Assembly (NCBI GenBank): GCA_015232855.1
Contig: JADFYW010000008.1
Coordinates: forward strand, 1 to 64,000
Origin: Fibrobacteria bacterium
GTDB lineage: Bacteria > Fibrobacterota > Fibrobacteria > UBA11236 > JADFYW01
Direction of reading: 5' to 3'
Length of the DNA: 64,000 bases
Part shown: positions 1 to 64,000 of the stretch, in pieces
How the letters are laid out: each line of letters starts with the position of its first letter
How positions within the stretch are numbered: position 1 is the first letter of the stretch
Position numbers and translations under genes: made by a program
Notes under the pieces: generated by a model
Database searches by the model: none
The model's input: only the letters and a program-made list of their open reading frames with translations
What the model was told of the DNA's origin: nothing

Positions 1-6
1 TATGCT

Positions 7-86
7 TGTCATCGCCCTGCTTGACAGGGCGATCCATCTCAAAATCGATCATTTTTTGGATTGCCCTGTCAAGCAGGGCAATGACA
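7..86. repeat. Palindromic intergenic repeat with 30-bp arms (TGTCATcGCCCTGCTTGACAGGGCgATCCA / TGGATTGCCCTGTCAAGCAGGGCAATGACA)
   Basis: Arms 7-36 and 57-86 are reverse complements with 2 mismatches; the right arm recurs exactly at 12594-12623. Confidence 0.85.
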
Positions 87-207
87 GGAATCGTTTAACA
101 TACAACCAATTTTGAACAATGCTTGTTACCCCCTTGGTTGAGCCCATTTCTGCCCTTTTTTCTATTTTATTCCATCAAATAATCAATTACCCGGAAAAGG
201 AGCGCAT

Positions 208-1899
208 ATGGGTTCTATTTTACTTGCGGTCGGGGCGGCGATCGCATATATCATTGCGTATAATACCTACGGAAAGTTCTTAGCCCGCAAAATTTTCAAT
301 CTGGATGAAACGGCCAGAACACCTGCTGTGGACCTGAACGACAACATGGATTATGTGCCCACTAAAAAAGACGTTCTCTTTGGGCATCATTTTACTTCCA
401 TTGCCGGTACAGGCCCAATTGTAGGACCAGCCATCGGTATTATCTGGGGCTGGGTTCCCGCTCTTATTTGGGTGGTCTTTGGTTCTATTTTAATGGGAGC
501 CGTCCATGATTTTGGCTCCATTGTGATAAGCCTCCGTAATCAGGGGAAAAGCGTTGGGGACATTGCAGCTTCTCTTATCTCTCCTCGTGTACGCCTCATG
601 TTCCTCAGCATAATTTTTATCATCCTTTTAATGGTTATCGCTATTTTCTGCCTGGTTATTTCGGTTTTATTCAAACTCTTCCCACAGGCGGTACTTTCCA
701 TCTGGATGCAAATACCAATTTCTATTTGGCTTGGGCACGTCATTTACACTAAAAAACGTGAGAGTAAACTTTATGTTTGGGGAGCTTTGCTCCTTATGTA
801 CATCTCAGTGATAGCCGGTGCCTGGCTTCCGTTTAGTATTGAGACCATCTTGCCGTTTAATCCGGTTGTGAGCTGGACGGTTATTTTACTTATTTACGCA
901 TTTATTGCTTCAACACTTCCGGTCTGGCGTTTGCTTCAGCCCCGAGATTATATTAACGGGTATCAACTCCTTGTGGCCATGGGTTTGTTGGCGGCAGGAG
1001 TAATCTTTGCTCATCCTGTTATTGTGGCACCGGCGCTTAATTTAAATCCTGAGGGTGCTCCTCCTATTTTTCCTTTTCTCTTTATTACTATTGCGTGCGG
1101 CGCCCTTTCGGGTTTCCATTCGCTGGTGGGTTCGGGTACCACGGCCAAACAAATGAGTAATGAATCCCATGCCAAAGTGATAGGTTATGGCGGTATGCTT
1201 ATGGAGGGGATGCTCGCTATTTTTGCTTTAATTGCTGTGGGGGCAGGTATCGGTTTAGCCGCCGGTCATGGAGAACTCAGTGGCGTCGAGGCCTGGACGA
1301 AACATTATGCAAGCTGGGGCGCGGCCCAGGGGCTTGGCAGTAAAGTATCCGCTTTTGTTACGGGAAGTGCAAATATGTTAACGTTCCTGGGTATCAGTTT
1401 TACGGTGGGCACCGCAATTATGGGAGTGTTTGTCGCAAGTTTTGCCGGAACCACGTTGGACACCGCCACCCGGCTTCAACGATATGTTATTGCAGAATTG
1501 TCTGCCAGCATGAACATCAAATTTTTTACCGGAAAATATGCCGCCACTGGTCTTGCGGTGGTGAGTGCGGGCTTACTTGCCCTCTGGGACGGGGAAGGAA
1601 AGGGCGGATTACTGCTCTGGCCTTTGTTTGGAGCTTCAAACCAGCTCCTTGGAACGCTGGCTCTCCTGGTTATTACGGTTTATCTCGCAAAAAATAAAAA
1701 GCCGGTATTTATTACCCTGATACCTTTTTTGTTTATGCTGGTGGTTACTGGCTGGGCCATGCTTTATCAACTTAAAGGCTTTATAGACAAAGGACAGATT
1801 CATCTGCTTACTATTGATTCCCTAATTATTATACTGGAAGTTTGGATGATAGTAGAAGCAGTGCTTGCCATGCGTAAATATAAAAAAAGTAAATCCTAA
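208..1899 (+). CDS. cstA: Carbon starvation protein CstA family (peptide/pyruvate transporter)
   Basis: 563 aa multi-spanning protein with CstA N-terminal motifs (AYNTYGKFLARKIFNLD, GHHFTSIAGTGPIVGPAIG). Confidence 0.9.
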   Translation: MGSILLAVGAAIAYIIAYNTYGKFLARKIFNLDETARTPAVDLNDNMDYVPTKKDVLFGHHFTSIAGTGPIVGPAIGIIWGWVPALIWVVFGSILMGAVHDFGSIVISLRNQGKSVGDIAASLISPRVRLMFLSIIFIILLMVIAIFCLVISVLFKLFPQAVLSIWMQIPISIWLGHVIYTKKRESKLYVWGALLLMYISVIAGAWLPFSIETILPFNPVVSWTVILLIYAFIASTLPVWRLLQPRDYINGYQLLVAMGLLAAGVIFAHPVIVAPALNLNPEGAPPIFPFLFITIACGALSGFHSLVGSGTTAKQMSNESHAKVIGYGGMLMEGMLAIFALIAVGAGIGLAAGHGELSGVEAWTKHYASWGAAQGLGSKVSAFVTGSANMLTFLGISFTVGTAIMGVFVASFAGTTLDTATRLQRYVIAELSASMNIKFFTGKYAATGLAVVSAGLLALWDGEGKGGLLLWPLFGASNQLLGTLALLVITVYLAKNKKPVFITLIPFLFMLVVTGWAMLYQLKGFIDKGQIHLLTIDSLIIILEVWMIVEAVLAMRKYKKSKS

Positions 1900-2018
1900 T
1901 ATCTAATTTCGAAACCCTAAACCAAGTTTGACTCCGTAATGCAAAAACATGAAGAACAAGTAATTTTTCATACGAAGTCATATGTTATTTAGGATTTAGC
2001 ATTTAGATATTAGGATTT
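1891..2018. repeat. Inverted-repeat (MITE-like) element overlapping the cstA stop codon
   Basis: AAATCCTAATATCTAA (1891-1906) is the exact reverse complement of TTAGATATTAGGATTT (2003-2018). Confidence 0.75.
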
Positions 2019-2057
2019 TGCCATAGTAATTTAGACTTCAAAAAAGAAAATATATAC

Positions 2058-3824
2058 ATGAAACACTTTCATAAAAGCCATGGTCATCATAAACTCAAAC
2101 TCGCGGGCATCAAACGTTCTTTCAAAACCATTGTATTTCCCAGATGGAGGCTTCTTTTACTGGGTCTTTTGCTTATTGTTGTTAATCGTTTTGCCAGTTT
2201 AGTACTGCCTGCAAGTACCAAGTATTTTATCGACCGAGTACTGGCTGAGCACAACATGGAGCTTTTAAAACAGCTCATGATTGGTGTTGGGGCCGCAGTT
2301 TGTATACAAGCGGTAAGTTCCTTTTTTCTTACCCGTCTCTTGAGCGTTGAAGCCTATCATCTTATCTACCAGCTCAGACTTAAAGTACAAAAACATGTTA
2401 TACGTCAACCCATAGCCTATTTTGACAATAACCGCTCCGGGGCCCTGGTTTCCCGTATTATGAACGATGTGGAGGGAATAAGAAACCTGGTTGGCAGAGG
2501 ATTGGTACAACTGGTAGGCGGATTTTTAACAGCGGGTGTGGCTCTGGTTTTACTCTTAAAAATTAACATTTTTTTGACGGCTATTTCTTTTTTGCCCGTT
2601 CTTTTATTCAGTGTGATATCTTTATTTGCCTTTTCCTACTTACGTCCTATCTTCCGGAAACGCAGTGAAATATTAGCCGAAGTTACTGCCCGTCTTACCG
2701 AGTCATTAAATGGGATACGCATAGTCCGGGGGTTTAATGCAGAACGTCGTGAAGAAAAAACCTTTAAAGAAGGGGCAAACAGGCTTTTTACCACCATTCG
2801 TAAAACCCTCACCGCCACCAGTTTTATCGTGAGTGCGGGAATTTTTGTGATTGGTGCCACTTCTTTAACCATTATGGGCCTTGGAGGTATGTTAATCCTC
2901 AAGGGAGAAATGACGGTAGGTGACTTTGTTTCGTTTATTTTTTTGCTGGGGTTTTTAGTGGCCCCTATTTTACAGATAACCAATGTGGGTACCCAGCTGA
3001 CTGAGGCTTTTGCCGGCCTGGACAGAATGGAAGAAGTGTTGACTTTGCCCCTGGAAGGGCAGGAACCTGAACGCATACATAGTCCGCATGCTATTAAAGG
3101 CGCCATTCGTTTTGATCAGGTCTCGTTTTCTTATGAAAAAGGCGAAGAGATTATTCATAACCTGAGTCTTGAAATACTCTCTGGCAGTGTTACCGCTTTG
3201 GTAGGCTCTTCGGGCTCAGGGAAAACAACGATAGCGGGGCTTGCCGCTTCTTTTCTAAAACCCACCAAAGGGATAATTTCCATTGATAATATGGATATAT
3301 CTACCATAAAGCTAGAGTCCTACCGGAGCCGCCTGGGAGTGGTACTCCAGGATGACTTCCTTTTTGAGGGAACCATACGGGAGAACCTTCTGTTTACCCG
3401 GCCAAAGGTAAATGAAGAAACTTTGCTGGCAGCAGTAAAAGCGGCCCATATTGATGAATTTTCTGATGGGTTTGAAAAAGGCCTTGATACCATAATCGGC
3501 GAGCGGGGTGTAAAACTCTCGGGGGGGCAGCGCCAGCGAGTAGCTATTGGCAGGGCTCTAATTGCAGACCCTTCGGTACTGATTTTAGATGAAGCCACCT
3601 CAAGTCTGGACTCAGAAAACGAAATGCTTATTCAGAAAAGTCTCGACTTTTTACTCAAAGGCAGGACCACCATTGTTATTGCTCACCGGTTAAGTACTAT
3701 TAAACGAGCTGACCAGATACTTGTGGTTGAGGGCGGACGCGTTGTTGAAAAGGGGCGACATGAGTTCCTTTTGCAAACAGGCGGCAGGTATCACGAATTG
3801 TATACGTTACAGGCTCGGATTTAG
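2058..3824 (+). CDS. ABC transporter, fused permease-ATPase (MsbA/multidrug exporter type)
   Basis: 588 aa; Walker A GSSGSGKTT, signature LSGGQRQRVAIGRAL, Walker B VLILDEATSSLD. Confidence 0.93.
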   Translation: MKHFHKSHGHHKLKLAGIKRSFKTIVFPRWRLLLLGLLLIVVNRFASLVLPASTKYFIDRVLAEHNMELLKQLMIGVGAAVCIQAVSSFFLTRLLSVEAYHLIYQLRLKVQKHVIRQPIAYFDNNRSGALVSRIMNDVEGIRNLVGRGLVQLVGGFLTAGVALVLLLKINIFLTAISFLPVLLFSVISLFAFSYLRPIFRKRSEILAEVTARLTESLNGIRIVRGFNAERREEKTFKEGANRLFTTIRKTLTATSFIVSAGIFVIGATSLTIMGLGGMLILKGEMTVGDFVSFIFLLGFLVAPILQITNVGTQLTEAFAGLDRMEEVLTLPLEGQEPERIHSPHAIKGAIRFDQVSFSYEKGEEIIHNLSLEILSGSVTALVGSSGSGKTTIAGLAASFLKPTKGIISIDNMDISTIKLESYRSRLGVVLQDDFLFEGTIRENLLFTRPKVNEETLLAAVKAAHIDEFSDGFEKGLDTIIGERGVKLSGGQRQRVAIGRALIADPSVLILDEATSSLDSENEMLIQKSLDFLLKGRTTIVIAHRLSTIKRADQILVVEGGRVVEKGRHEFLLQTGGRYHELYTLQARI

Positions 3825-5215
3825 CAGACACCTTGTTCCTTAAGGAACTCCGCAAATTCCATATCGGTACCCAGGATATGGTCGGTGAGCCAGGAAACCA
3901 GAAAGCCGGAAACGCTGCCTGGAAATATATACTTTTTATCTTTATTTATATCCATTACCTGAGTGGTAAGGTCGTGATGTTTCGCCTTGTGTTCATTTTT
4001 TTTAGGATAAGCATATTTATCCATCAGTGCTTCTTCGTTATTAAAATGGATTACGGTGTAAGCCAAAAGCTTGTCAAAAAGGGGAGCTATCTGTTCTGCT
4101 CCCGTTCCAATTGCAAGGCCAGATTGAAAATCATTGATGATTTGAACAAGGGTCATATGTTCTTCATCAATACTCCCAATTCCTATACTCAATTTATCCG
4201 ACCAGACGAGTAGTTCGGGACTAGTGTCGTCAGATTGTCCTGTGGAACCTTTTGCTTTATCCATTACCAGAATCAACGACTCCCCTTTATTAAGGATAAG
4301 TTCCGGTGCAGGATTGGTGGTGGTTATACTATCACTGTTAAAATAACTTACAGCTGAAACAGCACGGGTTTTTTCCAGTATCTCCTTAACAGAAGCGGAA
4401 GAAGAATTGTAATGTTTGTATACCTTAAAAAAGAAACCATGCACATCCCACTCTGAACTTTCTTCCGTTTCTTCAATAAATTTCTCATGTTTTTGTGCAA
4501 TGAGACGTGCAATTTGTTCTCCTCCCAGGCGAAGGGGATAGACAATGGTATTTGCCCCGGCACGAAGCAGACGTTTTTCAATTTCAGGTCCGCTCCCCTG
4601 GGCAATGATGTTTATAGAAGCGTTAAGCTCCCGGGCAGCCATGGAGATAAAGAGTGATGTAGAATCATCGGGTATACTGACCACCACGCCCAGAGCATTT
4701 TCGATGCCTGCATCAATAAGGACCGCGTCCCGGGTGGCGTCTCCTTCAACCGTTGGAAATCCTCGCTCTTCGGCTAAAGCCACATTAACTTTGTCTGATT
4801 CTATAACCACAAACGGAATATCTCTTTCATGGAGTTTTAAGCAGATGGTTCCACCTGTCCTCCCATGGCCACAGACAATATAGTGTTCTTTCATATGTTT
4901 TATTCGGCGTCCCATCTTACGTCTCCCATATATACCTGTTAATTCACCTTCAATAATAATACGGACCAGTTGGGTTGCAAAAGAAGCTGCTACACCTAAT
5001 CCAAGAAAAATAATGACGATACTTAAAATGCGCCCGGCAGTGGACATTTCCCGAATTTCGCCATAACCCACAGTGGTGATACTAATTGCTACCATGTAGA
5101 AGGAATCAAATAGTGTCCAGTTATCTTCTATAAAATAATACCCAAGGGTTCCAAAAACGAATATGGCGAGTACCGCAATTGAAATTTGAGCAAGGTTTTT
5201 TACGTAATTGTCCAT
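3821..5215 (-). CDS. Two-TM potassium channel with RCK (TrkA-N/C) region and C-terminal bacteriohemerythrin domain
   Basis: TTVGYGE selectivity filter; Rossmann motif YIVCGHGRTGG; C-terminal hemerythrin ligand pattern EEHM...HFNNEE...HKAKHH...HILGTD. Confidence 0.9.
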   Translation of the reverse strand: MDNYVKNLAQISIAVLAIFVFGTLGYYFIEDNWTLFDSFYMVAISITTVGYGEIREMSTAGRILSIVIIFLGLGVAASFATQLVRIIIEGELTGIYGRRKMGRRIKHMKEHYIVCGHGRTGGTICLKLHERDIPFVVIESDKVNVALAEERGFPTVEGDATRDAVLIDAGIENALGVVVSIPDDSTSLFISMAARELNASINIIAQGSGPEIEKRLLRAGANTIVYPLRLGGEQIARLIAQKHEKFIEETEESSEWDVHGFFFKVYKHYNSSSASVKEILEKTRAVSAVSYFNSDSITTTNPAPELILNKGESLILVMDKAKGSTGQSDDTSPELLVWSDKLSIGIGSIDEEHMTLVQIINDFQSGLAIGTGAEQIAPLFDKLLAYTVIHFNNEEALMDKYAYPKKNEHKAKHHDLTTQVMDINKDKKYIFPGSVSGFLVSWLTDHILGTDMEFAEFLKEQGVC

Positions 5216-5408
5216 AATCAGTATTTGGTCCCACAGAAGTCAGGTTTGACTTTTTGTTTTTTACCAGTCTCTTAAAACCGTATGACTCTCAATTTTACTA
5301 ATTACACCAGAGGTGTAACAAGCTGTTTTGTAGTGCTCTTTATTTTCATATTACGTATTTTACCTTAAAAAGTAAACTGGAAAGAGATTCCGGGAAAGTA
5401 GAGATGAA

Positions 5409-6071
5409 ATGAGATCGTATATTATGATAGTGAAGTTGGTTTTTATAATGGCCCTACTATTTTCAATGAATAGTTGTTTGAAAGACAGCCCGGTAAGTGA
5501 AGAAGTGAGTGACGCGCAAAAAGTTACCGCATTAAAAAAGGTCACCCTTAGTTTTGATAGTCTCGGGTTTGAGATAGGAATGCCGGCAGGGGCCCTTTCC
5601 GGAAAATCCTTTTCTGAGTTAAGGACAGCTGACTCGGCGTTGTATAGTGACAAAAGTAATTATACCATTACCTTTACCCTGAATATGACGGCTGACAACA
5701 GCGACAAAGACGCGCGAGACGCAAAATTTGATGGTATACTCGTAGAAATGGTTTTGGATACGATATCATTATCACCTGTTGATATGGAGGCTACTGAGTT
5801 TGAGGTGGCCAGGGGGGAATCCCAACCAGTTGCAGTAGTAGGTGATATTAACGGAGAAACCCACGGCCCTTCCATGAAGTATATTTTCCGCAGGACCGTT
5901 GATGGGAAAGACCTGGCAACAACACTATCCCTTTTTCTTAAGTACCAGGTCGGCGTATTGGCAGGAGATGTTGCCTTGCCTGACATTAAGAAAGACATTC
6001 CCACCAGAGCAACCCCGGAAATGAAGTCCTTCCTTTCCGGGTTACTTGATTCTGGAGTGTTGGACGGGTAA
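5409..6071 (+). CDS. Hypothetical lipoprotein
   Basis: Signal peptide with lipobox (FSMNSC); clean 220 aa ORF; no family recognised. Confidence 0.6.
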   Translation: MRSYIMIVKLVFIMALLFSMNSCLKDSPVSEEVSDAQKVTALKKVTLSFDSLGFEIGMPAGALSGKSFSELRTADSALYSDKSNYTITFTLNMTADNSDKDARDAKFDGILVEMVLDTISLSPVDMEATEFEVARGESQPVAVVGDINGETHGPSMKYIFRRTVDGKDLATTLSLFLKYQVGVLAGDVALPDIKKDIPTRATPEMKSFLSGLLDSGVLDG

Positions 6072-6229
6072 CAATATTTTATCAATGAAACGCCGCCAGT
6101 AAACTGGATACCTCTAGAAAAATACACTAATCAAAAAGGAGTTAATTCAACCCTAGAATTTTTGCCTTCTAAAGGTTCATTTTTTTGTTCATTATATTAA
6201 TAAGCAAATAATTTCCCGTGACTTTGCAC

Positions 6230-6943
6230 TTATTTTTCGATTTCAATCTTATCAGAATAATACCATTCGAACATGTCCCGGCGAAGTTTGGCCATATAGG
6301 TTTTCTTTTCCATTTTACGTTTCAGGTTATAAAAAACAACTCCTTCCGCCATTTTATTTTCACCTTTATGGATCTTAAGGTAGAACAGAGAAAAAAGATA
6401 ATCTTTAAACCATGCACTCCAGTTCTCAAAATTGCGTTCATGTTCATGAAAAGATTTGTACCGGAGATGCTTAATGGCTTTGCTGAACGGATACCAGAGA
6501 TGATAGTCGAGTTTATAGGGGTTTCCTTGCAGTTTTGGGCCTATTACTTCTCCGGCCTGTTCACCATTGGCTTCCACATACCCCTTATCAATTGCCCGGA
6601 ACACCCCCTCTATTAAAAAGACCTTTCCTTTTAAAACTTGAAGTGGATCAATTACGTTTTTGCGGTTCTGAAAGGCCACCAGACGGCCATTTTCTGTTTT
6701 TAGTTTACAATTGCTTCCGTCAAGTTTTTCAGTACAGATAGTGTCCTCATCTTCAAAAACCCATTCATATCCCGGGTTTATTTCATCGGTTACCAGGTAG
6801 ACCTTCGGCTCCCTTAATTGCAGGCTACGCCCGTATTTCCGCCATTGATCCTTGTTAACTTTGTAGGTCTTACGGATATACGGACATTCTATTTTAGGAA
6901 AATCGCTAAGTATAGGTTGTTCAGACATAAGAAACCTCCTCAT
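6230..6943 (-). CDS. ATP-dependent RNA ligase family protein (nucleotidyltransferase fold)
   Basis: Motif I CTEKLDGSNCKL (KxDGxN), motif IV-like AEGVVFYN, motif V-like MAKLRRDMFEWY. Confidence 0.75.
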   Translation of the reverse strand: MRRFLMSEQPILSDFPKIECPYIRKTYKVNKDQWRKYGRSLQLREPKVYLVTDEINPGYEWVFEDEDTICTEKLDGSNCKLKTENGRLVAFQNRKNVIDPLQVLKGKVFLIEGVFRAIDKGYVEANGEQAGEVIGPKLQGNPYKLDYHLWYPFSKAIKHLRYKSFHEHERNFENWSAWFKDYLFSLFYLKIHKGENKMAEGVVFYNLKRKMEKKTYMAKLRRDMFEWYYSDKIEIEK

Positions 6944-7048
6944 TTCTAATATATATTTTTACACATTAGAAAAATCACTCATATTATTCTGGATATCAGT
7001 CCTTAAAAATTATTTGGGGGCGACTCTGTGCGATATTTTTTTAACAAC

Positions 7049-7828
7049 TCAACAGCTGGCCGCCAAAAGCATTTTATGGACCATCGGTTCTATTACCGCG
7101 GTGTATGGTTCCGGGTTCTTGGCCCATATACCTCGCATGATGTTTACCGAATGCTCAGGCAGGGGATAAAGATTTTCGGAGCTTTTATGAGTATAGGGCA
7201 ACTCCAGGGTGACCATGCTAGGTCGGTTCGTTTTGTTATATTTTAAATCATAGCCGCACCAACTGCCAAGAGAGCCCGGAGGATTGTCGGAGGTTCCTGT
7301 GTGGGGGTCACGTTGTTTATAACGAAAAAAAGCCCGTTCAGATGGTGAAAGGCTCGAAAACATCTTTTGAGCCAGAGGAAAACTCTGTTTTCCGTCGGCG
7401 TCAATTTCAGATAAGGCCCAGTGCAGACTGATTATCCGGGACGGTTCATTGTTCCTGATAAAATCGTAAATGGATTTTGATTCAGGTTCAGACAGCGGGG
7501 CAGTTCCCGGGTTCTCTTCACTATGGGACGTCCATTTAAAAGGAAAGTTCCTGTTTATATCCACCCCTCGCGCATTATACCGGGAGTTTTTTTCATAGGC
7601 ATCTGGACTTAACAAAGGAATAATGCATACCGGGTTTGTGAGCTGGCCAGATTCCAAAAACCGTTTATGAAAGTTCTGAAGGAATTTTACACTTGCCCGT
7701 TCATCCCCGTGAGTACCACCAATAAGTAAAGTGTGGCCGGTTGGGGCCTTATGAATGAAATCAAAATTTGCATAGGCAGTTATTTCACGGTGCTGTAAAG
7801 ATTGGCCGATAACTTGGGAGTATACCAT
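7049..7828 (-). CDS. M14-family zinc carboxypeptidase, murein peptide amidase A (MpaA)-like
   Basis: GGTHGDE zinc motif, NARGVDINRNFP, ISLHWAL, VTLELPY; divergent from a dipeptide epimerase gene. Confidence 0.8.
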   Translation of the reverse strand: MVYSQVIGQSLQHREITAYANFDFIHKAPTGHTLLIGGTHGDERASVKFLQNFHKRFLESGQLTNPVCIIPLLSPDAYEKNSRYNARGVDINRNFPFKWTSHSEENPGTAPLSEPESKSIYDFIRNNEPSRIISLHWALSEIDADGKQSFPLAQKMFSSLSPSERAFFRYKQRDPHTGTSDNPPGSLGSWCGYDLKYNKTNRPSMVTLELPYTHKSSENLYPLPEHSVNIMRGIWAKNPEPYTAVIEPMVHKMLLAASC

Positions 7829-7897
7829 AAGACAAAAACAAAGATATGTTTCTCAGCCGATTGAATCCACATTTTTGATATCAAGACTCCCAACTAA

Positions 7898-8950
7898 ATG
7901 TATTTTTTGGATATGGATATGCGTGTTTTCACCCAGGAACTTGAGCCCAAAGTACCCTTCCGGATAGCACGGGGAACAAAGCATTATGTAGAGAATGTTT
8001 TTGTTGAATTACGGCATGCAGGTATCACCGCCTACGGCGAGGCATCTCCCAACCGGTTTTACGGAGAAACGGCAAAGCAAGTCAAAGAAAAACTTGGGTC
8101 TGTTAAATCTGCTCTCTCTAATCTTTCCATCAATTCCCCGACTGATATAAAAGACCACTGGAAGGCATCCTGGGAATACCTGGCTCCTTCCCGGGCAGCT
8201 CAATGTGCACTTGACCTTGCTCTTTGGGACTTGCTGGGAAAAAAAAAGGATGAAAGTGTTTCCCGGTTACTCTGGAACGAGCCGGCACATGCTCTTACCA
8301 CATCGTGCACTTTGGGTATCTGTGAAGAAAATGAATGGCCCGCACGAATTGCTGAGATAAAAGACTTTCCTATTATAAAAATTAAAATGGGGAGTCCGTC
8401 AGACTTCCCGTTCCTGGAATATATCCGTTCACAAACAAACGCAAGACTCTGGGTGGATGCAAACTGTGCCTGGCAAGCAGAGGAAATATCAGAGGTTCTC
8501 AGACAACTTCACGCCCAAAATGTGGAGATGGTAGAACAACCACTGCCACCGGCGGAAGATAATGCAATGTCGGCAATTTTACAACTCTCACCTCTACCCG
8601 TGATTGCAGATGAGAGCTGTAAAATTATTTCAGATGTGGAAGGGCTTCATGGCCGGTTTTCAGGCATAAACATAAAACTGGTAAAATGCGGGGGAATCAC
8701 TCCAGCTCTTGAAATGATTAAACTGGCCCGTAGGGCGGGTCTTCAGGTCATGACGGGTTGCATGTTAGAAACAAATTTGCTGATAGCTGCCGGGCTGGCG
8801 ATAGCTCAAAAAGCAGATTATGTTGACCTTGATGGAAGTTGGCTTTTAAAAGAAAGTTTGTTTGAGGGTGTTGTATTTAATAAAGGGGAGTTATCCCTAT
8901 GTAACCGTAGTGGCCTGGGAGTGAGTACAACGGGGATGTATGATAACTAG
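7898..8950 (+). CDS. Enolase-superfamily dipeptide epimerase (L-Ala-D/L-Glu epimerase-like)
   Basis: KIKMG, WVDANCAW, MVEQPLP, IADESC motifs of the MLE/AEE subgroup; neighbour of an MpaA-like gene. Confidence 0.85.
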   Translation: MYFLDMDMRVFTQELEPKVPFRIARGTKHYVENVFVELRHAGITAYGEASPNRFYGETAKQVKEKLGSVKSALSNLSINSPTDIKDHWKASWEYLAPSRAAQCALDLALWDLLGKKKDESVSRLLWNEPAHALTTSCTLGICEENEWPARIAEIKDFPIIKIKMGSPSDFPFLEYIRSQTNARLWVDANCAWQAEEISEVLRQLHAQNVEMVEQPLPPAEDNAMSAILQLSPLPVIADESCKIISDVEGLHGRFSGINIKLVKCGGITPALEMIKLARRAGLQVMTGCMLETNLLIAAGLAIAQKADYVDLDGSWLLKESLFEGVVFNKGELSLCNRSGLGVSTTGMYDN

Positions 8951-9199
8951 ATTCTGTTCAAAACCAACCCCTTTCACCGCAAAGTCGCAAAGGACGCAAA
9001 GTTTACGCAAAGAAGAAAGGGAAGTTATTTTTTTAATCACATACATATCAATAGGTTACATTACAATTTATTTTTAATACCCTTTGCGAAACCTCTGCGG
9101 TCACCTTTCCAGCAGTCCTGCTTTCGGTGACACTCTCCGCATCGTGCGGATCGTTCTTTGCGCCTTTGCGGTGAGTTTTTTACTTTTGAACAGAATCTA
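8948..9199. repeat. Inverted-repeat element carrying 'tcaccgcaaag.cgcaaagg' motifs
   Basis: 16-bp perfect terminal arms TAGATTCTGTTCAAAA (8948-8963) / TTTTGAACAGAATCTA (9184-9199); internal matches to the copy at 23685-23750. Confidence 0.8.
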
Positions 9200-9222
9200 A
9201 CTAGAGAATTACGCTAGGTTTA

Positions 9223-9834
9223 TTATTTTTTCCCAAATTTAATAATAAGGTTTATGGATGTGGTTGAAAACCCATTCCCAAAAAAAGTAAATTCCCAATC
9301 CGCTGATTTTTTGTTCCACTCTTTGCTCAGAGTTCGTAAATGATAGTTTCCCTCAAACCCAAAAAAGCCCAGGATGCTGATTCTTTTAAATAATTCCAGT
9401 TCGGGTCTTAATCCAATTTTCCAGCCAATAGCAGATTCATTGGTATTCTTCACATAACTGTTAAGGGTGTCTATGTGACCATTCTCAATCTCTACTTCGA
9501 GATTCTTCGTTTTAATGAATTGATAATTCATGGCAATGAACGGATTAATATAAAAGGCCGTCTTTTCCCCAGTGTAAACCATTTTTTCAAATAATAAGTT
9601 GGCCTGGCAATAATAACTTGCACTTTCAGAATTACGTTCTGAATAATCAAGCAATTGATATTGATAAAGAGAAGGGCGTTCAGAAAGAGATACCATACAA
9701 TTCAAACCAAGAATAACTTTTTGAGATGGCTGAAACTCAACAAGTATTCCTTCACTTGTTCCCAACCATCCAATCCCAACATAACTGAAAGATAAAGAAC
9801 ACATCATAGTTATGAGTATAAAATATTTGTACAT
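9223..9834 (-). CDS. Hypothetical exported outer-membrane-like protein
   Basis: Signal peptide, alternating beta-strand pattern, C-terminal LIIKFGKK. Confidence 0.55.
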   Translation of the reverse strand: MYKYFILITMMCSLSFSYVGIGWLGTSEGILVEFQPSQKVILGLNCMVSLSERPSLYQYQLLDYSERNSESASYYCQANLLFEKMVYTGEKTAFYINPFIAMNYQFIKTKNLEVEIENGHIDTLNSYVKNTNESAIGWKIGLRPELELFKRISILGFFGFEGNYHLRTLSKEWNKKSADWEFTFFGNGFSTTSINLIIKFGKK

Positions 9835-9842
9835 AGCTAACC

Positions 9843-10295
9843 TTATTTTAGAGTTTTCCTGGGACCGTCTATAACATAATTCGGATAATTATGGATTTCA
9901 GAAACAGACCATGAATCGGAAATAAGAATATTGATGTTTGGCTTAAAGTCAATTAATCTTGTATAAAAATTATTGGAATATATTTGAAGTGTTTTACTGG
10001 TGTCAGAATATACCACAATGTTTATGTATACATAAGAGTCCATTATTGTAGTTTTACTCGTATTAGTCAGCTTACCCGTAAAGTAAATCCTGGGCGTTGA
10101 ATTTGTATCAACATAGAGCGTATCAAAGGTGAGCACTACCGAGTCATTAATAAGAGTATTAACTGATTGAGACGACATATTTGGACTTATTATTGCGTCC
10201 AATTCATCATCTGATGGATTAGTGAAATCAGTTGGAAAATTATCGGTTCCACATCCGATTAATAATAAGATAAACAGGCAAATTAATTTCTTCAT
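9843..10295 (-). CDS. Hypothetical lipoprotein
   Basis: MKKLICLFILLLIGCG lipobox; 8 bp upstream of the next minus-strand gene. Confidence 0.55.
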   Translation of the reverse strand: MKKLICLFILLLIGCGTDNFPTDFTNPSDDELDAIISPNMSSQSVNTLINDSVVLTFDTLYVDTNSTPRIYFTGKLTNTSKTTIMDSYVYINIVVYSDTSKTLQIYSNNFYTRLIDFKPNINILISDSWSVSEIHNYPNYVIDGPRKTLK

Positions 10296-10612
10296 AGTAA
10301 GTTCCTAAATCGCTGGTCAATAGTTGGGGATTTCATTTTAAGAAACCTCCATTTTTAAAATTAATTAAATATTTTCAGAAAAATATATTTTTCGTTTTTA
10401 ACTGATTTCTATGGTTTTTTCTTGCTTGTAAAGAGCCGAAGAAATTTTAAAGTTCATCAATTCTTTTAAGAAAAAAAGTGGTGAAGATGAGGGAAATTCA
10501 CCAGTACTATTTTCCTTTTTCAACACGAATTTCCACAATTTTTTCTTAAAATGAAAAAATCTGGGACGTTTGGAGAAAGTGGCAAAATTTCAGCTAAATT
10601 TGATAAAACGAG

Positions 10613-10708
10613 ATTATTGGGGCGTAAAACTGGCAGAACTTCACATTATTGGGGCGAATAATTGGCGAAAGTTCACATTATTGGGGTGAATAACTGGCGA
10701 AAAAGGTG
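10613..10708. repeat. Three tandem 32-bp direct repeats (attattggggcgaataattggcgaaagttcac)
   Basis: Units at 10613-10644, 10645-10676 and 10677-10708, all exactly 32 nt with substitutions only. Confidence 0.85.
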
Positions 10709-10729
10709 AAGATAATATATAATAGGTTT

Positions 10730-12043
10730 ATGGAAAGGAATATATACAGGCGATTATTAAGCTGGAAAAGGGATAAAAAGCGGAAGCCGTTAATTTTGAA
10801 AGGGGCAAGGCAGACGGGCAAAACTTATTTGCTAAAGAAATTTGGAACTCAGGAGTATAAAGACTGTCATTACTTCAATTTTGAAGAAACTCCAGAAATA
10901 AAAGATCTCTTTATTAATAATTTAAAGCCTGAACACCTCTTACCCAATCTTGAACTTTATTCTAAAAAAAAGATACATGCTAAGACTGATCTCATTATCT
11001 TCGATGAGATTCAGTCTTGTGACGGAGCATTAACATCTCTTAAATATTTTAATGAAAATGCGCATAACTACCATATTGCCGCTGCGGGTTCACTCTTAGG
11101 TCTTAAGCTCTCAAAAGGTTCGTCATTTCCTGTGGGGAAGGTTAATCTTTTTAATATATATCCTTTAACATTCTCTGAATTTTTATCAGCAATTGGTGAA
11201 CAGCAATATCTGATTTTTATTCAAGAGCTTAGTTCGAAAACAAATAGTTCAGAAGTATTTCATAAGCATCTCATTGAATATTTACGTTGTTACTATTTTA
11301 CCGGAGGCATGCCGGAGGTTGTAAAAGAATATCGGGACTCCAAAGATTTAGCGGTATGTCGAAACATTCAAAAAGAAATTCTTACAACCTATGAACTTGA
11401 TTTTGCCAAGCATGCAAAGACAATAGAAATTCCCAAAATTTCATTGTTGTGGGAATCTGTTCCCGGGCATTTATCCCGGGAAAATAAAAAATTTGTTTTT
11501 TCTTCTGTGAAAAAGAGTGCTCGGGCGCGAGACTATGAAAGCTCGCTTCAGTGGCTTATGGATGCGGGCTTGATATACAAAACCTATGCAACGGAGCGTG
11601 CCCGAGGGCCGCTTCAGGCAAATCTTAAAAAAGATATTTTTAAGATTTATCATTTGGATGTTGGTTTACTTGGCGCTATGGTAAATATGAGCTCAGATAT
11701 TTTATTACAAAAGAATATGCTGTTCAATACCTATCATGGCGCTTTTGTGGAAAATTATGTGGCTACGCATTTAAAAGCGATTAGAGAAGAAACTTTAATT
11801 TATTGGAAAAGTGAGGGGAAAAAGGCTGAAGTAGATTTCCTCATTGAAAATAATGGGCATATATATCCTCTAGAAGTGAAAGCAGGTATTAATACAAAAA
11901 GTAAGAGTTTGAAATCATTTAGTACACAATTTCACCCCCCTAAACTTCTGAGAATAAGTTTGCTTCCACTTCATGTCGGTAATAACATTCTTAACATACC
12001 CCTCTATGCGTTACCAGAATTAGAACGGTTGATGCATCTTTGA
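10730..12043 (+). CDS. AAA_14/DUF4143-family ATPase
   Basis: Walker A GARQTGKTYLLKKFG, Walker B LIIFDEIQ, C-terminal AEVDFLIENNGHIYPLEVKAG nuclease-like motif. ATG 10730 preferred over GTG 10706. Confidence 0.85.
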   Translation: MERNIYRRLLSWKRDKKRKPLILKGARQTGKTYLLKKFGTQEYKDCHYFNFEETPEIKDLFINNLKPEHLLPNLELYSKKKIHAKTDLIIFDEIQSCDGALTSLKYFNENAHNYHIAAAGSLLGLKLSKGSSFPVGKVNLFNIYPLTFSEFLSAIGEQQYLIFIQELSSKTNSSEVFHKHLIEYLRCYYFTGGMPEVVKEYRDSKDLAVCRNIQKEILTTYELDFAKHAKTIEIPKISLLWESVPGHLSRENKKFVFSSVKKSARARDYESSLQWLMDAGLIYKTYATERARGPLQANLKKDIFKIYHLDVGLLGAMVNMSSDILLQKNMLFNTYHGAFVENYVATHLKAIREETLIYWKSEGKKAEVDFLIENNGHIYPLEVKAGINTKSKSLKSFSTQFHPPKLLRISLLPLHVGNNILNIPLYALPELERLMHL

Positions 12044-12200
12044 ATTGAAACTTGCAAAATGTTCGTTAAAGTTTTCTTTAAAGGAATCAGCACTTTCGGT
12101 CTTTATTAATAATTACCATTACGGATTACTCATGATACGATTTCTTGGCATTAAGTCCTTAAAAGATATACCCCTAATATGTGGCGCTCCTTTCAGAAAA

Positions 12201-12320
12201 ATGAAAACATATTTTGTATGTTCAGCATGTAACACCAGGGTCCTTGGCCATGCCTCTGAATATCAGCATAAAACATGTGAATGCGGTGGTGAGTTTAAAG
12301 AGGATTTTAAGGTTAGTTGA
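12201..12320 (+). CDS. Short zinc-ribbon-like protein or gene remnant
   Basis: MKTYFVCSACNTRVLG...HKTCECGG cysteine pattern; only about 40 aa from the internal Met. Confidence 0.25.
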   Translation: MKTYFVCSACNTRVLGHASEYQHKTCECGGEFKEDFKVS

Positions 12321-12440
12321 GAACATTCAATTACCATCAGCTCAGATAATCCCGATTAATACGCCAGCCAACAGAGCTAAAGACCATCATCCCGACAAAA
12401 ATACAGAATTTGTTCATGTTTTACCCCTTCGTTGCTAAAG

Positions 12441-12691
12441 TATAAGGGTGCGGCTCTTTTGAAACGATGGGAAATTGAAAATAAACTTGAAACAATACAC
12501 TTGTCATTCTCCGGCTTGACCGGGGAATCCACCTTTGATGAAACAAAACTTGCTTTATATGAGAAAAGGAGAAACAATCTATATAACTCGGGATGGATTG
12601 CCCTGTCAAGCAGGGCAATGACATTGTAATAGCATTTTTATGTATTTTTAAAGTATTAACATCGTTTGAAAAGAGTCGCACCCAAAGTATA
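12441..12691. repeat. Nested palindromic repeat element
   Basis: Outer imperfect arms (tataagggtgcggctcttttgaaacgatg / atcgtttgaaaagagtcgcacccaaagtata); inner 30-nt modules at 12502-12531 and 12594-12623, the latter identical to 57-86. Confidence 0.75.
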
Positions 12692-12814
12692 ATAGGAAAG
12701 AAACGACTCACCCTTCTTTTTCATTATATGTGAATCTATAAAACCGGCATTGGACAGCAGGCTCACAACTTCATTTTGTGAATAAGTAGTAAATGGTTTG
12801 AGTAAAGTATGTGC
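12656..12814 (-). pseudogene. Possible 3' remnant of a SAM methyltransferase-type gene
   Basis: Manual minus-strand translation: AHTLLKPFTTYSQNEVVSLLSNAGFIDSHIMKKKGESFLSYYTLGATLFKRC*. Resembles methyltransferase C-termini; the last codons lie in the palindromic element. Confidence 0.3.
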
Positions 12815-12900
12815 TTAAATGTTTATCCCTCTATGCGTAACCTTTGTGTCAAAAAGGTTAATATTGAACAGAACTAATTTAAAAAAAAGAAATATTTGTA

Positions 12901-12929
12901 TTGAAATAATAAACATTTGATGGTATACT
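12901..12929 (+). promoter_or_regulatory. Sigma70-type promoter: TTGAAA - 17 bp - TATACT
   Basis: -35 at 12901-12906, -10 at 12924-12929, 17-bp spacer. Confidence 0.65.
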
Positions 12930-12935
12930 TATGTT

Positions 12936-13040
12936 ATGTTTAAAATTAATCAAAATCAATGTTGTAGGCATAGATCACTGATGTAGCTCTGTTATATTGA
13001 TTTTCAATGAGACCCAGCTACTTAGCTGGGTCTTTTTTTT
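12936..13040 (+). ncRNA. Candidate small RNA, about 105 nt
   Basis: Promoter immediately upstream, terminator at the end, no ORF, long-range 9-bp stem AAAATCAAT (12952-12960) / ATTGATTTT (12996-13004). Confidence 0.45.
13011..13040 (+). terminator. Rho-independent terminator
   Basis: GACCCAGCTA-CT-TAGCTGGGTC stem-loop followed by a run of T. Confidence 0.9.
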
Positions 13041-13094
13041 GTCCAAATTTTAGCGAATCAATTTACCTATAAATTGATGTTTAGAAGTAGTACT

Positions 13095-13166
13095 GATCGA
13101 GTATCCAAGTGGTTAAGGAGATGGTCTGCAAAACCCTTATCGTGGGTTCGAATCCCACCTCGATCT
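13095..13166 (+). tRNA. tRNA-Cys (GCA)
   Basis: Acceptor GATCGAG/CTCGATC, D-arm TCC..GGA, anticodon loop CTGCAAA, T-arm GTGGG-TTCGAAT-CCCAC; one mismatch in the anticodon stem. Confidence 0.88.
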
Positions 13167-13168
13167 CT

Positions 13169-13243
13169 TCCCGGTTCGTCCAATAGGCAGGACATCAGAT
13201 TTTGATTCTGGAAATGGTGGTTCGAACCCATCACTGGCAGCCA
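13169..13243 (+). tRNA. tRNA-Gln (TTG) with encoded CCA
   Basis: Acceptor TCCCGGT/ACTGGCA (one mismatch, one G-T), D-arm GTC..GAC, anticodon loop TTTTGAT, T-arm GGTGG-TTCGAAC-CCATC, G-CCA end. Confidence 0.85.
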
Positions 13244-13411
13244 ACAACCAATAACCCAGAGGGGGCAGCGGAGAAACGTTGCCAAAGAACTCGCAAAGGG
13301 AATTGATACTAAATTAAAATGTAAAACAAGAAAAAAATATTTCTATTATTCTGCAGAGTAACAGGAATTTATTGTGAAAGTCATCCTCATCTTCCGTAAA
13401 AAGGTACAACA

Positions 13412-13837
13412 TTGATACATATTTCTCCCTGTGGCTGGTACTGTTTCACATGCAACAACAATGGATGGATTCTAAAAGAAACCCAGGATAAAACTACCAT
13501 ACGCAGCAATGACAAGACCAGTGTCATCGAACTCCTTGGTGCCAGAAAATCAACAGCACCTGTCAACGATGAGGTTCAAGAGTTTCAAGAGGATTTTTTG
13601 AAACAGGAAAGAATTCTTCCATTCAAAACCATAGTTTCAGAAAATACTTTTAGGGTTAAATACTATGTGACAAAAGGAACTGATATGGATAAACGTTCCT
13701 GGATTATCAGTCATGCTTTCTGGGATAATTACTGTGTGCTTATAACATTTCATGGATTACAAACAAAACATTCTAATCCCCGGATGCAGTTATTTTATGA
13801 TATTTTGAGTTCACTTCAACCGTTGGTGAACTGCTGA
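13412..13837 (+). CDS. Hypothetical protein (141 aa)
   Basis: Compact ORF of plausible composition; fold or family not securely recognised. Confidence 0.5.
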   Translation: MIHISPCGWYCFTCNNNGWILKETQDKTTIRSNDKTSVIELLGARKSTAPVNDEVQEFQEDFLKQERILPFKTIVSENTFRVKYYVTKGTDMDKRSWIISHAFWDNYCVLITFHGLQTKHSNPRMQLFYDILSSLQPLVNC

Positions 13838-13914
13838 TAATCAATAGCAGAGTACATCGTATTGGTTTCAATTTTCTTTTCTCAACATATTATTCCTTCT
13901 TTTGCAAGAAAAAA

Positions 13915-15018
13915 TTATAATTTTCGAAATAGCCAATTTTTCAGAAGTAAATCTTGTATATGATATACGTTAGTTTTATCTACAATACCGGCCGTCAATA
14001 GAGCATCAGCAGCTTTTTTCACTTGAGATGCGGTTTGGAGTTGCACCCCTTGAATGTTTTCTGCACTAAATATGTTTACGCCACCACATTTTAAAATAAG
14101 CTTCATAACCTTTTTTTGATTCAGTGTTAAAGAATCCCAGAGAGTTTGAAATTCACCTTCATGCCTTTGGATTAATAATTCCAGAATAACATTGATATCG
14201 ATAGCTTGAGGATCTTTTTTCTCCCATAAATGAAACAAAAATCTTTGCACATACATAGGGTGACATTCACACGCATCAATAATTGATGATATGAATTCTT
14301 CTTCTAACGGTGTTCCCTTTGGTCCAAACATTTCTTTGACCCATTTGAGATAATGTTTCTTTTCTATGTCCAGCAATTCATAAGGTTCCGCCTGCCGATA
14401 AAAGGCCTGATTATTTTCCGAAAACATCCGTAAAAGGATATGGCGCTTACTTCCGGAAAATACATAGGAGGTGTTATCATGTATCTGGATAATTCTTCTT
14501 AACCTCTTTTCAAAATCAGGTTCCGCATAATCAGCCACTTCCTGAAACTCATCAAAAACGACACAAAGGTCTTTCTTTTTTGAAAGTGTGTATATAGCCG
14601 AAAAGGCCTCATCAAGGAATTTTTCTTTCTGAGAAGGGATGAAGTTGGGACTAATTGTTGGAGTAGCAGTGGTTGGATCCATGGACACGGTTAAACTTAA
14701 GGAAGTGAACGTTCCTTTAAGCAGTTTAAAAAGCCTGTCCAGATTCAATTCAAGCTGTTTTAATGCTTTAAAAATAGCGGAGATAAAATCTGTCTCTGAT
14801 ATAGTCCCATAGAGATCCACATACAGGAACTTTCGTTGATTTTTAAGTTTCTCAGCCGTTTTAAGAAGTAAAGAGGACTTTCCCATTCTACGATTAGAAT
14901 AGAGCACTACATTCTGATTGCCTAAGATATAGACCGACAGGTCTTTTAGTTCTTTTTTACGATTGCAGAAGGCTTTTCCACTCACAATCTTTGTATACGA
15001 AAAGGGGTTTGTTTCCAT
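13915..15018 (-). CDS. Archaeal-type STAND-like P-loop ATPase
   Basis: Walker A SNRRMGKSSLL, Walker B LCVVFDEFQE, SGSKRHIL sensor; C-terminal wHTH-like region. Confidence 0.8.
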   Translation of the reverse strand: METNPFSYTKIVSGKAFCNRKKELKDLSVYILGNQNVVLYSNRRMGKSSLLLKTAEKLKNQRKFLYVDLYGTISETDFISAIFKALKQLELNLDRLFKLLKGTFTSLSLTVSMDPTTATPTISPNFIPSQKEKFLDEAFSAIYTLSKKKDLCVVFDEFQEVADYAEPDFEKRLRRIIQIHDNTSYVFSGSKRHILLRMFSENNQAFYRQAEPYELLDIEKKHYLKWVKEMFGPKGTPLEEEFISSIIDACECHPMYVQRFLFHLWEKKDPQAIDINVILELLIQRHEGEFQTLWDSLTLNQKKVMKLILKCGGVNIFSAENIQGVQLQTASQVKKAADALLTAGIVDKTNVYHIQDLLLKNWLFRKL

Positions 15019-15148
15019 ATTTCACCTCAGGTATAACACTATATGGGTATATTATATTATACTTTAGGTGTATTGGCAAGAATATAATTTGATTGTGAAC
15101 ACTCTGATACGCTTAAGTTTATTATAAGCACATCTGATTAGAACTCAT

Positions 15149-16747
15149 TCAGGAGATATGAGCATAGTGAGTTATAATATCTTCAACCTCAGCTTCAATA
15201 TCCTTTTCGTTCCAGCCTAAAATTGGTGCGACTTTGTCGGCGATTGCTTTGAGCGATTCGCGGCCCAGTTGCTGTAGGATAATTAAGGGTATACGTCTGC
15301 GTACAAGATCTCTCAAATGAACAACCATTTCGTGCGTGGCACAATATACGAGTTCCGCCTGACAAAAGGGGAGGCCCTTGAGGATGGGGCGGGAGAGTTC
15401 AGGGGAAGTCCTTATCAGGTTGAATATTTTGTGTATTTTTTGCCCATAGCGAAAGATGGTCCAGATGGCCATTTCTGCAGGAAGCCCCAGATCAACGGCT
15501 TCTTCCAGCATCTGACTTTTCCACAGTTCATATTCAATATCAGGGCTCCACGGGAAAGGAGTCACTTGTGTAGGGTGGGGTTCGTTGGGGATGGCTCCCA
15601 GTAATTCACAGGCCCTATCCACAATAAGCTGACTATCGGCTCGGGCAGAGGTCAATTTACCCCCGATGGGCATAAGAAGCCCGGGTTGAGAATCATTCAA
15701 CGACCACTCACGCGTAACCTCAGAAGGAGAAGCGCCCTCGATGTTCCTTAAAGAACGGAGACCCGCAAACGCCCCACATACATCTGATCGGTCCCATGTA
15801 ATACTATCGAACACCCGGTTAGCTCCGGCCAACAGGTAATCAATATCTTCGCGGGTTACAGATACCTTGTCGGGGTCGCCAGGATAATCGGTATCCGTGG
15901 TACCAAGCAGGGTTTTACCATACCAGGGAATCATGAAAAATATGCGATTATCACTTTCATTAATTATAAGAAAAGCGTGAGAAGTTGGAAGGGGTGGCAT
16001 CAATAGATGTACTCCCTTGTTGAGCCGGGTAAGGGGAGGACCATCCGGGTCCTTCAAAAGTGATTCGTTCCAGGGCCCGGCGCAATTAATGGTGACCTTT
16101 GCCTGTATGTTAATACTGGCACCATCTACTCCATCTTTAATTACCGCGCCTGTTACCGTGTCGCCTTCATACAACAAAGATTCTGCACTGGCATAATTAA
16201 CCGCAACCGCTCCCGCTTTCCGGGCACCGGAGACGAGCTCCAGTACCAGCCGGGCATCATCGGTCTGACAGTCTCCATAGGTGAATCCGGCACGTATGTT
16301 GGTATTATTAATAAAAGGATAAGCACCGGTAAACCGGGATCGCCCCAGAAAGCGATGAGAATCAACGGGCTGTCCATGTCCTGCTAACCAGTCATAGAGA
16401 ATAAGTCCCAGCTTCATCTGCCTGGGGCCCACCCGTGATCCCCGGAAAAGCGGCACAGCCAGCTGAAGAGGTAAAACCCGGTGGGGGCCAAGTTCTGCGA
16501 GTAGTTTTCGCTCTGCCAGGGCTTTTTTAACCAGACCAAATTTCATTTGTTCCAGATAACGGAGCCCGCCATGGATAAGTTTGGATGAGGCCATTGATGT
16601 GCCTGATCCCCAATCACCTTTATCTACCAGTACGGTGTTTAAACCACGCAATGCGGCATCGTAGGCGGTCCATGCTCCATAGATACCGCCACCTATTACA
16701 AGGACATCTATAGATTCGCCGCTAAGTTGTTTAAAATTGCGTTCCAT
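15149..16747 (-). CDS. glpD: Aerobic glycerol-3-phosphate dehydrogenase
   Basis: VLVIGGGIYGAWTAYDAALRGL FAD motif, SSKLIHGGLRYLEQMKFGLVKKALAERK, GGKLTSAR. Start reset to MERNF at 16747. Confidence 0.93.
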   Translation of the reverse strand: MERNFKQLSGESIDVLVIGGGIYGAWTAYDAALRGLNTVLVDKGDWGSGTSMASSKLIHGGLRYLEQMKFGLVKKALAERKLLAELGPHRVLPLQLAVPLFRGSRVGPRQMKLGLILYDWLAGHGQPVDSHRFLGRSRFTGAYPFINNTNIRAGFTYGDCQTDDARLVLELVSGARKAGAVAVNYASAESLLYEGDTVTGAVIKDGVDGASINIQAKVTINCAGPWNESLLKDPDGPPLTRLNKGVHLLMPPLPTSHAFLIINESDNRIFFMIPWYGKTLLGTTDTDYPGDPDKVSVTREDIDYLLAGANRVFDSITWDRSDVCGAFAGLRSLRNIEGASPSEVTREWSLNDSQPGLLMPIGGKLTSARADSQLIVDRACELLGAIPNEPHPTQVTPFPWSPDIEYELWKSQMLEEAVDLGLPAEMAIWTIFRYGQKIHKIFNLIRTSPELSRPILKGLPFCQAELVYCATHEMVVHLRDLVRRRIPLIILQQLGRESLKAIADKVAPILGWNEKDIEAEVEDIITHYAHIS

Positions 16748-17517
16748 TATACTATTCCCTTTTCCTTGAACCAGGTAAAAAGCCATTTGGGATCATCTGT
16801 CATCACCACGTCCATTTCGGTTTTTAAAGCGAGTTTCACCTGCTTTGGTGTATTGCAGGTATAGGTAAGCGCCTTCTTCCCTATTGCATGAATGGCGTTA
16901 ACAAAACCCAGGGTGAGACGATTGATGTTGGTACAAACTCCCCAGAGAAAGTCAGATTGGTTGAGACTTTCTTCTGAAAGTTGAGAGGGTGAGACGATGT
17001 TTAACACATAGCGCCAGTCGGATTCAAGGGAATGAGCAAGCTCAAGCACTTTCTTATCAAAAGATAGTATATGAATTTTTCGCTTATTTCCTTGTTGATT
17101 ATCCAGAGCGCCCCGTAAAAGTGAAGTAGTGATACGTGTTAAAATTTCGGAAGTCCCCATGTTACGATCCCAACCACGGGACTTAATCTCTACATACAAG
17201 TCTGTCTTATCAAAAAGCAAGTCCAGGGTTTCTTGCAGGGTAAGAATTTTTTCGCCGGTAAAAGAAGTATCATACCATTTACCAAAGTCTTTATTCAGTA
17301 GTTCTTCATAGGTATAATCTTTTATCCGGTCGCGTTTTCGAGTTACTTTCCAGATAGTACGATCATGATAAATTACCGGAATTTTATCCCGGGTGAGCTG
17401 TACATCCAATTCAATACCGTTTATAGGATAGGTAAGTGCTTTATTGAAGGCAGAAGCGGTATTTTCCGGCGTTTCTCTTTTGGCGCCACGATGGGATACA
17501 ATAACTGGTAGGCTCAT
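16747..17517 (-). CDS. ugpQ: Glycerophosphodiester phosphodiesterase
   Basis: SHRGAKRETPENTASAF...GIELDVQLTRDKIPVIYHD; TAATG-coupled to glpD. Confidence 0.92.
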   Translation of the reverse strand: MSLPVIVSHRGAKRETPENTASAFNKALTYPINGIELDVQLTRDKIPVIYHDRTIWKVTRKRDRIKDYTYEELLNKDFGKWYDTSFTGEKILTLQETLDLLFDKTDLYVEIKSRGWDRNMGTSEILTRITTSLLRGALDNQQGNKRKIHILSFDKKVLELAHSLESDWRYVLNIVSPSQLSEESLNQSDFLWGVCTNINRLTLGFVNAIHAIGKKALTYTCNTPKQVKLALKTEMDVVMTDDPKWLFTWFKEKGIV

Positions 17518-17709
17518 GTTTTAGTACCGTAATTCGTATTTTTTTTTGTATGTAAAGCAATAGACATAAATGATTATACCACAAATTTCTAAAAAAATCC
17601 AGTTTCAAAATGAGGGGCTAAAAGGTGGAGCTTTTTATGAAAAACCTTTAAAAATACCGAAAAACGTGCGTTTTTGGAGAAAAGAAAAAACTTGTGTACT
17701 GTTAAAAAA

Positions 17710-19158
17710 TTAGAGTATTACCTGGTTTACAGCGTTTTTCCATCCCTTTAAGAGCTGTTCCCGGGATTTTTTGGCCATTTCGGGCCTGAATACCTTTTCG
17801 TATGATTTATGATGGCTTAACTCTTCACTTGTTTTCCAGAGGCCTGTTTTTAACCCTGCCAGGTATGCTGAACCAAGAGAAGTTGATTCTATAACCTCGG
17901 GTCGTAAGACCGGACGTCCAATGATATCGGCCTGGAACTGCATAAGAAAATTATTGGCCACCGCTCCGCCGTCAACCGCAAGCTGATTAATTTCAGTACC
18001 GGATTCTTCTTCCATAACAGACAACACGTCCCAGGTTTGATAAGCCATTGCTTCAAGGGCTGCCCGTATAACATGGTTTCTGTTTGCTCCCCGGGTAAGG
18101 CCGGTGAGAATCCCCCGGGCCTCCATGTTCCAATAGGGGGCACCAAGCCCGGCAAAGGCAGGTACCAAATATACTCCGTTGTTATCATCTACAGATAGAG
18201 CGGCTTCTTCGCTGTCGGAAGCATTATTTAAAATTTTGAGTTCATCCCTTAGCCACTGAATGGCAGCCCCTGCAATAAAAATTGAACCTTCCAGGGCATA
18301 ACAGGGCTTGCCTTCTCCGTCCGCCGCCAGGGTAGTTATCAGTCCTTTATTTGATAGAACGGCCTCAGACCCGGTATTCATCATCAAAAAACACCCGGTA
18401 CCGTAGGTGTTTTTAACTTCTCCGGGATTAAAACAGGCCTGGCCAAAGAGGGCCCCCTGCTGATCACCGACAACGCCCAAAACCGGTACACCCTTGATTA
18501 CGGGTATGGTCTCAACAACTCCGTAATCATCCATGGAATTCCTGACTTCGGGCAGGATAAACCTGGGAACCCCAAGCAACGTACAAAGTTCATCATCCCA
18601 GGTTTTATCAATAATGTTAAAAAGCATAGTACGAGAGGCATTGGTATAATCAGTAGCATGGGTTCTTCCACCGGTAAGTTTCCATATAAGCCAGGTGTCA
18701 ATAGTCCCAAAAAGAAGATTTTCCGTTTTTAGTCCTTCTACTTGTTCCAGTATCCATTTAGCTTTAGTCCCACTAAAGTAAGCGTCCACCGGGAGCCCGG
18801 TCTTCTGTCTGATAAGTTCGCTGTGGGAACTTAAACTATTACAAATATCCGCTGTTCGCCGACACTGCCATACAATTGCATTATAGACAGGTTTCCCTGT
18901 TGTTTTGTCCCAGATAACAACGGTTTCCCGCTGGTTAGTGATACCCACTGCCCCTATCGGGTCCGTAGCTCCGTTACAAACTTCTTCAACCGTATCCATA
19001 GTTGTCTGCCAGATTTCCATAGGGTCATGTTCGACCCATCCCGGTTTAGGATATATCTGAGTAAATTCCCGATAAGCCTTTTTAAAGGGTTTCCCGTTTT
19101 TATCATACAGGATGGTAGTAGTTCCGGTAGTACCTTGATCAATAGCAAGAATAAGCAT
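17710..19158 (-). CDS. glpK: Glycerol kinase
   Basis: ILAIDQGTTGTTTILYD, GITNQRETVVIWDKTTGKPVYNAIVWQCRRT, GALFGQACFNPGEVKNTYGTGCF. Confidence 0.96.
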   Translation of the reverse strand: MLILAIDQGTTGTTTILYDKNGKPFKKAYREFTQIYPKPGWVEHDPMEIWQTTMDTVEEVCNGATDPIGAVGITNQRETVVIWDKTTGKPVYNAIVWQCRRTADICNSLSSHSELIRQKTGLPVDAYFSGTKAKWILEQVEGLKTENLLFGTIDTWLIWKLTGGRTHATDYTNASRTMLFNIIDKTWDDELCTLLGVPRFILPEVRNSMDDYGVVETIPVIKGVPVLGVVGDQQGALFGQACFNPGEVKNTYGTGCFLMMNTGSEAVLSNKGLITTLAADGEGKPCYALEGSIFIAGAAIQWLRDELKILNNASDSEEAALSVDDNNGVYLVPAFAGLGAPYWNMEARGILTGLTRGANRNHVIRAALEAMAYQTWDVLSVMEEESGTEINQLAVDGGAVANNFLMQFQADIIGRPVLRPEVIESTSLGSAYLAGLKTGLWKTSEELSHHKSYEKVFRPEMAKKSREQLLKGWKNAVNQVIL

Positions 19159-19223
19159 AGCAATCCTCTGCTGGGTAAGTTTTAAGTGTTTCTTTTAAAC
19201 TAAAAATTAATCGGCGTTTAGAT

Positions 19224-19256
19224 TTCACCAAAAGTGCAAAATGTCTGTTTCGTGAA
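19224..19256. promoter_or_regulatory. Candidate operator copy 1 (TTCACCAAA-N15-TTTCGTGAA)
   Basis: Near-dyad half-sites; same 33-bp architecture as copy 2. Confidence 0.55.
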
Positions 19257-19278
19257 GTCTTAGCAGAGAAAATTTTGG

Positions 19279-19311
19279 TTCACCAAATGTGCATTTTGTC
19301 GATTTGGTGCG
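19279..19311. promoter_or_regulatory. Candidate operator copy 2 (TTCACCAAA-N15-TTTGGTGCG)
   Basis: Same spacing as copy 1; starts are 55 bp apart in the glpK/tssA divergent intergenic region. Confidence 0.55.
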
Positions 19312-19449
19312 ACTTTGAAAGGGCCTTTTTAAGCATAAAAAGGAAGGATTGTTTTAAACGCTTAAAAAAGTACTGAAATACTCAATTTTTTTTAACTTTT
19401 GCAGAACTTTTTTTCTAAAAGTTTTGAAAATAATTTATGTGGGTTTTAA

Positions 19450-21087
19450 ATGAATGAAGTAAATCAAACCTGTGAGACACAACTTACAGATACCAGAGAT
19501 GATTCTGGATTAGCAAATACGTTAATACATAGGATTTCTGAACTGGCACCCTGCGGGGAGGACCCCAAGTATACACCGGAATTTGAATCTATAAAAGCTG
19601 AAATTGAAAAATCAACCGGTGCTGATTACAATATAATCCGTGATAATGCAGATTCAATTCTGACAAACAATGCAAAGGATATCCGTGTATTCAACTTTTA
19701 TTTATTGGCCTCTGTTAAGACAGAAGGGTTTTCTCGATTTGCCGATATATTAGGCGCTTTTCATTTTTTTCTTGAGCAACATTTTGATATTATTCACCCA
19801 CAACGTCCCGTTGCTCGTATCAATGCTTTTAAATGGTTGAACCAGGAAAAGGTAATAGCTCTTTTATCTCAAGGGTCGGTTTCTCGTGAACATCATGACG
19901 TTTTAAAAAAAGGGCTTGATTCACTTAACAAGATTAAAGAAATCATAAACAACAGATTTCCGGATTCTCCCCCTTCCATCAAAGGAGTATTAAAACTGGT
20001 GGAGGCCTGGGTTTCTGAATCACAACCTGAAGAAAAACCTCTAGCCACAGTGCAAGCAACTCCTCCTTCCTCTCCTCCGCCCCCAGCTGCAGTCTCCACC
20101 GTGGTTTCTGCCATTCCAGGCGCGGGAGACCAATTAACCGGGGGAATTGAAGATAAAAGTGCAGCCAAAATTCTCTTGCAAAAGACAGCTCAGTTTTATC
20201 TGGAACAAGAAACCCATAATCCACTGAGTTACACCATTATGCGTGCGCTAAAGTGGCAGGAGATCGCCAAATCACCTGTGGTTGAAAATGGACGATTAAA
20301 AATACCAGGACCAAATACTCAGATGATTTCTTTTTATCCAAATCTGGTTGAAACAAAAAATTGGATGGATATTGTAAAGAAGGGAGAGTCAGCTTTTACC
20401 CGTCCAGGTATGCATTTTTGGCTGGATTTGCAATTTTATATTTGCCTGGCTTTTAAAAACCTTGGAGAAGAGTATTCTTTTTGTCAGTCAGTGATTGAAC
20501 GGGAATTGTTGGCGCTAATCTTACGGGTACCTTCATTATTGGAAATTCAATTTCAAGATGGGACCCCACTCGCATCTTCACAAACTTTAAGCTGGATTGA
20601 GTCAATCCAGGCTGGCTCATCTTCAACAGGTGAGGAAAGTAGCAGTCCAAAGGAAACATCGGAATTTCTTGAAGGGAAATCTCAAGCCGTAACATTGGCA
20701 AATGAAGGAAAATATGCGGAAGCGATTCAATTAATCCAGAAAATCCCCCATTCTGGTGAAATTAAGACCATTATGGAAAAGCAATTTATTCTTGCGGAGC
20801 TTTCTTATATGACCGGAGAAAACGACATTGCAGAATCTCTTATTGAAGATATCCAGAATAGCACAAAAAATTTATCAGTTGGAGTTTGGGATTCTGCCTT
20901 TTATAAACCGGTTTTAAACCTTAGTATTAAGGTTTGCAAGTCACTATTAGATAAACTTGATGCAAAAAACAGTGCACCGGAAAGGCGTCAGGAGCTTATT
21001 TCAAAAATAAAAGAGAGCCATAAAAAGTTAAGTTGCTTAGATCCCGTTTTTGCGAAAACATCAATTAATTTAAACATGGTAAAATAA
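19450..21087 (+). CDS. tssA: Type VI secretion system protein TssA (ImpA family)
   Basis: ImpA N-terminal pattern (APCGEDPKYTPEFESIKAEIEK), HPQRP..R...LNWL-type region; upstream of tssBC. Confidence 0.88.
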   Translation: MNEVNQTCETQLTDTRDDSGLANTLIHRISELAPCGEDPKYTPEFESIKAEIEKSTGADYNIIRDNADSILTNNAKDIRVFNFYLLASVKTEGFSRFADILGAFHFFLEQHFDIIHPQRPVARINAFKWLNQEKVIALLSQGSVSREHHDVLKKGLDSLNKIKEIINNRFPDSPPSIKGVLKLVEAWVSESQPEEKPLATVQATPPSSPPPPAAVSTVVSAIPGAGDQLTGGIEDKSAAKILLQKTAQFYLEQETHNPLSYTIMRALKWQEIAKSPVVENGRLKIPGPNTQMISFYPNLVETKNWMDIVKKGESAFTRPGMHFWLDLQFYICLAFKNLGEEYSFCQSVIERELLALILRVPSLLEIQFQDGTPLASSQTLSWIESIQAGSSSTGEESSSPKETSEFLEGKSQAVTLANEGKYAEAIQLIQKIPHSGEIKTIMEKQFILAELSYMTGENDIAESLIEDIQNSTKNLSVGVWDSAFYKPVLNLSIKVCKSLLDKLDAKNSAPERRQELISKIKESHKKLSCLDPVFAKTSINLNMVK

Positions 21088-21139
21088 TAATTACCTTTTT
21101 GCCAGATAATCATAGAACCATTTAATAAGAGGAAAATTT

Positions 21140-21649
21140 ATGTCCAGCAGTTATCAGTCCGAAATTCCCCCTGCACGGGTAAATATTCAACTGAGTGTTG
21201 ATAAAGGTGGCGCTCAAAAAAAGATTGAACTTCCGATGAAAAACCTTGTAATGGGAGATTTTACCTTAAAACAGGAAAAGGCAAGAGTTTCAGAAAGAGA
21301 AAAAATCAATATTAATGCCAGTAACTTTGATAAAGTTATGGAATCGATGGACCTGAGTCTTGATACAAATGTGACTAATAAACTTAATGACCAGGCCGGA
21401 GACATAAAAGTAAACCTTAAATTTAAAGATATGAAATCTTTTAAGCCCGTTGAAATTGCTAAGCAAATTCCCGCTCTTACTAATCTCATGGCAGCAAGAA
21501 ATCTTATTAAAGATCTTGGTTCTAACCTTCTTGATAATCGGGAATTCCGTAAACGAATGGAAGCTATTCTGAAAGATAAATCAGCTATGGAAAGCTTAAA
21601 AGAAGAACTGGAAAAGGTTGCTCCGCTTATGGAAGACGCTTCCGCCTAA
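21140..21649 (+). CDS. tssB: T6SS sheath small subunit TssB/VipA
   Basis: PPARVNIQ...KKIELPMKNLVMGDF; adjacent to tssC. Confidence 0.93.
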   Translation: MSSSYQSEIPPARVNIQLSVDKGGAQKKIELPMKNLVMGDFTLKQEKARVSEREKININASNFDKVMESMDLSLDTNVTNKLNDQAGDIKVNLKFKDMKSFKPVEIAKQIPALTNLMAARNLIKDLGSNLLDNREFRKRMEAILKDKSAMESLKEELEKVAPLMEDASA

Positions 21650-21692
21650 TACTGAAATTAATTTAAGGATTTATATAAAAGAGGAAAACACA

Positions 21693-23177
21693 ATGTCAGA
21701 AGCAAAAGGATTACAATATATTTACGAGACCATGGAGCTTGAAATTCCACAAGGAGAAGTGGATATTTCACAATATAAAGATGTTGATGCTCTTTCTGAG
21801 CACAGTGCTAATGAGAGAATGGGTGCTGCCCTTAGGGTGTTTGTTCAATCGGTTTTAGACTCATCAGTTTCCATTGATAAAATTGATAAAGCAGCAATAG
21901 ACGCTCAAATAGCTTTGATTGATGAAAAAATTTCGCAACAGCTGGATGAAATTATTCATAATGCAGAGTTCCAAAAACTGGAAAGCGCATGGCGGGGATT
22001 GAAATTTCTTGTTGATCGTACCGACTTTAGAAAAAACGCTAAAATTGAAATGCTCAATGTATCTAAAGAAGATTTGTTGGAAGATTTTGAAGACTCCCCT
22101 GAAACAATTCAATCAGCTTTATATAAGCATGTATACATGAGTGAATATGATACTCCAGGTGGCGAACCGCTAACTGCTCTTGTTGCTAATTATGAATTTG
22201 ATTCATCTGCACAGGACATCAGTTTGCTACAGGATATTTCAAAGGTAGCTGCGTCGGCTCATTGCCCTTTTATAGGTGCAGTTGGCGCTAAATTTTTTGC
22301 AAAAGAAGATGTCAGGGACTTGCCACAGATTGAAGACCTTGAAAATTATATGGACCGGGCAGAATACTTAAAATGGAAAGGGTTCCGTGAAACTGAAGAC
22401 GCCCGTTATGTAGGGCTTACCCTTCCCCGGTTTTTGTTACGTTCACCTTATGGGGATGATAACAAAGTGAAAGAATTTAACTATGTCGAACAAGTGACAG
22501 GCGAAGATCATGCGAAATACTTGTGGGGTAATGCTGCGTTTTCGTTTGCAGCTAATATGACACGTTCTTTTCAGGATAATGGTTGGTGTGTGCAAATAAG
22601 AGGCCCGGAAGCCGGGGGTAAGGTTGAAGATTTACCCATTCATGTATTTGATGTGGGCCGTGGAAATCAAACAAAAATTCCTACAGAAATTCTTATACCC
22701 GAGACCAGGGAATTTGAATTTTCTAATCAGGGCTTCATTCCTCTCAGTTATTATAAAAACAGCAATTACGCCTGTTTCTTTTCTGCGAATTCTACTCAGA
22801 AGCCACAAGAATACAGTGATCCCGCTGTTACCGCAAATATGCGCATAAATTCACGCCTCCCTTATATTTTCCTGACATCACGTCTGGCGCATTATCTTAA
22901 AGTTTTGCAAAGAGAAAATATTGGCGCAACAAAAAGTGCCAGTCATTTGGAGGCGGAACTTAATAAATGGATCAAAGGGCTGGTCACAGAAATGAAAGAT
23001 CCGGATCCAGAACTTGCAGCAACACATCCTTTGAGTGCAGCTGAAGTGGTGGTATCTGAAAACGAAGATAACCCCGGATTCTTCAGAGTTGCCATGTCGG
23101 TAACACCTCATTTCCAGGTTGAAGGGATTGATGTTAATCTCTCTCTTGTTTCACAAATGCCAAAATCAAAAGAGTAA
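21693..23177 (+). CDS. tssC: T6SS sheath large subunit TssC/VipB
   Basis: FQKLESAWRGLKFLVDRTDFRKNAKIEMLNVSKEDLLEDFED, GLTLPRFLLRSPYG. Start reset to MSEAKG at 21693. Confidence 0.95.
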   Translation: MSEAKGLQYIYETMELEIPQGEVDISQYKDVDALSEHSANERMGAALRVFVQSVLDSSVSIDKIDKAAIDAQIALIDEKISQQLDEIIHNAEFQKLESAWRGLKFLVDRTDFRKNAKIEMLNVSKEDLLEDFEDSPETIQSALYKHVYMSEYDTPGGEPLTALVANYEFDSSAQDISLLQDISKVAASAHCPFIGAVGAKFFAKEDVRDLPQIEDLENYMDRAEYLKWKGFRETEDARYVGLTLPRFLLRSPYGDDNKVKEFNYVEQVTGEDHAKYLWGNAAFSFAANMTRSFQDNGWCVQIRGPEAGGKVEDLPIHVFDVGRGNQTKIPTEILIPETREFEFSNQGFIPLSYYKNSNYACFFSANSTQKPQEYSDPAVTANMRINSRLPYIFLTSRLAHYLKVLQRENIGATKSASHLEAELNKWIKGLVTEMKDPDPELAATHPLSAAEVVVSENEDNPGFFRVAMSVTPHFQVEGIDVNLSLVSQMPKSKE

Positions 23178-23214
23178 GTAACAAACGTATAATTTATTTT
23201 AAGGAGAAACTAAC

Positions 23215-23682
23215 ATGGCAATACCTGCATATATGTTTATTGATGGCATCCCCGGTTCTGTTCAAGTTGCCGGTCGGGAAAGCAGCATAGAAATTTTAGA
23301 ATTTGATCATAGCGTTTATATGCCTATTGATAGAGACGATGGTACTATTAGTGGTACACGTAAGCATGGCGCTATTACCATCCATAAAGCTTATGACAAA
23401 TCTTCTGCTGAGCTTTATAAAAAGGTTTGTAAAGGTGAAACTATTCCTAAAATAGAGATCAAATGGTTTGAGATTACCTCAGCCGGCGAAGAAGAAGAAT
23501 ATTTCTTTCATGTTTTAGAGAATTGCAAAATTTCTTCAGTTCGTTCTTATATGCATAATATCAAGGATATTACTAAAGAGAATTTTGTTCATCAGGAAGA
23601 AGTATCTATTCGTTATGAAAAGATTACCTGGCGCTTCAAAGAAGGTAATATCCAGCATACGGACCTTTGGAATATCAGATAA
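23215..23682 (+). CDS. hcp: T6SS Hcp tube protein (TssD)
   Basis: MAIPAYMFIDGIPGSVQ...HGAITIHKAYDKSSAELYKKVCKGE. Confidence 0.9.
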   Translation: MAIPAYMFIDGIPGSVQVAGRESSIEILEFDHSVYMPIDRDDGTISGTRKHGAITIHKAYDKSSAELYKKVCKGETIPKIEIKWFEITSAGEEEEYFFHVLENCKISSVRSYMHNIKDITKENFVHQEEVSIRYEKITWRFKEGNIQHTDLWNIR

Positions 23683-23684
23683 TT

Positions 23685-23750
23685 AGTTCTTGTTCAGAAC
23701 TAACTCTTTTCACCGCAAAGGCGCAAAGGACGCAGAGAATCCGCAAAGAG
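23685..23750. repeat. Dispersed 'caccgcaaaggcgcaaaggacgc' repeat, copy between hcp and tssE
   Basis: Shares ttcaccgcaaag.cgcaaaggacgca.ag....cgcaaagaa-like core with 8951-9020; sits directly after the hcp stop. Confidence 0.75.
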
Positions 23751-23788
23751 TAATAATAAACACACATGATGTAACACAAGGTGCGGTG

Positions 23789-24205
23789 ATGCGAACAAGC
23801 CTCTTTGAACGATTAATTAATAAAGAAGTGGTCAGCTCTCCTTCGGGAGAGCTGATTGAACCAGCCGATATGGCACGCTCTATTGCTGAGCACCTGACTC
23901 GTTTGTTTAATACCCGGCAGGGAACCTTGCCTCATCTTCCGGTGTATGGCCTGCCTGATACGGCCCATATGGTGCGGAGTATGCCAGGGAGTTATCGTTC
24001 TTTTCAGGAGAGTGTTGAACAAAGTGTTTCTCAATTTGAGCCCCGAATTAATCGGTTCTCAATTGTCTCTCTGCCATTTCGTCCCCATGATTCCAAAATA
24101 TGTTTAGAGATACATGCTCAGGTGTTGGGGGAAGTGGCTATACGCCTAGCCGTAAGTTGTGAACATACAGGTGAAGTATCGGTTAAAAGATTAACAGCCA
24201 ACTAG
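23789..24205 (+). CDS. tssE: T6SS baseplate protein TssE (gp25-like)
   Basis: TSLFERL...SIAEHLTRLFNTRQGTLPHLPVYGLPD. Start reset downstream of the repeat. Confidence 0.88.
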   Translation: MRTSLFERLINKEVVSSPSGELIEPADMARSIAEHLTRLFNTRQGTLPHLPVYGLPDTAHMVRSMPGSYRSFQESVEQSVSQFEPRINRFSIVSLPFRPHDSKICLEIHAQVLGEVAIRLAVSCEHTGEVSVKRLTAN

Positions 24206-24275
24206 CACAATGTTAGTTCGCCTTCAGGAATAATAAAACTCACTGCAAAGAATTCGCATAGAAGAAGGGAATATT

Positions 24276-24998
24276 ATGCAGAAACGTACCTTTTTAGTGA
24301 CTGGTGCCAGTAAAGGTATCGGCAATGCCACAGCAAAAATCCTCGGTGCCCAGGGCCACACCGTTATTGGGCTTGCCCGCACCGCTCCCACTGAACCTTT
24401 AAGCGGAGAGTTCGTGGCTGTTGATTTACTTGATAGAAAGCTTTTAAAAGAGGTGCTTGCTGATATGAGTTCAAAGTACAAGCTCGATGGTATATTTAAT
24501 AATGTGGGACTGGTTAATCCTGAACCGGCTGAAGAGATTACAGAGGAACATTTAAACAACTGTTATCATGTGAATGTAAGTGTGGCCCTTCAATGTGTAC
24601 AGGCGGCTCTCCCCAATATGAAAGAACAAAAATGGGGACGTATAGTAAATACCGGCAGTCTTACGGTAGTTGGGGTTCCCTTCCGGGGGAGTTATGCTGC
24701 CGCGAAGACGGCATTGGTGAGCCTTGCCCGCACCTGGGCGCTGGAATTTGCACAGTATAATATCACGGCCAATACTATTTCTCCCGGCCCCATTGAAACA
24801 GAGCTTTTTAATACTAATAATCCTCCGGGCTCTGAAAGCAGACAACGTTATATAGATGGCATTCCTCTAAGGCGAACGGGGACGCCGGAAGAAGTAGGAG
24901 AGGCGGTTTCTTTTTTGATGTCAGACAAAGGGGCGTTTATAACCGGGCAAAATATTTTTGTAGATGGTGGATCGAGTATTGGAAAATCATTGATTTAA
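24276..24998 (+). CDS. SDR-family oxidoreductase
   Basis: TGASKGIG, NNVG, YAAAKTAL (YxxxK), C-terminal GQNIFVDGGSS. Confidence 0.92.
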   Translation: MQKRTFLVTGASKGIGNATAKILGAQGHTVIGLARTAPTEPLSGEFVAVDLLDRKLLKEVLADMSSKYKLDGIFNNVGLVNPEPAEEITEEHLNNCYHVNVSVALQCVQAALPNMKEQKWGRIVNTGSLTVVGVPFRGSYAAAKTALVSLARTWALEFAQYNITANTISPGPIETELFNTNNPPGSESRQRYIDGIPLRRTGTPEEVGEAVSFLMSDKGAFITGQNIFVDGGSSIGKSLI

Positions 24999-25322
24999 TT
25001 TGGACTGTTTGCTGGTAGGCTTATCAAGAAGTGAAGTAAAAAGAGGAGACAAGAGGAACAAGGGATTTTCCCTGCTCACGTCGAGACTAAAATGGATATG
25101 ATGAAACAAATGAAGCCAAAAAGTGAACATTGGGACAAAATGTTCCTGGGAACCGATGACCCATTTACTATTGCTTTGCAGGCAAGGGTTTGTTATGTTG
25201 ATTAAAATGTACAAAGTGAATAAAATTGAAGAGCCCGATGCGGTTGTTTAGTATGTTGGGTTCAACAGCGGGTCAGACAGGCAACTGGCGTTCTACGCTG
25301 ACACCCACAAAATCAAGAGGGT

Positions 25323-26285
25323 ATGCCAATGGGTAAAATAAAGCGAGTTCTTTTTATTGGAAGTAAGCATTTAGGGCTTGAAGCGCTTAAGAAGATGTAT
25401 TCGCTTTCACCTGATAGCTTGATCGGCATTTTAACCATTGATGATTCCAATGATACCCGAAGCGTACTTAATGATTTTCAACATTTTTCTAATCAAAATG
25501 CACTTATTTTGCATGCTGCAAAGAATAGAAAGGAATCTGAAAAGATACTACTTGAATCGAAACCTGATTTATGCATTGTCGTTGGATGGTATTGGTTGAT
25601 CGGAAAGGAGGCCTTAGACTCTGTACCGTATGGCCTTATTGGAGTACATAACTCATTGCTTCCTAAATATCGTGGAGGCGCACCGTTAATTTGGCCCATC
25701 ATAAATAATGAAAAGAAAGTTGGAATTTCTTTTTTTTCCATCACTCAAAGAATGGATGAAGGAAATATTTGGGCACAGGGAAGTGTAAGTGTAGGCGAAC
25801 AAGATTATATTTCAGATATTCTCAAGAAACTTGATGAGAAAATCATTCAAGTATTGCAAGATAATTACCTGCAAATATTAGACAGCAAAATTACGCCAGT
25901 GGAACAAGAACATGAATTAGCAACTTACTGTGCACAAAGATTCCCAGGTGATGGTAATATTAACTGGAATAAATCAGCCAGAGATATTTACAACTTCATT
26001 CGTGCACAATCGACCCCTTACCCAGGTGCCTTTACCTATTTTGGTTCTCAAGAATTAAAAATTTGGAGAGCTAGGATTTTTGATAAAACATACTATGGAA
26101 CACCAGGACAAGTAGCAAGAATTTCCAGCGATGGTGTATATGTTATTTGCGGTGACCATAAGGCGATAATATTAGAAGAAGTTGAATTAGGTGGAAAAAG
26201 AGGTAATGCTGTTGAATTTATTAAATCTATTAAAGGTAGGATGTGTAGCATCATTGCCGCCAGTATTACTGATAAGAAAATTTAG
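25323..26285 (+). CDS. Formyltransferase family protein (methionyl-tRNA/ArnA formyltransferase-like)
   Basis: GVHNSLLPKYRGGAPLIWPIINNEKKVGISFF..MDEGNIWAQ (HxSLLPxxxG). Confidence 0.85.
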   Translation: MPMGKIKRVLFIGSKHLGLEALKKMYSLSPDSLIGILTIDDSNDTRSVLNDFQHFSNQNALILHAAKNRKESEKILLESKPDLCIVVGWYWLIGKEALDSVPYGLIGVHNSLLPKYRGGAPLIWPIINNEKKVGISFFSITQRMDEGNIWAQGSVSVGEQDYISDILKKLDEKIIQVLQDNYLQILDSKITPVEQEHELATYCAQRFPGDGNINWNKSARDIYNFIRAQSTPYPGAFTYFGSQELKIWRARIFDKTYYGTPGQVARISSDGVYVICGDHKAIILEEVELGGKRGNAVEFIKSIKGRMCSIIAASITDKKI

Positions 26286-26499
26286 AACGGTTCCTGCCGG
26301 TGCCGGTGAGGTGAATTTTGGATTCCGATGTATCCGTCCGCTGTAAAAGATAGCGGAAAAATAAGCTCTAGCGGATTTTACCAGGCTCAGTAGCTGAACT
26401 TTGCGTAGTAATCCAATGACCAGACCAAGTCGCAGATTACTTACGAAAGAATGGGTACCGCAGAACAATTTTAATTCAAAATAAGAAGTAATAAATTTA

Positions 26500-26724
26500 A
26501 TGATAGATGGTAATCAATTTTCAGAAGAGAGTTTTTTAAAACTGGCAAGTTACCGAATGCCTTTTGGTAAATATGCCAATAGGTTATTATTAGAGATCCC
26601 AGAAGAATATTTTATCTGGTTCTCTCACAAAGGGTTTCCTAAAGGTGAGTTAGGGCAATTTATGGCCATGATGTTAGAAATAAAAGCAAATGGCCTTGAA
26701 TACTTATTTGATCCATTGAAATAG
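26500..26724 (+). CDS. DUF3820-like small protein
   Basis: MPFGKYANRLLLEIPEEYFIWFSHKGFPKGELGQ. Confidence 0.75.
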   Translation: MIDGNQFSEESFLKLASYRMPFGKYANRLLLEIPEEYFIWFSHKGFPKGELGQFMAMMLEIKANGLEYLFDPLK

Positions 26725-26753
26725 AAAAAAACTCTTAACCCACCCCCAGGCTC

Positions 26754-27623
26754 CTATGACTTAATTTTCACATTCAGGAGTTTGATAATATCTTTAGGGG
26801 CGCCGGCAGTAAATGCGCGGCCAATAGGCATAGGATTTTCCGGATTTATGGAAATGGTTATCTTTTTAGGATCCTTCATAAAAGATTTTATTTCCAGCAA
26901 AGCATTTTTGATGAACTCATCTTCTTCTTTTTCGATTTGCTTTTCGATATTTTGAATACCCTCATCTTTTATTTGTGCCACCGTTTTCTTTTGGTTTTTG
27001 GCCATGAGTACCATAAGCCGTTCTATTAATGAATCATCGTTGAATCCTATTTTAGCGTTATGAAGAATGAACTTTGGATAGGTGCCAAGAGCGTCTTTCA
27101 TTTTTTCCGGACTCAGGTCTACGTTACCCAGTTTTAAGCTGATATCCAAATGCCCTGCATTCTGGGCTCCCATTTTTAACTTCTCAATATTTATTTCTTT
27201 GGCTTTTTTATCGTAATGATACTTGGTAGCAAAATCAAAAGTGAGGTTTTCGTCATACCCCAGTTCTTTCATCCTTCCTGAATCTTTTCCCACCCTCTTC
27301 TCAGCATATTTTACACCTTTGCAGGAAATGTCCAAAAAAGAAGGGACTTTAGAATCTTTGTCTATATCAGAAATTATGATTTCTTTGATATTTACTTTCT
27401 CTTTTGTCTTGGCTGGCGTAACGACTACGTTGGAGAGGCGTACACTTTGGTTGAGGAGATTAACATTTACACTTTCATACTCAACTTCCGCATGTTTAGC
27501 CAGACCGACTAACGCTTTGTCAATTTTTTCTCCGGCTAAACCTGAGGCGTACTTCTGGGCACCAATATATCCACCAACCAAAATAGCTACCAGAGTTAAC
27601 CCAATAATTGTCATCTTTTTCAT
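26754..27623 (-). CDS. Membrane-anchored hypothetical protein (AsmA/DUF945-like architecture)
   Basis: Single N-terminal TM followed by a periplasmic beta-rich region. Confidence 0.5.
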   Translation of the reverse strand: MKKMTIIGLTLVAILVGGYIGAQKYASGLAGEKIDKALVGLAKHAEVEYESVNVNLLNQSVRLSNVVVTPAKTKEKVNIKEIIISDIDKDSKVPSFLDISCKGVKYAEKRVGKDSGRMKELGYDENLTFDFATKYHYDKKAKEINIEKLKMGAQNAGHLDISLKLGNVDLSPEKMKDALGTYPKFILHNAKIGFNDDSLIERLMVLMAKNQKKTVAQIKDEGIQNIEKQIEKEEDEFIKNALLEIKSFMKDPKKITISINPENPMPIGRAFTAGAPKDIIKLLNVKIKS

Positions 27624-27771
27624 GTATATACTCCTTTTTGTAATGTTCGATTGTAAATGCTACAAATATCGATATTACTCATTGCTATTTTTAAATCCTA
27701 TTGATAATCAAAGCTCAAAGATAGATATTAAAATCAACTTAACCAGTATGAAGCGAAATTTTAATTTATCA

Positions 27772-27899
27772 TAACTCTGCATTCTGGAAAACCACAAAAC
27801 CTGTTATTATCATTTATTACGCCATTTACGTCTTTTTTAAACCCTTTATTAATAAATAACGTTTAAAATGTAGAAAATAATATTATTTTCAGGTTCTGG
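27772..27899 (+). repeat. Non-coding leader element, copy A
   Basis: Alignable with 58696-58828 over its whole length in the same orientation. Confidence 0.5.
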
Positions 27900-28005
27900 A
27901 AAATAAAATGATAAATTATTTTTGCAATGCATATTTCCGGGCCATAAAAATATTTAGGATTCATAGATAAATAAACTCATAACGGCCTCTACAGGAGCGT
28001 AGAAA

Positions 28006-29280
28006 ATGAATACCAAAAAATTACAATTATTTATTTCAACTATCTATATACTATCTTCTTTTGCTTTTAATCAAGTATCCCCATGTGTAGATTATTCCTG
28101 TGATAGTCTGGTCGTTAGAACAATATTGGACAGCAGTTTAGAAAATGAAAAAGCGGTCAGCCAGGTTACAGACACTATAAATGGAAGAATCACTATGGTA
28201 AATATAGTGCATTCGGGGCTCACTTCTTTGCCTAAAGAAATTGGTAAGCTTACCGCTTTAAAAGAATTACTTCTAACTGATAATAAATTGACCAATCTGC
28301 CAAAAGAAATTAATGCCCTTACTTCATTGCAACGTTTACAACTTAAAGGTAATCAGTTTAAAAGCTTACCGAACGTAATATTTGAACTCGTTGAACTGGT
28401 AAATTTGAATCTCGATCAAAATCAACTTACGAGTTTACCACCTGATATTAGTAAGCTAACACAATTGGCCATATTCAACGTGAATGATAACCTGCTGATA
28501 AACATCCCTATAGAATTAGGCAACATGACTTTATTAAAAAGTTTGGGCATTAAAGGTAACAAACTAACAAGCTTTCCTATTCAAATAACCAATCTCACGG
28601 AATTAAATGTATTGGCTCTTTCAGGAAATAATTTAAACACCATTCCTGCTTCAATTGGTAACCTCACTAAACTGACGTCTTTGAGCTTCTGGGATTGTCA
28701 GCTTACAAGTATACCTGTTGAATTAAGCAGCCTTATACTATTAAATCTATTAAATTTAAATGACAATCAATTGAACTCAATTCCAACTGAAATAGTTACA
28801 ATGCCAAATTTATATAGTTTGGGTGTAAGAAATAACTTCCTCACAAGTTTACCACCTGAAATAATAAAAAGAGAATTCTCCATATTAGTTGAAGGTAATC
28901 GTTTATGCAGTTTGCCAGATTCCATTGTTGCCTGGCTTGATAGTAATACCTTTGTGGATTCATCTACTACTTGGTTTGAAACCCAAAGACTGGATGGTTC
29001 AACTTATTGTGATGGTACTGGCAATGAATTACCCGTACTCAAGCCAAACGATGAGTTAAACATCCTTAATACACCTTTCAAAAAACAAATTACCTTTATC
29101 TTTTCCACTCATAAAAAGCTCAGTCTCTTTATTTATAACACCCAAGGTAAACTTGTTAATAAATCGGAGAATGTCGTTAATTCTGCAATATGGAATACCA
29201 CTAATCAGAATTCTGGAGTGTATTACCTAAAGGCAATTAGAGACCAGAAGCAAATTAATCGAAAATTTGTTGTAAAGTAA
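28006..29280 (+). CDS. Secreted leucine-rich-repeat protein with T9SS-like C-terminal sorting tail
   Basis: Signal peptide; about 10 LRR units (LTSLPPDISKLTQL...); tail LSLFIYNTQGKLVNKSENVVNSAIWNTTNQNSGVYYLKAIRDQKQINRKFVVK. Confidence 0.85.
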   Translation: MNTKKLQLFISTIYILSSFAFNQVSPCVDYSCDSLVVRTILDSSLENEKAVSQVTDTINGRITMVNIVHSGLTSLPKEIGKLTALKELLLTDNKLTNLPKEINALTSLQRLQLKGNQFKSLPNVIFELVELVNLNLDQNQLTSLPPDISKLTQLAIFNVNDNLLINIPIELGNMTLLKSLGIKGNKLTSFPIQITNLTELNVLALSGNNLNTIPASIGNLTKLTSLSFWDCQLTSIPVELSSLILLNLLNLNDNQLNSIPTEIVTMPNLYSLGVRNNFLTSLPPEIIKREFSILVEGNRLCSLPDSIVAWLDSNTFVDSSTTWFETQRLDGSTYCDGTGNELPVLKPNDELNILNTPFKKQITFIFSTHKKLSLFIYNTQGKLVNKSENVVNSAIWNTTNQNSGVYYLKAIRDQKQINRKFVVK

Positions 29281-29347
29281 AGATATCAAGATTGATTCAG
29301 AATAATGTTTAAAAAAACAGTATAGACCATAATATGTTAAGAGATAA

Positions 29348-30448
29348 ATGGAGAATTTTATGTTTCTGAAAAATACCCTCATACTTTGCGGAGTTTTGCT
29401 TACCTTATTTTCCAATACCTATGGAAGCTCTGAAGCCGCTAGCACCTTTGATGTTACCTTCGATATGTATTCCGGACAACCCAATCCCGTGTGCACCCTT
29501 ACAGACTCCCTCTCCATTTCTCTTCTTAAGCATCGTATTGATTCTTACCGTATTTATTCCTTTTCTCATACGGGATGCCCTGAACCACTTACCGGCTCCG
29601 GATATCGAGGCATTCAAATGGTGCATAATGAAATACCGATAAGCGTTTCCAACGGCACGATAACCATACTCCATGGTCCTTTTTGTGATTATCGCAGTGA
29701 ATTAGAACAAATGGCTGTCCGTTTCTGTAAGTCAGAAACTTTTGGCACCCAAACAGATATAATGCAGATGGTTCCAGAAACTCTTTACCGCGACTTCACC
29801 ACTGACGGTTTATTTACCATTGAACAACCCTCAGGATCATTTTTTGTCGATTTCTCCTTGCTAGGCACAGGCTACCATTATTTGTCAGTTGGTCAGGATT
29901 CAGTACGAGGTTTTGATATTGTATTTTCGCTTGGTTCCGGGGTACGATACCTGTTTCAGGCCCCTCATGGTATGGCCGACATGGGTAATAACCAAGACTT
30001 TCCTGTCATTTCAGACATAAGGATTGCTACTGAAAAAACTGATTCCCTACTCAAACAATCCCGAGCCGCTTTTGACTCTTTGCATTTAGTGCCGCCCGAC
30101 ACCGGCTATCAGGAAAATTTTGGTCTGACTGAAGAGTTGACACCGGGACGTATGTTTGTCATTAAGACGGAGGAAAAGGCCTATGTTGCAGTTATCTTTA
30201 TTGGTTTCTATATCGGCGGCGTAGATAGGTACCACTTTTATTATTCCTATACCACCGACGGAATTTTCCGAAAAAACGGAGGACAGTCGGGTACTACACA
30301 TATGCACCGTGAATTGTTTCGGGAAAAAAATAATGCGAACATGGGGTCTCAGGGGAGATCTTCTGAACATGGTGATAGCTATAATGTCAGAGGTCAAAAG
30401 CTTCAGGATGCATCGTGCAAATTTCGCGAAGTAATTATGGTTCCTTAG
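29348..30448 (+). CDS. Hypothetical secreted protein
   Basis: Signal peptide; 366 aa; no recognised family. Confidence 0.55.
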   Translation: MENFMFLKNTLILCGVLLTLFSNTYGSSEAASTFDVTFDMYSGQPNPVCTLTDSLSISLLKHRIDSYRIYSFSHTGCPEPLTGSGYRGIQMVHNEIPISVSNGTITILHGPFCDYRSELEQMAVRFCKSETFGTQTDIMQMVPETLYRDFTTDGLFTIEQPSGSFFVDFSLLGTGYHYLSVGQDSVRGFDIVFSLGSGVRYLFQAPHGMADMGNNQDFPVISDIRIATEKTDSLLKQSRAAFDSLHLVPPDTGYQENFGLTEELTPGRMFVIKTEEKAYVAVIFIGFYIGGVDRYHFYYSYTTDGIFRKNGGQSGTTHMHRELFREKNNANMGSQGRSSEHGDSYNVRGQKLQDASCKFREVIMVP

Positions 30449-30783
30449 TAGTTTCTCGAATTTGCTTGAAGCTAGGTTTACCGGTTCTTCAACTACCTTG
30501 TTGTGACTTTTACCAGCTTATTATCAAGCGTACTCATCTCAAAAATAGCTTTTTCAAGTCATTTTTACCCATTTTTCCAATACTCCAACCATTATCCACA
30601 AACCTCACTTCGAGCCAGGTCGAGAAGTTCTGGGGAGCCATATTAAAAAGGTACTATCTGGTATTTATCGGTATTCAATTGAAATATTTGACCCTAAAAA
30701 AGGGGTATTCCTCTTTAAAAAAGGCCAAAAACTTCTTTTTTATTTAATAATTTTTCAAGTTTTTATATTCTTTGGTAAGAATA

Positions 30784-30799
30784 TGTGATCCTTATCACA
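30784..30799. promoter_or_regulatory. CRP-like binding site TGTGATCCTTATCACA
   Basis: Exact TGTGA-N6-TCACA, 65 bp upstream of the 30864 start codon. Confidence 0.6.
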
Positions 30800-30863
30800 G
30801 ATACACGCGTTGAAATAAAATATTTTAAGTGGCAAGAGCGATTTTTTTAAATTTGGGAATTTT

Positions 30864-33800
30864 ATGAAAAGATATCTTTCTTTCGTACTTATAGGGATAA
30901 TGACCATTACCCTTTTTAACTGCTTTTTAGATTCAACAAAAAGCAATGTGGACCAAACCGAGCCACCAATACCCGGCACAACCGGCTCTATCACCGGAAT
31001 GGTGTCTAATGAACTGGGAAGTGCGTTAAGGGGAGTATCAATTAGTGCTCAGGGCCCAAATGCCCGGTATTCTGCATTCAGTGACCAGATGGGGTCCTAT
31101 TCCTTTTTAGATATTCCAGGGGGGATCTATACGATAACCTTTAAAAAATATGGCTTTTCAGATGGAGCGTCACAATCTATAACCATTATCACGGGCGATA
31201 CCGTTATTGCCCAGGGAAGTGTACTCCAGAGCAATTTAATTACCATAAGGGGTCGTGTTATCATACCCGGACTGGCAAAACAGGGAGCCCGTTCGGCTCA
31301 AAAAGGCATAGGGATCGCTTTACCAAAACAATCCATTTCAACACAAACTGACAGTACTGGTACCTTCATTCTTGAAAATGTTGACCCCACCACCACCGAA
31401 AATATTGTTGCCGCAAAGAGTGGTTCAGGATGGGGTGACAAAACAGTAACACTCCTACCGGGTAAGGATACTGTTGAGGTGGAAATAACTCTTAATAAAG
31501 AAGGTGGTTCTATACAGGGAACGGTAGTAGGAATTGCCGATAAGCCATTACCCAATGTTCTGGTCGAGGCTATTGGGGGCGGAGTTTCAGCCATTACGGA
31601 CAGTGGAGGAAATTATCATTTAGCTAATGTTCCAAGCGGAGTCCCCATAGAGGTGGTAAGCGTGGAAAATACGAGCATTTCCGGGTTGATGGTGGATGAA
31701 GGCAGCCAGTTGGATGGGGTGGAACTTACACCTCAGGATACCATAGAACAAAACGGCATTAGTGTTTCAAGTAGTGAGTATGTTGTCCCTGATACGGGAA
31801 CCGTTACTCTCAGAGCTGATGTAAATCTAATGAACCGTTCCGGGTCGGAGAAGGTTTCCATGTTTATCTGGGATATGGATGGTGATGGTATATATGAAAC
31901 CGACGCCTCTGTTCCCACCGTTTCTTTAAATGAGGCGGGAAACAAATCTGTTTCTTATGGGGTGGTTACCGAATCTGGAGACAGTATAAAAGGAGCCCAA
32001 ATTGAAGTAAAGCGTGAACCGTCAATACCTGTTATCAAATTGGGGCAAGAGGTTATAGTGGATATAATCCCCCAGGAATTAACCAATTTGCCTGGAAATG
32101 CGACTTGTCTTTCAGGTGGCATCGTAAGCTATCAATGGGATTTTAACGGCGACGGAATTTTAGATTGGAAGAGACGTGATGGAGGAAAAGTAAAATACCG
32201 TTATTACAGAGCCGGTACCTATAAAGCTATGTTCCTGGTTATTTCATCTTCCGGCCAGCGTGATTCTGCATATATCGTCATAACGGTGAAGGACGTACCT
32301 CCCGCCTCATTACTCTCAGATGAAGTAGCTCAGCCTGAACTCATTAGCCCTCTCAGTGGAGACTTTGTAGGTACAGACGTGTTATTGCGCTGGACCAATG
32401 TGGGCGCAGAAAGCTACAGCGTTATTATGGACGAAAGTACCCCTCCGTCTACTATATTAAGCAATGGCATTACTGCCGACTATTTATATGTAACCGGTCT
32501 CACTCCCGGGATGACCTATTACCTGAAAATTATAGCCCATAAAGGTTTAAATTCAGCCGAATCGTTTTGTACAAAAATTATTGCCAGCATATCCAGTAAC
32601 ACCGCTCCTCATTTTCTGACCCTACCAGAAGCAATGTTGTCTACTGTGGTTTCTGGTAATGAGTACCGTGATACCGTCCAGGCAACTGATGCTGAAAACG
32701 ATATTCTGCAAATCAGCTTTTTGGATAGCGTCGCAGGTATGACTATTAATAATGGTATCTTAAGCTGGACCCCCGGATCTGCCGATACCGGTGTCCATTC
32801 AGTTTCTCTGGTAGCAGATGATGCCAAAGGGGGGCGAGACACCCTGACCTGGTCTGTTAGAGTGATTAATTCAAGCGATGCATCCCTTTTATCCCTTGGA
32901 GTTTCTGCAGGTACACTTTCTCCCGAATTTTCTTCTGCAACTGCTACCTATTCTGTTTACGTTGGTAATGAACAGGGGTCACTATTTATCAGTCCTGTGG
33001 TTTCTCACCCCGAAGCAAAAGTATTTGTCAATAGCATTACGGTTCCGTACGGCGATTCTACAGAAATTTCTCTTTCTATAGGGAGTAATCTCGTTACTAT
33101 TGATGTAACTGCTGCGGATGGGGTAAGCACAAAACGCTATACCGTCACCATAACCAGACTTGGGGCTGATAATGCCGTCCTGGCTGGTCTTTCATTATCA
33201 GCAGGGATGTTAACTCCTCGTTTTCAGCCAGACAGCATTTACTATTCAGCAGTAGTAGTAAATGAAATCGACAGCATAGCGATTCTTCCTACAGCGGGAG
33301 ACATTAACGCCTCCATTACCGTTAATGGAGTGGAGGTGCAATCTGGGACTTTGTCGGCATTGTTGCCTCTGAATGTAGGAAGCAATAGGATCAGTGTTAA
33401 GGTAACCGCCCAGAATCAGACAAGCAGCAATACCTATAGTATTAGCATCACCAGGCAGGGAAACTCTAATGCCTACCTCTCTGGTATCGCGATAGCCCCT
33501 GAGTCTCTGACGCCCCAATTCAATCCGACCGTACTTTCCTATTCGGCTGCCCTTAAATATACTGATTCTCTATTAAGGGTTGTTCCCACAGCTGTCTCCC
33601 CAAAAACAACCATTTCGGTAAATAACGATACCGTGATTTCCGGCACATCATCATTACATATTCCTTTGGCTGTAGGCGATAATCTGATAAATGTTATTAC
33701 CACTGCAGAAGACGGTATGACCAGGCTGACTTATTACCTGGTCATTACTCGTGAAGCTGAGCCGAATATTAATTTATCAGCACTTGTTTCTTCTACGGGA

Positions 33801-35852
33801 AACTGGACACCGGATTTTAATGGAAGCAGCGAACTCTATACGGTTACTGTTTCCAGCAGTATATCTCGTATTACCTTTACACCCACAGCTTTGGATTCCA
33901 CTGCCACGATTACTGTCGGTTCCCAAACGGTGAGCTCCGGAACGAGCTCAGACTCAATTAACCTTATTACAGGTAATAATACCGTAAATATTGTTGTAAC
34001 CGCAGAGAATGGGGTTACTAAAAAAACATATACCATTACGGTAAGGAGATTATCAAACTCAGCTACTCTTAACGCTCTTACCTCTTCCGGTGGGACTTTG
34101 TCACCAAACTTTAATTCTATCAACACATCGTATGTTTTTGCGGTCTCGAATAGTACTTCTAACGTTACCTTTACCCCTACAGCAACAGATTCAAATGCAA
34201 CGATTACTGTAAACGGGGACACCGTGATTTCGGGCAACGAGTCCAATCCCGTAAATTTAATCGTGGGAAACAATCCCATCCCGGTTGTTGTCACAGCTGA
34301 AGATGGAATTACTATCAGGACTTATACGGTTACCATAGACAGAGCGCCCAGTACTGATGCTACCTTATCTAACCTTATTGTTTCAAAAGGGTCCCTTTCT
34401 CCTGTATTTAGTTCCGATGAACCTAAATACATTGATTCTATACCCTGGTATGAATCTTACATAGCCTTCACTCCAACGGCTTCCCATGCCCAGGCAAAAA
34501 TTAAGATCGAAAATCAAGATGTTGTCTCCGGAGAGATGTCAGACTCGATTAATATTAATAAAGGAGGTCCCGTTCCCATAACAATCATCGTTACCGCCGA
34601 AGATGGTGTGACCTTAAAAGAATATGTGGTTATGGTAACTCCATTTAATTTGCCTCCAGAAATTACAGGAATGCAAAATGTTTCCATTGATTTCCGAGAG
34701 CCTTTTGAAAACATAAATCTTGATGATTATGTAGCGGACCCCGATCATCACGATAGCACTCTAATTTGGGAAGTTGATACTATTATTACGGATAACAATG
34801 GCTTTACGCCATTAGAAGTAACCATAGGATCTCCTTTGCATAACACCTCATTTAGTATACCAACAGGAGCTGACTGGTATGGATCCAATACTATTCGTTT
34901 TTCTGCACGAGACCCTCGTGGTGGCAGAGATACCGCAAGTGTTATCTATTCTATGTCTGGCTGGAAGTCTTATAGTCAACATATTTCCAGTAATATACAG
35001 ACTATTGCTTTTCCAAGTCCGGACACCGGATTTTTCATAGCCCTTGACGAGGAAATTATTTTCCGCACCATTGATCAGGGAAAAAACTGGAGTCCTATCC
35101 ATTTTAAGGATGCTGGTGCATCTCTCTATGATATGTATTTTCTCAATAAATCTATCGGTTGGGCTTCGGGAAGTAATGGACAAGTATTACGAACCAGCGA
35201 TGCTGGTGAAACCTGGAATTCTCCTACCACTACAAATAATCTGGCAACTTATTACGGTGTTCATTTTTCCGATGCAACTAATGGCTGGGTAGCAGGAATA
35301 AAAGGCGGAATCACGGTGCTTCCCTGTGTTGCGAAAACAACTAATGCTGGACTTACCTGGACAGAAACAACTACTCCTGGCACACCGCTTAACACGGTTC
35401 ATAGTTTCTCAACTGACGAAGCTTTAGTTGCGGGAAATGATGGTAACATTTACCGGACCGTTAACGGAGGTGCGTCATGGACAACAGTACATACCGGAAC
35501 CGAAAGTATCTATTCCATGTTTTTTATCGACTCTAAAAATGGTTGGGCCGGTGCGGCACATTCAGTTTATCGTACTACTGACGGAGGCCTGAACTGGACT
35601 GCATCTACTTTGGCTCCTGTCCAATACATATATCAAGTAAAGTCTGTACACTTTGTAAATAATCAGCTTGGATGGGCCATAGGTCATGGTCAGGTGCCTG
35701 GTGTTTACAAGACCATCGATGGCGGGGTAACCTGGACAGAAATCCCAAGTAATTATTCTATAAATTATGCGTTCTCCATTGTGGGCTTTGGTACTCACGA
35801 AGCAATAATCGCTAATGGTACTGATGTAAACAGATACGGACCTAATCCATAG
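30864..35852 (+). CDS. Giant lipoprotein: carboxypeptidase-regulatory-like, PKD/Fn3/Ig, tandem cadherin-like beta-sandwich repeats, C-terminal YCF48/BNR-like propeller
   Basis: Lipobox TLFNC; about 7 LS.G.LSPxFxxxxxxYxxxV...VTAEDGxTxxTYTxTxxR units; GWASGSNGQVLRTSDAGETW-type repeats. Confidence 0.9.
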   Translation: MKRYLSFVLIGIMTITLFNCFLDSTKSNVDQTEPPIPGTTGSITGMVSNELGSALRGVSISAQGPNARYSAFSDQMGSYSFLDIPGGIYTITFKKYGFSDGASQSITIITGDTVIAQGSVLQSNLITIRGRVIIPGLAKQGARSAQKGIGIALPKQSISTQTDSTGTFILENVDPTTTENIVAAKSGSGWGDKTVTLLPGKDTVEVEITLNKEGGSIQGTVVGIADKPLPNVLVEAIGGGVSAITDSGGNYHLANVPSGVPIEVVSVENTSISGLMVDEGSQLDGVELTPQDTIEQNGISVSSSEYVVPDTGTVTLRADVNLMNRSGSEKVSMFIWDMDGDGIYETDASVPTVSLNEAGNKSVSYGVVTESGDSIKGAQIEVKREPSIPVIKLGQEVIVDIIPQELTNLPGNATCLSGGIVSYQWDFNGDGILDWKRRDGGKVKYRYYRAGTYKAMFLVISSSGQRDSAYIVITVKDVPPASLLSDEVAQPELISPLSGDFVGTDVLLRWTNVGAESYSVIMDESTPPSTILSNGITADYLYVTGLTPGMTYYLKIIAHKGLNSAESFCTKIIASISSNTAPHFLTLPEAMLSTVVSGNEYRDTVQATDAENDILQISFLDSVAGMTINNGILSWTPGSADTGVHSVSLVADDAKGGRDTLTWSVRVINSSDASLLSLGVSAGTLSPEFSSATATYSVYVGNEQGSLFISPVVSHPEAKVFVNSITVPYGDSTEISLSIGSNLVTIDVTAADGVSTKRYTVTITRLGADNAVLAGLSLSAGMLTPRFQPDSIYYSAVVVNEIDSIAILPTAGDINASITVNGVEVQSGTLSALLPLNVGSNRISVKVTAQNQTSSNTYSISITRQGNSNAYLSGIAIAPESLTPQFNPTVLSYSAALKYTDSLLRVVPTAVSPKTTISVNNDTVISGTSSLHIPLAVGDNLINVITTAEDGMTRLTYYLVITREAEPNINLSALVSSTGNWTPDFNGSSELYTVTVSSSISRITFTPTALDSTATITVGSQTVSSGTSSDSINLITGNNTVNIVVTAENGVTKKTYTITVRRLSNSATLNALTSSGGTLSPNFNSINTSYVFAVSNSTSNVTFTPTATDSNATITVNGDTVISGNESNPVNLIVGNNPIPVVVTAEDGITIRTYTVTIDRAPSTDATLSNLIVSKGSLSPVFSSDEPKYIDSIPWYESYIAFTPTASHAQAKIKIENQDVVSGEMSDSININKGGPVPITIIVTAEDGVTLKEYVVMVTPFNLPPEITGMQNVSIDFREPFENINLDDYVADPDHHDSTLIWEVDTIITDNNGFTPLEVTIGSPLHNTSFSIPTGADWYGSNTIRFSARDPRGGRDTASVIYSMSGWKSYSQHISSNIQTIAFPSPDTGFFIALDEEIIFRTIDQGKNWSPIHFKDAGASLYDMYFLNKSIGWASGSNGQVLRTSDAGETWNSPTTTNNLATYYGVHFSDATNGWVAGIKGGITVLPCVAKTTNAGLTWTETTTPGTPLNTVHSFSTDEALVAGNDGNIYRTVNGGASWTTVHTGTESIYSMFFIDSKNGWAGAAHSVYRTTDGGLNWTASTLAPVQYIYQVKSVHFVNNQLGWAIGHGQVPGVYKTIDGGVTWTEIPSNYSINYAFSIVGFGTHEAIIANGTDVNRYGPNP

Positions 35853-36003
35853 TTTTTAAAATGTCCCAACAGCTTAGGATTGTACGATGTTAGCGTAAAG
35901 GTGTTGGAAAGGTGCAGTGATTGGGATGTTGAAGACTATTATGCAAGCAGCCCCGCAAAGGCCCTACTTGGTCATTTTAGCTTTTGTCATTTAATCTTTG
36001 AAA

Positions 36004-36825
36004 ATGAATTCCTTAAAAAAACCACACCTAACGATTCTTATCGCCACATGGAATAGAACAGAACTTCTTCGTAAGAGATCGCTGCCATCTCTAAGAAAAC
36101 AATCCTTTGCACCTTCACGAGTTATTTTAGTAGATAACTCCGAAAAGAAATTTCATATTCAGAATCAACAAATATTTGAAAAGTGCATACCATCAGAGTG
36201 GAACCCAGTATACATTAAAAATAGTTGCCATCAGGGGAATGCTTTTTCATGGAACATGGGATTAGAGTGGATCAGAAATAATACTCCTGAAACATGGGTG
36301 GCAATTCTTGATGATGACGATCTGTGGGAGCCCAATCACCTTGAACTATGCATTAATGCCGTTGAAACAAACCTGGATTGTGTTATTTCTGGTATCCAAA
36401 CAGTGTTAGATGGAACACTACTCAAACCGAAAAACATTGACCAATTTACAGTTTCAGACTTTTTAAGTGGAAATCCGGGGTGGGAAGGTTCAAATACTTT
36501 TTTGAGATATACAGCGTTTGAAGAAGTCGGTTTTTTTGACGAAGACTTATCCTGCACGCATGATCGAGACTTGGCTATCAGGTTACTTTCCAACTCCAAA
36601 TTTAAGTATAAGATTGTACCGAAGATAACGGTTAAACACTTTATTGAAACGAACAGATTATCATTGACAATCAGTCCTAAGAAAAAAGTTGGCATGATTC
36701 AATTCTGGAATAAGCATAATTCTAAAATGACCACTTTAAATAAGGAAGCCTTTCTTAAGAGAGCAAAAGATTTGTTTAACCTGGATAAAGAATTGTTTGA
36801 AGAGTATGTCATTAGCGAAATTTAA
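36004..36825 (+). CDS. Family 2 glycosyltransferase
   Basis: LTILIATWNRTELLRKRSLPSLRKQSF...ILDDDDLWEPNH. Confidence 0.88.
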   Translation: MNSLKKPHLTILIATWNRTELLRKRSLPSLRKQSFAPSRVILVDNSEKKFHIQNQQIFEKCIPSEWNPVYIKNSCHQGNAFSWNMGLEWIRNNTPETWVAILDDDDLWEPNHLELCINAVETNLDCVISGIQTVLDGTLLKPKNIDQFTVSDFLSGNPGWEGSNTFLRYTAFEEVGFFDEDLSCTHDRDLAIRLLSNSKFKYKIVPKITVKHFIETNRLSLTISPKKKVGMIQFWNKHNSKMTTLNKEAFLKRAKDLFNLDKELFEEYVISEI

Positions 36826-39800
36826 AGATCATTTATCCGGGCACAAACTGCATTATAACTCAGAAAATGTATTTAATGCTGAAATCGTTGTTTCTGTTGC
36901 CATGAAAAATGCTAGGCAATCCATTAGACAATGCCTTCTCTCAATTTTAAATCAGCAAAAGGTAAGTGACATTGCAATATTTCTTCTTGATGATAGTTCC
37001 GAAGATAAATGGGATGAAAAGATTATCGATCTTTTACGTTCACCACAATTAGTCTTATATCAGTGTCATGAAGGAAAAATAACCAGAATTAGAAATCTTC
37101 AATTAAAACTAGCCAAAGAAATTTTCCCTCTTTGTCGATGGTTTGGTAGGTTGGATGCTGATGATCAACTAGCACATAGATATTCCATTTTTGAAACCCT
37201 TGAACCGGTTTTAAACAAAAAAACACCTTTTAAATGGGTATTAGCAGGAAATACATTAAAGCTAGACGGAAAATTATTGAAGAGAAGAAACTTTCCATCA
37301 GAAAGCCTCTTAACAAGGAAGGGGTTGCTAAAGGTTACATTTGAAATGAGCCATGGGATTCCTGAAGCTGAGTTACCCTCTTGTAATCTTTGGTTACATA
37401 AAGAATTGAATGTTACCTATCCTTCGGTTCTAAGTGGTGAGGATCATTGGTTAGTCGCCTTTCTTTTGTTTTATAAATCAAATATTGGCCTGCTTCGAAC
37501 AACAACAACTTATGCATGTTATAATCTTGAAGGAATCGCGACAACAAATGCCAGGCAGTCAAATAGTTTTTTGTATTCGCGACAACTGTTACATAACAGT
37601 GTGTTAAACTGGCTTAATACTCATAATAATAACGGGAAAGAATTCGTTTTGGGCTGGGGAAAAGAATCCATTGTTTATAAAAAATGTGATTATATCTTTA
37701 AAATTTTCAATGAAGGAATTTTAACTGAAAAACAAGTAGACTGGTTGAAAGTAAACCTGAGGTCACCTTACTTCCCCGTTCCAACTTGGAAGAAAGAGAA
37801 CCATCATTGGATTGCAAAATACACTTTTCAAGAAATGAAGCCTTTGGAAACACTTTCTCAAAAGGCAATCAGCAGGTTTATTCAATATTGCTTGAATCAT
37901 AATATCGTATGTCTTGACTTTGCCGATTACAACTGCGGAAGCGTGAATGGAGAAGTATTTTATTTCGATATAGGCAGAGATATTCAATCATTTAAAATAA
38001 CCTATTTCCGGGATATGTGCGCACGAATCTATGTGTTATTTATTCTTAAGTGGACTCATTATGAACTAAAAAAAAACACGAAACGTTTTCGTGATAATGA
38101 AGAGGCGTTAAAGAATATTCCTGGTTTTGAGGAGTTTTATAAAAAAGAATTAACCTTATGGATAAGCAGTCAACAAAAAAATGAGCACCTGCCTCTTCTT
38201 ACTAATCAGGTAAAACGATCTGACAAGGTTAGTCTTCTGATTAAGTCCTGTGCTATGGACGCCCCTACTTTCGAAATTCAAATACATCACATTTTAGAGC
38301 AATTGTGTGAAACCCAAAGATATTTTGAATTAATTTTATTGATCGATTCCCGTAGACAAAATTTTTTAAGGGAACACAATAGTGGTAACTATGACAAGGT
38401 TGTTAAAATATCTCAAAATTTATTACGTGAAGGAAAAATTGATAGACTTTTAATTGCCCCTGATTCTCAAGATAAGCAGCTTGTAGAAAAAGTGTATAAA
38501 CATTGGTTTGGCGTTCATTCAAAACAAACACATACCTTTAAAGGGGTTCCTATATTTTCTCAACTTTGGGCATTTGAACAAGTACATACCCGATATGTAT
38601 TGCAACTTGATTGCGATGTAATGATTTGCCGTCGAAACCAGAAGCATGATTATCTTCATGATATGTTAACCGTAATTCAGGAAGAATCTGTGCTCTCTGT
38701 CGGGTTCAATATTCCTCACTCTATTGATTCAAAATTTATCGATTATCATTCTCCTTATGGCGGTTTCACTCCTGAGGTAAGATTTGGATTATTGGATTTG
38801 GAACGGATAAAATCCAAGAGACCTTTTCCGAATACTACCCATGAAGGATTTTTAACAAAAACCTGGTATCGTTCCATTGAGCAGTTCCAAAAACAAAATG
38901 GTTTGAAAAGTTTGCGCGGAGGAAGTTCTGAAAGCTATTACATTCATCCTCCAAACCTATATAAAAATGATATCTTTTATTATTTGAGACTAATGGATCT
39001 TGTCGAGCAGGACCAACTTCCAGAAATTCAGTATGGTAAGTGGGACATTATAGGTTCTCTAAACGATTGGAAATATCCCTCTAGGAACGAAGAATTGATT
39101 GTTCTTATCATGGGAAGAAATACTAACCGCTATCAACAGGAGCGATGTTTAAATTCCCTTTTTGCCCAACGCTTTAATGGATGGGGGGCCATCATAGTAG
39201 ATGATGCTTCTGCACAAAAATCGCAAATACATTTGATTAATTTAATATCTCAATACAAAAAACAAGTCACTTTGGTAAATAGAAAAACTAGATATGGAAA
39301 AGCAAAAAATGAGTGGGAATTACTCAACGAAATATGCATAAATCCAGAATCGCAAATCATTATTTTGGATATGGATGATTGTTTCATTCATAGCCGGGTT
39401 TTGGATCGAATTTATATTGAGTATAAAAAAGGATATGAAATTATCCTTGGGGGGATGTTTCGTTCGGATAAACCAATTAAACGTTATAAAGTACGTTTCG
39501 ATGATGTAAATAAACCGGATGCGGGAAATATTTGGATTCATTTGCGAAGCTTTCGTTTCTGTCTTTTCTCAAGGTTAACAACAGAGAATTTGAAGATTGA
39601 TGGAAAGTGGGCTGCATTTTGTGACGACTTCGCAATGATGATTCCCATGGTAAAACAAGCATCGCAGCATATCATGATAGAGGAATACCTCTACTTACAT
39701 GAAAGAAGCACTCCAAACACCAAAACAACCAGGCACATCAAAGACAAGGAAATATTTCATTTCACTAAAAGCAAATCAAGAGCGTTTAAAAAGAGAGCTA

Positions 39801-40552
39801 CTCGTTATTTCCCAAATTTAAAAAAAATAGAAATTGATATAACCTATGTTTGTAACTTGAGGTGTTCTGGCTGTGATCGTTCCTGTACTCAAGCTCCGGC
39901 TAATTTAAATATGCCCATTCAAATGATTGAGGAATTTATTTTTCAAACAGAAGAAAAAGGTATTCAATGGGAGAGTGTTCATGTCTTAGGAGGGGAGCCT
40001 ACTTTACATCCAAATTTTTTCGAAATTATTCGTTTCCTTGATAAATGGTTCACAAAAAATTCTCCAACTACTGAACTTAAAGTTATTAGTAATGGCTACA
40101 GCCAAAATAGTAGAGATATCTTAAGTCTAATCCCTGAAAACTGGCATCATTTTAAATCTTTTAAAAACTCAAATAATCCTCTGTATTTTGAACCTTTTAA
40201 TACTGCCCCAATAGATTTACCCGTTTGGAAAAAGGAGGATTTCTCGAAAGGATGTTGGATTTCCCAATTCTGTGGGATTGGACTTACTCCTCAAGGATAT
40301 TTTCCATGTGCGGTGTCAGGTGGCATAGAACGAATTTTTAGACTTGGAAAAGGATTAACGAATCTACCGCAAAGTGGAGAAATATTCAAAAGTATGTTCC
40401 CTTTTTATTGCCGCTTCTGCGGTCATTTTTTCCAAGATCAATATTATCCTCGCACGGAACGAAAAATCATTGGTGTTGATATCGCGAATATTTCTCATTC
40501 TTGGAAAGAAGCCTATTCTTTCTGGAGAGAGAAAGGGCCTATTGTATCTTAA
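36797..40552 (+). CDS. Multidomain protein: GT2 - kinase-like - GT-like - GT2 - radical SAM (SPASM/twitch-like C-terminus)
   Basis: FLLDDSS/GRLDADD; FVLGWGKESIVYK + VCLDFADYN + FYFDIG; LQLDCDVMICRR; IIVDDAS/ILDMDDC; CNLRCSGC with HVLGGEPTLHP; C-terminal CWISQFC...C and CRFC cysteines. Confidence 0.85.
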   Translation: MKSMSLAKFKDHLSGHKLHYNSENVFNAEIVVSVAMKNARQSIRQCLLSILNQQKVSDIAIFLLDDSSEDKWDEKIIDLLRSPQLVLYQCHEGKITRIRNLQLKLAKEIFPLCRWFGRLDADDQLAHRYSIFETLEPVLNKKTPFKWVLAGNTLKLDGKLLKRRNFPSESLLTRKGLLKVTFEMSHGIPEAELPSCNLWLHKELNVTYPSVLSGEDHWLVAFLLFYKSNIGLLRTTTTYACYNLEGIATTNARQSNSFLYSRQLLHNSVLNWLNTHNNNGKEFVLGWGKESIVYKKCDYIFKIFNEGILTEKQVDWLKVNLRSPYFPVPTWKKENHHWIAKYTFQEMKPLETLSQKAISRFIQYCLNHNIVCLDFADYNCGSVNGEVFYFDIGRDIQSFKITYFRDMCARIYVLFILKWTHYELKKNTKRFRDNEEALKNIPGFEEFYKKELTLWISSQQKNEHLPLLTNQVKRSDKVSLLIKSCAMDAPTFEIQIHHILEQLCETQRYFELILLIDSRRQNFLREHNSGNYDKVVKISQNLLREGKIDRLLIAPDSQDKQLVEKVYKHWFGVHSKQTHTFKGVPIFSQLWAFEQVHTRYVLQLDCDVMICRRNQKHDYLHDMLTVIQEESVLSVGFNIPHSIDSKFIDYHSPYGGFTPEVRFGLLDLERIKSKRPFPNTTHEGFLTKTWYRSIEQFQKQNGLKSLRGGSSESYYIHPPNLYKNDIFYYLRLMDLVEQDQLPEIQYGKWDIIGSLNDWKYPSRNEELIVLIMGRNTNRYQQERCLNSLFAQRFNGWGAIIVDDASAQKSQIHLINLISQYKKQVTLVNRKTRYGKAKNEWELLNEICINPESQIIILDMDDCFIHSRVLDRIYIEYKKGYEIILGGMFRSDKPIKRYKVRFDDVNKPDAGNIWIHLRSFRFCLFSRLTTENLKIDGKWAAFCDDFAMMIPMVKQASQHIMIEEYLYLHERSTPNTKTTRHIKDKEIFHFTKSKSRAFKKRATRYFPNLKKIEIDITYVCNLRCSGCDRSCTQAPANLNMPIQMIEEFIFQTEEKGIQWESVHVLGGEPTLHPNFFEIIRFLDKWFTKNSPTTELKVISNGYSQNSRDILSLIPENWHHFKSFKNSNNPLYFEPFNTAPIDLPVWKKEDFSKGCWISQFCGIGLTPQGYFPCAVSGGIERIFRLGKGLTNLPQSGEIFKSMFPFYCRFCGHFFQDQYYPRTERKIIGVDIANISHSWKEAYSFWREKGPIVS

Positions 40553-40661
40553 CAGGGCTGTGAGGCAAGAGAGTTTATTGAAACTCATGAGATTGCGTCA
40601 CTCCCTGTTGATGTTAACAACTTTCATATTTAATTTACTCATTGTAATTGAAAAGATTAAC

Positions 40662-42074
40662 TTATTCTTTAACCCTTTTCAGATTCACAATATAGAGACC
40701 GTTGGGAATATTGTTTTTTAATAACGAAAGTCTCTTGCTCTCAGCACGGTTATGTTTTACCAAAACCTTCCCGTTGAGATCTCTTATAGTCACATTATAA
40801 CTACCAGATGATGGAATAGAAAGTACACCGTTTTCAATCATTTGCAGCTGATTTAATGAATTTTTATTCGTATTTTTAATAGGGGAGACGGTAGTTATTT
40901 CCCTTTCGGTCATAAGTTTACGAAGGTATAAGTCATTTCCATTGCGAAATAAAATAATTACACCGCGCCCAGGTATATCAGCAACTGATGGGCCCGTACG
41001 AAAACAAGTCTGCATTTCGTCTCCTTCACTGTAAATCCGTTGTAAAGAAGCATTCCAGGCATTATTTTCATGTACATAATAATAGGCATTACTATCACCT
41101 GAATTCATTCCGACAACGACAACGGCTCCTGTGGCATCGTCAAATGTAAGATTCGGGTGAATATTATTTTCTGTGAAACGAACCGAATTAGGAAAGTCTC
41201 CCATGTACTGGGCAGAGTCAAAGCTCTGCATATCGTTACTAATAGCAGTCCAGATACCTGCCGGACCGGGATACTCCATACGTACACCGCCGGTGGCAGC
41301 TATACGGCCATCAGCGCTGAGTGCAAAATTATGCCCTTCATGAAGAAAAGTGCTTATTGCCAGGGCATTGGCACAGGTTCCCCCGGTAAAGTCTTCACCA
41401 ACTTCAGCAGGACCTGCAATGCAGGGGTTTACTTCCATATTGTAGTACATCAGGTAAAACTTCCCGTTGAGTTCCCTCACTTTGGGAGCGCCTTCATGAT
41501 TGGATTGGGGTACAATCTTGAGATCGCCCCATACGCCGTCTTTACTTCGCCAGCGATAAAAAGCGTTTTCTGTGTCTGTAGAACCCACAACCCAATGACA
41601 AACCAGCACATTTCCCGCAGAGTCAACAGCAACATCACAGTGAAAGGCCCTTCTTACGTTTATTTCATCTGCATCAACAATCTTTTCGGGTGTGATCCAG
41701 TTATCATCTTTTTTTGTAGTATACCAGGATGTTTTGGCCCCTGAGGCAATGCCTATTTGGTAGACAACATGAGGTGTACCATCATACCCAACACTCATTC
41801 TGGCTTCCCATACATTTTGATCGGTTGAAAACGTTTCTTCTGGCCCCAGACTATCTGGTGCCGGCCCCATACGGTATTTGCAACCTGAGTATATTACATG
41901 GATAGCGCCATTAGCCTCTACATCTACCCAACCTTGCGCGTGAGCTTGTGGGCCTTCTTCCGTAGAGTAAGATGGGATACCATGGGCGACGAGGTAGGCT
42001 TGTTCCAGTGTTGCCGCCAATAAAGGAATAATGGCTGACAAACAGATTATCGATATTTTCCGCAAGGTGTACAT
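40662..42074 (-). CDS. Secreted beta-propeller/sialidase-like protein with T9SS-like C-terminal tail
   Basis: Signal peptide; repeated blade-like segments; tail SIPSSGSYNVTIRDLNGKVLVKHNRAESKRLSLLKNNIPNGLYIVNLKR. Confidence 0.7.
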   Translation of the reverse strand: MYTLRKISIICLSAIIPLLAATLEQAYLVAHGIPSYSTEEGPQAHAQGWVDVEANGAIHVIYSGCKYRMGPAPDSLGPEETFSTDQNVWEARMSVGYDGTPHVVYQIGIASGAKTSWYTTKKDDNWITPEKIVDADEINVRRAFHCDVAVDSAGNVLVCHWVVGSTDTENAFYRWRSKDGVWGDLKIVPQSNHEGAPKVRELNGKFYLMYYNMEVNPCIAGPAEVGEDFTGGTCANALAISTFLHEGHNFALSADGRIAATGGVRMEYPGPAGIWTAISNDMQSFDSAQYMGDFPNSVRFTENNIHPNLTFDDATGAVVVVGMNSGDSNAYYYVHENNAWNASLQRIYSEGDEMQTCFRTGPSVADIPGRGVIILFRNGNDLYLRKLMTEREITTVSPIKNTNKNSLNQLQMIENGVLSIPSSGSYNVTIRDLNGKVLVKHNRAESKRLSLLKNNIPNGLYIVNLKRVKE

Positions 42075-42367
42075 AGTTTTACCGGGTTATGTTGAAAATG
42101 ATTTGTAGTTCTTTTTTAAGCTAACGAATAGAAATTTTGATTTTTTGTCCATCGCACATCCAATCTAATTCTATGCACAAAACCCGGCAAAACTATTTGG
42201 GTTTTCCTAAAATTCTTCTTCCCAGTTGGTAATTCCTGAGCATGAGGATACATTTTCTAATAATTTGTGAATAATTGAACATATTAGAAGAGGTATGATT
42301 TATATTAAGTATATTTTGGTGAAATAAGCTGTGGAATTCTACCTATTAAATGGTTTAGAGGGGGAAT

Positions 42368-42649
42368 ATGAAAATTATCAACAATTCTATTCTAAGGAAA
42401 TATTTTCTTTTATTTACTCTTATTTTGTTTACCAGTAGTTGGGGAAAAGCTGTTATCATGCAACCCCGTATTTATTTTGCCGATTCGTCCTGGAATGAAA
42501 TCACAAATCTAACCGGGCACGAAGACAGTCTATCCACAAGAAAGTATGAGTTAATTTTGGAACATGGAAAAAATATTCCAAAAGGTGTATATGCATTTAT
42601 CCTTTCCATGAACGACGTACAATATCACACCCTTGTACATATTCAATAA
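42368..42649 (+). CDS. Small secreted protein
   Basis: Signal peptide; stop overlaps the next start (TAATG). Confidence 0.5.
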   Translation: MKIINNSILRKYFLLFTLILFTSSWGKAVIMQPRIYFADSSWNEITNLTGHEDSLSTRKYELILEHGKNIPKGVYAFILSMNDVQYHTLVHIQ

Positions 42650-43428
42650 TGCCTGGTGATAAAAACATGCTGCTTAAATTACTTTTAGGTACCGGATGTA
42701 CCTTAATCGTTTTCATGATTTATAGCTGCAAAATAACATCTAGTTATGCGTCATATGAAAACGTTTACCAATCTGATAATTTTATCGTTTATTATGATGA
42801 TGAAATATTTTCCGAAAAAGAAGTCATCAGATTTACTGTAAAAAAAGAACGGATGCTGACAATTATCACTTCTACTTTGGAAGAAAATATTTCAGAAAAA
42901 ATCGTTACTAATCTCATTAATGGATGTTGTGGAGGTTATACGAGAAGCAGTACCGGAGAAATCTATGAGTACCCTGATTACGTGCCTTATGATAAGGGCC
43001 ATGAGATTGTACACGCGGTAGTACATAAAACTTTAGATCGTTCTCTCTTTGGGTTTTTTCGGGAAGGAATGGCGGAAGCATTAGAAGTGCATCCCGACCA
43101 GTCCAATGCTATTGAGCGCTTTTTCAAAAGCTATGCAAGTACAATTGATAACCTGTATTTTGACAAGCAAAAAAGCAGTGAGTATCAGTCTATCTATGAC
43201 GAGATAGTGAAATACGAGTTTGACTATAGTTATTTCAGTTATATGAGAGCCGGCGCTTTTGTTCAGTACCTTATCAATGAGGTGGGAACAGATACATTTA
43301 AAACCTTCTATAATCAAACAGCAACCTATAGAAGTCAGGATGAATTCAACACAATATTTAGTGATGCTTTTGGGAAGTCCCTCGAGACAATGGAAAATGA
43401 ATTCATCCGAAAGTATTCTCTCTATTAA
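42649..43428 (+). CDS. Lipoprotein zinc metalloprotease (gluzincin/Peptidase_MA-like)
   Basis: Lipobox FMIYSC; HEIVH (HExxH) motif plus FREGMAEALE downstream glutamate. Confidence 0.75.
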   Translation: MPGDKNMLLKLLLGTGCTLIVFMIYSCKITSSYASYENVYQSDNFIVYYDDEIFSEKEVIRFTVKKERMLTIITSTLEENISEKIVTNLINGCCGGYTRSSTGEIYEYPDYVPYDKGHEIVHAVVHKTLDRSLFGFFREGMAEALEVHPDQSNAIERFFKSYASTIDNLYFDKQKSSEYQSIYDEIVKYEFDYSYFSYMRAGAFVQYLINEVGTDTFKTFYNQTATYRSQDEFNTIFSDAFGKSLETMENEFIRKYSLY

Positions 43429-43451
43429 TTAGTGCAATAAAAAGGCCGATT

Positions 43452-45428
43452 ATGAAAATAAAATTATTACATCATTCAGTAAAAAAGAAACTTTTACTGT
43501 TGTGTTTATTTATTTTAGTGTTATTGTATACTGCTTGCAATGACCAGGTATCATTGAATCTACCTGATAACGAGGAGTATTCAACGGTGACTGGATATGT
43601 CACACCAACGGGAGTTTCCGGAACGGTATATCTGTTTGAAACAGGAGTTATTGATTCTGCGGAATTGGACGATGAGACAGGCTATTTTTCTTTTGATAGT
43701 ATACCCTATGGTTCTTATTACATACGGGTAAAGGCTGATGATTATGCCGAATATAACAAATACCTTTCCATAAACTCCCGAACAACGGTTATGAGTACCA
43801 TTATGCTGGACAAAATTTCAGGTTTGATAAGTCGCCAATGGCCTACTGAAAATACCGAATTAAACCAAACATTCATGGCAGATAATGACTATGACATCGG
43901 GGATTCAACCGTGAGTTTTAAAATTTATTTTAACAAAAAAATGGATGAACCAAGCATTATCAAAGCTTTTACTTCATCGCCCTCACAAAATAACCTGGGA
44001 ATCAAATTAACCTATGAAACAGAAAATAATAATAATTTCTTAAAAATTTCCGTTCCCATACTAAATCTTTTTCATAATGCCGAGGTTTCTTTTTCCCTGG
44101 GAAAAGATGCAAAGGATGTATTCGGTAATAATCTAGATAACGCTTATACGATGGTTTTTCCCGTTGATACATCCTATCTGGCACAGATACAGACAGATCT
44201 CATTATAAGGCAAGTAAATCCCCAGCATGATGCTGTTTCAGTTAGTCCATCAAAAACAATAACCGTATATTTTCATAAAAAAATGGTAGAAAAGAATGTG
44301 GAAAACGCCTTTTTTATAAAACCAGAAAAGCCGGCCAACTTCTTTTGGAACACAGGCTCTAGCGGAGCAACAAGTGTTGAAATTAAATTTGCTACTCCTC
44401 TGGTAAGCGCTACATCATATACCTATGGATTTAAGGCGGGTATTTGTTCAAAAGATTCGTTGTGCACGAGTGAAGATCTTTCCTATTCTTTTCAAACGAC
44501 TTCTATCCAATTATCCAACTATAAACCTTATAGCGGAGTCCCAGACTTCCCCCTTGATTCCGTTTTTTATTACCGATTTACCGCAACAATGGATCTGGAA
44601 AAATTCAAGGAATCCTTTCATATTTCGCCAGAAGTTGATTCCCTGGATTTTGAATATTATAGCTATTATACTACGACCATCCATGTATATCATTCTTTGC
44701 TTGAAGAAAATAAAGCGTATACCATCACCATTGATTCATCATGCCTGGGAGTGACGGGCGACAATCCAGGAATTTACCTGCAGCAGAAGTTTACCACCGG
44801 AGGCTCAGTAATGGGGACTCAGCAGCAGGAAAATGAAATCCGAGTATCGCCTTCTGATAGTACTGATTATATTAATACAGGTAGTTATATAACTATAGCT
44901 TTTCCAGATAGTATGAACATCAATTCAGTACTAGAGCATTACCATCTCGAACCCTATGTGCCAGCCCAGCTTAGCTGGCAATACTATTCAGAAGATCACC
45001 AGTTAAGGATAACTCCAGTGCAGCGGTTAAAGGCGAATACCCTTTATACTATAACCCTGGACCGGGGCTATAAAAATATTCAGGGGGATTCTTTTGACAC
45101 TTTTACGGCCTATGTAAAAACGTACCCGCTTTCTCTCCAGGAATTTTTACCACAGACCGGTCGCATAAATATTGATGTTGACAAAAACTTATCCTATGAA
45201 TTTTCTTCGGCAATAGACTCTCTTTCTTTTGCAGAAAATTTTGTTATTGAACCAGAACCCGATTCGTTAAGGTTTGTTTTTGACAGTTACGAAAAGGAGG
45301 TCACCGTCAGGCATTCCTCTTTTGATAGAGAAACAACTTATAAAGTTACCCTTGGCCAGGGAATTACTGACCTTTACGGTGCTCCTCTCTATAAAAGTTA
45401 TTCACTTGAATTTACTACCATGAAATGA
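43452..45428 (+). CDS. Lipoprotein with CarboxypepD_reg-like N-terminus and Big_5 Ig-like repeats
   Basis: Lipobox LLYTAC; repeated VSPSKTITVYFHKKM / PLDSVFYYRFTATMD / PSDSTDYINTGSYITIAFPDSMN units. Confidence 0.8.
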   Translation: MKIKLLHHSVKKKLLLLCLFILVLLYTACNDQVSLNLPDNEEYSTVTGYVTPTGVSGTVYLFETGVIDSAELDDETGYFSFDSIPYGSYYIRVKADDYAEYNKYLSINSRTTVMSTIMLDKISGLISRQWPTENTELNQTFMADNDYDIGDSTVSFKIYFNKKMDEPSIIKAFTSSPSQNNLGIKLTYETENNNNFLKISVPILNLFHNAEVSFSLGKDAKDVFGNNLDNAYTMVFPVDTSYLAQIQTDLIIRQVNPQHDAVSVSPSKTITVYFHKKMVEKNVENAFFIKPEKPANFFWNTGSSGATSVEIKFATPLVSATSYTYGFKAGICSKDSLCTSEDLSYSFQTTSIQLSNYKPYSGVPDFPLDSVFYYRFTATMDLEKFKESFHISPEVDSLDFEYYSYYTTTIHVYHSLLEENKAYTITIDSSCLGVTGDNPGIYLQQKFTTGGSVMGTQQQENEIRVSPSDSTDYINTGSYITIAFPDSMNINSVLEHYHLEPYVPAQLSWQYYSEDHQLRITPVQRLKANTLYTITLDRGYKNIQGDSFDTFTAYVKTYPLSLQEFLPQTGRINIDVDKNLSYEFSSAIDSLSFAENFVIEPEPDSLRFVFDSYEKEVTVRHSSFDRETTYKVTLGQGITDLYGAPLYKSYSLEFTTMK

Positions 45429-45438
45429 TTTCTTTTTG

Positions 45439-46827
45439 ATGAAAAAACCCGTTTCATTTTTTTCCGTTACCATAATGGTAATACTGAGCTGGATATACCA
45501 TGGGTTTACAGCTGGTGAACTTGTGTCCCCTGTCTTTAAGGCAGCGGTTTCGGAGGAAAGTGCTTCCTGGGGCAGCATGGAACTGCAGTATGGTTTTATA
45601 GATATTGAAAAATTTTCGCTCATCGCCTCGATTGATCAGATACCTGTTCACACTGGAATTCTTTCCTATTACAGCACGACGAGCTACTGGAAAAATCAGC
45701 CGTTTGACCTTCCGCGTCAGGCACTTTTTTATTCACTTCCGGTAGGACAACATACCCTTTCCCTGGGTTTGGAATATAGTTATCAATATTCTGACTATAA
45801 ATATTTTGGTGACCATGAATATTGTTATGACTGGGATGAAGGTGAGTGTGTGGATGATGTCCATTACCAATATTTAAATCAGGCTGATAACCGTATGAAT
45901 CATTATGTACTGGAAGCAGGTGAAATGTGGCGCTTGAACAAAGTCAGTAGTTTGCTTGCTTCAGCCCGGGTAGGCTATAATCAACAGGCAGGCTTTTCAT
46001 ATTACGAAAATTATTATGCAGATGCTTCTGATGGCAAAATTCCCCATGGCACTGCTGAATACCGAAACTACAACGAAGGTGACTATGACATGGATTATCA
46101 GGTAAATCTGGGATATTGGAAAAAAAATATCTTTGGTTTGGAAAAGGGCTCATTGTTATGGCGGGTATCAGGTAACTATTCTCATTCTTATTATAAACCT
46201 GTTATACAGAGAGGTTTTGAACCCTATTATAATCCTTCTGACAATCAGAATCCAATAACGGTAAAATTTATTGGTTCTGATTCCAGAATGATGAAATTGG
46301 AAACAGAACTTGCCTACGGCGAGTCGTATTTCGAACGGGTCCCTTTAGACCGGCCGCTCCGAAAGGGATGGTTGAATACCTATTTGGCCATTCCGAGGTT
46401 TGGTATTCGCTTGGGAACAATTACCAGGGATTATGATCGTCCCACTATTATCCGCTGGCAGCGGGAAGACGGGTATTCCTGGGGATATACAGAACCAAAA
46501 TCACATACTTTTTATCTGAATGCGGCCTTATTCGGGCATGTAAGATTGTATATGTTGAAACATCTGTATATGGATATTGTGGTAAATTCAGAAAATCTTC
46601 TGCAATTTTTTCAGGATTACCGGATATACGAAGAAGATGCCATCGTTGATTGGCATATTGGGTATCAACAGGTTATTAAAAAAAAGATAATTTTTGATGT
46701 AGGTGTTTTGTTTACCAAAATGGAAATAGACGGCTGGAGTAACTCCCGATGGCAATCTCAGCCATCTTTTTCCCTTGATAATAAGCCTTTTGGTTACCTC
46801 TATCTAAAAGCAAGCCTGCTGAGATAA
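45439..46827 (+). CDS. Outer-membrane beta-barrel-like protein
   Basis: Signal peptide; aromatic-rich alternating strands; 8-10 bp after the previous gene. Confidence 0.55.
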   Translation: MKKPVSFFSVTIMVILSWIYHGFTAGELVSPVFKAAVSEESASWGSMELQYGFIDIEKFSLIASIDQIPVHTGILSYYSTTSYWKNQPFDLPRQALFYSLPVGQHTLSLGLEYSYQYSDYKYFGDHEYCYDWDEGECVDDVHYQYLNQADNRMNHYVLEAGEMWRLNKVSSLLASARVGYNQQAGFSYYENYYADASDGKIPHGTAEYRNYNEGDYDMDYQVNLGYWKKNIFGLEKGSLLWRVSGNYSHSYYKPVIQRGFEPYYNPSDNQNPITVKFIGSDSRMMKLETELAYGESYFERVPLDRPLRKGWLNTYLAIPRFGIRLGTITRDYDRPTIIRWQREDGYSWGYTEPKSHTFYLNAALFGHVRLYMLKHLYMDIVVNSENLLQFFQDYRIYEEDAIVDWHIGYQQVIKKKIIFDVGVLFTKMEIDGWSNSRWQSQPSFSLDNKPFGYLYLKASLLR

Positions 46828-46853
46828 TTGTGAGATACGGGTTCAATTAACCT

Positions 46854-48599
46854 TTAAACAGGAAATTCCCGGTTCCAGTCTTCCCTATCATTGTCAGTCT
46901 TCTTTTTCTTATCCATGATGCTAATGTTCCGCACAAGCTTGGCAATGTTCCGGTACATGGTATGCAGATATTTAAAAGACTCAATCATGTCTGTTTCCAA
47001 TTTGTATGCCTGCAGCCTGTTAGGCTCTTTTTGACATAATCTGACAGCGAGATGTTGACGGGCTTCTTTCAGTAAGGCATTGAATTCCTTCTTAGCGGTG
47101 AGCGCCTTTTCTGCTTTATATTCATCAGAAGACTCAATGGAATCTACGGCAAAATTTCCGGTTGAACATAATTTTTTGTGGATGGAATCCAGATAATCCA
47201 GAGTACCGGGGCTAACTATTACGTTCCCCTTCATACATTCTTCTGCATTATACAGAAGGTTATTTTCAATTATGTCGCCAATTCTCTCAAATACATTGGC
47301 TATGGCAAGGTAATGATACGCAAGCCGGGTTTGCCGCTCAGTGAGTTCTTCAGCAGAGAGCGTTCTCAGATAATCTACAATAGCCACATAAAGCTTGTCC
47401 GCATCTCCTTCCATGGCCTTGAGCTTTTGGATAAGCACCTTATTTTTACTTGTTATTGCCGCATAGGACCTTTGCATCATTTGCAATACCGATTGACCAA
47501 GCCGGGAAAGCTCTCTACGGGCGCTATCTAAAGCAAGTTCAGGCTGGCTAATAAAAATAGGGTCAAGGAATTGGGGCTCTACCAGCGCCTTTTTCTTTAC
47601 AGGCTTAGAGGGGATAATCTTATCAACTAATTTTATAAATTGATTTGTAAATCCGAGGAAAAGAAAGGCATTCACCACATTAAAAATGGTATGTGCATTA
47701 GCAATCTGACGGGGCGTTTCTATTCCCAGTCTTGCCATACCTGTTAATCCCTCGGCCACAGGAGATATTTCACGAACGAGAGAGGCAAACGAAGATATAA
47801 AGGGCAGCCAGAGCAGTACGCCAACAACTTTAAATATAACATGAATTAAAGCTGCTTTTACCGCTTCTCTCGGCTTACCGAGAGCCGCCAGCACAGCGGT
47901 AATACAGGTTCCTATATTTGAACCGAGTACGAGTGCAATACCTGCTTCCAGTGAAACAAACCCCTGGTTTGCAAGCACAATAATGATACCAATAGTAGCG
48001 GATGAACTTTGTACGATAGCGGTGAAAATCGTAGCAATGAGTATCCCCATCAATGGATTCTGGAGATTACACATCAGTTCAATAAAAGGAGCAAATTCAC
48101 GCAGAGGACTGGTACCATTACTCATTATCTGCATACCGAAAAAGATAAATCCCAGGCTCATGAGGACAACAGCGTATTGTTTAAACCGTTCTTTCTTGAT
48201 AACTATTTCCAGGAGAAACCCGGAAGCCAGCATTAAAAGCCCATACTTTGATATTTTAAAGGCAATGATCTGGGCAGTAATGGTCGTCCCGATGTTGGCG
48301 CCAAGTATAACACCTACAGACTGCGCCGCGGTCATGAGCCCGGCACTGATAAACCCCACCATAAGCACCGTGGTAACGGAGGAGCTTTGAATAATAGCGG
48401 TAATTGCCGCTCCGGCAAGCATACCCGTAAACCGATTCTTGGTAAGTTGGGCAAGAATTGTTTTAATGCCGTTACCCGCTGCCGCCTTCAAGCCTTCGGT
48501 GAGTTTGTCCATGCCATATAAAAATAAGGCCAGCCCTCCGAAAAGTTCAATTATAATCTTTCCATATTCCAGGGTTGTAGGTGCGGTTGACGTATCCAT
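46854..48599 (-). CDS. Na/Pi cotransporter family protein with PhoU-like C-terminal domain
   Basis: GLALFLYGMDKLTEGLKAAAGNGIKTILAQLTKNRFTGMLAGAAITAIIQSSSVTTVLMVGF duplicated QSSS motif. Confidence 0.93.
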   Translation of the reverse strand: MDTSTAPTTLEYGKIIIELFGGLALFLYGMDKLTEGLKAAAGNGIKTILAQLTKNRFTGMLAGAAITAIIQSSSVTTVLMVGFISAGLMTAAQSVGVILGANIGTTITAQIIAFKISKYGLLMLASGFLLEIVIKKERFKQYAVVLMSLGFIFFGMQIMSNGTSPLREFAPFIELMCNLQNPLMGILIATIFTAIVQSSSATIGIIIVLANQGFVSLEAGIALVLGSNIGTCITAVLAALGKPREAVKAALIHVIFKVVGVLLWLPFISSFASLVREISPVAEGLTGMARLGIETPRQIANAHTIFNVVNAFLFLGFTNQFIKLVDKIIPSKPVKKKALVEPQFLDPIFISQPELALDSARRELSRLGQSVLQMMQRSYAAITSKNKVLIQKLKAMEGDADKLYVAIVDYLRTLSAEELTERQTRLAYHYLAIANVFERIGDIIENNLLYNAEECMKGNVIVSPGTLDYLDSIHKKLCSTGNFAVDSIESSDEYKAEKALTAKKEFNALLKEARQHLAVRLCQKEPNRLQAYKLETDMIESFKYLHTMYRNIAKLVRNISIMDKKKKTDNDREDWNREFPV

Positions 48600-48939
48600 A
48601 AAAGGTTAATTCTGCTCCAATAAGTTAATATGCCTATTAACTATTATATTGTTTCTTCTCATTGGATGGGTAGCTTTTTTTGAATGTAAAAATAATGGGA
48701 AATAGTAAACATATTGAGGTGTTTTGGAATTTAAGCCCCAAATTTGTTTGCGGTTTGCCGTTATTATCCAATCTTTTTGAAGTTTTTGAAAATCAAGGCA
48801 GAAAGTTACTTTGGCACCGTTCGTTGTCTAAAATTACATTTTTCATAAAACAAACTTTTATTCGTTCTGAAGGAAAATTGTTATTTAAAAAATGTTTATA
48901 TAGAAACATTACAAATACTGTGAATATTTAGTAATTTTA

Positions 48940-48957
48940 TAGTATCAAATGATACTA
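48940..48957. promoter_or_regulatory. Palindromic operator candidate TAGTATCA-AA-TGATACTA
   Basis: Perfect 8-bp arms, ending 17 bp before the Fic start codon. Confidence 0.55.
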
Positions 48958-48974
48958 TCATCACAGGATTAATT

Positions 48975-49943
48975 TTGTCCAAAAATAAACCTCCATATGA
49001 AATAACAAAAGAAATTTTGAGTCTTGTTTCTCAGGTAGCAGAAAAACTTGGTGAAATAAATGCCGAATATCTCATTAGAAAGGCCCCGGAACTACGAAAA
49101 AAAAACCGTATCAAAACCATTCAATCGTCTCTTGAAATTGAAGGCAACACTTTATCTGTCGAACAGGTAGCTGCAATTTTTGAAAAAAAAAGAGTTGTCG
49201 GACCAAAAAAGGATATTATTGAAGTCGAAAATGCAATCAAAGTTTATGAAGAATTAGAGAGTTATAAATCCACTTCTCTGAGATCCTTTTGTAACGCTCA
49301 CAAAACATTGTTATCAGGTTTATTGAATAACCCGGGAGTAATTCGTTCAAAAAATGTGGGAATTATTAAAGGTAATAAAATTGCGCATATCCCTCCTGAT
49401 GGTTCAATTGTTAAAGGACTTCTAAAAGATTTATTCTTTTATTTAAAAGCAGACAAAGAACCTTTATTGACTAAAAGTTGTGTGTTTCATTATGAGCTTG
49501 AATTTATTCATCCTTTTCTTGATGGAAACGGTCGGATGGGAAGGCTTTGGCAAACTGTAATTTTAAATGAAAAATACCCGATATTTTCATTTTTACCTAT
49601 TGAAACCGTAATTAAAAAAAGACAAAGGGAGTATTACAAAATATTAAGTTTATGCGATAACACTGGACAATCAACTAAATTCATTGAATTTATGCTGGAA
49701 ATAATAAGGGATGAATTGGTAAACATATCGGGAATCACTCAAAAAAAATCATTAACCAATCGAGATAGGCTTGATATTGCTAAAAAGATTTTCAGCAATA
49801 AAATATTTTCCCGTAAAGATTACTTAATTGAATTTAAAGATATATCAGCTCCCACTGCAAGTCGTGATTTAAAATTTGCAGTTGAACATAAAATGGTCAT
49901 AAAGAAAGGTGATAAACGAAATACTTGTTATTCATTCAAATAA
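48975..49943 (+). CDS. Fic family protein with N-terminal inhibitory helix and C-terminal wHTH-like region
   Basis: HPFLDGNGRMGRLW Fic motif; SSLEIEGNTLS (S/TxxxE[G/N]) inhibitory motif; TTG start. Confidence 0.93.
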   Translation: MSKNKPPYEITKEILSLVSQVAEKLGEINAEYLIRKAPELRKKNRIKTIQSSLEIEGNTLSVEQVAAIFEKKRVVGPKKDIIEVENAIKVYEELESYKSTSLRSFCNAHKTLLSGLLNNPGVIRSKNVGIIKGNKIAHIPPDGSIVKGLLKDLFFYLKADKEPLLTKSCVFHYELEFIHPFLDGNGRMGRLWQTVILNEKYPIFSFLPIETVIKKRQREYYKILSLCDNTGQSTKFIEFMLEIIRDELVNISGITQKKSLTNRDRLDIAKKIFSNKIFSRKDYLIEFKDISAPTASRDLKFAVEHKMVIKKGDKRNTCYSFK

Positions 49944-50008
49944 ATGAACATTACATCAAATAACAACTACATGCACCAGGACGGGCTATGGCAGCGGATG
50001 ATTAGAGA

Positions 50009-50731
50009 TTGGAGATACATATGAAAACCATAGGGATAATTGGAGGCATAGGCCCGGAATCAACCGTTGATTATTATAAAGAAATTATTAAAACATTTCA
50101 AACAACGTATTCCTATCTTGCTTATCCGGAAATTATTGTCTACAGCGTAAATATGAATGAACTTATGCAGTTTGTTGAAACAAAGAATTGGTCCAATCTT
50201 TCCGAATTGCTCTTAGATAAAATTGGTTCTCTTCATAAAGCGGGTGCTGCTTTCGCTGCTATTGCTTCAAACACACCGCATATTGTTTTTGATGAACTAA
50301 AAACAAAATCACCTCTACCTTTGCTGAGCATCGTTGAAGAAACCTGCAATAAAGCGGACGAAATGGGGTTGAAAAATGTTGGCTTGATGGGTACCAAACT
50401 CACCATGGAAGCGGAGTTTTATAAAAAGCCATTTTATTCAAAAGGGATATCTGTCGTAGTTCCTTCGGAAGAAGAACAACAATTAATCCATCATAAACTT
50501 TTCTCAGAAATTGAATTAGGGATCTTCAAAGATTCCACAAAAGAAGGGTTATTGGCAATTGCGAAAAGAATGGTAGAGAAAAATGGTATTGACTCTTTAA
50601 TTTTGGGATGTACTGAATTGCCACTGATATTAACAGAGCCTCAATACAATATTCCTTTTTTGAACACAACGGCCATTCATTGTGAGAGTATCATAGCCCA
50701 CTGTATTGAAGGGATGAATCCAGTTTGTTAG
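50009..50731 (+). CDS. Aspartate/glutamate racemase family protein (first catalytic Cys replaced by Ser)
   Basis: GIIGGIGPESTVDYY; AAIASNTPH (Ser where CNT is expected); LILGCTELPLIL. Confidence 0.88.
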   Translation: MEIHMKTIGIIGGIGPESTVDYYKEIIKTFQTTYSYLAYPEIIVYSVNMNELMQFVETKNWSNLSELLLDKIGSLHKAGAAFAAIASNTPHIVFDELKTKSPLPLLSIVEETCNKADEMGLKNVGLMGTKLTMEAEFYKKPFYSKGISVVVPSEEEQQLIHHKLFSEIELGIFKDSTKEGLLAIAKRMVEKNGIDSLILGCTELPLILTEPQYNIPFLNTTAIHCESIIAHCIEGMNPVC

Positions 50732-50757
50732 GTACTCTAAAATAAAAATTTATTGCC

Positions 50758-50985
50758 ATGCAAAACAAACTTCATAACACAAAACGCCTGCCTGTTGCAG
50801 GAGTTATGGGTTCGGGATCTCAGTCTTGGCAGGATAGAACCTCTCCTCTTGGAGTATGGCTTGCAGAGAATAGTTTTCATTTGCTCACCGGTGGTGGAAG
50901 CGGAGTGATGGAATCAGTAAGTAAGGCCTTTCATCAAGTTCCTGAACGCCGGGGAAATGTTATTGGCATTATCCCCTTTCGAAAT
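50758..50985 (+). pseudogene. 5' fragment of LOG/SLOG-family (lysine decarboxylase-like) gene
   Basis: PVAGVMGSGSQSW...LLTGGGSGVMESVSKAF...GNVIGIIP, then homology-like sequence ends abruptly. Confidence 0.7.
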
Positions 50986-52402
50986 CAAGTTAAATCCATA
51001 CCTCAAAGCCAACAGCCCTATTCAAATAACGGTATTAACAGACAATAGGTTAACAGAGCGTGCAATACCTGATACTTATTGCAATGGCTGGCGACTTTAC
51101 GGCGGTATTATCCGCCCGGTTTTACTTTGTTATAGGCCAAAAAACAGATTGGAACACGTAACCATCAGAACTTTTCACATACAAGAAAATACTTTTGATC
51201 TTGCTTTTTCTTTTAAGCAAATCGGGAAAACTCCAGACCATTTATCTTTAGAAATTATCACTCCAGAGGGCCAACCCTTTATAAGACATACTTTCAAATC
51301 CATAATTTCAGATTCTCTCTATAAGATACGTATACATAATACACATCCATGGACCCCTGAAACACCATATTTATATCAGATAAAATTAATTGCAAATTTT
51401 GATGGTAATTTATTCACCAAAGAATTTAAAAAAGGATTTATGCAAGTAACCACATCAAAAAACAATATTTTATTAAATGGAAAGCCTTATTACTTACGAG
51501 GAATAAGCACACATGAAGGAGTAGACAACAAAGGGCCTCTTTCAAACAAACAAGAAAAACTTGCTGACTTTATTGATTTAAAACGCCTGAATGTGAACTT
51601 TCTACGAGTACCCCATTATCCCCAACCTGAATATGTTTATACCCTATGTGATAGTCTCGGCATATTAGTAATGGATGAAATACCGGCGTGGAAAACCAGT
51701 CCACGGTTTTTAGGCAGCAGGGACGGAAAATCTTTTGCAACAGAGTATTTATCAAAAATGATCACCACTCATGGAAATTATACATCCGTTGCTTTATGGT
51801 CCTTTGGAAATGAATTTCATTCTTTTAGAAGTAATGTTTCAAATTATATCAAACACCTTTCTGCATATGCAAAACAAGCCGATTTACATTTTCGCCCATC
51901 TACTTACTGTAGTTATTTTTATCATTACGACAAAGCATACGAGTATGTGGATATTATATCTGTAAACGAATACTTTGGTTGGCATATAGGGGATCTTGAA
52001 ATGTTGATTCCTATTTTAAAAAAAATCCAGAAGAAGTGGCCGGATAAGCCTCTTATCATTTCTGAAGTTGGTTGTTCGAGCCAAATGGGCCTGAGAAATG
52101 CTAAAGCAAAATTGGCCGGGAAAATAACCAGTATGTTAAAAAAGGATTACAGTGAAGATCATCAAGCATTGTATTTGCGCTCACATTTGACAACATTATG
52201 GGATAACCGTGACCTCTGTCAGGGTACGGTCGTTTGGAATTATACGGATTATCATACCCCCCGTAAAAAATACCAAACAAAAGAAATGCCTCCATGGATA
52301 TCAGGATTTGGACTTGTTAATCTCCAAAGAAAAAAGAAACTAGCCTATTGGGAAGTTCAAAAGATGTATGGCAAAATTAAAGATTTTGACCTCGGAGAAT
52401 GA
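50986..52402 (+). pseudogene. N-terminally truncated glycoside hydrolase family 2 gene
   Basis: Begins mid-domain (TDNRLTERAIPDTYCNGWRLYGGIIRPVLL); acid/base ALWSFGNEF and nucleophile LIISEVG retained. ORF opens at 50957. Confidence 0.75.
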
Positions 52403-52724
52403 TATGAGTACGGCCTATTAAAAGGAAGGTATTTGCGGTTTAGATAGTTTTTTTTTCCAAAATTATTTGAAAAGTTTTCTCAAAGAATTTAAGAATTTGT
52501 GTTTCTTCTTACCAAGATAATAATCATAATTATTTTTTTAAGGAAAAAAGAAATATCGCCTACAATAACTCAAATTCCAAAATCATTAGCCATTTGTATT
52601 ATATTTTTATGCAAAGTTTCTTCAAAAAAAGTATTTTTCATAGAAATTAGAGTCTAATATTTTTAGTGTTCTGGTATTATAAATTAAAAACAAGCGTTCA
52701 TTTATTTAACAATTAAGTAATATA

Positions 52725-55700
52725 ATGAGAAAATTCAATTTTTATAGAATAATTATATTTGTCTGTTTAGCAACAGTATTATCATTAAGCGTCTTCAACT
52801 GCAAACTCAGTGAGCTCTTTGGAGAGGAAAAAGAAGAGCGGAACTACATTGAAATAGATGATTCTCAGCTTGATCCCCAAAAATATGATTCCCTAACCTT
52901 CATTGGCATAAACGAAAACAGTGATGATACCATATTGATATACACCTGGTATACGGGTGATGATGTACCAGAAAAGCTTTTCTACCCTGATGAACTGAAA
53001 GGAAATTTTACCGTCATAACCATCGGCATGAAAGACGGAAAAATCGTAGGTGCCCAGTCAACAACTATTGATATAGACAACCCAAATGACATAATAGATC
53101 CCATTGATATTGAAGAATTACTTAATAAGCCACCAAACGCCCCATCCGCGCCCATACCTGCACATGAATTCGGAAACAGAGATACGGTAATTACCCTTAT
53201 TTGGAGTTGTTCTGACCCAGATTCTGGTAACGAGCTCAGTTACGTTGTTTTTTTAGGCAAATCAAAAACTCCTGAGGATACACTCGAAAAGACGACTGAT
53301 ACCACAACAAAGGTTGATGGCCTGCAATTCGAAACAGACTATTACTGGCAGATAGCTGCACTTGATGGTACCGACACCACCTTAAGTCAGGTCTGGAAGT
53401 TTACCACAAAAATTAAACCTTTACTACATATATCCAGTCCGGACAGCACGGAACAATTACTGTCTGGAAGTATAGACACTATCAAATGGGAAACTACTGG
53501 AAACATTGAAAACATTAAAATTGAGTATTCAGCTGATAGCACAAACACATGGAAAGTAATTGAAAGTACTTTCAAAAATGACAGTGGTTACTATGTCTGG
53601 ACCGTTCCAGACACCAGTTCCAGCAACGCACAAATACGTATCAGTGACCTGTCCACTGATGTTTTTGATGAAAGTGAAGTTTTTTCTATTATCCCCATTC
53701 CGAATACCATAACCGTAACATACCCCAATGACAGCAATGTTGTTTGGGAATCGGGACAGTCAAATACCATTACCTGGAATTCAACCGGGGACATTTCTTT
53801 TGTAAAGATAGATTATAACCTGGGCGATGAAAATTGGATGATGATATCCAAACAAACCCAAAATGATGGCTCTTATGAGTGGAACATTCCTGATTCTGTT
53901 TTATCAAAAAAGGTTACCCTCAGGGTCAGTTCTCTCAACGGAGAAGTATCTGATACTAATGATAACATATTTGAGATAACTTCCCCACTCGTTGAAAAAG
54001 CTCTTGTTCTTTTAACTCCTAATGGGGGCGAAACTCTGCAGGTGGAAAGTTTCGTTAATATAACATGGACCTCCAGTGGAGAAATACCAAAAATAAAATT
54101 GCAATACACTAATGGGGTTGATTGGTTCACAATATCAGACTCGACTGATAATGATAGTTCCTATAGATGGACTGTTCCTGATATTGAATCACAATCAGTC
54201 AAAATAAAGATCAGTGACTTAAGCGACAGTATCACAGATGAAAGCGATGCCACAATTTCCATTACACACGCTGAAACACCTAAAACCATTACCCTGACCG
54301 TTCCTGATGGTAGGGAAGAATGGAAGGTTGGCAAGACCTATACACTTCGATGGGAAAATACCGGAGAAATTAATAATGTCCAACTGGAGTACAACACAGG
54401 AACCGGATGGAACGTTATTACTGATTCCACAGAAAATCTTTTCTTTTATAAATGGACCGTCCCCAATGTGATAGCCGACAGTGTTCTTGTGCGGGTAATG
54501 GACCATTCAGGTAATGCTACTGACCAAAGTAATGAATCATTTACCATCGTGGGAAGCGATAATACCCATTTAGAAGCACTTCAAATTTCAGCCGGTGAGC
54601 TTTCTCCAAAATTTGATTCTTCCGTAACGAGTTACAGCGTTTCAGTACCCAACACTGTTGCAAAATTCTCTGTAACACCAACGACCTTTGATAGTAACGC
54701 TACCATAACTATAGACGGTAAAACAATTAAAAACGGTATTGAATCTGATTCGGTCAACTTATCGGTTGACATCAACCCCATTCTTATCAAAGTGACTGCT
54801 CAAGACGGAAAGGTAATCAGGACCTACGAAATTAATGTCACCAGACTCCGTTCCGGCAATGCAAAACTTACTGAAATCACTCATTCTATTGGAAATCTTT
54901 CTCCGGTTTTTAACAAGGATTCCATGAACTATACGATATCCGTACCTTTCAGCATTCACTCCATTACGGTAGGGGCCAGTTCTGTGCATCCCAGTGCAGT
55001 TATTGGCTATACTTCTACGGGGAACATTTCTAATGAACACATAGCAGACCTCGAAGTTGGCACCACGTTAATCACCATCACTGTCACATCCGAAGATGCG
55101 AATACCATATTGGAGTATACCATTAAAATAACTCGTGCTCCCTCCGGTAATGCAGATCTGGTGGGAATCGGACTTTCAAGTGGAACACTTTCTCCCCAAT
55201 TTAATCAGGACAGCATAACCTATACTGTAGATATTGCAAACAACATATCGAAACTTACCTTAATGCCAACGCTAGCAGATTCCAACGCCGTCGTCAGAGT
55301 TGCAGGGGCGCCCATCAACTTGCAGTCTGGAGTAGTTATCAACAATATTACCGTCGGAGGCGTCCACAGCCTCACCATGGAAATAACTGCACAGGATGGA
55401 ACAACAAAGAACTATACCGTAAGTGCAAATCGGGCTCCTTCAGCCGATGCGGACCTTGCCAACATTGGTTTAACTCCATCAATTTCTTTAACCCCAGTCT
55501 TCCATAAAGACAGTAATATTTACCTCGTTTCCTATCCCTTTTCTATTACCACTACACATATTACTGCCGAGCCAGCAGAAACAAATGCAACCGTTTTTAT
55601 TGATAGTATTGAACAGCAGGCAGCCGATATTAGTTTGAGCGTAGGCGTAACAGCAGTCACTGTCATGGTTACGGCACAAGACGGGACAACTCATAAATTC

Positions 55701-57887
55701 TATAATCTCGAGATTACCAGGCAACCAAACACCGATGCCTCGGTATCTGCCTTGGCATTCTCTGTAGGAAATTTAGACCCTGCATTCACTCCTGATGTAT
55801 ATAATTATACCCTTGAGATTACAAACGATACAACCTCTGTTACCCTAAACGCAACCTTGAATGATTCTAATGCAACAATGGATCTGGGTGGTGTAACACT
55901 GCTATCAGGAGCCACCTCAAGCCCGGTAGATCTTAATGTTGGTGCTCAAGATGTTATTTTGAATACTTTGGCACAGGACGACACAACAACTTTGCGATAT
56001 ACGATAACTATTAACCGCCTTCCAAGCGAAAATGCTAATCTTGCCGGGCTTACTCTTTCGCCTGGTACTTTATCTCCTGGCTTTGGTGCCAGTACCATCA
56101 ATTATACTGCAAATATTTCATATTCGGCTACTTCTGTTGACATTACAGCCACCTTTGCAGATACTACAGCTACCATAGAGATTAATGGAAATACAGCTTC
56201 TTCTGGTGTGGCCTTCACTGTTTCTAACCTGTCTCTGTGGAACAATGTTATTCCCGTAACGGTAACTGCACAAAAAACCGCAATCAAAAAAACTTACACT
56301 GTTACCGTATTCAGAGATCTTTGGACGGATACCTACCCGAACTCAGAAACCATTACCGGCTATACAGCAAGAACTATTGTTCGGTTAGATGGCCCCGGGA
56401 AAATATACATGGTGGCTCTTGTGGCGGGAAGCAATACCCCTACCAGTACACAGGTTATGAAAGGACAGGATGATCAGGGCAATTCACAGTATCCAAGCAC
56501 TGATACACTTGAAATCGAGGCCGGAGTCACGTCTGCCCTTCAGGTAGAGGGTCTCGCCATTACCACAAGCTATGATCTTTATCTGGTAGCCGAAGACGAA
56601 AACCTAAACCTTCAGCCCACCCCCATAATAAGAACGGTCACTACTAATAGTAAGAACCCACCAACTATTCCCGTCCTCACAGCCCCTGCTCATAATGCAA
56701 CAAAACAGGAGCTTTCACTACTTCTTAGCTGGCAGGGAGGTGATCTTGATGGAGATGATGTAATCTACACGGTATATCTTGATACGGTCAATCCACCTGA
56801 AAATATAGTAGCTTCCCCGCTTACTGCTGAAACCCATCAGGCAAACAATTTGTTTGCAGGCAAAGATTACTATTGGAAAATTCAGGCATTTGATGGGAGC
56901 GCTAGTATGGAAAGTGTGACTAACAAGTTTTCAACCAATAATTCTCCACATACGCCATCAACCATCTATCCTTCTGATGGTGCCTTGGGCGTTGATACCG
57001 CTGCAGTCTTACAATGGAACGGAGGTGACATAGATGGTGATGCGGTTACTTATGAAGTTTTCTTGTCATCCTATACACCACCCGATCAGATGATAAAAAG
57101 TACAACTGCTACTACCCATACCACTTCAGGCCTGATTCTGGGCACAACCTATTACTGGTATGTCAAAGCTGATGACGGTATTTCTACTGCAGTATCCAGC
57201 CCTGTCTGGACATTTACCTGCATGGGCACCTTTACTGATTCCAGGGACAATCATGTCTATACGTATACAGAAATAGGGACCCAAACCTGGATGGCTGAGA
57301 ACCTGGCCTATCTGCCAAAAGTCGATGTCGAATCTTCCGGATCAAACGACTGGGAAGACAGCAGTTTTTATTATGTATACAATTATACTCCAACAGGTGC
57401 AGATGAGGCAGAAGAAATCACAAACGCCAAAGCTACTGTAAACTACCAAAACCGGGGAGTGTTGTATAACTGGCCCGCAGCTTTAAATGGTGAATCCCAC
57501 AGTTCAAGTTCACCGAGCGGAGTGCAAGGTGTATGCCCAGATGGCTGGCACCTGCCAAGTGATGCTGAATACAAGACGCTTGAAATGTATCTTGGAATGA
57601 CCCAAACTGTTGCGGATGGGACTGGAGATAGGGGAACCACAGAGGGTAAAATGCTAAAAGCAACTTCCTGGAGTGGAACCGACAACTACGGATTTTCTGC
57701 ATTACCTTCCGGATACCGAGACTGGGGTGGCGGATTTCAAAATCTCAGTTCTAGTTTCGGATTATGGACTGCGACTGGTAATGCATCTTCTGATCCTTAT
57801 ATGAGAATGCTCACTTCAGGTAATACAATCTTCCGCAGTATTTACAGCAACAGTTATGGTTATAGTATACGATGTGTCAAAAACTGA
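52725..57887 (+). CDS. Giant lipoprotein: Kre9/KNH-like repeats, cadherin-like beta-sandwich repeats, Fn3, C-terminal FISUMP domain
   Basis: Lipobox SVFNC; repeated GGETLQVESFVNITWTSSG...; LSPxF repeats; TQTWMAENLAYLP...CPDGWHLPSDAEYKTLE...SIRCVKN. Confidence 0.9.
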   Translation: MRKFNFYRIIIFVCLATVLSLSVFNCKLSELFGEEKEERNYIEIDDSQLDPQKYDSLTFIGINENSDDTILIYTWYTGDDVPEKLFYPDELKGNFTVITIGMKDGKIVGAQSTTIDIDNPNDIIDPIDIEELLNKPPNAPSAPIPAHEFGNRDTVITLIWSCSDPDSGNELSYVVFLGKSKTPEDTLEKTTDTTTKVDGLQFETDYYWQIAALDGTDTTLSQVWKFTTKIKPLLHISSPDSTEQLLSGSIDTIKWETTGNIENIKIEYSADSTNTWKVIESTFKNDSGYYVWTVPDTSSSNAQIRISDLSTDVFDESEVFSIIPIPNTITVTYPNDSNVVWESGQSNTITWNSTGDISFVKIDYNLGDENWMMISKQTQNDGSYEWNIPDSVLSKKVTLRVSSLNGEVSDTNDNIFEITSPLVEKALVLLTPNGGETLQVESFVNITWTSSGEIPKIKLQYTNGVDWFTISDSTDNDSSYRWTVPDIESQSVKIKISDLSDSITDESDATISITHAETPKTITLTVPDGREEWKVGKTYTLRWENTGEINNVQLEYNTGTGWNVITDSTENLFFYKWTVPNVIADSVLVRVMDHSGNATDQSNESFTIVGSDNTHLEALQISAGELSPKFDSSVTSYSVSVPNTVAKFSVTPTTFDSNATITIDGKTIKNGIESDSVNLSVDINPILIKVTAQDGKVIRTYEINVTRLRSGNAKLTEITHSIGNLSPVFNKDSMNYTISVPFSIHSITVGASSVHPSAVIGYTSTGNISNEHIADLEVGTTLITITVTSEDANTILEYTIKITRAPSGNADLVGIGLSSGTLSPQFNQDSITYTVDIANNISKLTLMPTLADSNAVVRVAGAPINLQSGVVINNITVGGVHSLTMEITAQDGTTKNYTVSANRAPSADADLANIGLTPSISLTPVFHKDSNIYLVSYPFSITTTHITAEPAETNATVFIDSIEQQAADISLSVGVTAVTVMVTAQDGTTHKFYNLEITRQPNTDASVSALAFSVGNLDPAFTPDVYNYTLEITNDTTSVTLNATLNDSNATMDLGGVTLLSGATSSPVDLNVGAQDVILNTLAQDDTTTLRYTITINRLPSENANLAGLTLSPGTLSPGFGASTINYTANISYSATSVDITATFADTTATIEINGNTASSGVAFTVSNLSLWNNVIPVTVTAQKTAIKKTYTVTVFRDLWTDTYPNSETITGYTARTIVRLDGPGKIYMVALVAGSNTPTSTQVMKGQDDQGNSQYPSTDTLEIEAGVTSALQVEGLAITTSYDLYLVAEDENLNLQPTPIIRTVTTNSKNPPTIPVLTAPAHNATKQELSLLLSWQGGDLDGDDVIYTVYLDTVNPPENIVASPLTAETHQANNLFAGKDYYWKIQAFDGSASMESVTNKFSTNNSPHTPSTIYPSDGALGVDTAAVLQWNGGDIDGDAVTYEVFLSSYTPPDQMIKSTTATTHTTSGLILGTTYYWYVKADDGISTAVSSPVWTFTCMGTFTDSRDNHVYTYTEIGTQTWMAENLAYLPKVDVESSGSNDWEDSSFYYVYNYTPTGADEAEEITNAKATVNYQNRGVLYNWPAALNGESHSSSSPSGVQGVCPDGWHLPSDAEYKTLEMYLGMTQTVADGTGDRGTTEGKMLKATSWSGTDNYGFSALPSGYRDWGGGFQNLSSSFGLWTATGNASSDPYMRMLTSGNTIFRSIYSNSYGYSIRCVKN

Positions 57888-58003
57888 TTTCATCTTCAGC
57901 AGTTAACTCATTCTCAAATTAAAAATGTGCCTTCTTTTTTCTGCTCCTTTTTTGAACCAGGGAACAGCCTACTGATAAAAGAGACCCTAACACAGGAATA
58001 AAT

Positions 58004-58150
58004 TTGAAAGTATCCGTATATATCGCAACAACACTTGATGGATTCATCGCAAGAGAAGACGGCTCCCTGGACTGGTTGGAAGAAGCCAACACTCTTGTAC
58101 CAGAAGGAGAGGATTTTGGATTTGTGCAGACTCTTTATAAGGTTAAATAA
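58004..58150 (+). pseudogene. 5' fragment of DHFR/RibD C-terminal-domain reductase
   Basis: Manual translation (M)KVSVYIATTLDGFIAREDGSLDWLEEANTLVPEGEDFGFVQTLYKVK*; family start followed by early stop. Confidence 0.7.
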
Positions 58151-58558
58151 ATGAGAGCTATCTTTTTAACTCTTTTTGCGATTAACTGTTTTGGCAATCC
58201 ATGCCAGGATACTACATACACAGAACTAAAAAGTGTTTCAAGGATTAATTTATCATCCGATCAGTTTAAAGCACTATTTGTATTAGAAAAAGCTTGCTAT
58301 TCATATAATGATTCTCTGATGAATGAAAATTTGAAATTAAATTTAGACGGTGAAGAATCATGTAATGATTCATTGTTTTTATCGTTGAAACGAAAAAAAT
58401 TGAATACCATGAATGAAAATGAAAAAAGACTTTATGCAAGAAGGAATAATATATGTGAAAAATATAAACGTAACAATTCACCATTGATGACAACATATTT
58501 AATAGTATCAATAATTTCGGGATTTACTCTAATTCTGGTTTTATTAACGAAACTCTGA
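58151..58558 (+). CDS. Hypothetical protein with signal sequence and C-terminal TM
   Basis: 135 aa ORF. Confidence 0.4.
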   Translation: MRAIFLTLFAINCFGNPCQDTTYTELKSVSRINLSSDQFKALFVLEKACYSYNDSLMNENLKLNLDGEESCNDSLFLSLKRKKLNTMNENEKRLYARRNNICEKYKRNNSPLMTTYLIVSIISGFTLILVLLTKL

Positions 58559-58695
58559 AAAATGTTCTCGATAACATTCATGACAATGAGAACTTTTCAG
58601 GGATGCTTGGAATTAAGTTTGTGTTTTAAAAAACCAGTGAATAAGATTTTCCTCTCTCACCAATTTAATCATTGAATTCTGAGTTGATAATTTAG

Positions 58696-58828
58696 CATAA
58701 CTCGACATTTTGGAAAACCCCAGAAACTTTTAAATAGGCATTTTTACGCCTATAAAAGCTTATTTATCCCTTATTTATAATAATTACCGTTTAATAAATA
58801 GAAAATATGAGTTATTTTCAGAACCTGG
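58696..58828 (+). repeat. Non-coding leader element, copy B
   Basis: Alignable with 27772-27899 in the same orientation. Confidence 0.5.
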
Positions 58829-58859
58829 TTATAATAATGTTACACAAAAAGGATTAATA

Positions 58860-59216
58860 ATGAAACAGATATATTTAACAATAGGCCTACTATGCTGTAG
58901 TAACCTTTTTATGACCTTTGCATGGTATGGACATCTTAAAAATCTCAACCATAAACCCTGGATTATTGCAGCTCTTATCAGTTGGGGAATAGCCTTATTC
59001 GAATATTTATTACAAGTACCAGCAAATAGGATTGGGCATCAGGTTATGAATGTTGGACAACTAAAAATTATTCAAGAAATAATCACCCTGGCTGTCTTTG
59101 TGCCATTTTCAATCTTCTTTTTAAAAGAGAAAATTACCTATGATTATTTGTGGGCAGGATTATGCTTACTCGGTGCAGTATTTTTTATGTTTAGATCTAA
59201 AATTGTTGGAATATAA
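58860..59216 (+). CDS. DMT/DUF486-family small membrane protein
   Basis: FAWYGHLKN...WGIALFEYLLQVPANRIGHQ...QLKIIQEIITLAVFVPFSIFFLKE. Confidence 0.88.
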   Translation: MKQIYLTIGLLCCSNLFMTFAWYGHLKNLNHKPWIIAALISWGIALFEYLLQVPANRIGHQVMNVGQLKIIQEIITLAVFVPFSIFFLKEKITYDYLWAGLCLLGAVFFMFRSKIVGI

Positions 59217-59263
59217 CAATCAACGGCACTGGATTCTGCTCGTTCTAAGCCCCTGAATTAATA

Positions 59264-59923
59264 TTGGATAAAACAATAATCGATAACAAAGAAATTCTGA
59301 AAAATATGCGAAGCTTTATTTTAATATTTGTAATTGTATCATGTTCTTTTAGTTCGCAGCATTCTTTTGGATTATTGCACGGTTCATATCAAGATTTGAA
59401 AAATTATAAAACAACAGAATTTGGCATGGGGAAAATGTTTTACAATTTCAAATATTTTGGCATAGGGCTTCCATTATTAGTTCTCGATCACCAAAGAGTT
59501 GAAAATTCAGAACAACCCTTTTGGTCAGATAATGTCATTTTCCCTCTTTCTGGAATAACAACAAGCCTTTTGCTTGGCGTTCCCAGTCAGTATTTAAAAA
59601 ATGAGACAATGGTTAAAACCTCTTTAATTATTGGTGGAGCTATAGGCCTCATTGGTTTAGGGCCAAAAATATCAATGTATGGACATTTACCTGGTTTACC
59701 TTTAAAAGTATTTATAGGGAGTAACGGAAAATACTTTTTTGAAAAGGGTTTTGATGTTATTTGGGACGGAAAACTGGGATTAGCATTATTTTTAAAACAT
59801 GTTGGATTTGAAGGCTATGTATCACATAATATTTACAATTCAGTGTATAATGAAAAAAAAGAATTAAGTATTGGCGTCCAATTAATGATTCTTATGGATA
59901 TGGACCATGCAATGTCTATATAA
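59264..59923 (+). CDS. Hypothetical exported protein
   Basis: Signal-like N-terminus SFILIFVIVSCSF; no family recognised. Confidence 0.45.
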   Translation: MDKTIIDNKEILKNMRSFILIFVIVSCSFSSQHSFGLLHGSYQDLKNYKTTEFGMGKMFYNFKYFGIGLPLLVLDHQRVENSEQPFWSDNVIFPLSGITTSLLLGVPSQYLKNETMVKTSLIIGGAIGLIGLGPKISMYGHLPGLPLKVFIGSNGKYFFEKGFDVIWDGKLGLALFLKHVGFEGYVSHNIYNSVYNEKKELSIGVQLMILMDMDHAMSI

Positions 59924-60076
59924 AGATATCCGAAGACCTTAAAGAAATCGGCACATGAGTTAATATGAATACTTTATTTAGCAAAATCTCGATTCGATAC
60001 ACAGCACCAACTCGGTCCTTTGGAAATCGGCTTTTTATTGGGATGAACTTGGGCCAGGAGAAATTTATCCCGTTTG

Positions 60077-60174
60077 GAACACCGATTTATGATTTAAGAA
60101 GTGAAATAATGTTGCTTTGCATTATTTAAAAATGTGGCGCCGCCCAATTTTTCAAAAATCATAAATCGGTGTTC
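60077..60174. repeat. 98-bp element with perfect 19-bp inverted ends
   Basis: GAACACCGATTTATGATTT (60077-60095) / AAATCATAAATCGGTGTTC (60156-60174). Confidence 0.85.
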
Positions 60175-60405
60175 GATGTTCAATCCTTAGAATAGTATTA
60201 GAAGCTAAAGCCTTGCACTAAAGTGCAAAGTTTTAACTAGCGAATGGGACCAATAAATCTAGTTGGTCGATTACCTCAACAATAATTCAATTTCTTTATG
60301 GGAAAGCCTAGTTTATGTATACTATTTGTAGGAGAATTCAGAATTTTTTCTAAATTACAAGTACATCTAACTTACAATAAGTGCTAAATAAAAAATGGAG
60401 GCATT

Positions 60406-63400
60406 ATGAAAATTCTTACCCTGGCAATCTTACTTTTAAGTGGCTTGTTTTTGGCTTGCGATGAAACCACTTCTACTTCAAATGATACGAGTGGCACCAT
60501 TACCGTAACCGGAACGGTTGTTCCCAGTACGGCAATCGTTCAGTTTATTATGGGACAGGATACAACTTCCATTGAAGTGAGTGATGGAGGTATGTTTTCA
60601 ACTACCATAGCTCCTGGCAAAGGAAAATTTATAATCACCGCTGATAAACACAAAACCTATTCAACCAGCCCCACCTATACGCTACCGGGTACTTATGATT
60701 TAGGTACTATCACCCTGAGCGATATTCCTTCTCCTCTTTCTTCCATAGTTAAAAACAATTCCTACACCCAGAATAACTATCTTTTTTACCTGAATTTCTC
60801 AGAAGAGATGACTCCAGATTCAAAAAGTGCTGTTTCAACCAATCCCGATATAACTGGCAGTCTGGTATGGACTAACAATTATACCCGCCTTTATTTCTAC
60901 CCCATTCCATCTTATGCAGACACCACGGCTTTTACCGTAGCCATTAGCACATACGCCTCTACCAAAAGCGGGGAAGCTCTTGATTTCACTTTCGAAGATA
61001 CCTTCCAGCCCAATGAATTTTATCTCTCGGGTTCGTATCCTTCTAATGGAACAACTAATTTTTCGAGGACCAGTGAGGCCTATATTTCATTCTCCGTTCA
61101 TATGTCAGACGAAAATCTTAATAAAGCAATTACTACCCCCCTTTCTCTCACCCTCAAAACCCGGGTCGTCAACAATTACATCTATATCAGCCCCGAATCC
61201 GGGTTATGGCCCGCGGCTGAAAATTGTACACTGTCTATTAATGATACCCTTTACGCGAAATCAGGGGCTCCCCTGAGCATTAAAAATTACCAGTGGGTTT
61301 TTACGACCTCTTCTGCCTCAACCCAGCAAAGCACAATTCCCAAGCCCTTGTCCTCCATTTACAAAAATTATGGATATTCTCAGGATGAATATCTTTTTTA
61401 TCTCAACTTTTCCGAAGAAATGACTTCAGAATCAAAAAATGCGGTTTCGACTGTTCCTGATATCAATGGAAGCTATACCTGGACAGATAACAATACCAGA
61501 CTCTACTTCTATCCCGTACCTTCTTTTATGGATACCACGAAGCTAACTGTTAAAATCGATATATCTGCGGTTTCCAAAGAAAATACCTCTCTTGAATTCC
61601 CCTATGAAGAATCCTTTACCGCAAATGACGCGAGAATAACCCGGGCTTATCCCACCACCCATCAGTCAAATTTTTCGGTCACTTCTGAGGCCTATCTACA
61701 GTTTTCAGTAAGTATATCCGACTCAAATCTTCCCGGTGCGATAACACTCTCTCCGGATAGCAAACTCGAAACCAGGATAGAGGGAACATACCTCTACATC
61801 ATGCCAAAAACGAGTGCCTGGCCTTCTGGCACAACCTGCACTCTTTCTCTGAAAGATACCCTGTACTCATTATCAGGAGTACCTATCTTTGTTGATGATT
61901 ATAAATGGGACTTCACCACCAGAGACCAGGCTTCTTCATCTTCAAACCTTCCTGCACCGGTTTCAAGTATATACCAAAACTCCAGCTATTCATCTTACCA
62001 GTATCTTTTTTATATCCGCTTCACAGAAGAAATGGAAACCTCTTCTGAAGCCGGGGTCACTCTTGACCCTTCAATAGACGGTAATTTTGTGTGGACCGAA
62101 AGTAATACAAGACTTTATTTTTATCCGGTGCCCTCTTATTTAGATACCACAGCCTTTACCCTCAAGCTTGATACCCAGATGATATCAAAAGAAAATACCC
62201 GACTGGAATTCCCCTATGAAATTACCTATGATGCCAGCGAACAACGCATTACCCGCTCCTATCCCGACCACAACTCAGCGGATTTCTCCACTTCTCGTGA
62301 GGCCTATATCCAGTTTTCAACCGGTATGTCAGAAAATAATCTTCAAAACGCTATCCAGGTTTCACCTACTATTCCCTTAAATGTGAGGCTTGCAAATCAG
62401 TATATATATATCCTTCCCTCATCGGGAAACTGGGATCAGGGTACGACGTACACCCTCTCCCTGGCCGATACCGTGTATACGCTCGCTGGCTTACCAATTT
62501 ACCTGAAGAACTATAGCTGGAGTTTTACCACCAATACTACCACATCTTCCTCTGGCACTTCTGGAATAGCAATCACCCCAGACAGCGGAGCCACAGACTT
62601 CAGCCTAACCGGCAATGTTTATGTACGCATTACCAATCAAAATATGTTCTCCATCAGCCAGATTAAAAACGGCTTCAGAGTCCTTGATGAAGAAGGGACC
62701 CTTGTCGGCGGCAGGTTTAATATGCAGTCCACCTACTTTTATTTTTATCCCAGTGGCTTAAAAATGGGGAAATGGTATGATATCAAAGTGTTTAATGTTG
62801 ATTCAACGGGTACGGTTTTAGACACCATTGAACAGTCATCTTTCAGGACCGTTCCCTTCTCTCCCTCTACCATATATCCCACCCACCTTGCAACCCTGGA
62901 AAAATCTATCGACCCATTCAGGATTGAATTAAACGGACCAGTGGATAAGCTCTCTGTCATTTCTTCCCTTGGCATTGCTCCTGAAACAGAATGTGAATAT
63001 ACGGTTTCAAGTGACAAACAGACGATAACCATTCTACCCTTTGCAGACGCCTGGGAAGCCGAGAAAACCTATACCCTCTCTGTGAACACCCTGGCACTTC
63101 TGTCTGCAGACGGAGACCCAATTGAAAAGATGGATACGCTCTATTCTTTTAACGCACCGAAAGTAAAGGTAATCGATCACAGTCCCCTGCATAATATTTT
63201 GCAGGTTGATACATTAGCACCGGTAACCCTCACTTTTAATACCATCATGGATACCGTGGTAACCAATTCCGCGTTCTCTCTTAAAGATTCTTCAGACAAT
63301 GCATACAGTGGAGACCTCAGCTGGAACACCGACATGACCATTCTTACCTTCTCCCATAACGGGACCAATAATTTTGAGAAGGGTATGATCTATACGGTAG

Positions 63401-63480
63401 CTGTGGACAGTACCGCCACAGACAGCTATAGCGTGAAAATGAAGGAGCCTTTTTCCATCCAATTTACCGTAAGAGAATAA
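60406..63480 (+). CDS. Lipoprotein with tandem Big_5-type Ig repeats
   Basis: Lipobox LFLAC; three 204-aa tandem units beginning at nt 60727, 61339 and 61951. Confidence 0.88.
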   Translation: MKILTLAILLLSGLFLACDETTSTSNDTSGTITVTGTVVPSTAIVQFIMGQDTTSIEVSDGGMFSTTIAPGKGKFIITADKHKTYSTSPTYTLPGTYDLGTITLSDIPSPLSSIVKNNSYTQNNYLFYLNFSEEMTPDSKSAVSTNPDITGSLVWTNNYTRLYFYPIPSYADTTAFTVAISTYASTKSGEALDFTFEDTFQPNEFYLSGSYPSNGTTNFSRTSEAYISFSVHMSDENLNKAITTPLSLTLKTRVVNNYIYISPESGLWPAAENCTLSINDTLYAKSGAPLSIKNYQWVFTTSSASTQQSTIPKPLSSIYKNYGYSQDEYLFYLNFSEEMTSESKNAVSTVPDINGSYTWTDNNTRLYFYPVPSFMDTTKLTVKIDISAVSKENTSLEFPYEESFTANDARITRAYPTTHQSNFSVTSEAYLQFSVSISDSNLPGAITLSPDSKLETRIEGTYLYIMPKTSAWPSGTTCTLSLKDTLYSLSGVPIFVDDYKWDFTTRDQASSSSNLPAPVSSIYQNSSYSSYQYLFYIRFTEEMETSSEAGVTLDPSIDGNFVWTESNTRLYFYPVPSYLDTTAFTLKLDTQMISKENTRLEFPYEITYDASEQRITRSYPDHNSADFSTSREAYIQFSTGMSENNLQNAIQVSPTIPLNVRLANQYIYILPSSGNWDQGTTYTLSLADTVYTLAGLPIYLKNYSWSFTTNTTTSSSGTSGIAITPDSGATDFSLTGNVYVRITNQNMFSISQIKNGFRVLDEEGTLVGGRFNMQSTYFYFYPSGLKMGKWYDIKVFNVDSTGTVLDTIEQSSFRTVPFSPSTIYPTHLATLEKSIDPFRIELNGPVDKLSVISSLGIAPETECEYTVSSDKQTITILPFADAWEAEKTYTLSVNTLALLSADGDPIEKMDTLYSFNAPKVKVIDHSPLHNILQVDTLAPVTLTFNTIMDTVVTNSAFSLKDSSDNAYSGDLSWNTDMTILTFSHNGTNNFEKGMIYTVAVDSTATDSYSVKMKEPFSIQFTVRE

Positions 63481-63533
63481 TCGGTTAAAATGGCCTGAAT
63501 TTTAACCAGGCCATGGTATGAAAAAATAAAAGA

Positions 63534-63572
63534 GAAGCGGTAAGTATTATTTTACTTATCGCTTCTTTTTTT
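63534..63572 (+). terminator. Rho-independent terminator after the Big_5 lipoprotein gene
   Basis: GAAGCGGTAAGTA...TACTTATCGCTTC stem followed by TTTTTTT. Confidence 0.8.
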
Positions 63573-63661
63573 AGGTACCCACTCACTTCCGTTAGCCATA
63601 ACTATGATTTTTATTTTACTTTGCTTTTTGCTATCAGCCAAAAATGATAGCCCTTAACATA

Positions 63662-63976
63662 TTATGCTACAAAAGAACAGCAATAATCCGTTATTTGTTT
63701 AATGTTCAAGCTAAACTTGGATTTAGCTGGTACTTCAAAAACGTCCCCACCTTTAAAAGGCTTCCATTCAGAATCTCCAGGAAGCATAACATCAAGGTCC
63801 CCGGAGATTATCTCCATAATTTCTTTAGCGTCCGTATTAAATTCGTACTTGCCAGGTAACATGATGCCAAGAGTTTTTTTGGACCCATCTTTAAATACAA
63901 CCGTCCTGCTACTGACGTTTCCATCAAAATAAACGTTTGCTTTTTTTATTATTGTCACATCTGTAAATTCGGACAT
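63662..63976 (-). CDS. ppnP: Pyrimidine/purine nucleoside phosphorylase (DUF1255/YaiE family)
   Basis: [54 protein letters not shown]. Confidence 0.9.
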
Positions 63977-64000
63977 AGTATCTCCTTTTGCTAATAAGTG

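Follow-up and report, generated by a model that had tools for sequence, protein, structure and literature searches.

A gene in the window (the whole stretch of 64,000 nucleotides analysed here, from a relative of the plant-fibre degrader Fibrobacter) encodes three glycosyltransferase modules, a kinase-fold module and a radical SAM domain in one polypeptide. Together with the glycosyltransferase gene upstream, it belongs to a module set whose order is kept across six bacterial phyla and in an archaeal MAG, its loci being scattered among them. The set probably constitutes a self-contained, horizontally moving cytoplasmic multi-enzyme that builds and tailors a short, defined glycan. The features of the window copy are as follows.

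35998 to 36825, forward strand: GT2a, a separate GT2 gene of 275 aa (Pfam Glycos_transf_2, 1.8e-14)
36806 to 40552, forward strand: GT2b-kinase-GTx-GT2c-rSAM polypeptide (reading of the ORF; relatives at other loci)
36860 to 37609, forward strand: GT2b module, residues 22-271 (Pfam Glycos_transf_2 at residues 34-127, E 3e-14)
37610 to 38209, forward strand: kinase-fold module, approximately residues 272-471, with K302, D374, N379 and D391 (profile, AF2, Foldseek, motifs)
38210 to 39070, forward strand: GTx, predicted GT-A-fold module, residues 472-758, with DCD as its DxD (alignment, AF2, Foldseek)
39080 to 39760, forward strand: GT2c module, approximately residues 762-988, with DMDD and a CDD acid-base-like motif (NCBIfam GT2, motif table)
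39806 to 40549, forward strand: radical SAM core and Twitch-like domain, residues 1004-1251 (Pfam PF04055, alignment)
39851 to 39874, forward strand: CxxxCxxC motif (C1019, C1023, C1026), predicted SAM-binding [4Fe-4S] site, invariant in 14 sequences
40253 to 40420, forward strand: putative auxiliary-cluster cysteines C1153, C1159, C1171, C1205 and C1208, invariant in 14 sequences

The open reading frame at 36797-40552 (forward strand) comprises 1251 codons with zero internal stops. The TTG at 36797 is merely its earliest possible start; the ATG at 36806 (codon 4) is the likelier one, and from there the long gene shares 20 bp with the upstream GT2a gene. The original prediction described a 1251-aa fusion of three glycosyltransferase-like modules with a kinase-like module and a radical SAM domain, all of which proved to be present on checking. 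It overlooked the NDP-sugar epimerase fused in relatives and the gene at 35998-36825, which is the fourth glycosyltransferase module of the same set: GT2a is homologous to the module found at the N-terminus of the proteins in relatives, and in Opitutales and Bacteroidales it is fused to the remaining modules. Neither a frameshift nor a misassembly was found in the long frame, and an artefact of this kind is ruled out by the many homologues, from many genomes, with identical module order.

GT2a, GT2b and GT2c are predicted GT2 glycosyltransferases on the basis of PF00535 and the DxD motif, the PF00535 assignment of GT2c being made via a homologue. GT2c of the window protein draws NCBIfam GT2 matches that are all below cutoff, and as a Pfam domain of its own it passes solely in the Fibrobacter homologue (1e-8); its DxD is kept in every aligned row except one. 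For GTx, the second glycosyltransferase-like segment of the original prediction, a Pfam search returned no family. The AlphaFold (AF2) model (pLDDT 88.6) matches GT-A glycosyltransferases including COLGALT1 and POMGNT1 in Foldseek (probability 1.00) and the DxD is present in 17/17 alignment rows, so that by modelled fold and motif the segment is indeed a probable GT-A glycosyltransferase. The set resembles GT2/GT-A enzymes such as SpsA, COLGALT1 and POMGNT1 in its GT-A fold, its DxD and the PF00535 of GT2a, GT2b and the homologue's GT2c; it differs from them in that GTx lies outside any Pfam family and aligns with solved glycosyltransferases by fold only. GTx may found a new glycosyltransferase family.

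The kinase-like module of the window protein likewise has no Pfam match. A profile of 14 sequences retrieved protein kinases from the PDB (E 1.4e-4), and its AF2 model (pLDDT 87) retrieved RIO, APH(2'')-Ia and Ser/Thr kinases in Foldseek (probability 1.00). With RIO/APH(2'')-type small-molecule kinases the module shares the fold, the invariant Lys, the Asn and the Mg-binding Asp, and the window copy carries K302, D374, N379 and D391, the catalytic Asp included. In contrast to those kinases, the module is embedded in glycosyltransferase polypeptides and its catalytic Asp is replaced by Asn in seven relatives (L031, L036, L037, L038, L083, L084 and the Salinivibrio copy), so the residue is not conserved family-wide and phosphotransfer is not assured as a general property of the family. 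The kinase fold of the original prediction is hence confirmed, whereas its phosphotransfer is doubtful for the family as a whole.

The C-terminal domain is assigned to the radical SAM superfamily by motif and core profile: PF04055 matches residues 1015-1106 (6e-7) at 30.2 bits, above the cutoff of 29.5, and GGEP is invariant across all aligned relatives. The additional C-terminal cysteines that had been pointed out earlier are borne out by the five invariant residues listed above, with a spacing in the window protein of CX33CX2C, near the CX33CXC of the SkfB Twitch domain. In its CxxxCxxC core and GGEP the domain is akin to the Twitch/SPASM enzymes (BtrN, MoaA, SkfB; NF033640), and its cysteine spacing is like that of a Twitch domain with a single auxiliary cluster, in which cysteines before and after a hairpin are followed by a C..C pair ~33 residues on; it is a candidate member of that subclass. 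Unlike them it is fused to glycosyltransferases, and it scores below NF033640 (N_Twi_rSAM; 33.2 against a cutoff of 170) and well under the cutoffs of every NCBIfam equivalog. Since related radical SAM proteins exist without glycosyltransferase neighbours (L050), the domain may serve an independent function.

Twitch domains are found in peptide maturases such as SkfB, and the best PDB match of the radical SAM profile, limited to the core region, is 5wgg ('radical SAM domain protein', 3.7e-8), which we take to be a peptide maturase. The glycosyltransferases could accordingly assemble their glycan on a small peptide or a protein of the cytosol, and the radical SAM/Twitch-like domain would modify the peptide itself in a RiPP-like manner, a scheme that would also suit the lack of an exporter near the cassettes. 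We consider it improbable: flank comparison revealed no conserved small ORF beside the cassettes, close relatives aside, and no RRE (RiPP recognition element) family of Pfam or NCBIfam matched, so that by these searches neither the linked precursor peptide nor the RRE of a RiPP cluster was recognised. A Cys-rich peptide system does lie near the Fibrobacter copy; it has its own SPASM maturase (TIGR04463-like) and was seen at none of the other cassettes.

An alignment-based scan of contigs identified 15 loci; single-sequence scans of genome contigs and viral contigs gave no match. In Opitutales, all modules and an NDP-sugar epimerase reside in one chain of 1902 aa; complete single-chain versions that include the epimerase are L025 (1902 aa) and L026 (1879 aa). 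Fibrobacter, Treponema and Bacteroidales split the set over two genes, with GT2b of Fibrobacter joined to GT2a rather than to the downstream modules. In Methylovulum, Salinivibrio and a myxobacterium the radical SAM domain has a gene to itself. The pairwise identities of the modules are correlated for all module pairs (rho 0.79-0.93), the cassette is AT-rich, and only 3/126 genomes of the class Fibrobacteria carry it; co-evolution of the modules, base composition and sporadic occurrence together argue for horizontal spread of the cassette. By the 'Rosetta stone' argument, the repeated joining of glycosyltransferases, kinase fold, epimerase and radical SAM domain speaks strongly for their acting on a single product. 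Constant order, shifting gene boundaries, correlated divergence and recurrent fusion are what is expected of an obligate multi-step enzyme, in good agreement with the 'assembly-line' character proposed originally.

The contexts of the individual copies vary. The window copy sits among T9SS surface proteins, and Bacteroidales carry single or paired cassette genes among unrelated genes. On one side of the Methylovulum copy lies a helicase region resembling Druantia, on the other are cas genes of type I-E, and a conserved 'hypothetical' protein (WP_269587819.1) is shared by Methylovulum and Salinivibrio. The defence-gene context was seen at Methylovulum alone and the window copy has its T9SS neighbours, so a defence system was rejected, as was a Dpd-type DNA 7-deazaguanine system at that locus, the helicase being DruE-like and the DpdJ matches weaker. 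A phage origin was discarded given that neither phage records nor viral contigs gave a match.

Six loci have an insert of ~325 aa between GT2a and GT2b, which is an epimerase in 3/3 tested (L025, L030, L033), and epimerase genes adjoin the cassette at L028, L029, L032, L036, L037 and L038, the downstream gene being orthologous among L028/L029/L032 (62%) and L036 (40%). No epimerase was recognised beside the window cassette; the closest protein of related fold there, 11 kb upstream, is a short-chain dehydrogenase. UDP-glucose-dehydrogenase-like genes are close to L025, L027 and L029, and in a sister family (L037, L038, L084) a methyltransferase stands beside the kinase in place of the radical SAM domain.

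The GT2 and epimerase content could be that of ordinary variable capsule or O-antigen genes, fused by chance, with export genes elsewhere and no shared product. Such genes would be sporadic, AT-rich and horizontally acquired as here, the bacterial carriers are all from diderm phyla, and modules are variably distributed over polypeptides in O-antigen systems (PMC11231755). This explanation is nonetheless unlikely, if the least so of the alternatives, as the entire module set is co-inherited in constant order, against the shuffled glycosyltransferases of typical O-antigen loci, and the Bacteroidales genes stand singly or in pairs among unrelated neighbours. Moreover, no flippase, polymerase or ABC exporter (Wzx, Wzy, Wzm/Wzt) was found in the flanks of 17 loci (up to 10 kb, several much shorter). 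Nor was a sugar-phosphate transferase for initiation recognised. A surface endpoint of the product, as the original prediction of a modified surface glycan or glycosylated product would have it, is for these reasons unsupported, while its assembly-line idea holds.

A further candidate is a nucleoside or 7-deazaguanine pathway, in which a base imported by a queuosine-precursor transporter would be glycosylated and modified by the cassette. An overlapping TIGR00697 (VUT/QPTR) gene opens the Fibrobacter and Treponema cassettes, and these genomes each have another copy besides. The cassette gene moves with the cassette, since it shows 61-62% identity across the two phyla but only 29-38% to VUT of other Fibrobacteria genomes. 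As a general function this is very improbable: neither the window genome (80% complete) nor seven further carriers yielded a TIGR00697 gene, and queuosine-synthesis genes were not recognised beside the cassettes.

We return to the cytoplasmic glycan multi-enzyme, with which the lack of predicted membrane spans in the cassette proteins, one segment in L036 excepted, is in keeping. The four GT-A modules (GT2a, GT2b, GTx, GT2c) would most likely add sugars consecutively to a common acceptor, and the NDP-sugar epimerase that many relatives have in the chain or next to it would supply a donor. The kinase-fold module, which follows the second glycosyltransferase and precedes the third, may phosphorylate a sugar or, where the catalytic Asp is missing, bind nucleotide or scaffold the complex. 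Lastly, the radical SAM/Twitch-like domain could act by radical chemistry on a C-H/C-OH of a sugar, whether to oxidise, epimerise or deoxygenate it, and fusion would hold the intermediates together. More tentatively, the cassette might represent an undescribed mobile class of glycan 'megasynthase', a single polypeptide in some bacteria, that couples sugar transfer, phosphorylation, donor epimerisation and a late radical SAM step and yields radically modified phosphoglycans of a new class, common to distant gut and saline/freshwater bacteria. To our knowledge, little is known of radical SAM enzymes whose substrate is an already assembled glycan, and we know of no example that is covalently joined to the chain-building glycosyltransferase itself. 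Two named strains carry the cassette, Salinivibrio kushneri TGB19 and Methylovulum psychrotolerans Sph1, making its chemistry directly testable.

The open-access literature searched yielded no description of a GT-kinase-GT-rSAM architecture, well characterised or otherwise. The window protein is a variation on known modular glycan-assembly enzymes, its counterparts being WbdA/WbdD and the Klebsiella pneumoniae O7/O12 polymerase-terminators (PMC3482155, PMC11231755). Those systems lack a radical SAM domain; here an epimerase is fused in relatives, and there is no sequence-family match to WbdD. The cassettes also differ from the WbdA/WbdD type in lacking an adjoining Wzm/Wzt within the flanks inspected. 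Both combine several glycosyltransferase modules with a eukaryotic-like kinase in a small number of long polypeptides, with gene boundaries that vary between systems, and the pairing of a kinase with a methyltransferase on a glycan in WbdD (PMC3482155) has its parallel in the sister family.

The frame at 36797-40552 (+) runs for 1251 codons without interruption; the ATG at 36806 is the likelier start of its gene, and a gene starting there overlaps the upstream GT2 gene (GT2a, 35998-36825) by 20 bp. The three glycosyltransferase-like modules, the kinase-like module and the radical SAM domain named in the original prediction are all present, as judged by Pfam and NCBIfam searches, a PDB profile and structural models:

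Residues 34-127: GT2 domain, GT2b (Pfam, 3e-14)
Residues 272-471: kinase-like module (PDB protein kinases matched by a 14-sequence profile, E 1.4e-4)
Residues 472-758: middle segment, GTx (AlphaFold model, pLDDT 88.6, matching GT-A glycosyltransferases including COLGALT1 and POMGNT1)
Residues 1015-1106: radical SAM core (Pfam, above cutoff)

The AlphaFold model of the kinase-like module (pLDDT 87) matched RIO kinases, APH(2'')-Ia and Ser/Thr kinases with a probability of 1.00, and no Pfam family was found for residues 472-758. The third glycosyltransferase, GT2c, is a GT2 enzyme according to sub-cutoff NCBIfam matches and a Pfam GT2 match in the Fibrobacter homologue.

GTx carries a DxD motif in 17 of 17 alignment rows, and GT2c does so in every copy except the archaeal one (the first copy in the MAG of locus L036). 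Lys, Asn and the Mg-binding Asp of the kinase module occur in all 14 aligned rows; the catalytic Asp is replaced by Asn in seven relatives and is Asp in the window copy. Neither the radical SAM cysteines nor GGEP vary, and five additional cysteines (C1153, C1159, C1171, C1205 and C1208) are likewise invariant. Since the CX33CX2C spacing of this family is close to the CX33CXC Twitch spacing of SkfB (PMC6231123), one auxiliary cluster would be expected in the radical SAM module.

A protein search of 150 related genomes recovered the same modules split over two adjacent genes in two genomes, one being Fibrobacter sp. RGIG5144. An alignment-based scan yielded 15 loci, in Opitutales, Bacteroidales/Paludibacteraceae, Candidatus Gallipaludibacter, Treponema, Myxococcaceae, Methylovulum psychrotolerans, an archaeon MAG and Fibrobacter. 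Module mapping gave a single order, GT2a-(insert)-GT2b-kinase-GTx-GT2c-radical SAM, distributed over genes in different ways:

L025 (Opitutales, 1902 aa) and L026 (1879 aa): single chain
Fibrobacter, Treponema, Bacteroidales and others: GT2a-(epimerase)-GT2b, then kinase-GTx-GT2c-radical SAM
Window: GT2a, then GT2b-kinase-GTx-GT2c-radical SAM
Methylovulum (L031): radical SAM as its own gene
Myxobacterium (L083): radical SAM as its own gene, placed ahead of GT2b
Salinivibrio kushneri TGB19 (mobilizable 607-kb replicon NZ_CP114591.1): radical SAM as its own gene
Sister family (L037:5075-9943, L038:2669-7525, L084:349-5526): GT2a-unassigned segment-kinase-methyltransferase-GTx-GT2c in one chain of 1618-1725 aa that lacks radical SAM

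Six loci have the insert of about 325 aa after GT2a. In the three tested (L025, L030 and L033) it is an NDP-sugar epimerase, GalE-like though under equivalog cutoffs; PF01370 matches it in L025 at E 1.4e-54. In the only annotated relative the genes are named 'glycosyltransferase', 'hypothetical protein' and 'radical SAM protein'. The archaeal MAG contig also holds a second, decayed copy (L036:16299-20917; GTx-GT2c and radical SAM fragments with stops). Radical SAM relatives without glycosyltransferase neighbours recognisable by the cassette modules occur in a spirochaete-class genome (L049:7195-9134, two tandem genes) and a gammaproteobacterial-class genome (L050:7663-8802). Salinivibrio (L086:11915-12685, -) and Methylovulum (L031:12893-13771, -) encode a conserved protein of about 260-290 aa (31% mutual identity), with a glycosyltransferase gene and a radical SAM gene on either side; it matches no Pfam family, and a sialyltransferase-like fold is tentatively suggested by its VGNG and S/T-G motifs.

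In the sister family, GT2b-like and radical SAM modules are absent from L037 and L038, and a methyltransferase follows the kinase (in L084 by eye). This pairing resembles WbdD, a glycan-capping kinase-methyltransferase (PMC3482155).

Pairwise identities of all six modules are correlated across loci (Spearman 0.79-0.93), and the modules are therefore inherited together as a set. In the GTx tree the window forms a group (96/94) with Methylovulum and the myxobacterium, each of which has a separate radical SAM gene, and the gut clade with fused radical SAM stands apart; the radical SAM module was therefore fused on at least two occasions, or fused a single time and afterwards split off. Carriers are rare. 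Counting in every case the genome used as centre, they amount to 3 of 126 genomes in the window's class and, as lower bounds because only the best candidates per genome were scored, to at least 1/393 in the order Bacteroidales, at least 2/398 in the Treponema class and at least 2/229 in the Methylovulum class (the latter two each including one lone radical SAM); three other groups gave at least 1/197, 1/189 and 4/191. This rarity, the low GC of the cassette (0.335-0.36 vs 0.37-0.46 in other window genes measured) and two transposase genes directly upstream of the Salinivibrio cassette point to horizontal spread.

The Fibrobacter and Treponema cassettes begin with a transporter gene:

L022:14992-15621, L027:1409-2035 and L029:1483-2142: divergent queuosine-precursor transporter gene (TIGR00697), overlapping the cassette start

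These copies share 61-62% identity between the two phyla vs 29-38% to those of other Fibrobacteria genomes, and the transporter therefore moves with the cassette; a search of the window genome (80% complete) turned up no such gene. In a same-class genome a VUT gene adjoins queC- and queF-like genes (by eye) in an ordinary queuosine locus (L075:7313-9350). Many cassettes are preceded or trailed by epimerase genes, and UDP-glucose-dehydrogenase-like genes lie close to L025, L027 and L029. A hydropathy and ABC-motif scan covered flanks of up to 10 kb, often shorter, and revealed no flippase, polymerase or ABC exporter next to the cassettes. What it did pick out were the TIGR00697 transporter, an SbcC-like ATPase, a phosphate symporter, two large RND-like proteins and two further membrane proteins. 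The Fibrobacter carrier encodes a TIGR04463-like SPASM maturase (L039:2545-4645; 461 bits, cutoff 525) adjoining a 248-aa Cys/Gly/Ala-rich repeat protein, likely a RiPP system unrelated to the cassette. The window cassette is flanked by large secreted surface proteins:

28006-29280: LRR protein with T9SS tail
30864-35852: 1662-aa cadherin-like/YCF48 protein
52725-57887: 1720-aa Fib_succ_major protein

The cassette may carry out four non-processive glycosyltransferase steps onto a common acceptor, with the kinase-fold module serving in phosphotransfer or as a scaffold and the radical SAM module altering a sugar by radical chemistry at a late stage. The function of Twitch and SPASM enzymes is not predictable even from similarity networks (PMC6231123). 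No description of the architecture was found in the open-access literature. The modular O-antigen enzymes have polymerase and terminator modules distributed variably across polypeptides (PMC11231755). Because no linked exporter was found in the flanks scanned, and because a radical SAM module, which the cassette has, goes unmentioned for those enzymes, the cassette is not a member of that group; it resembles them in the variable spread of its modules over polypeptides.
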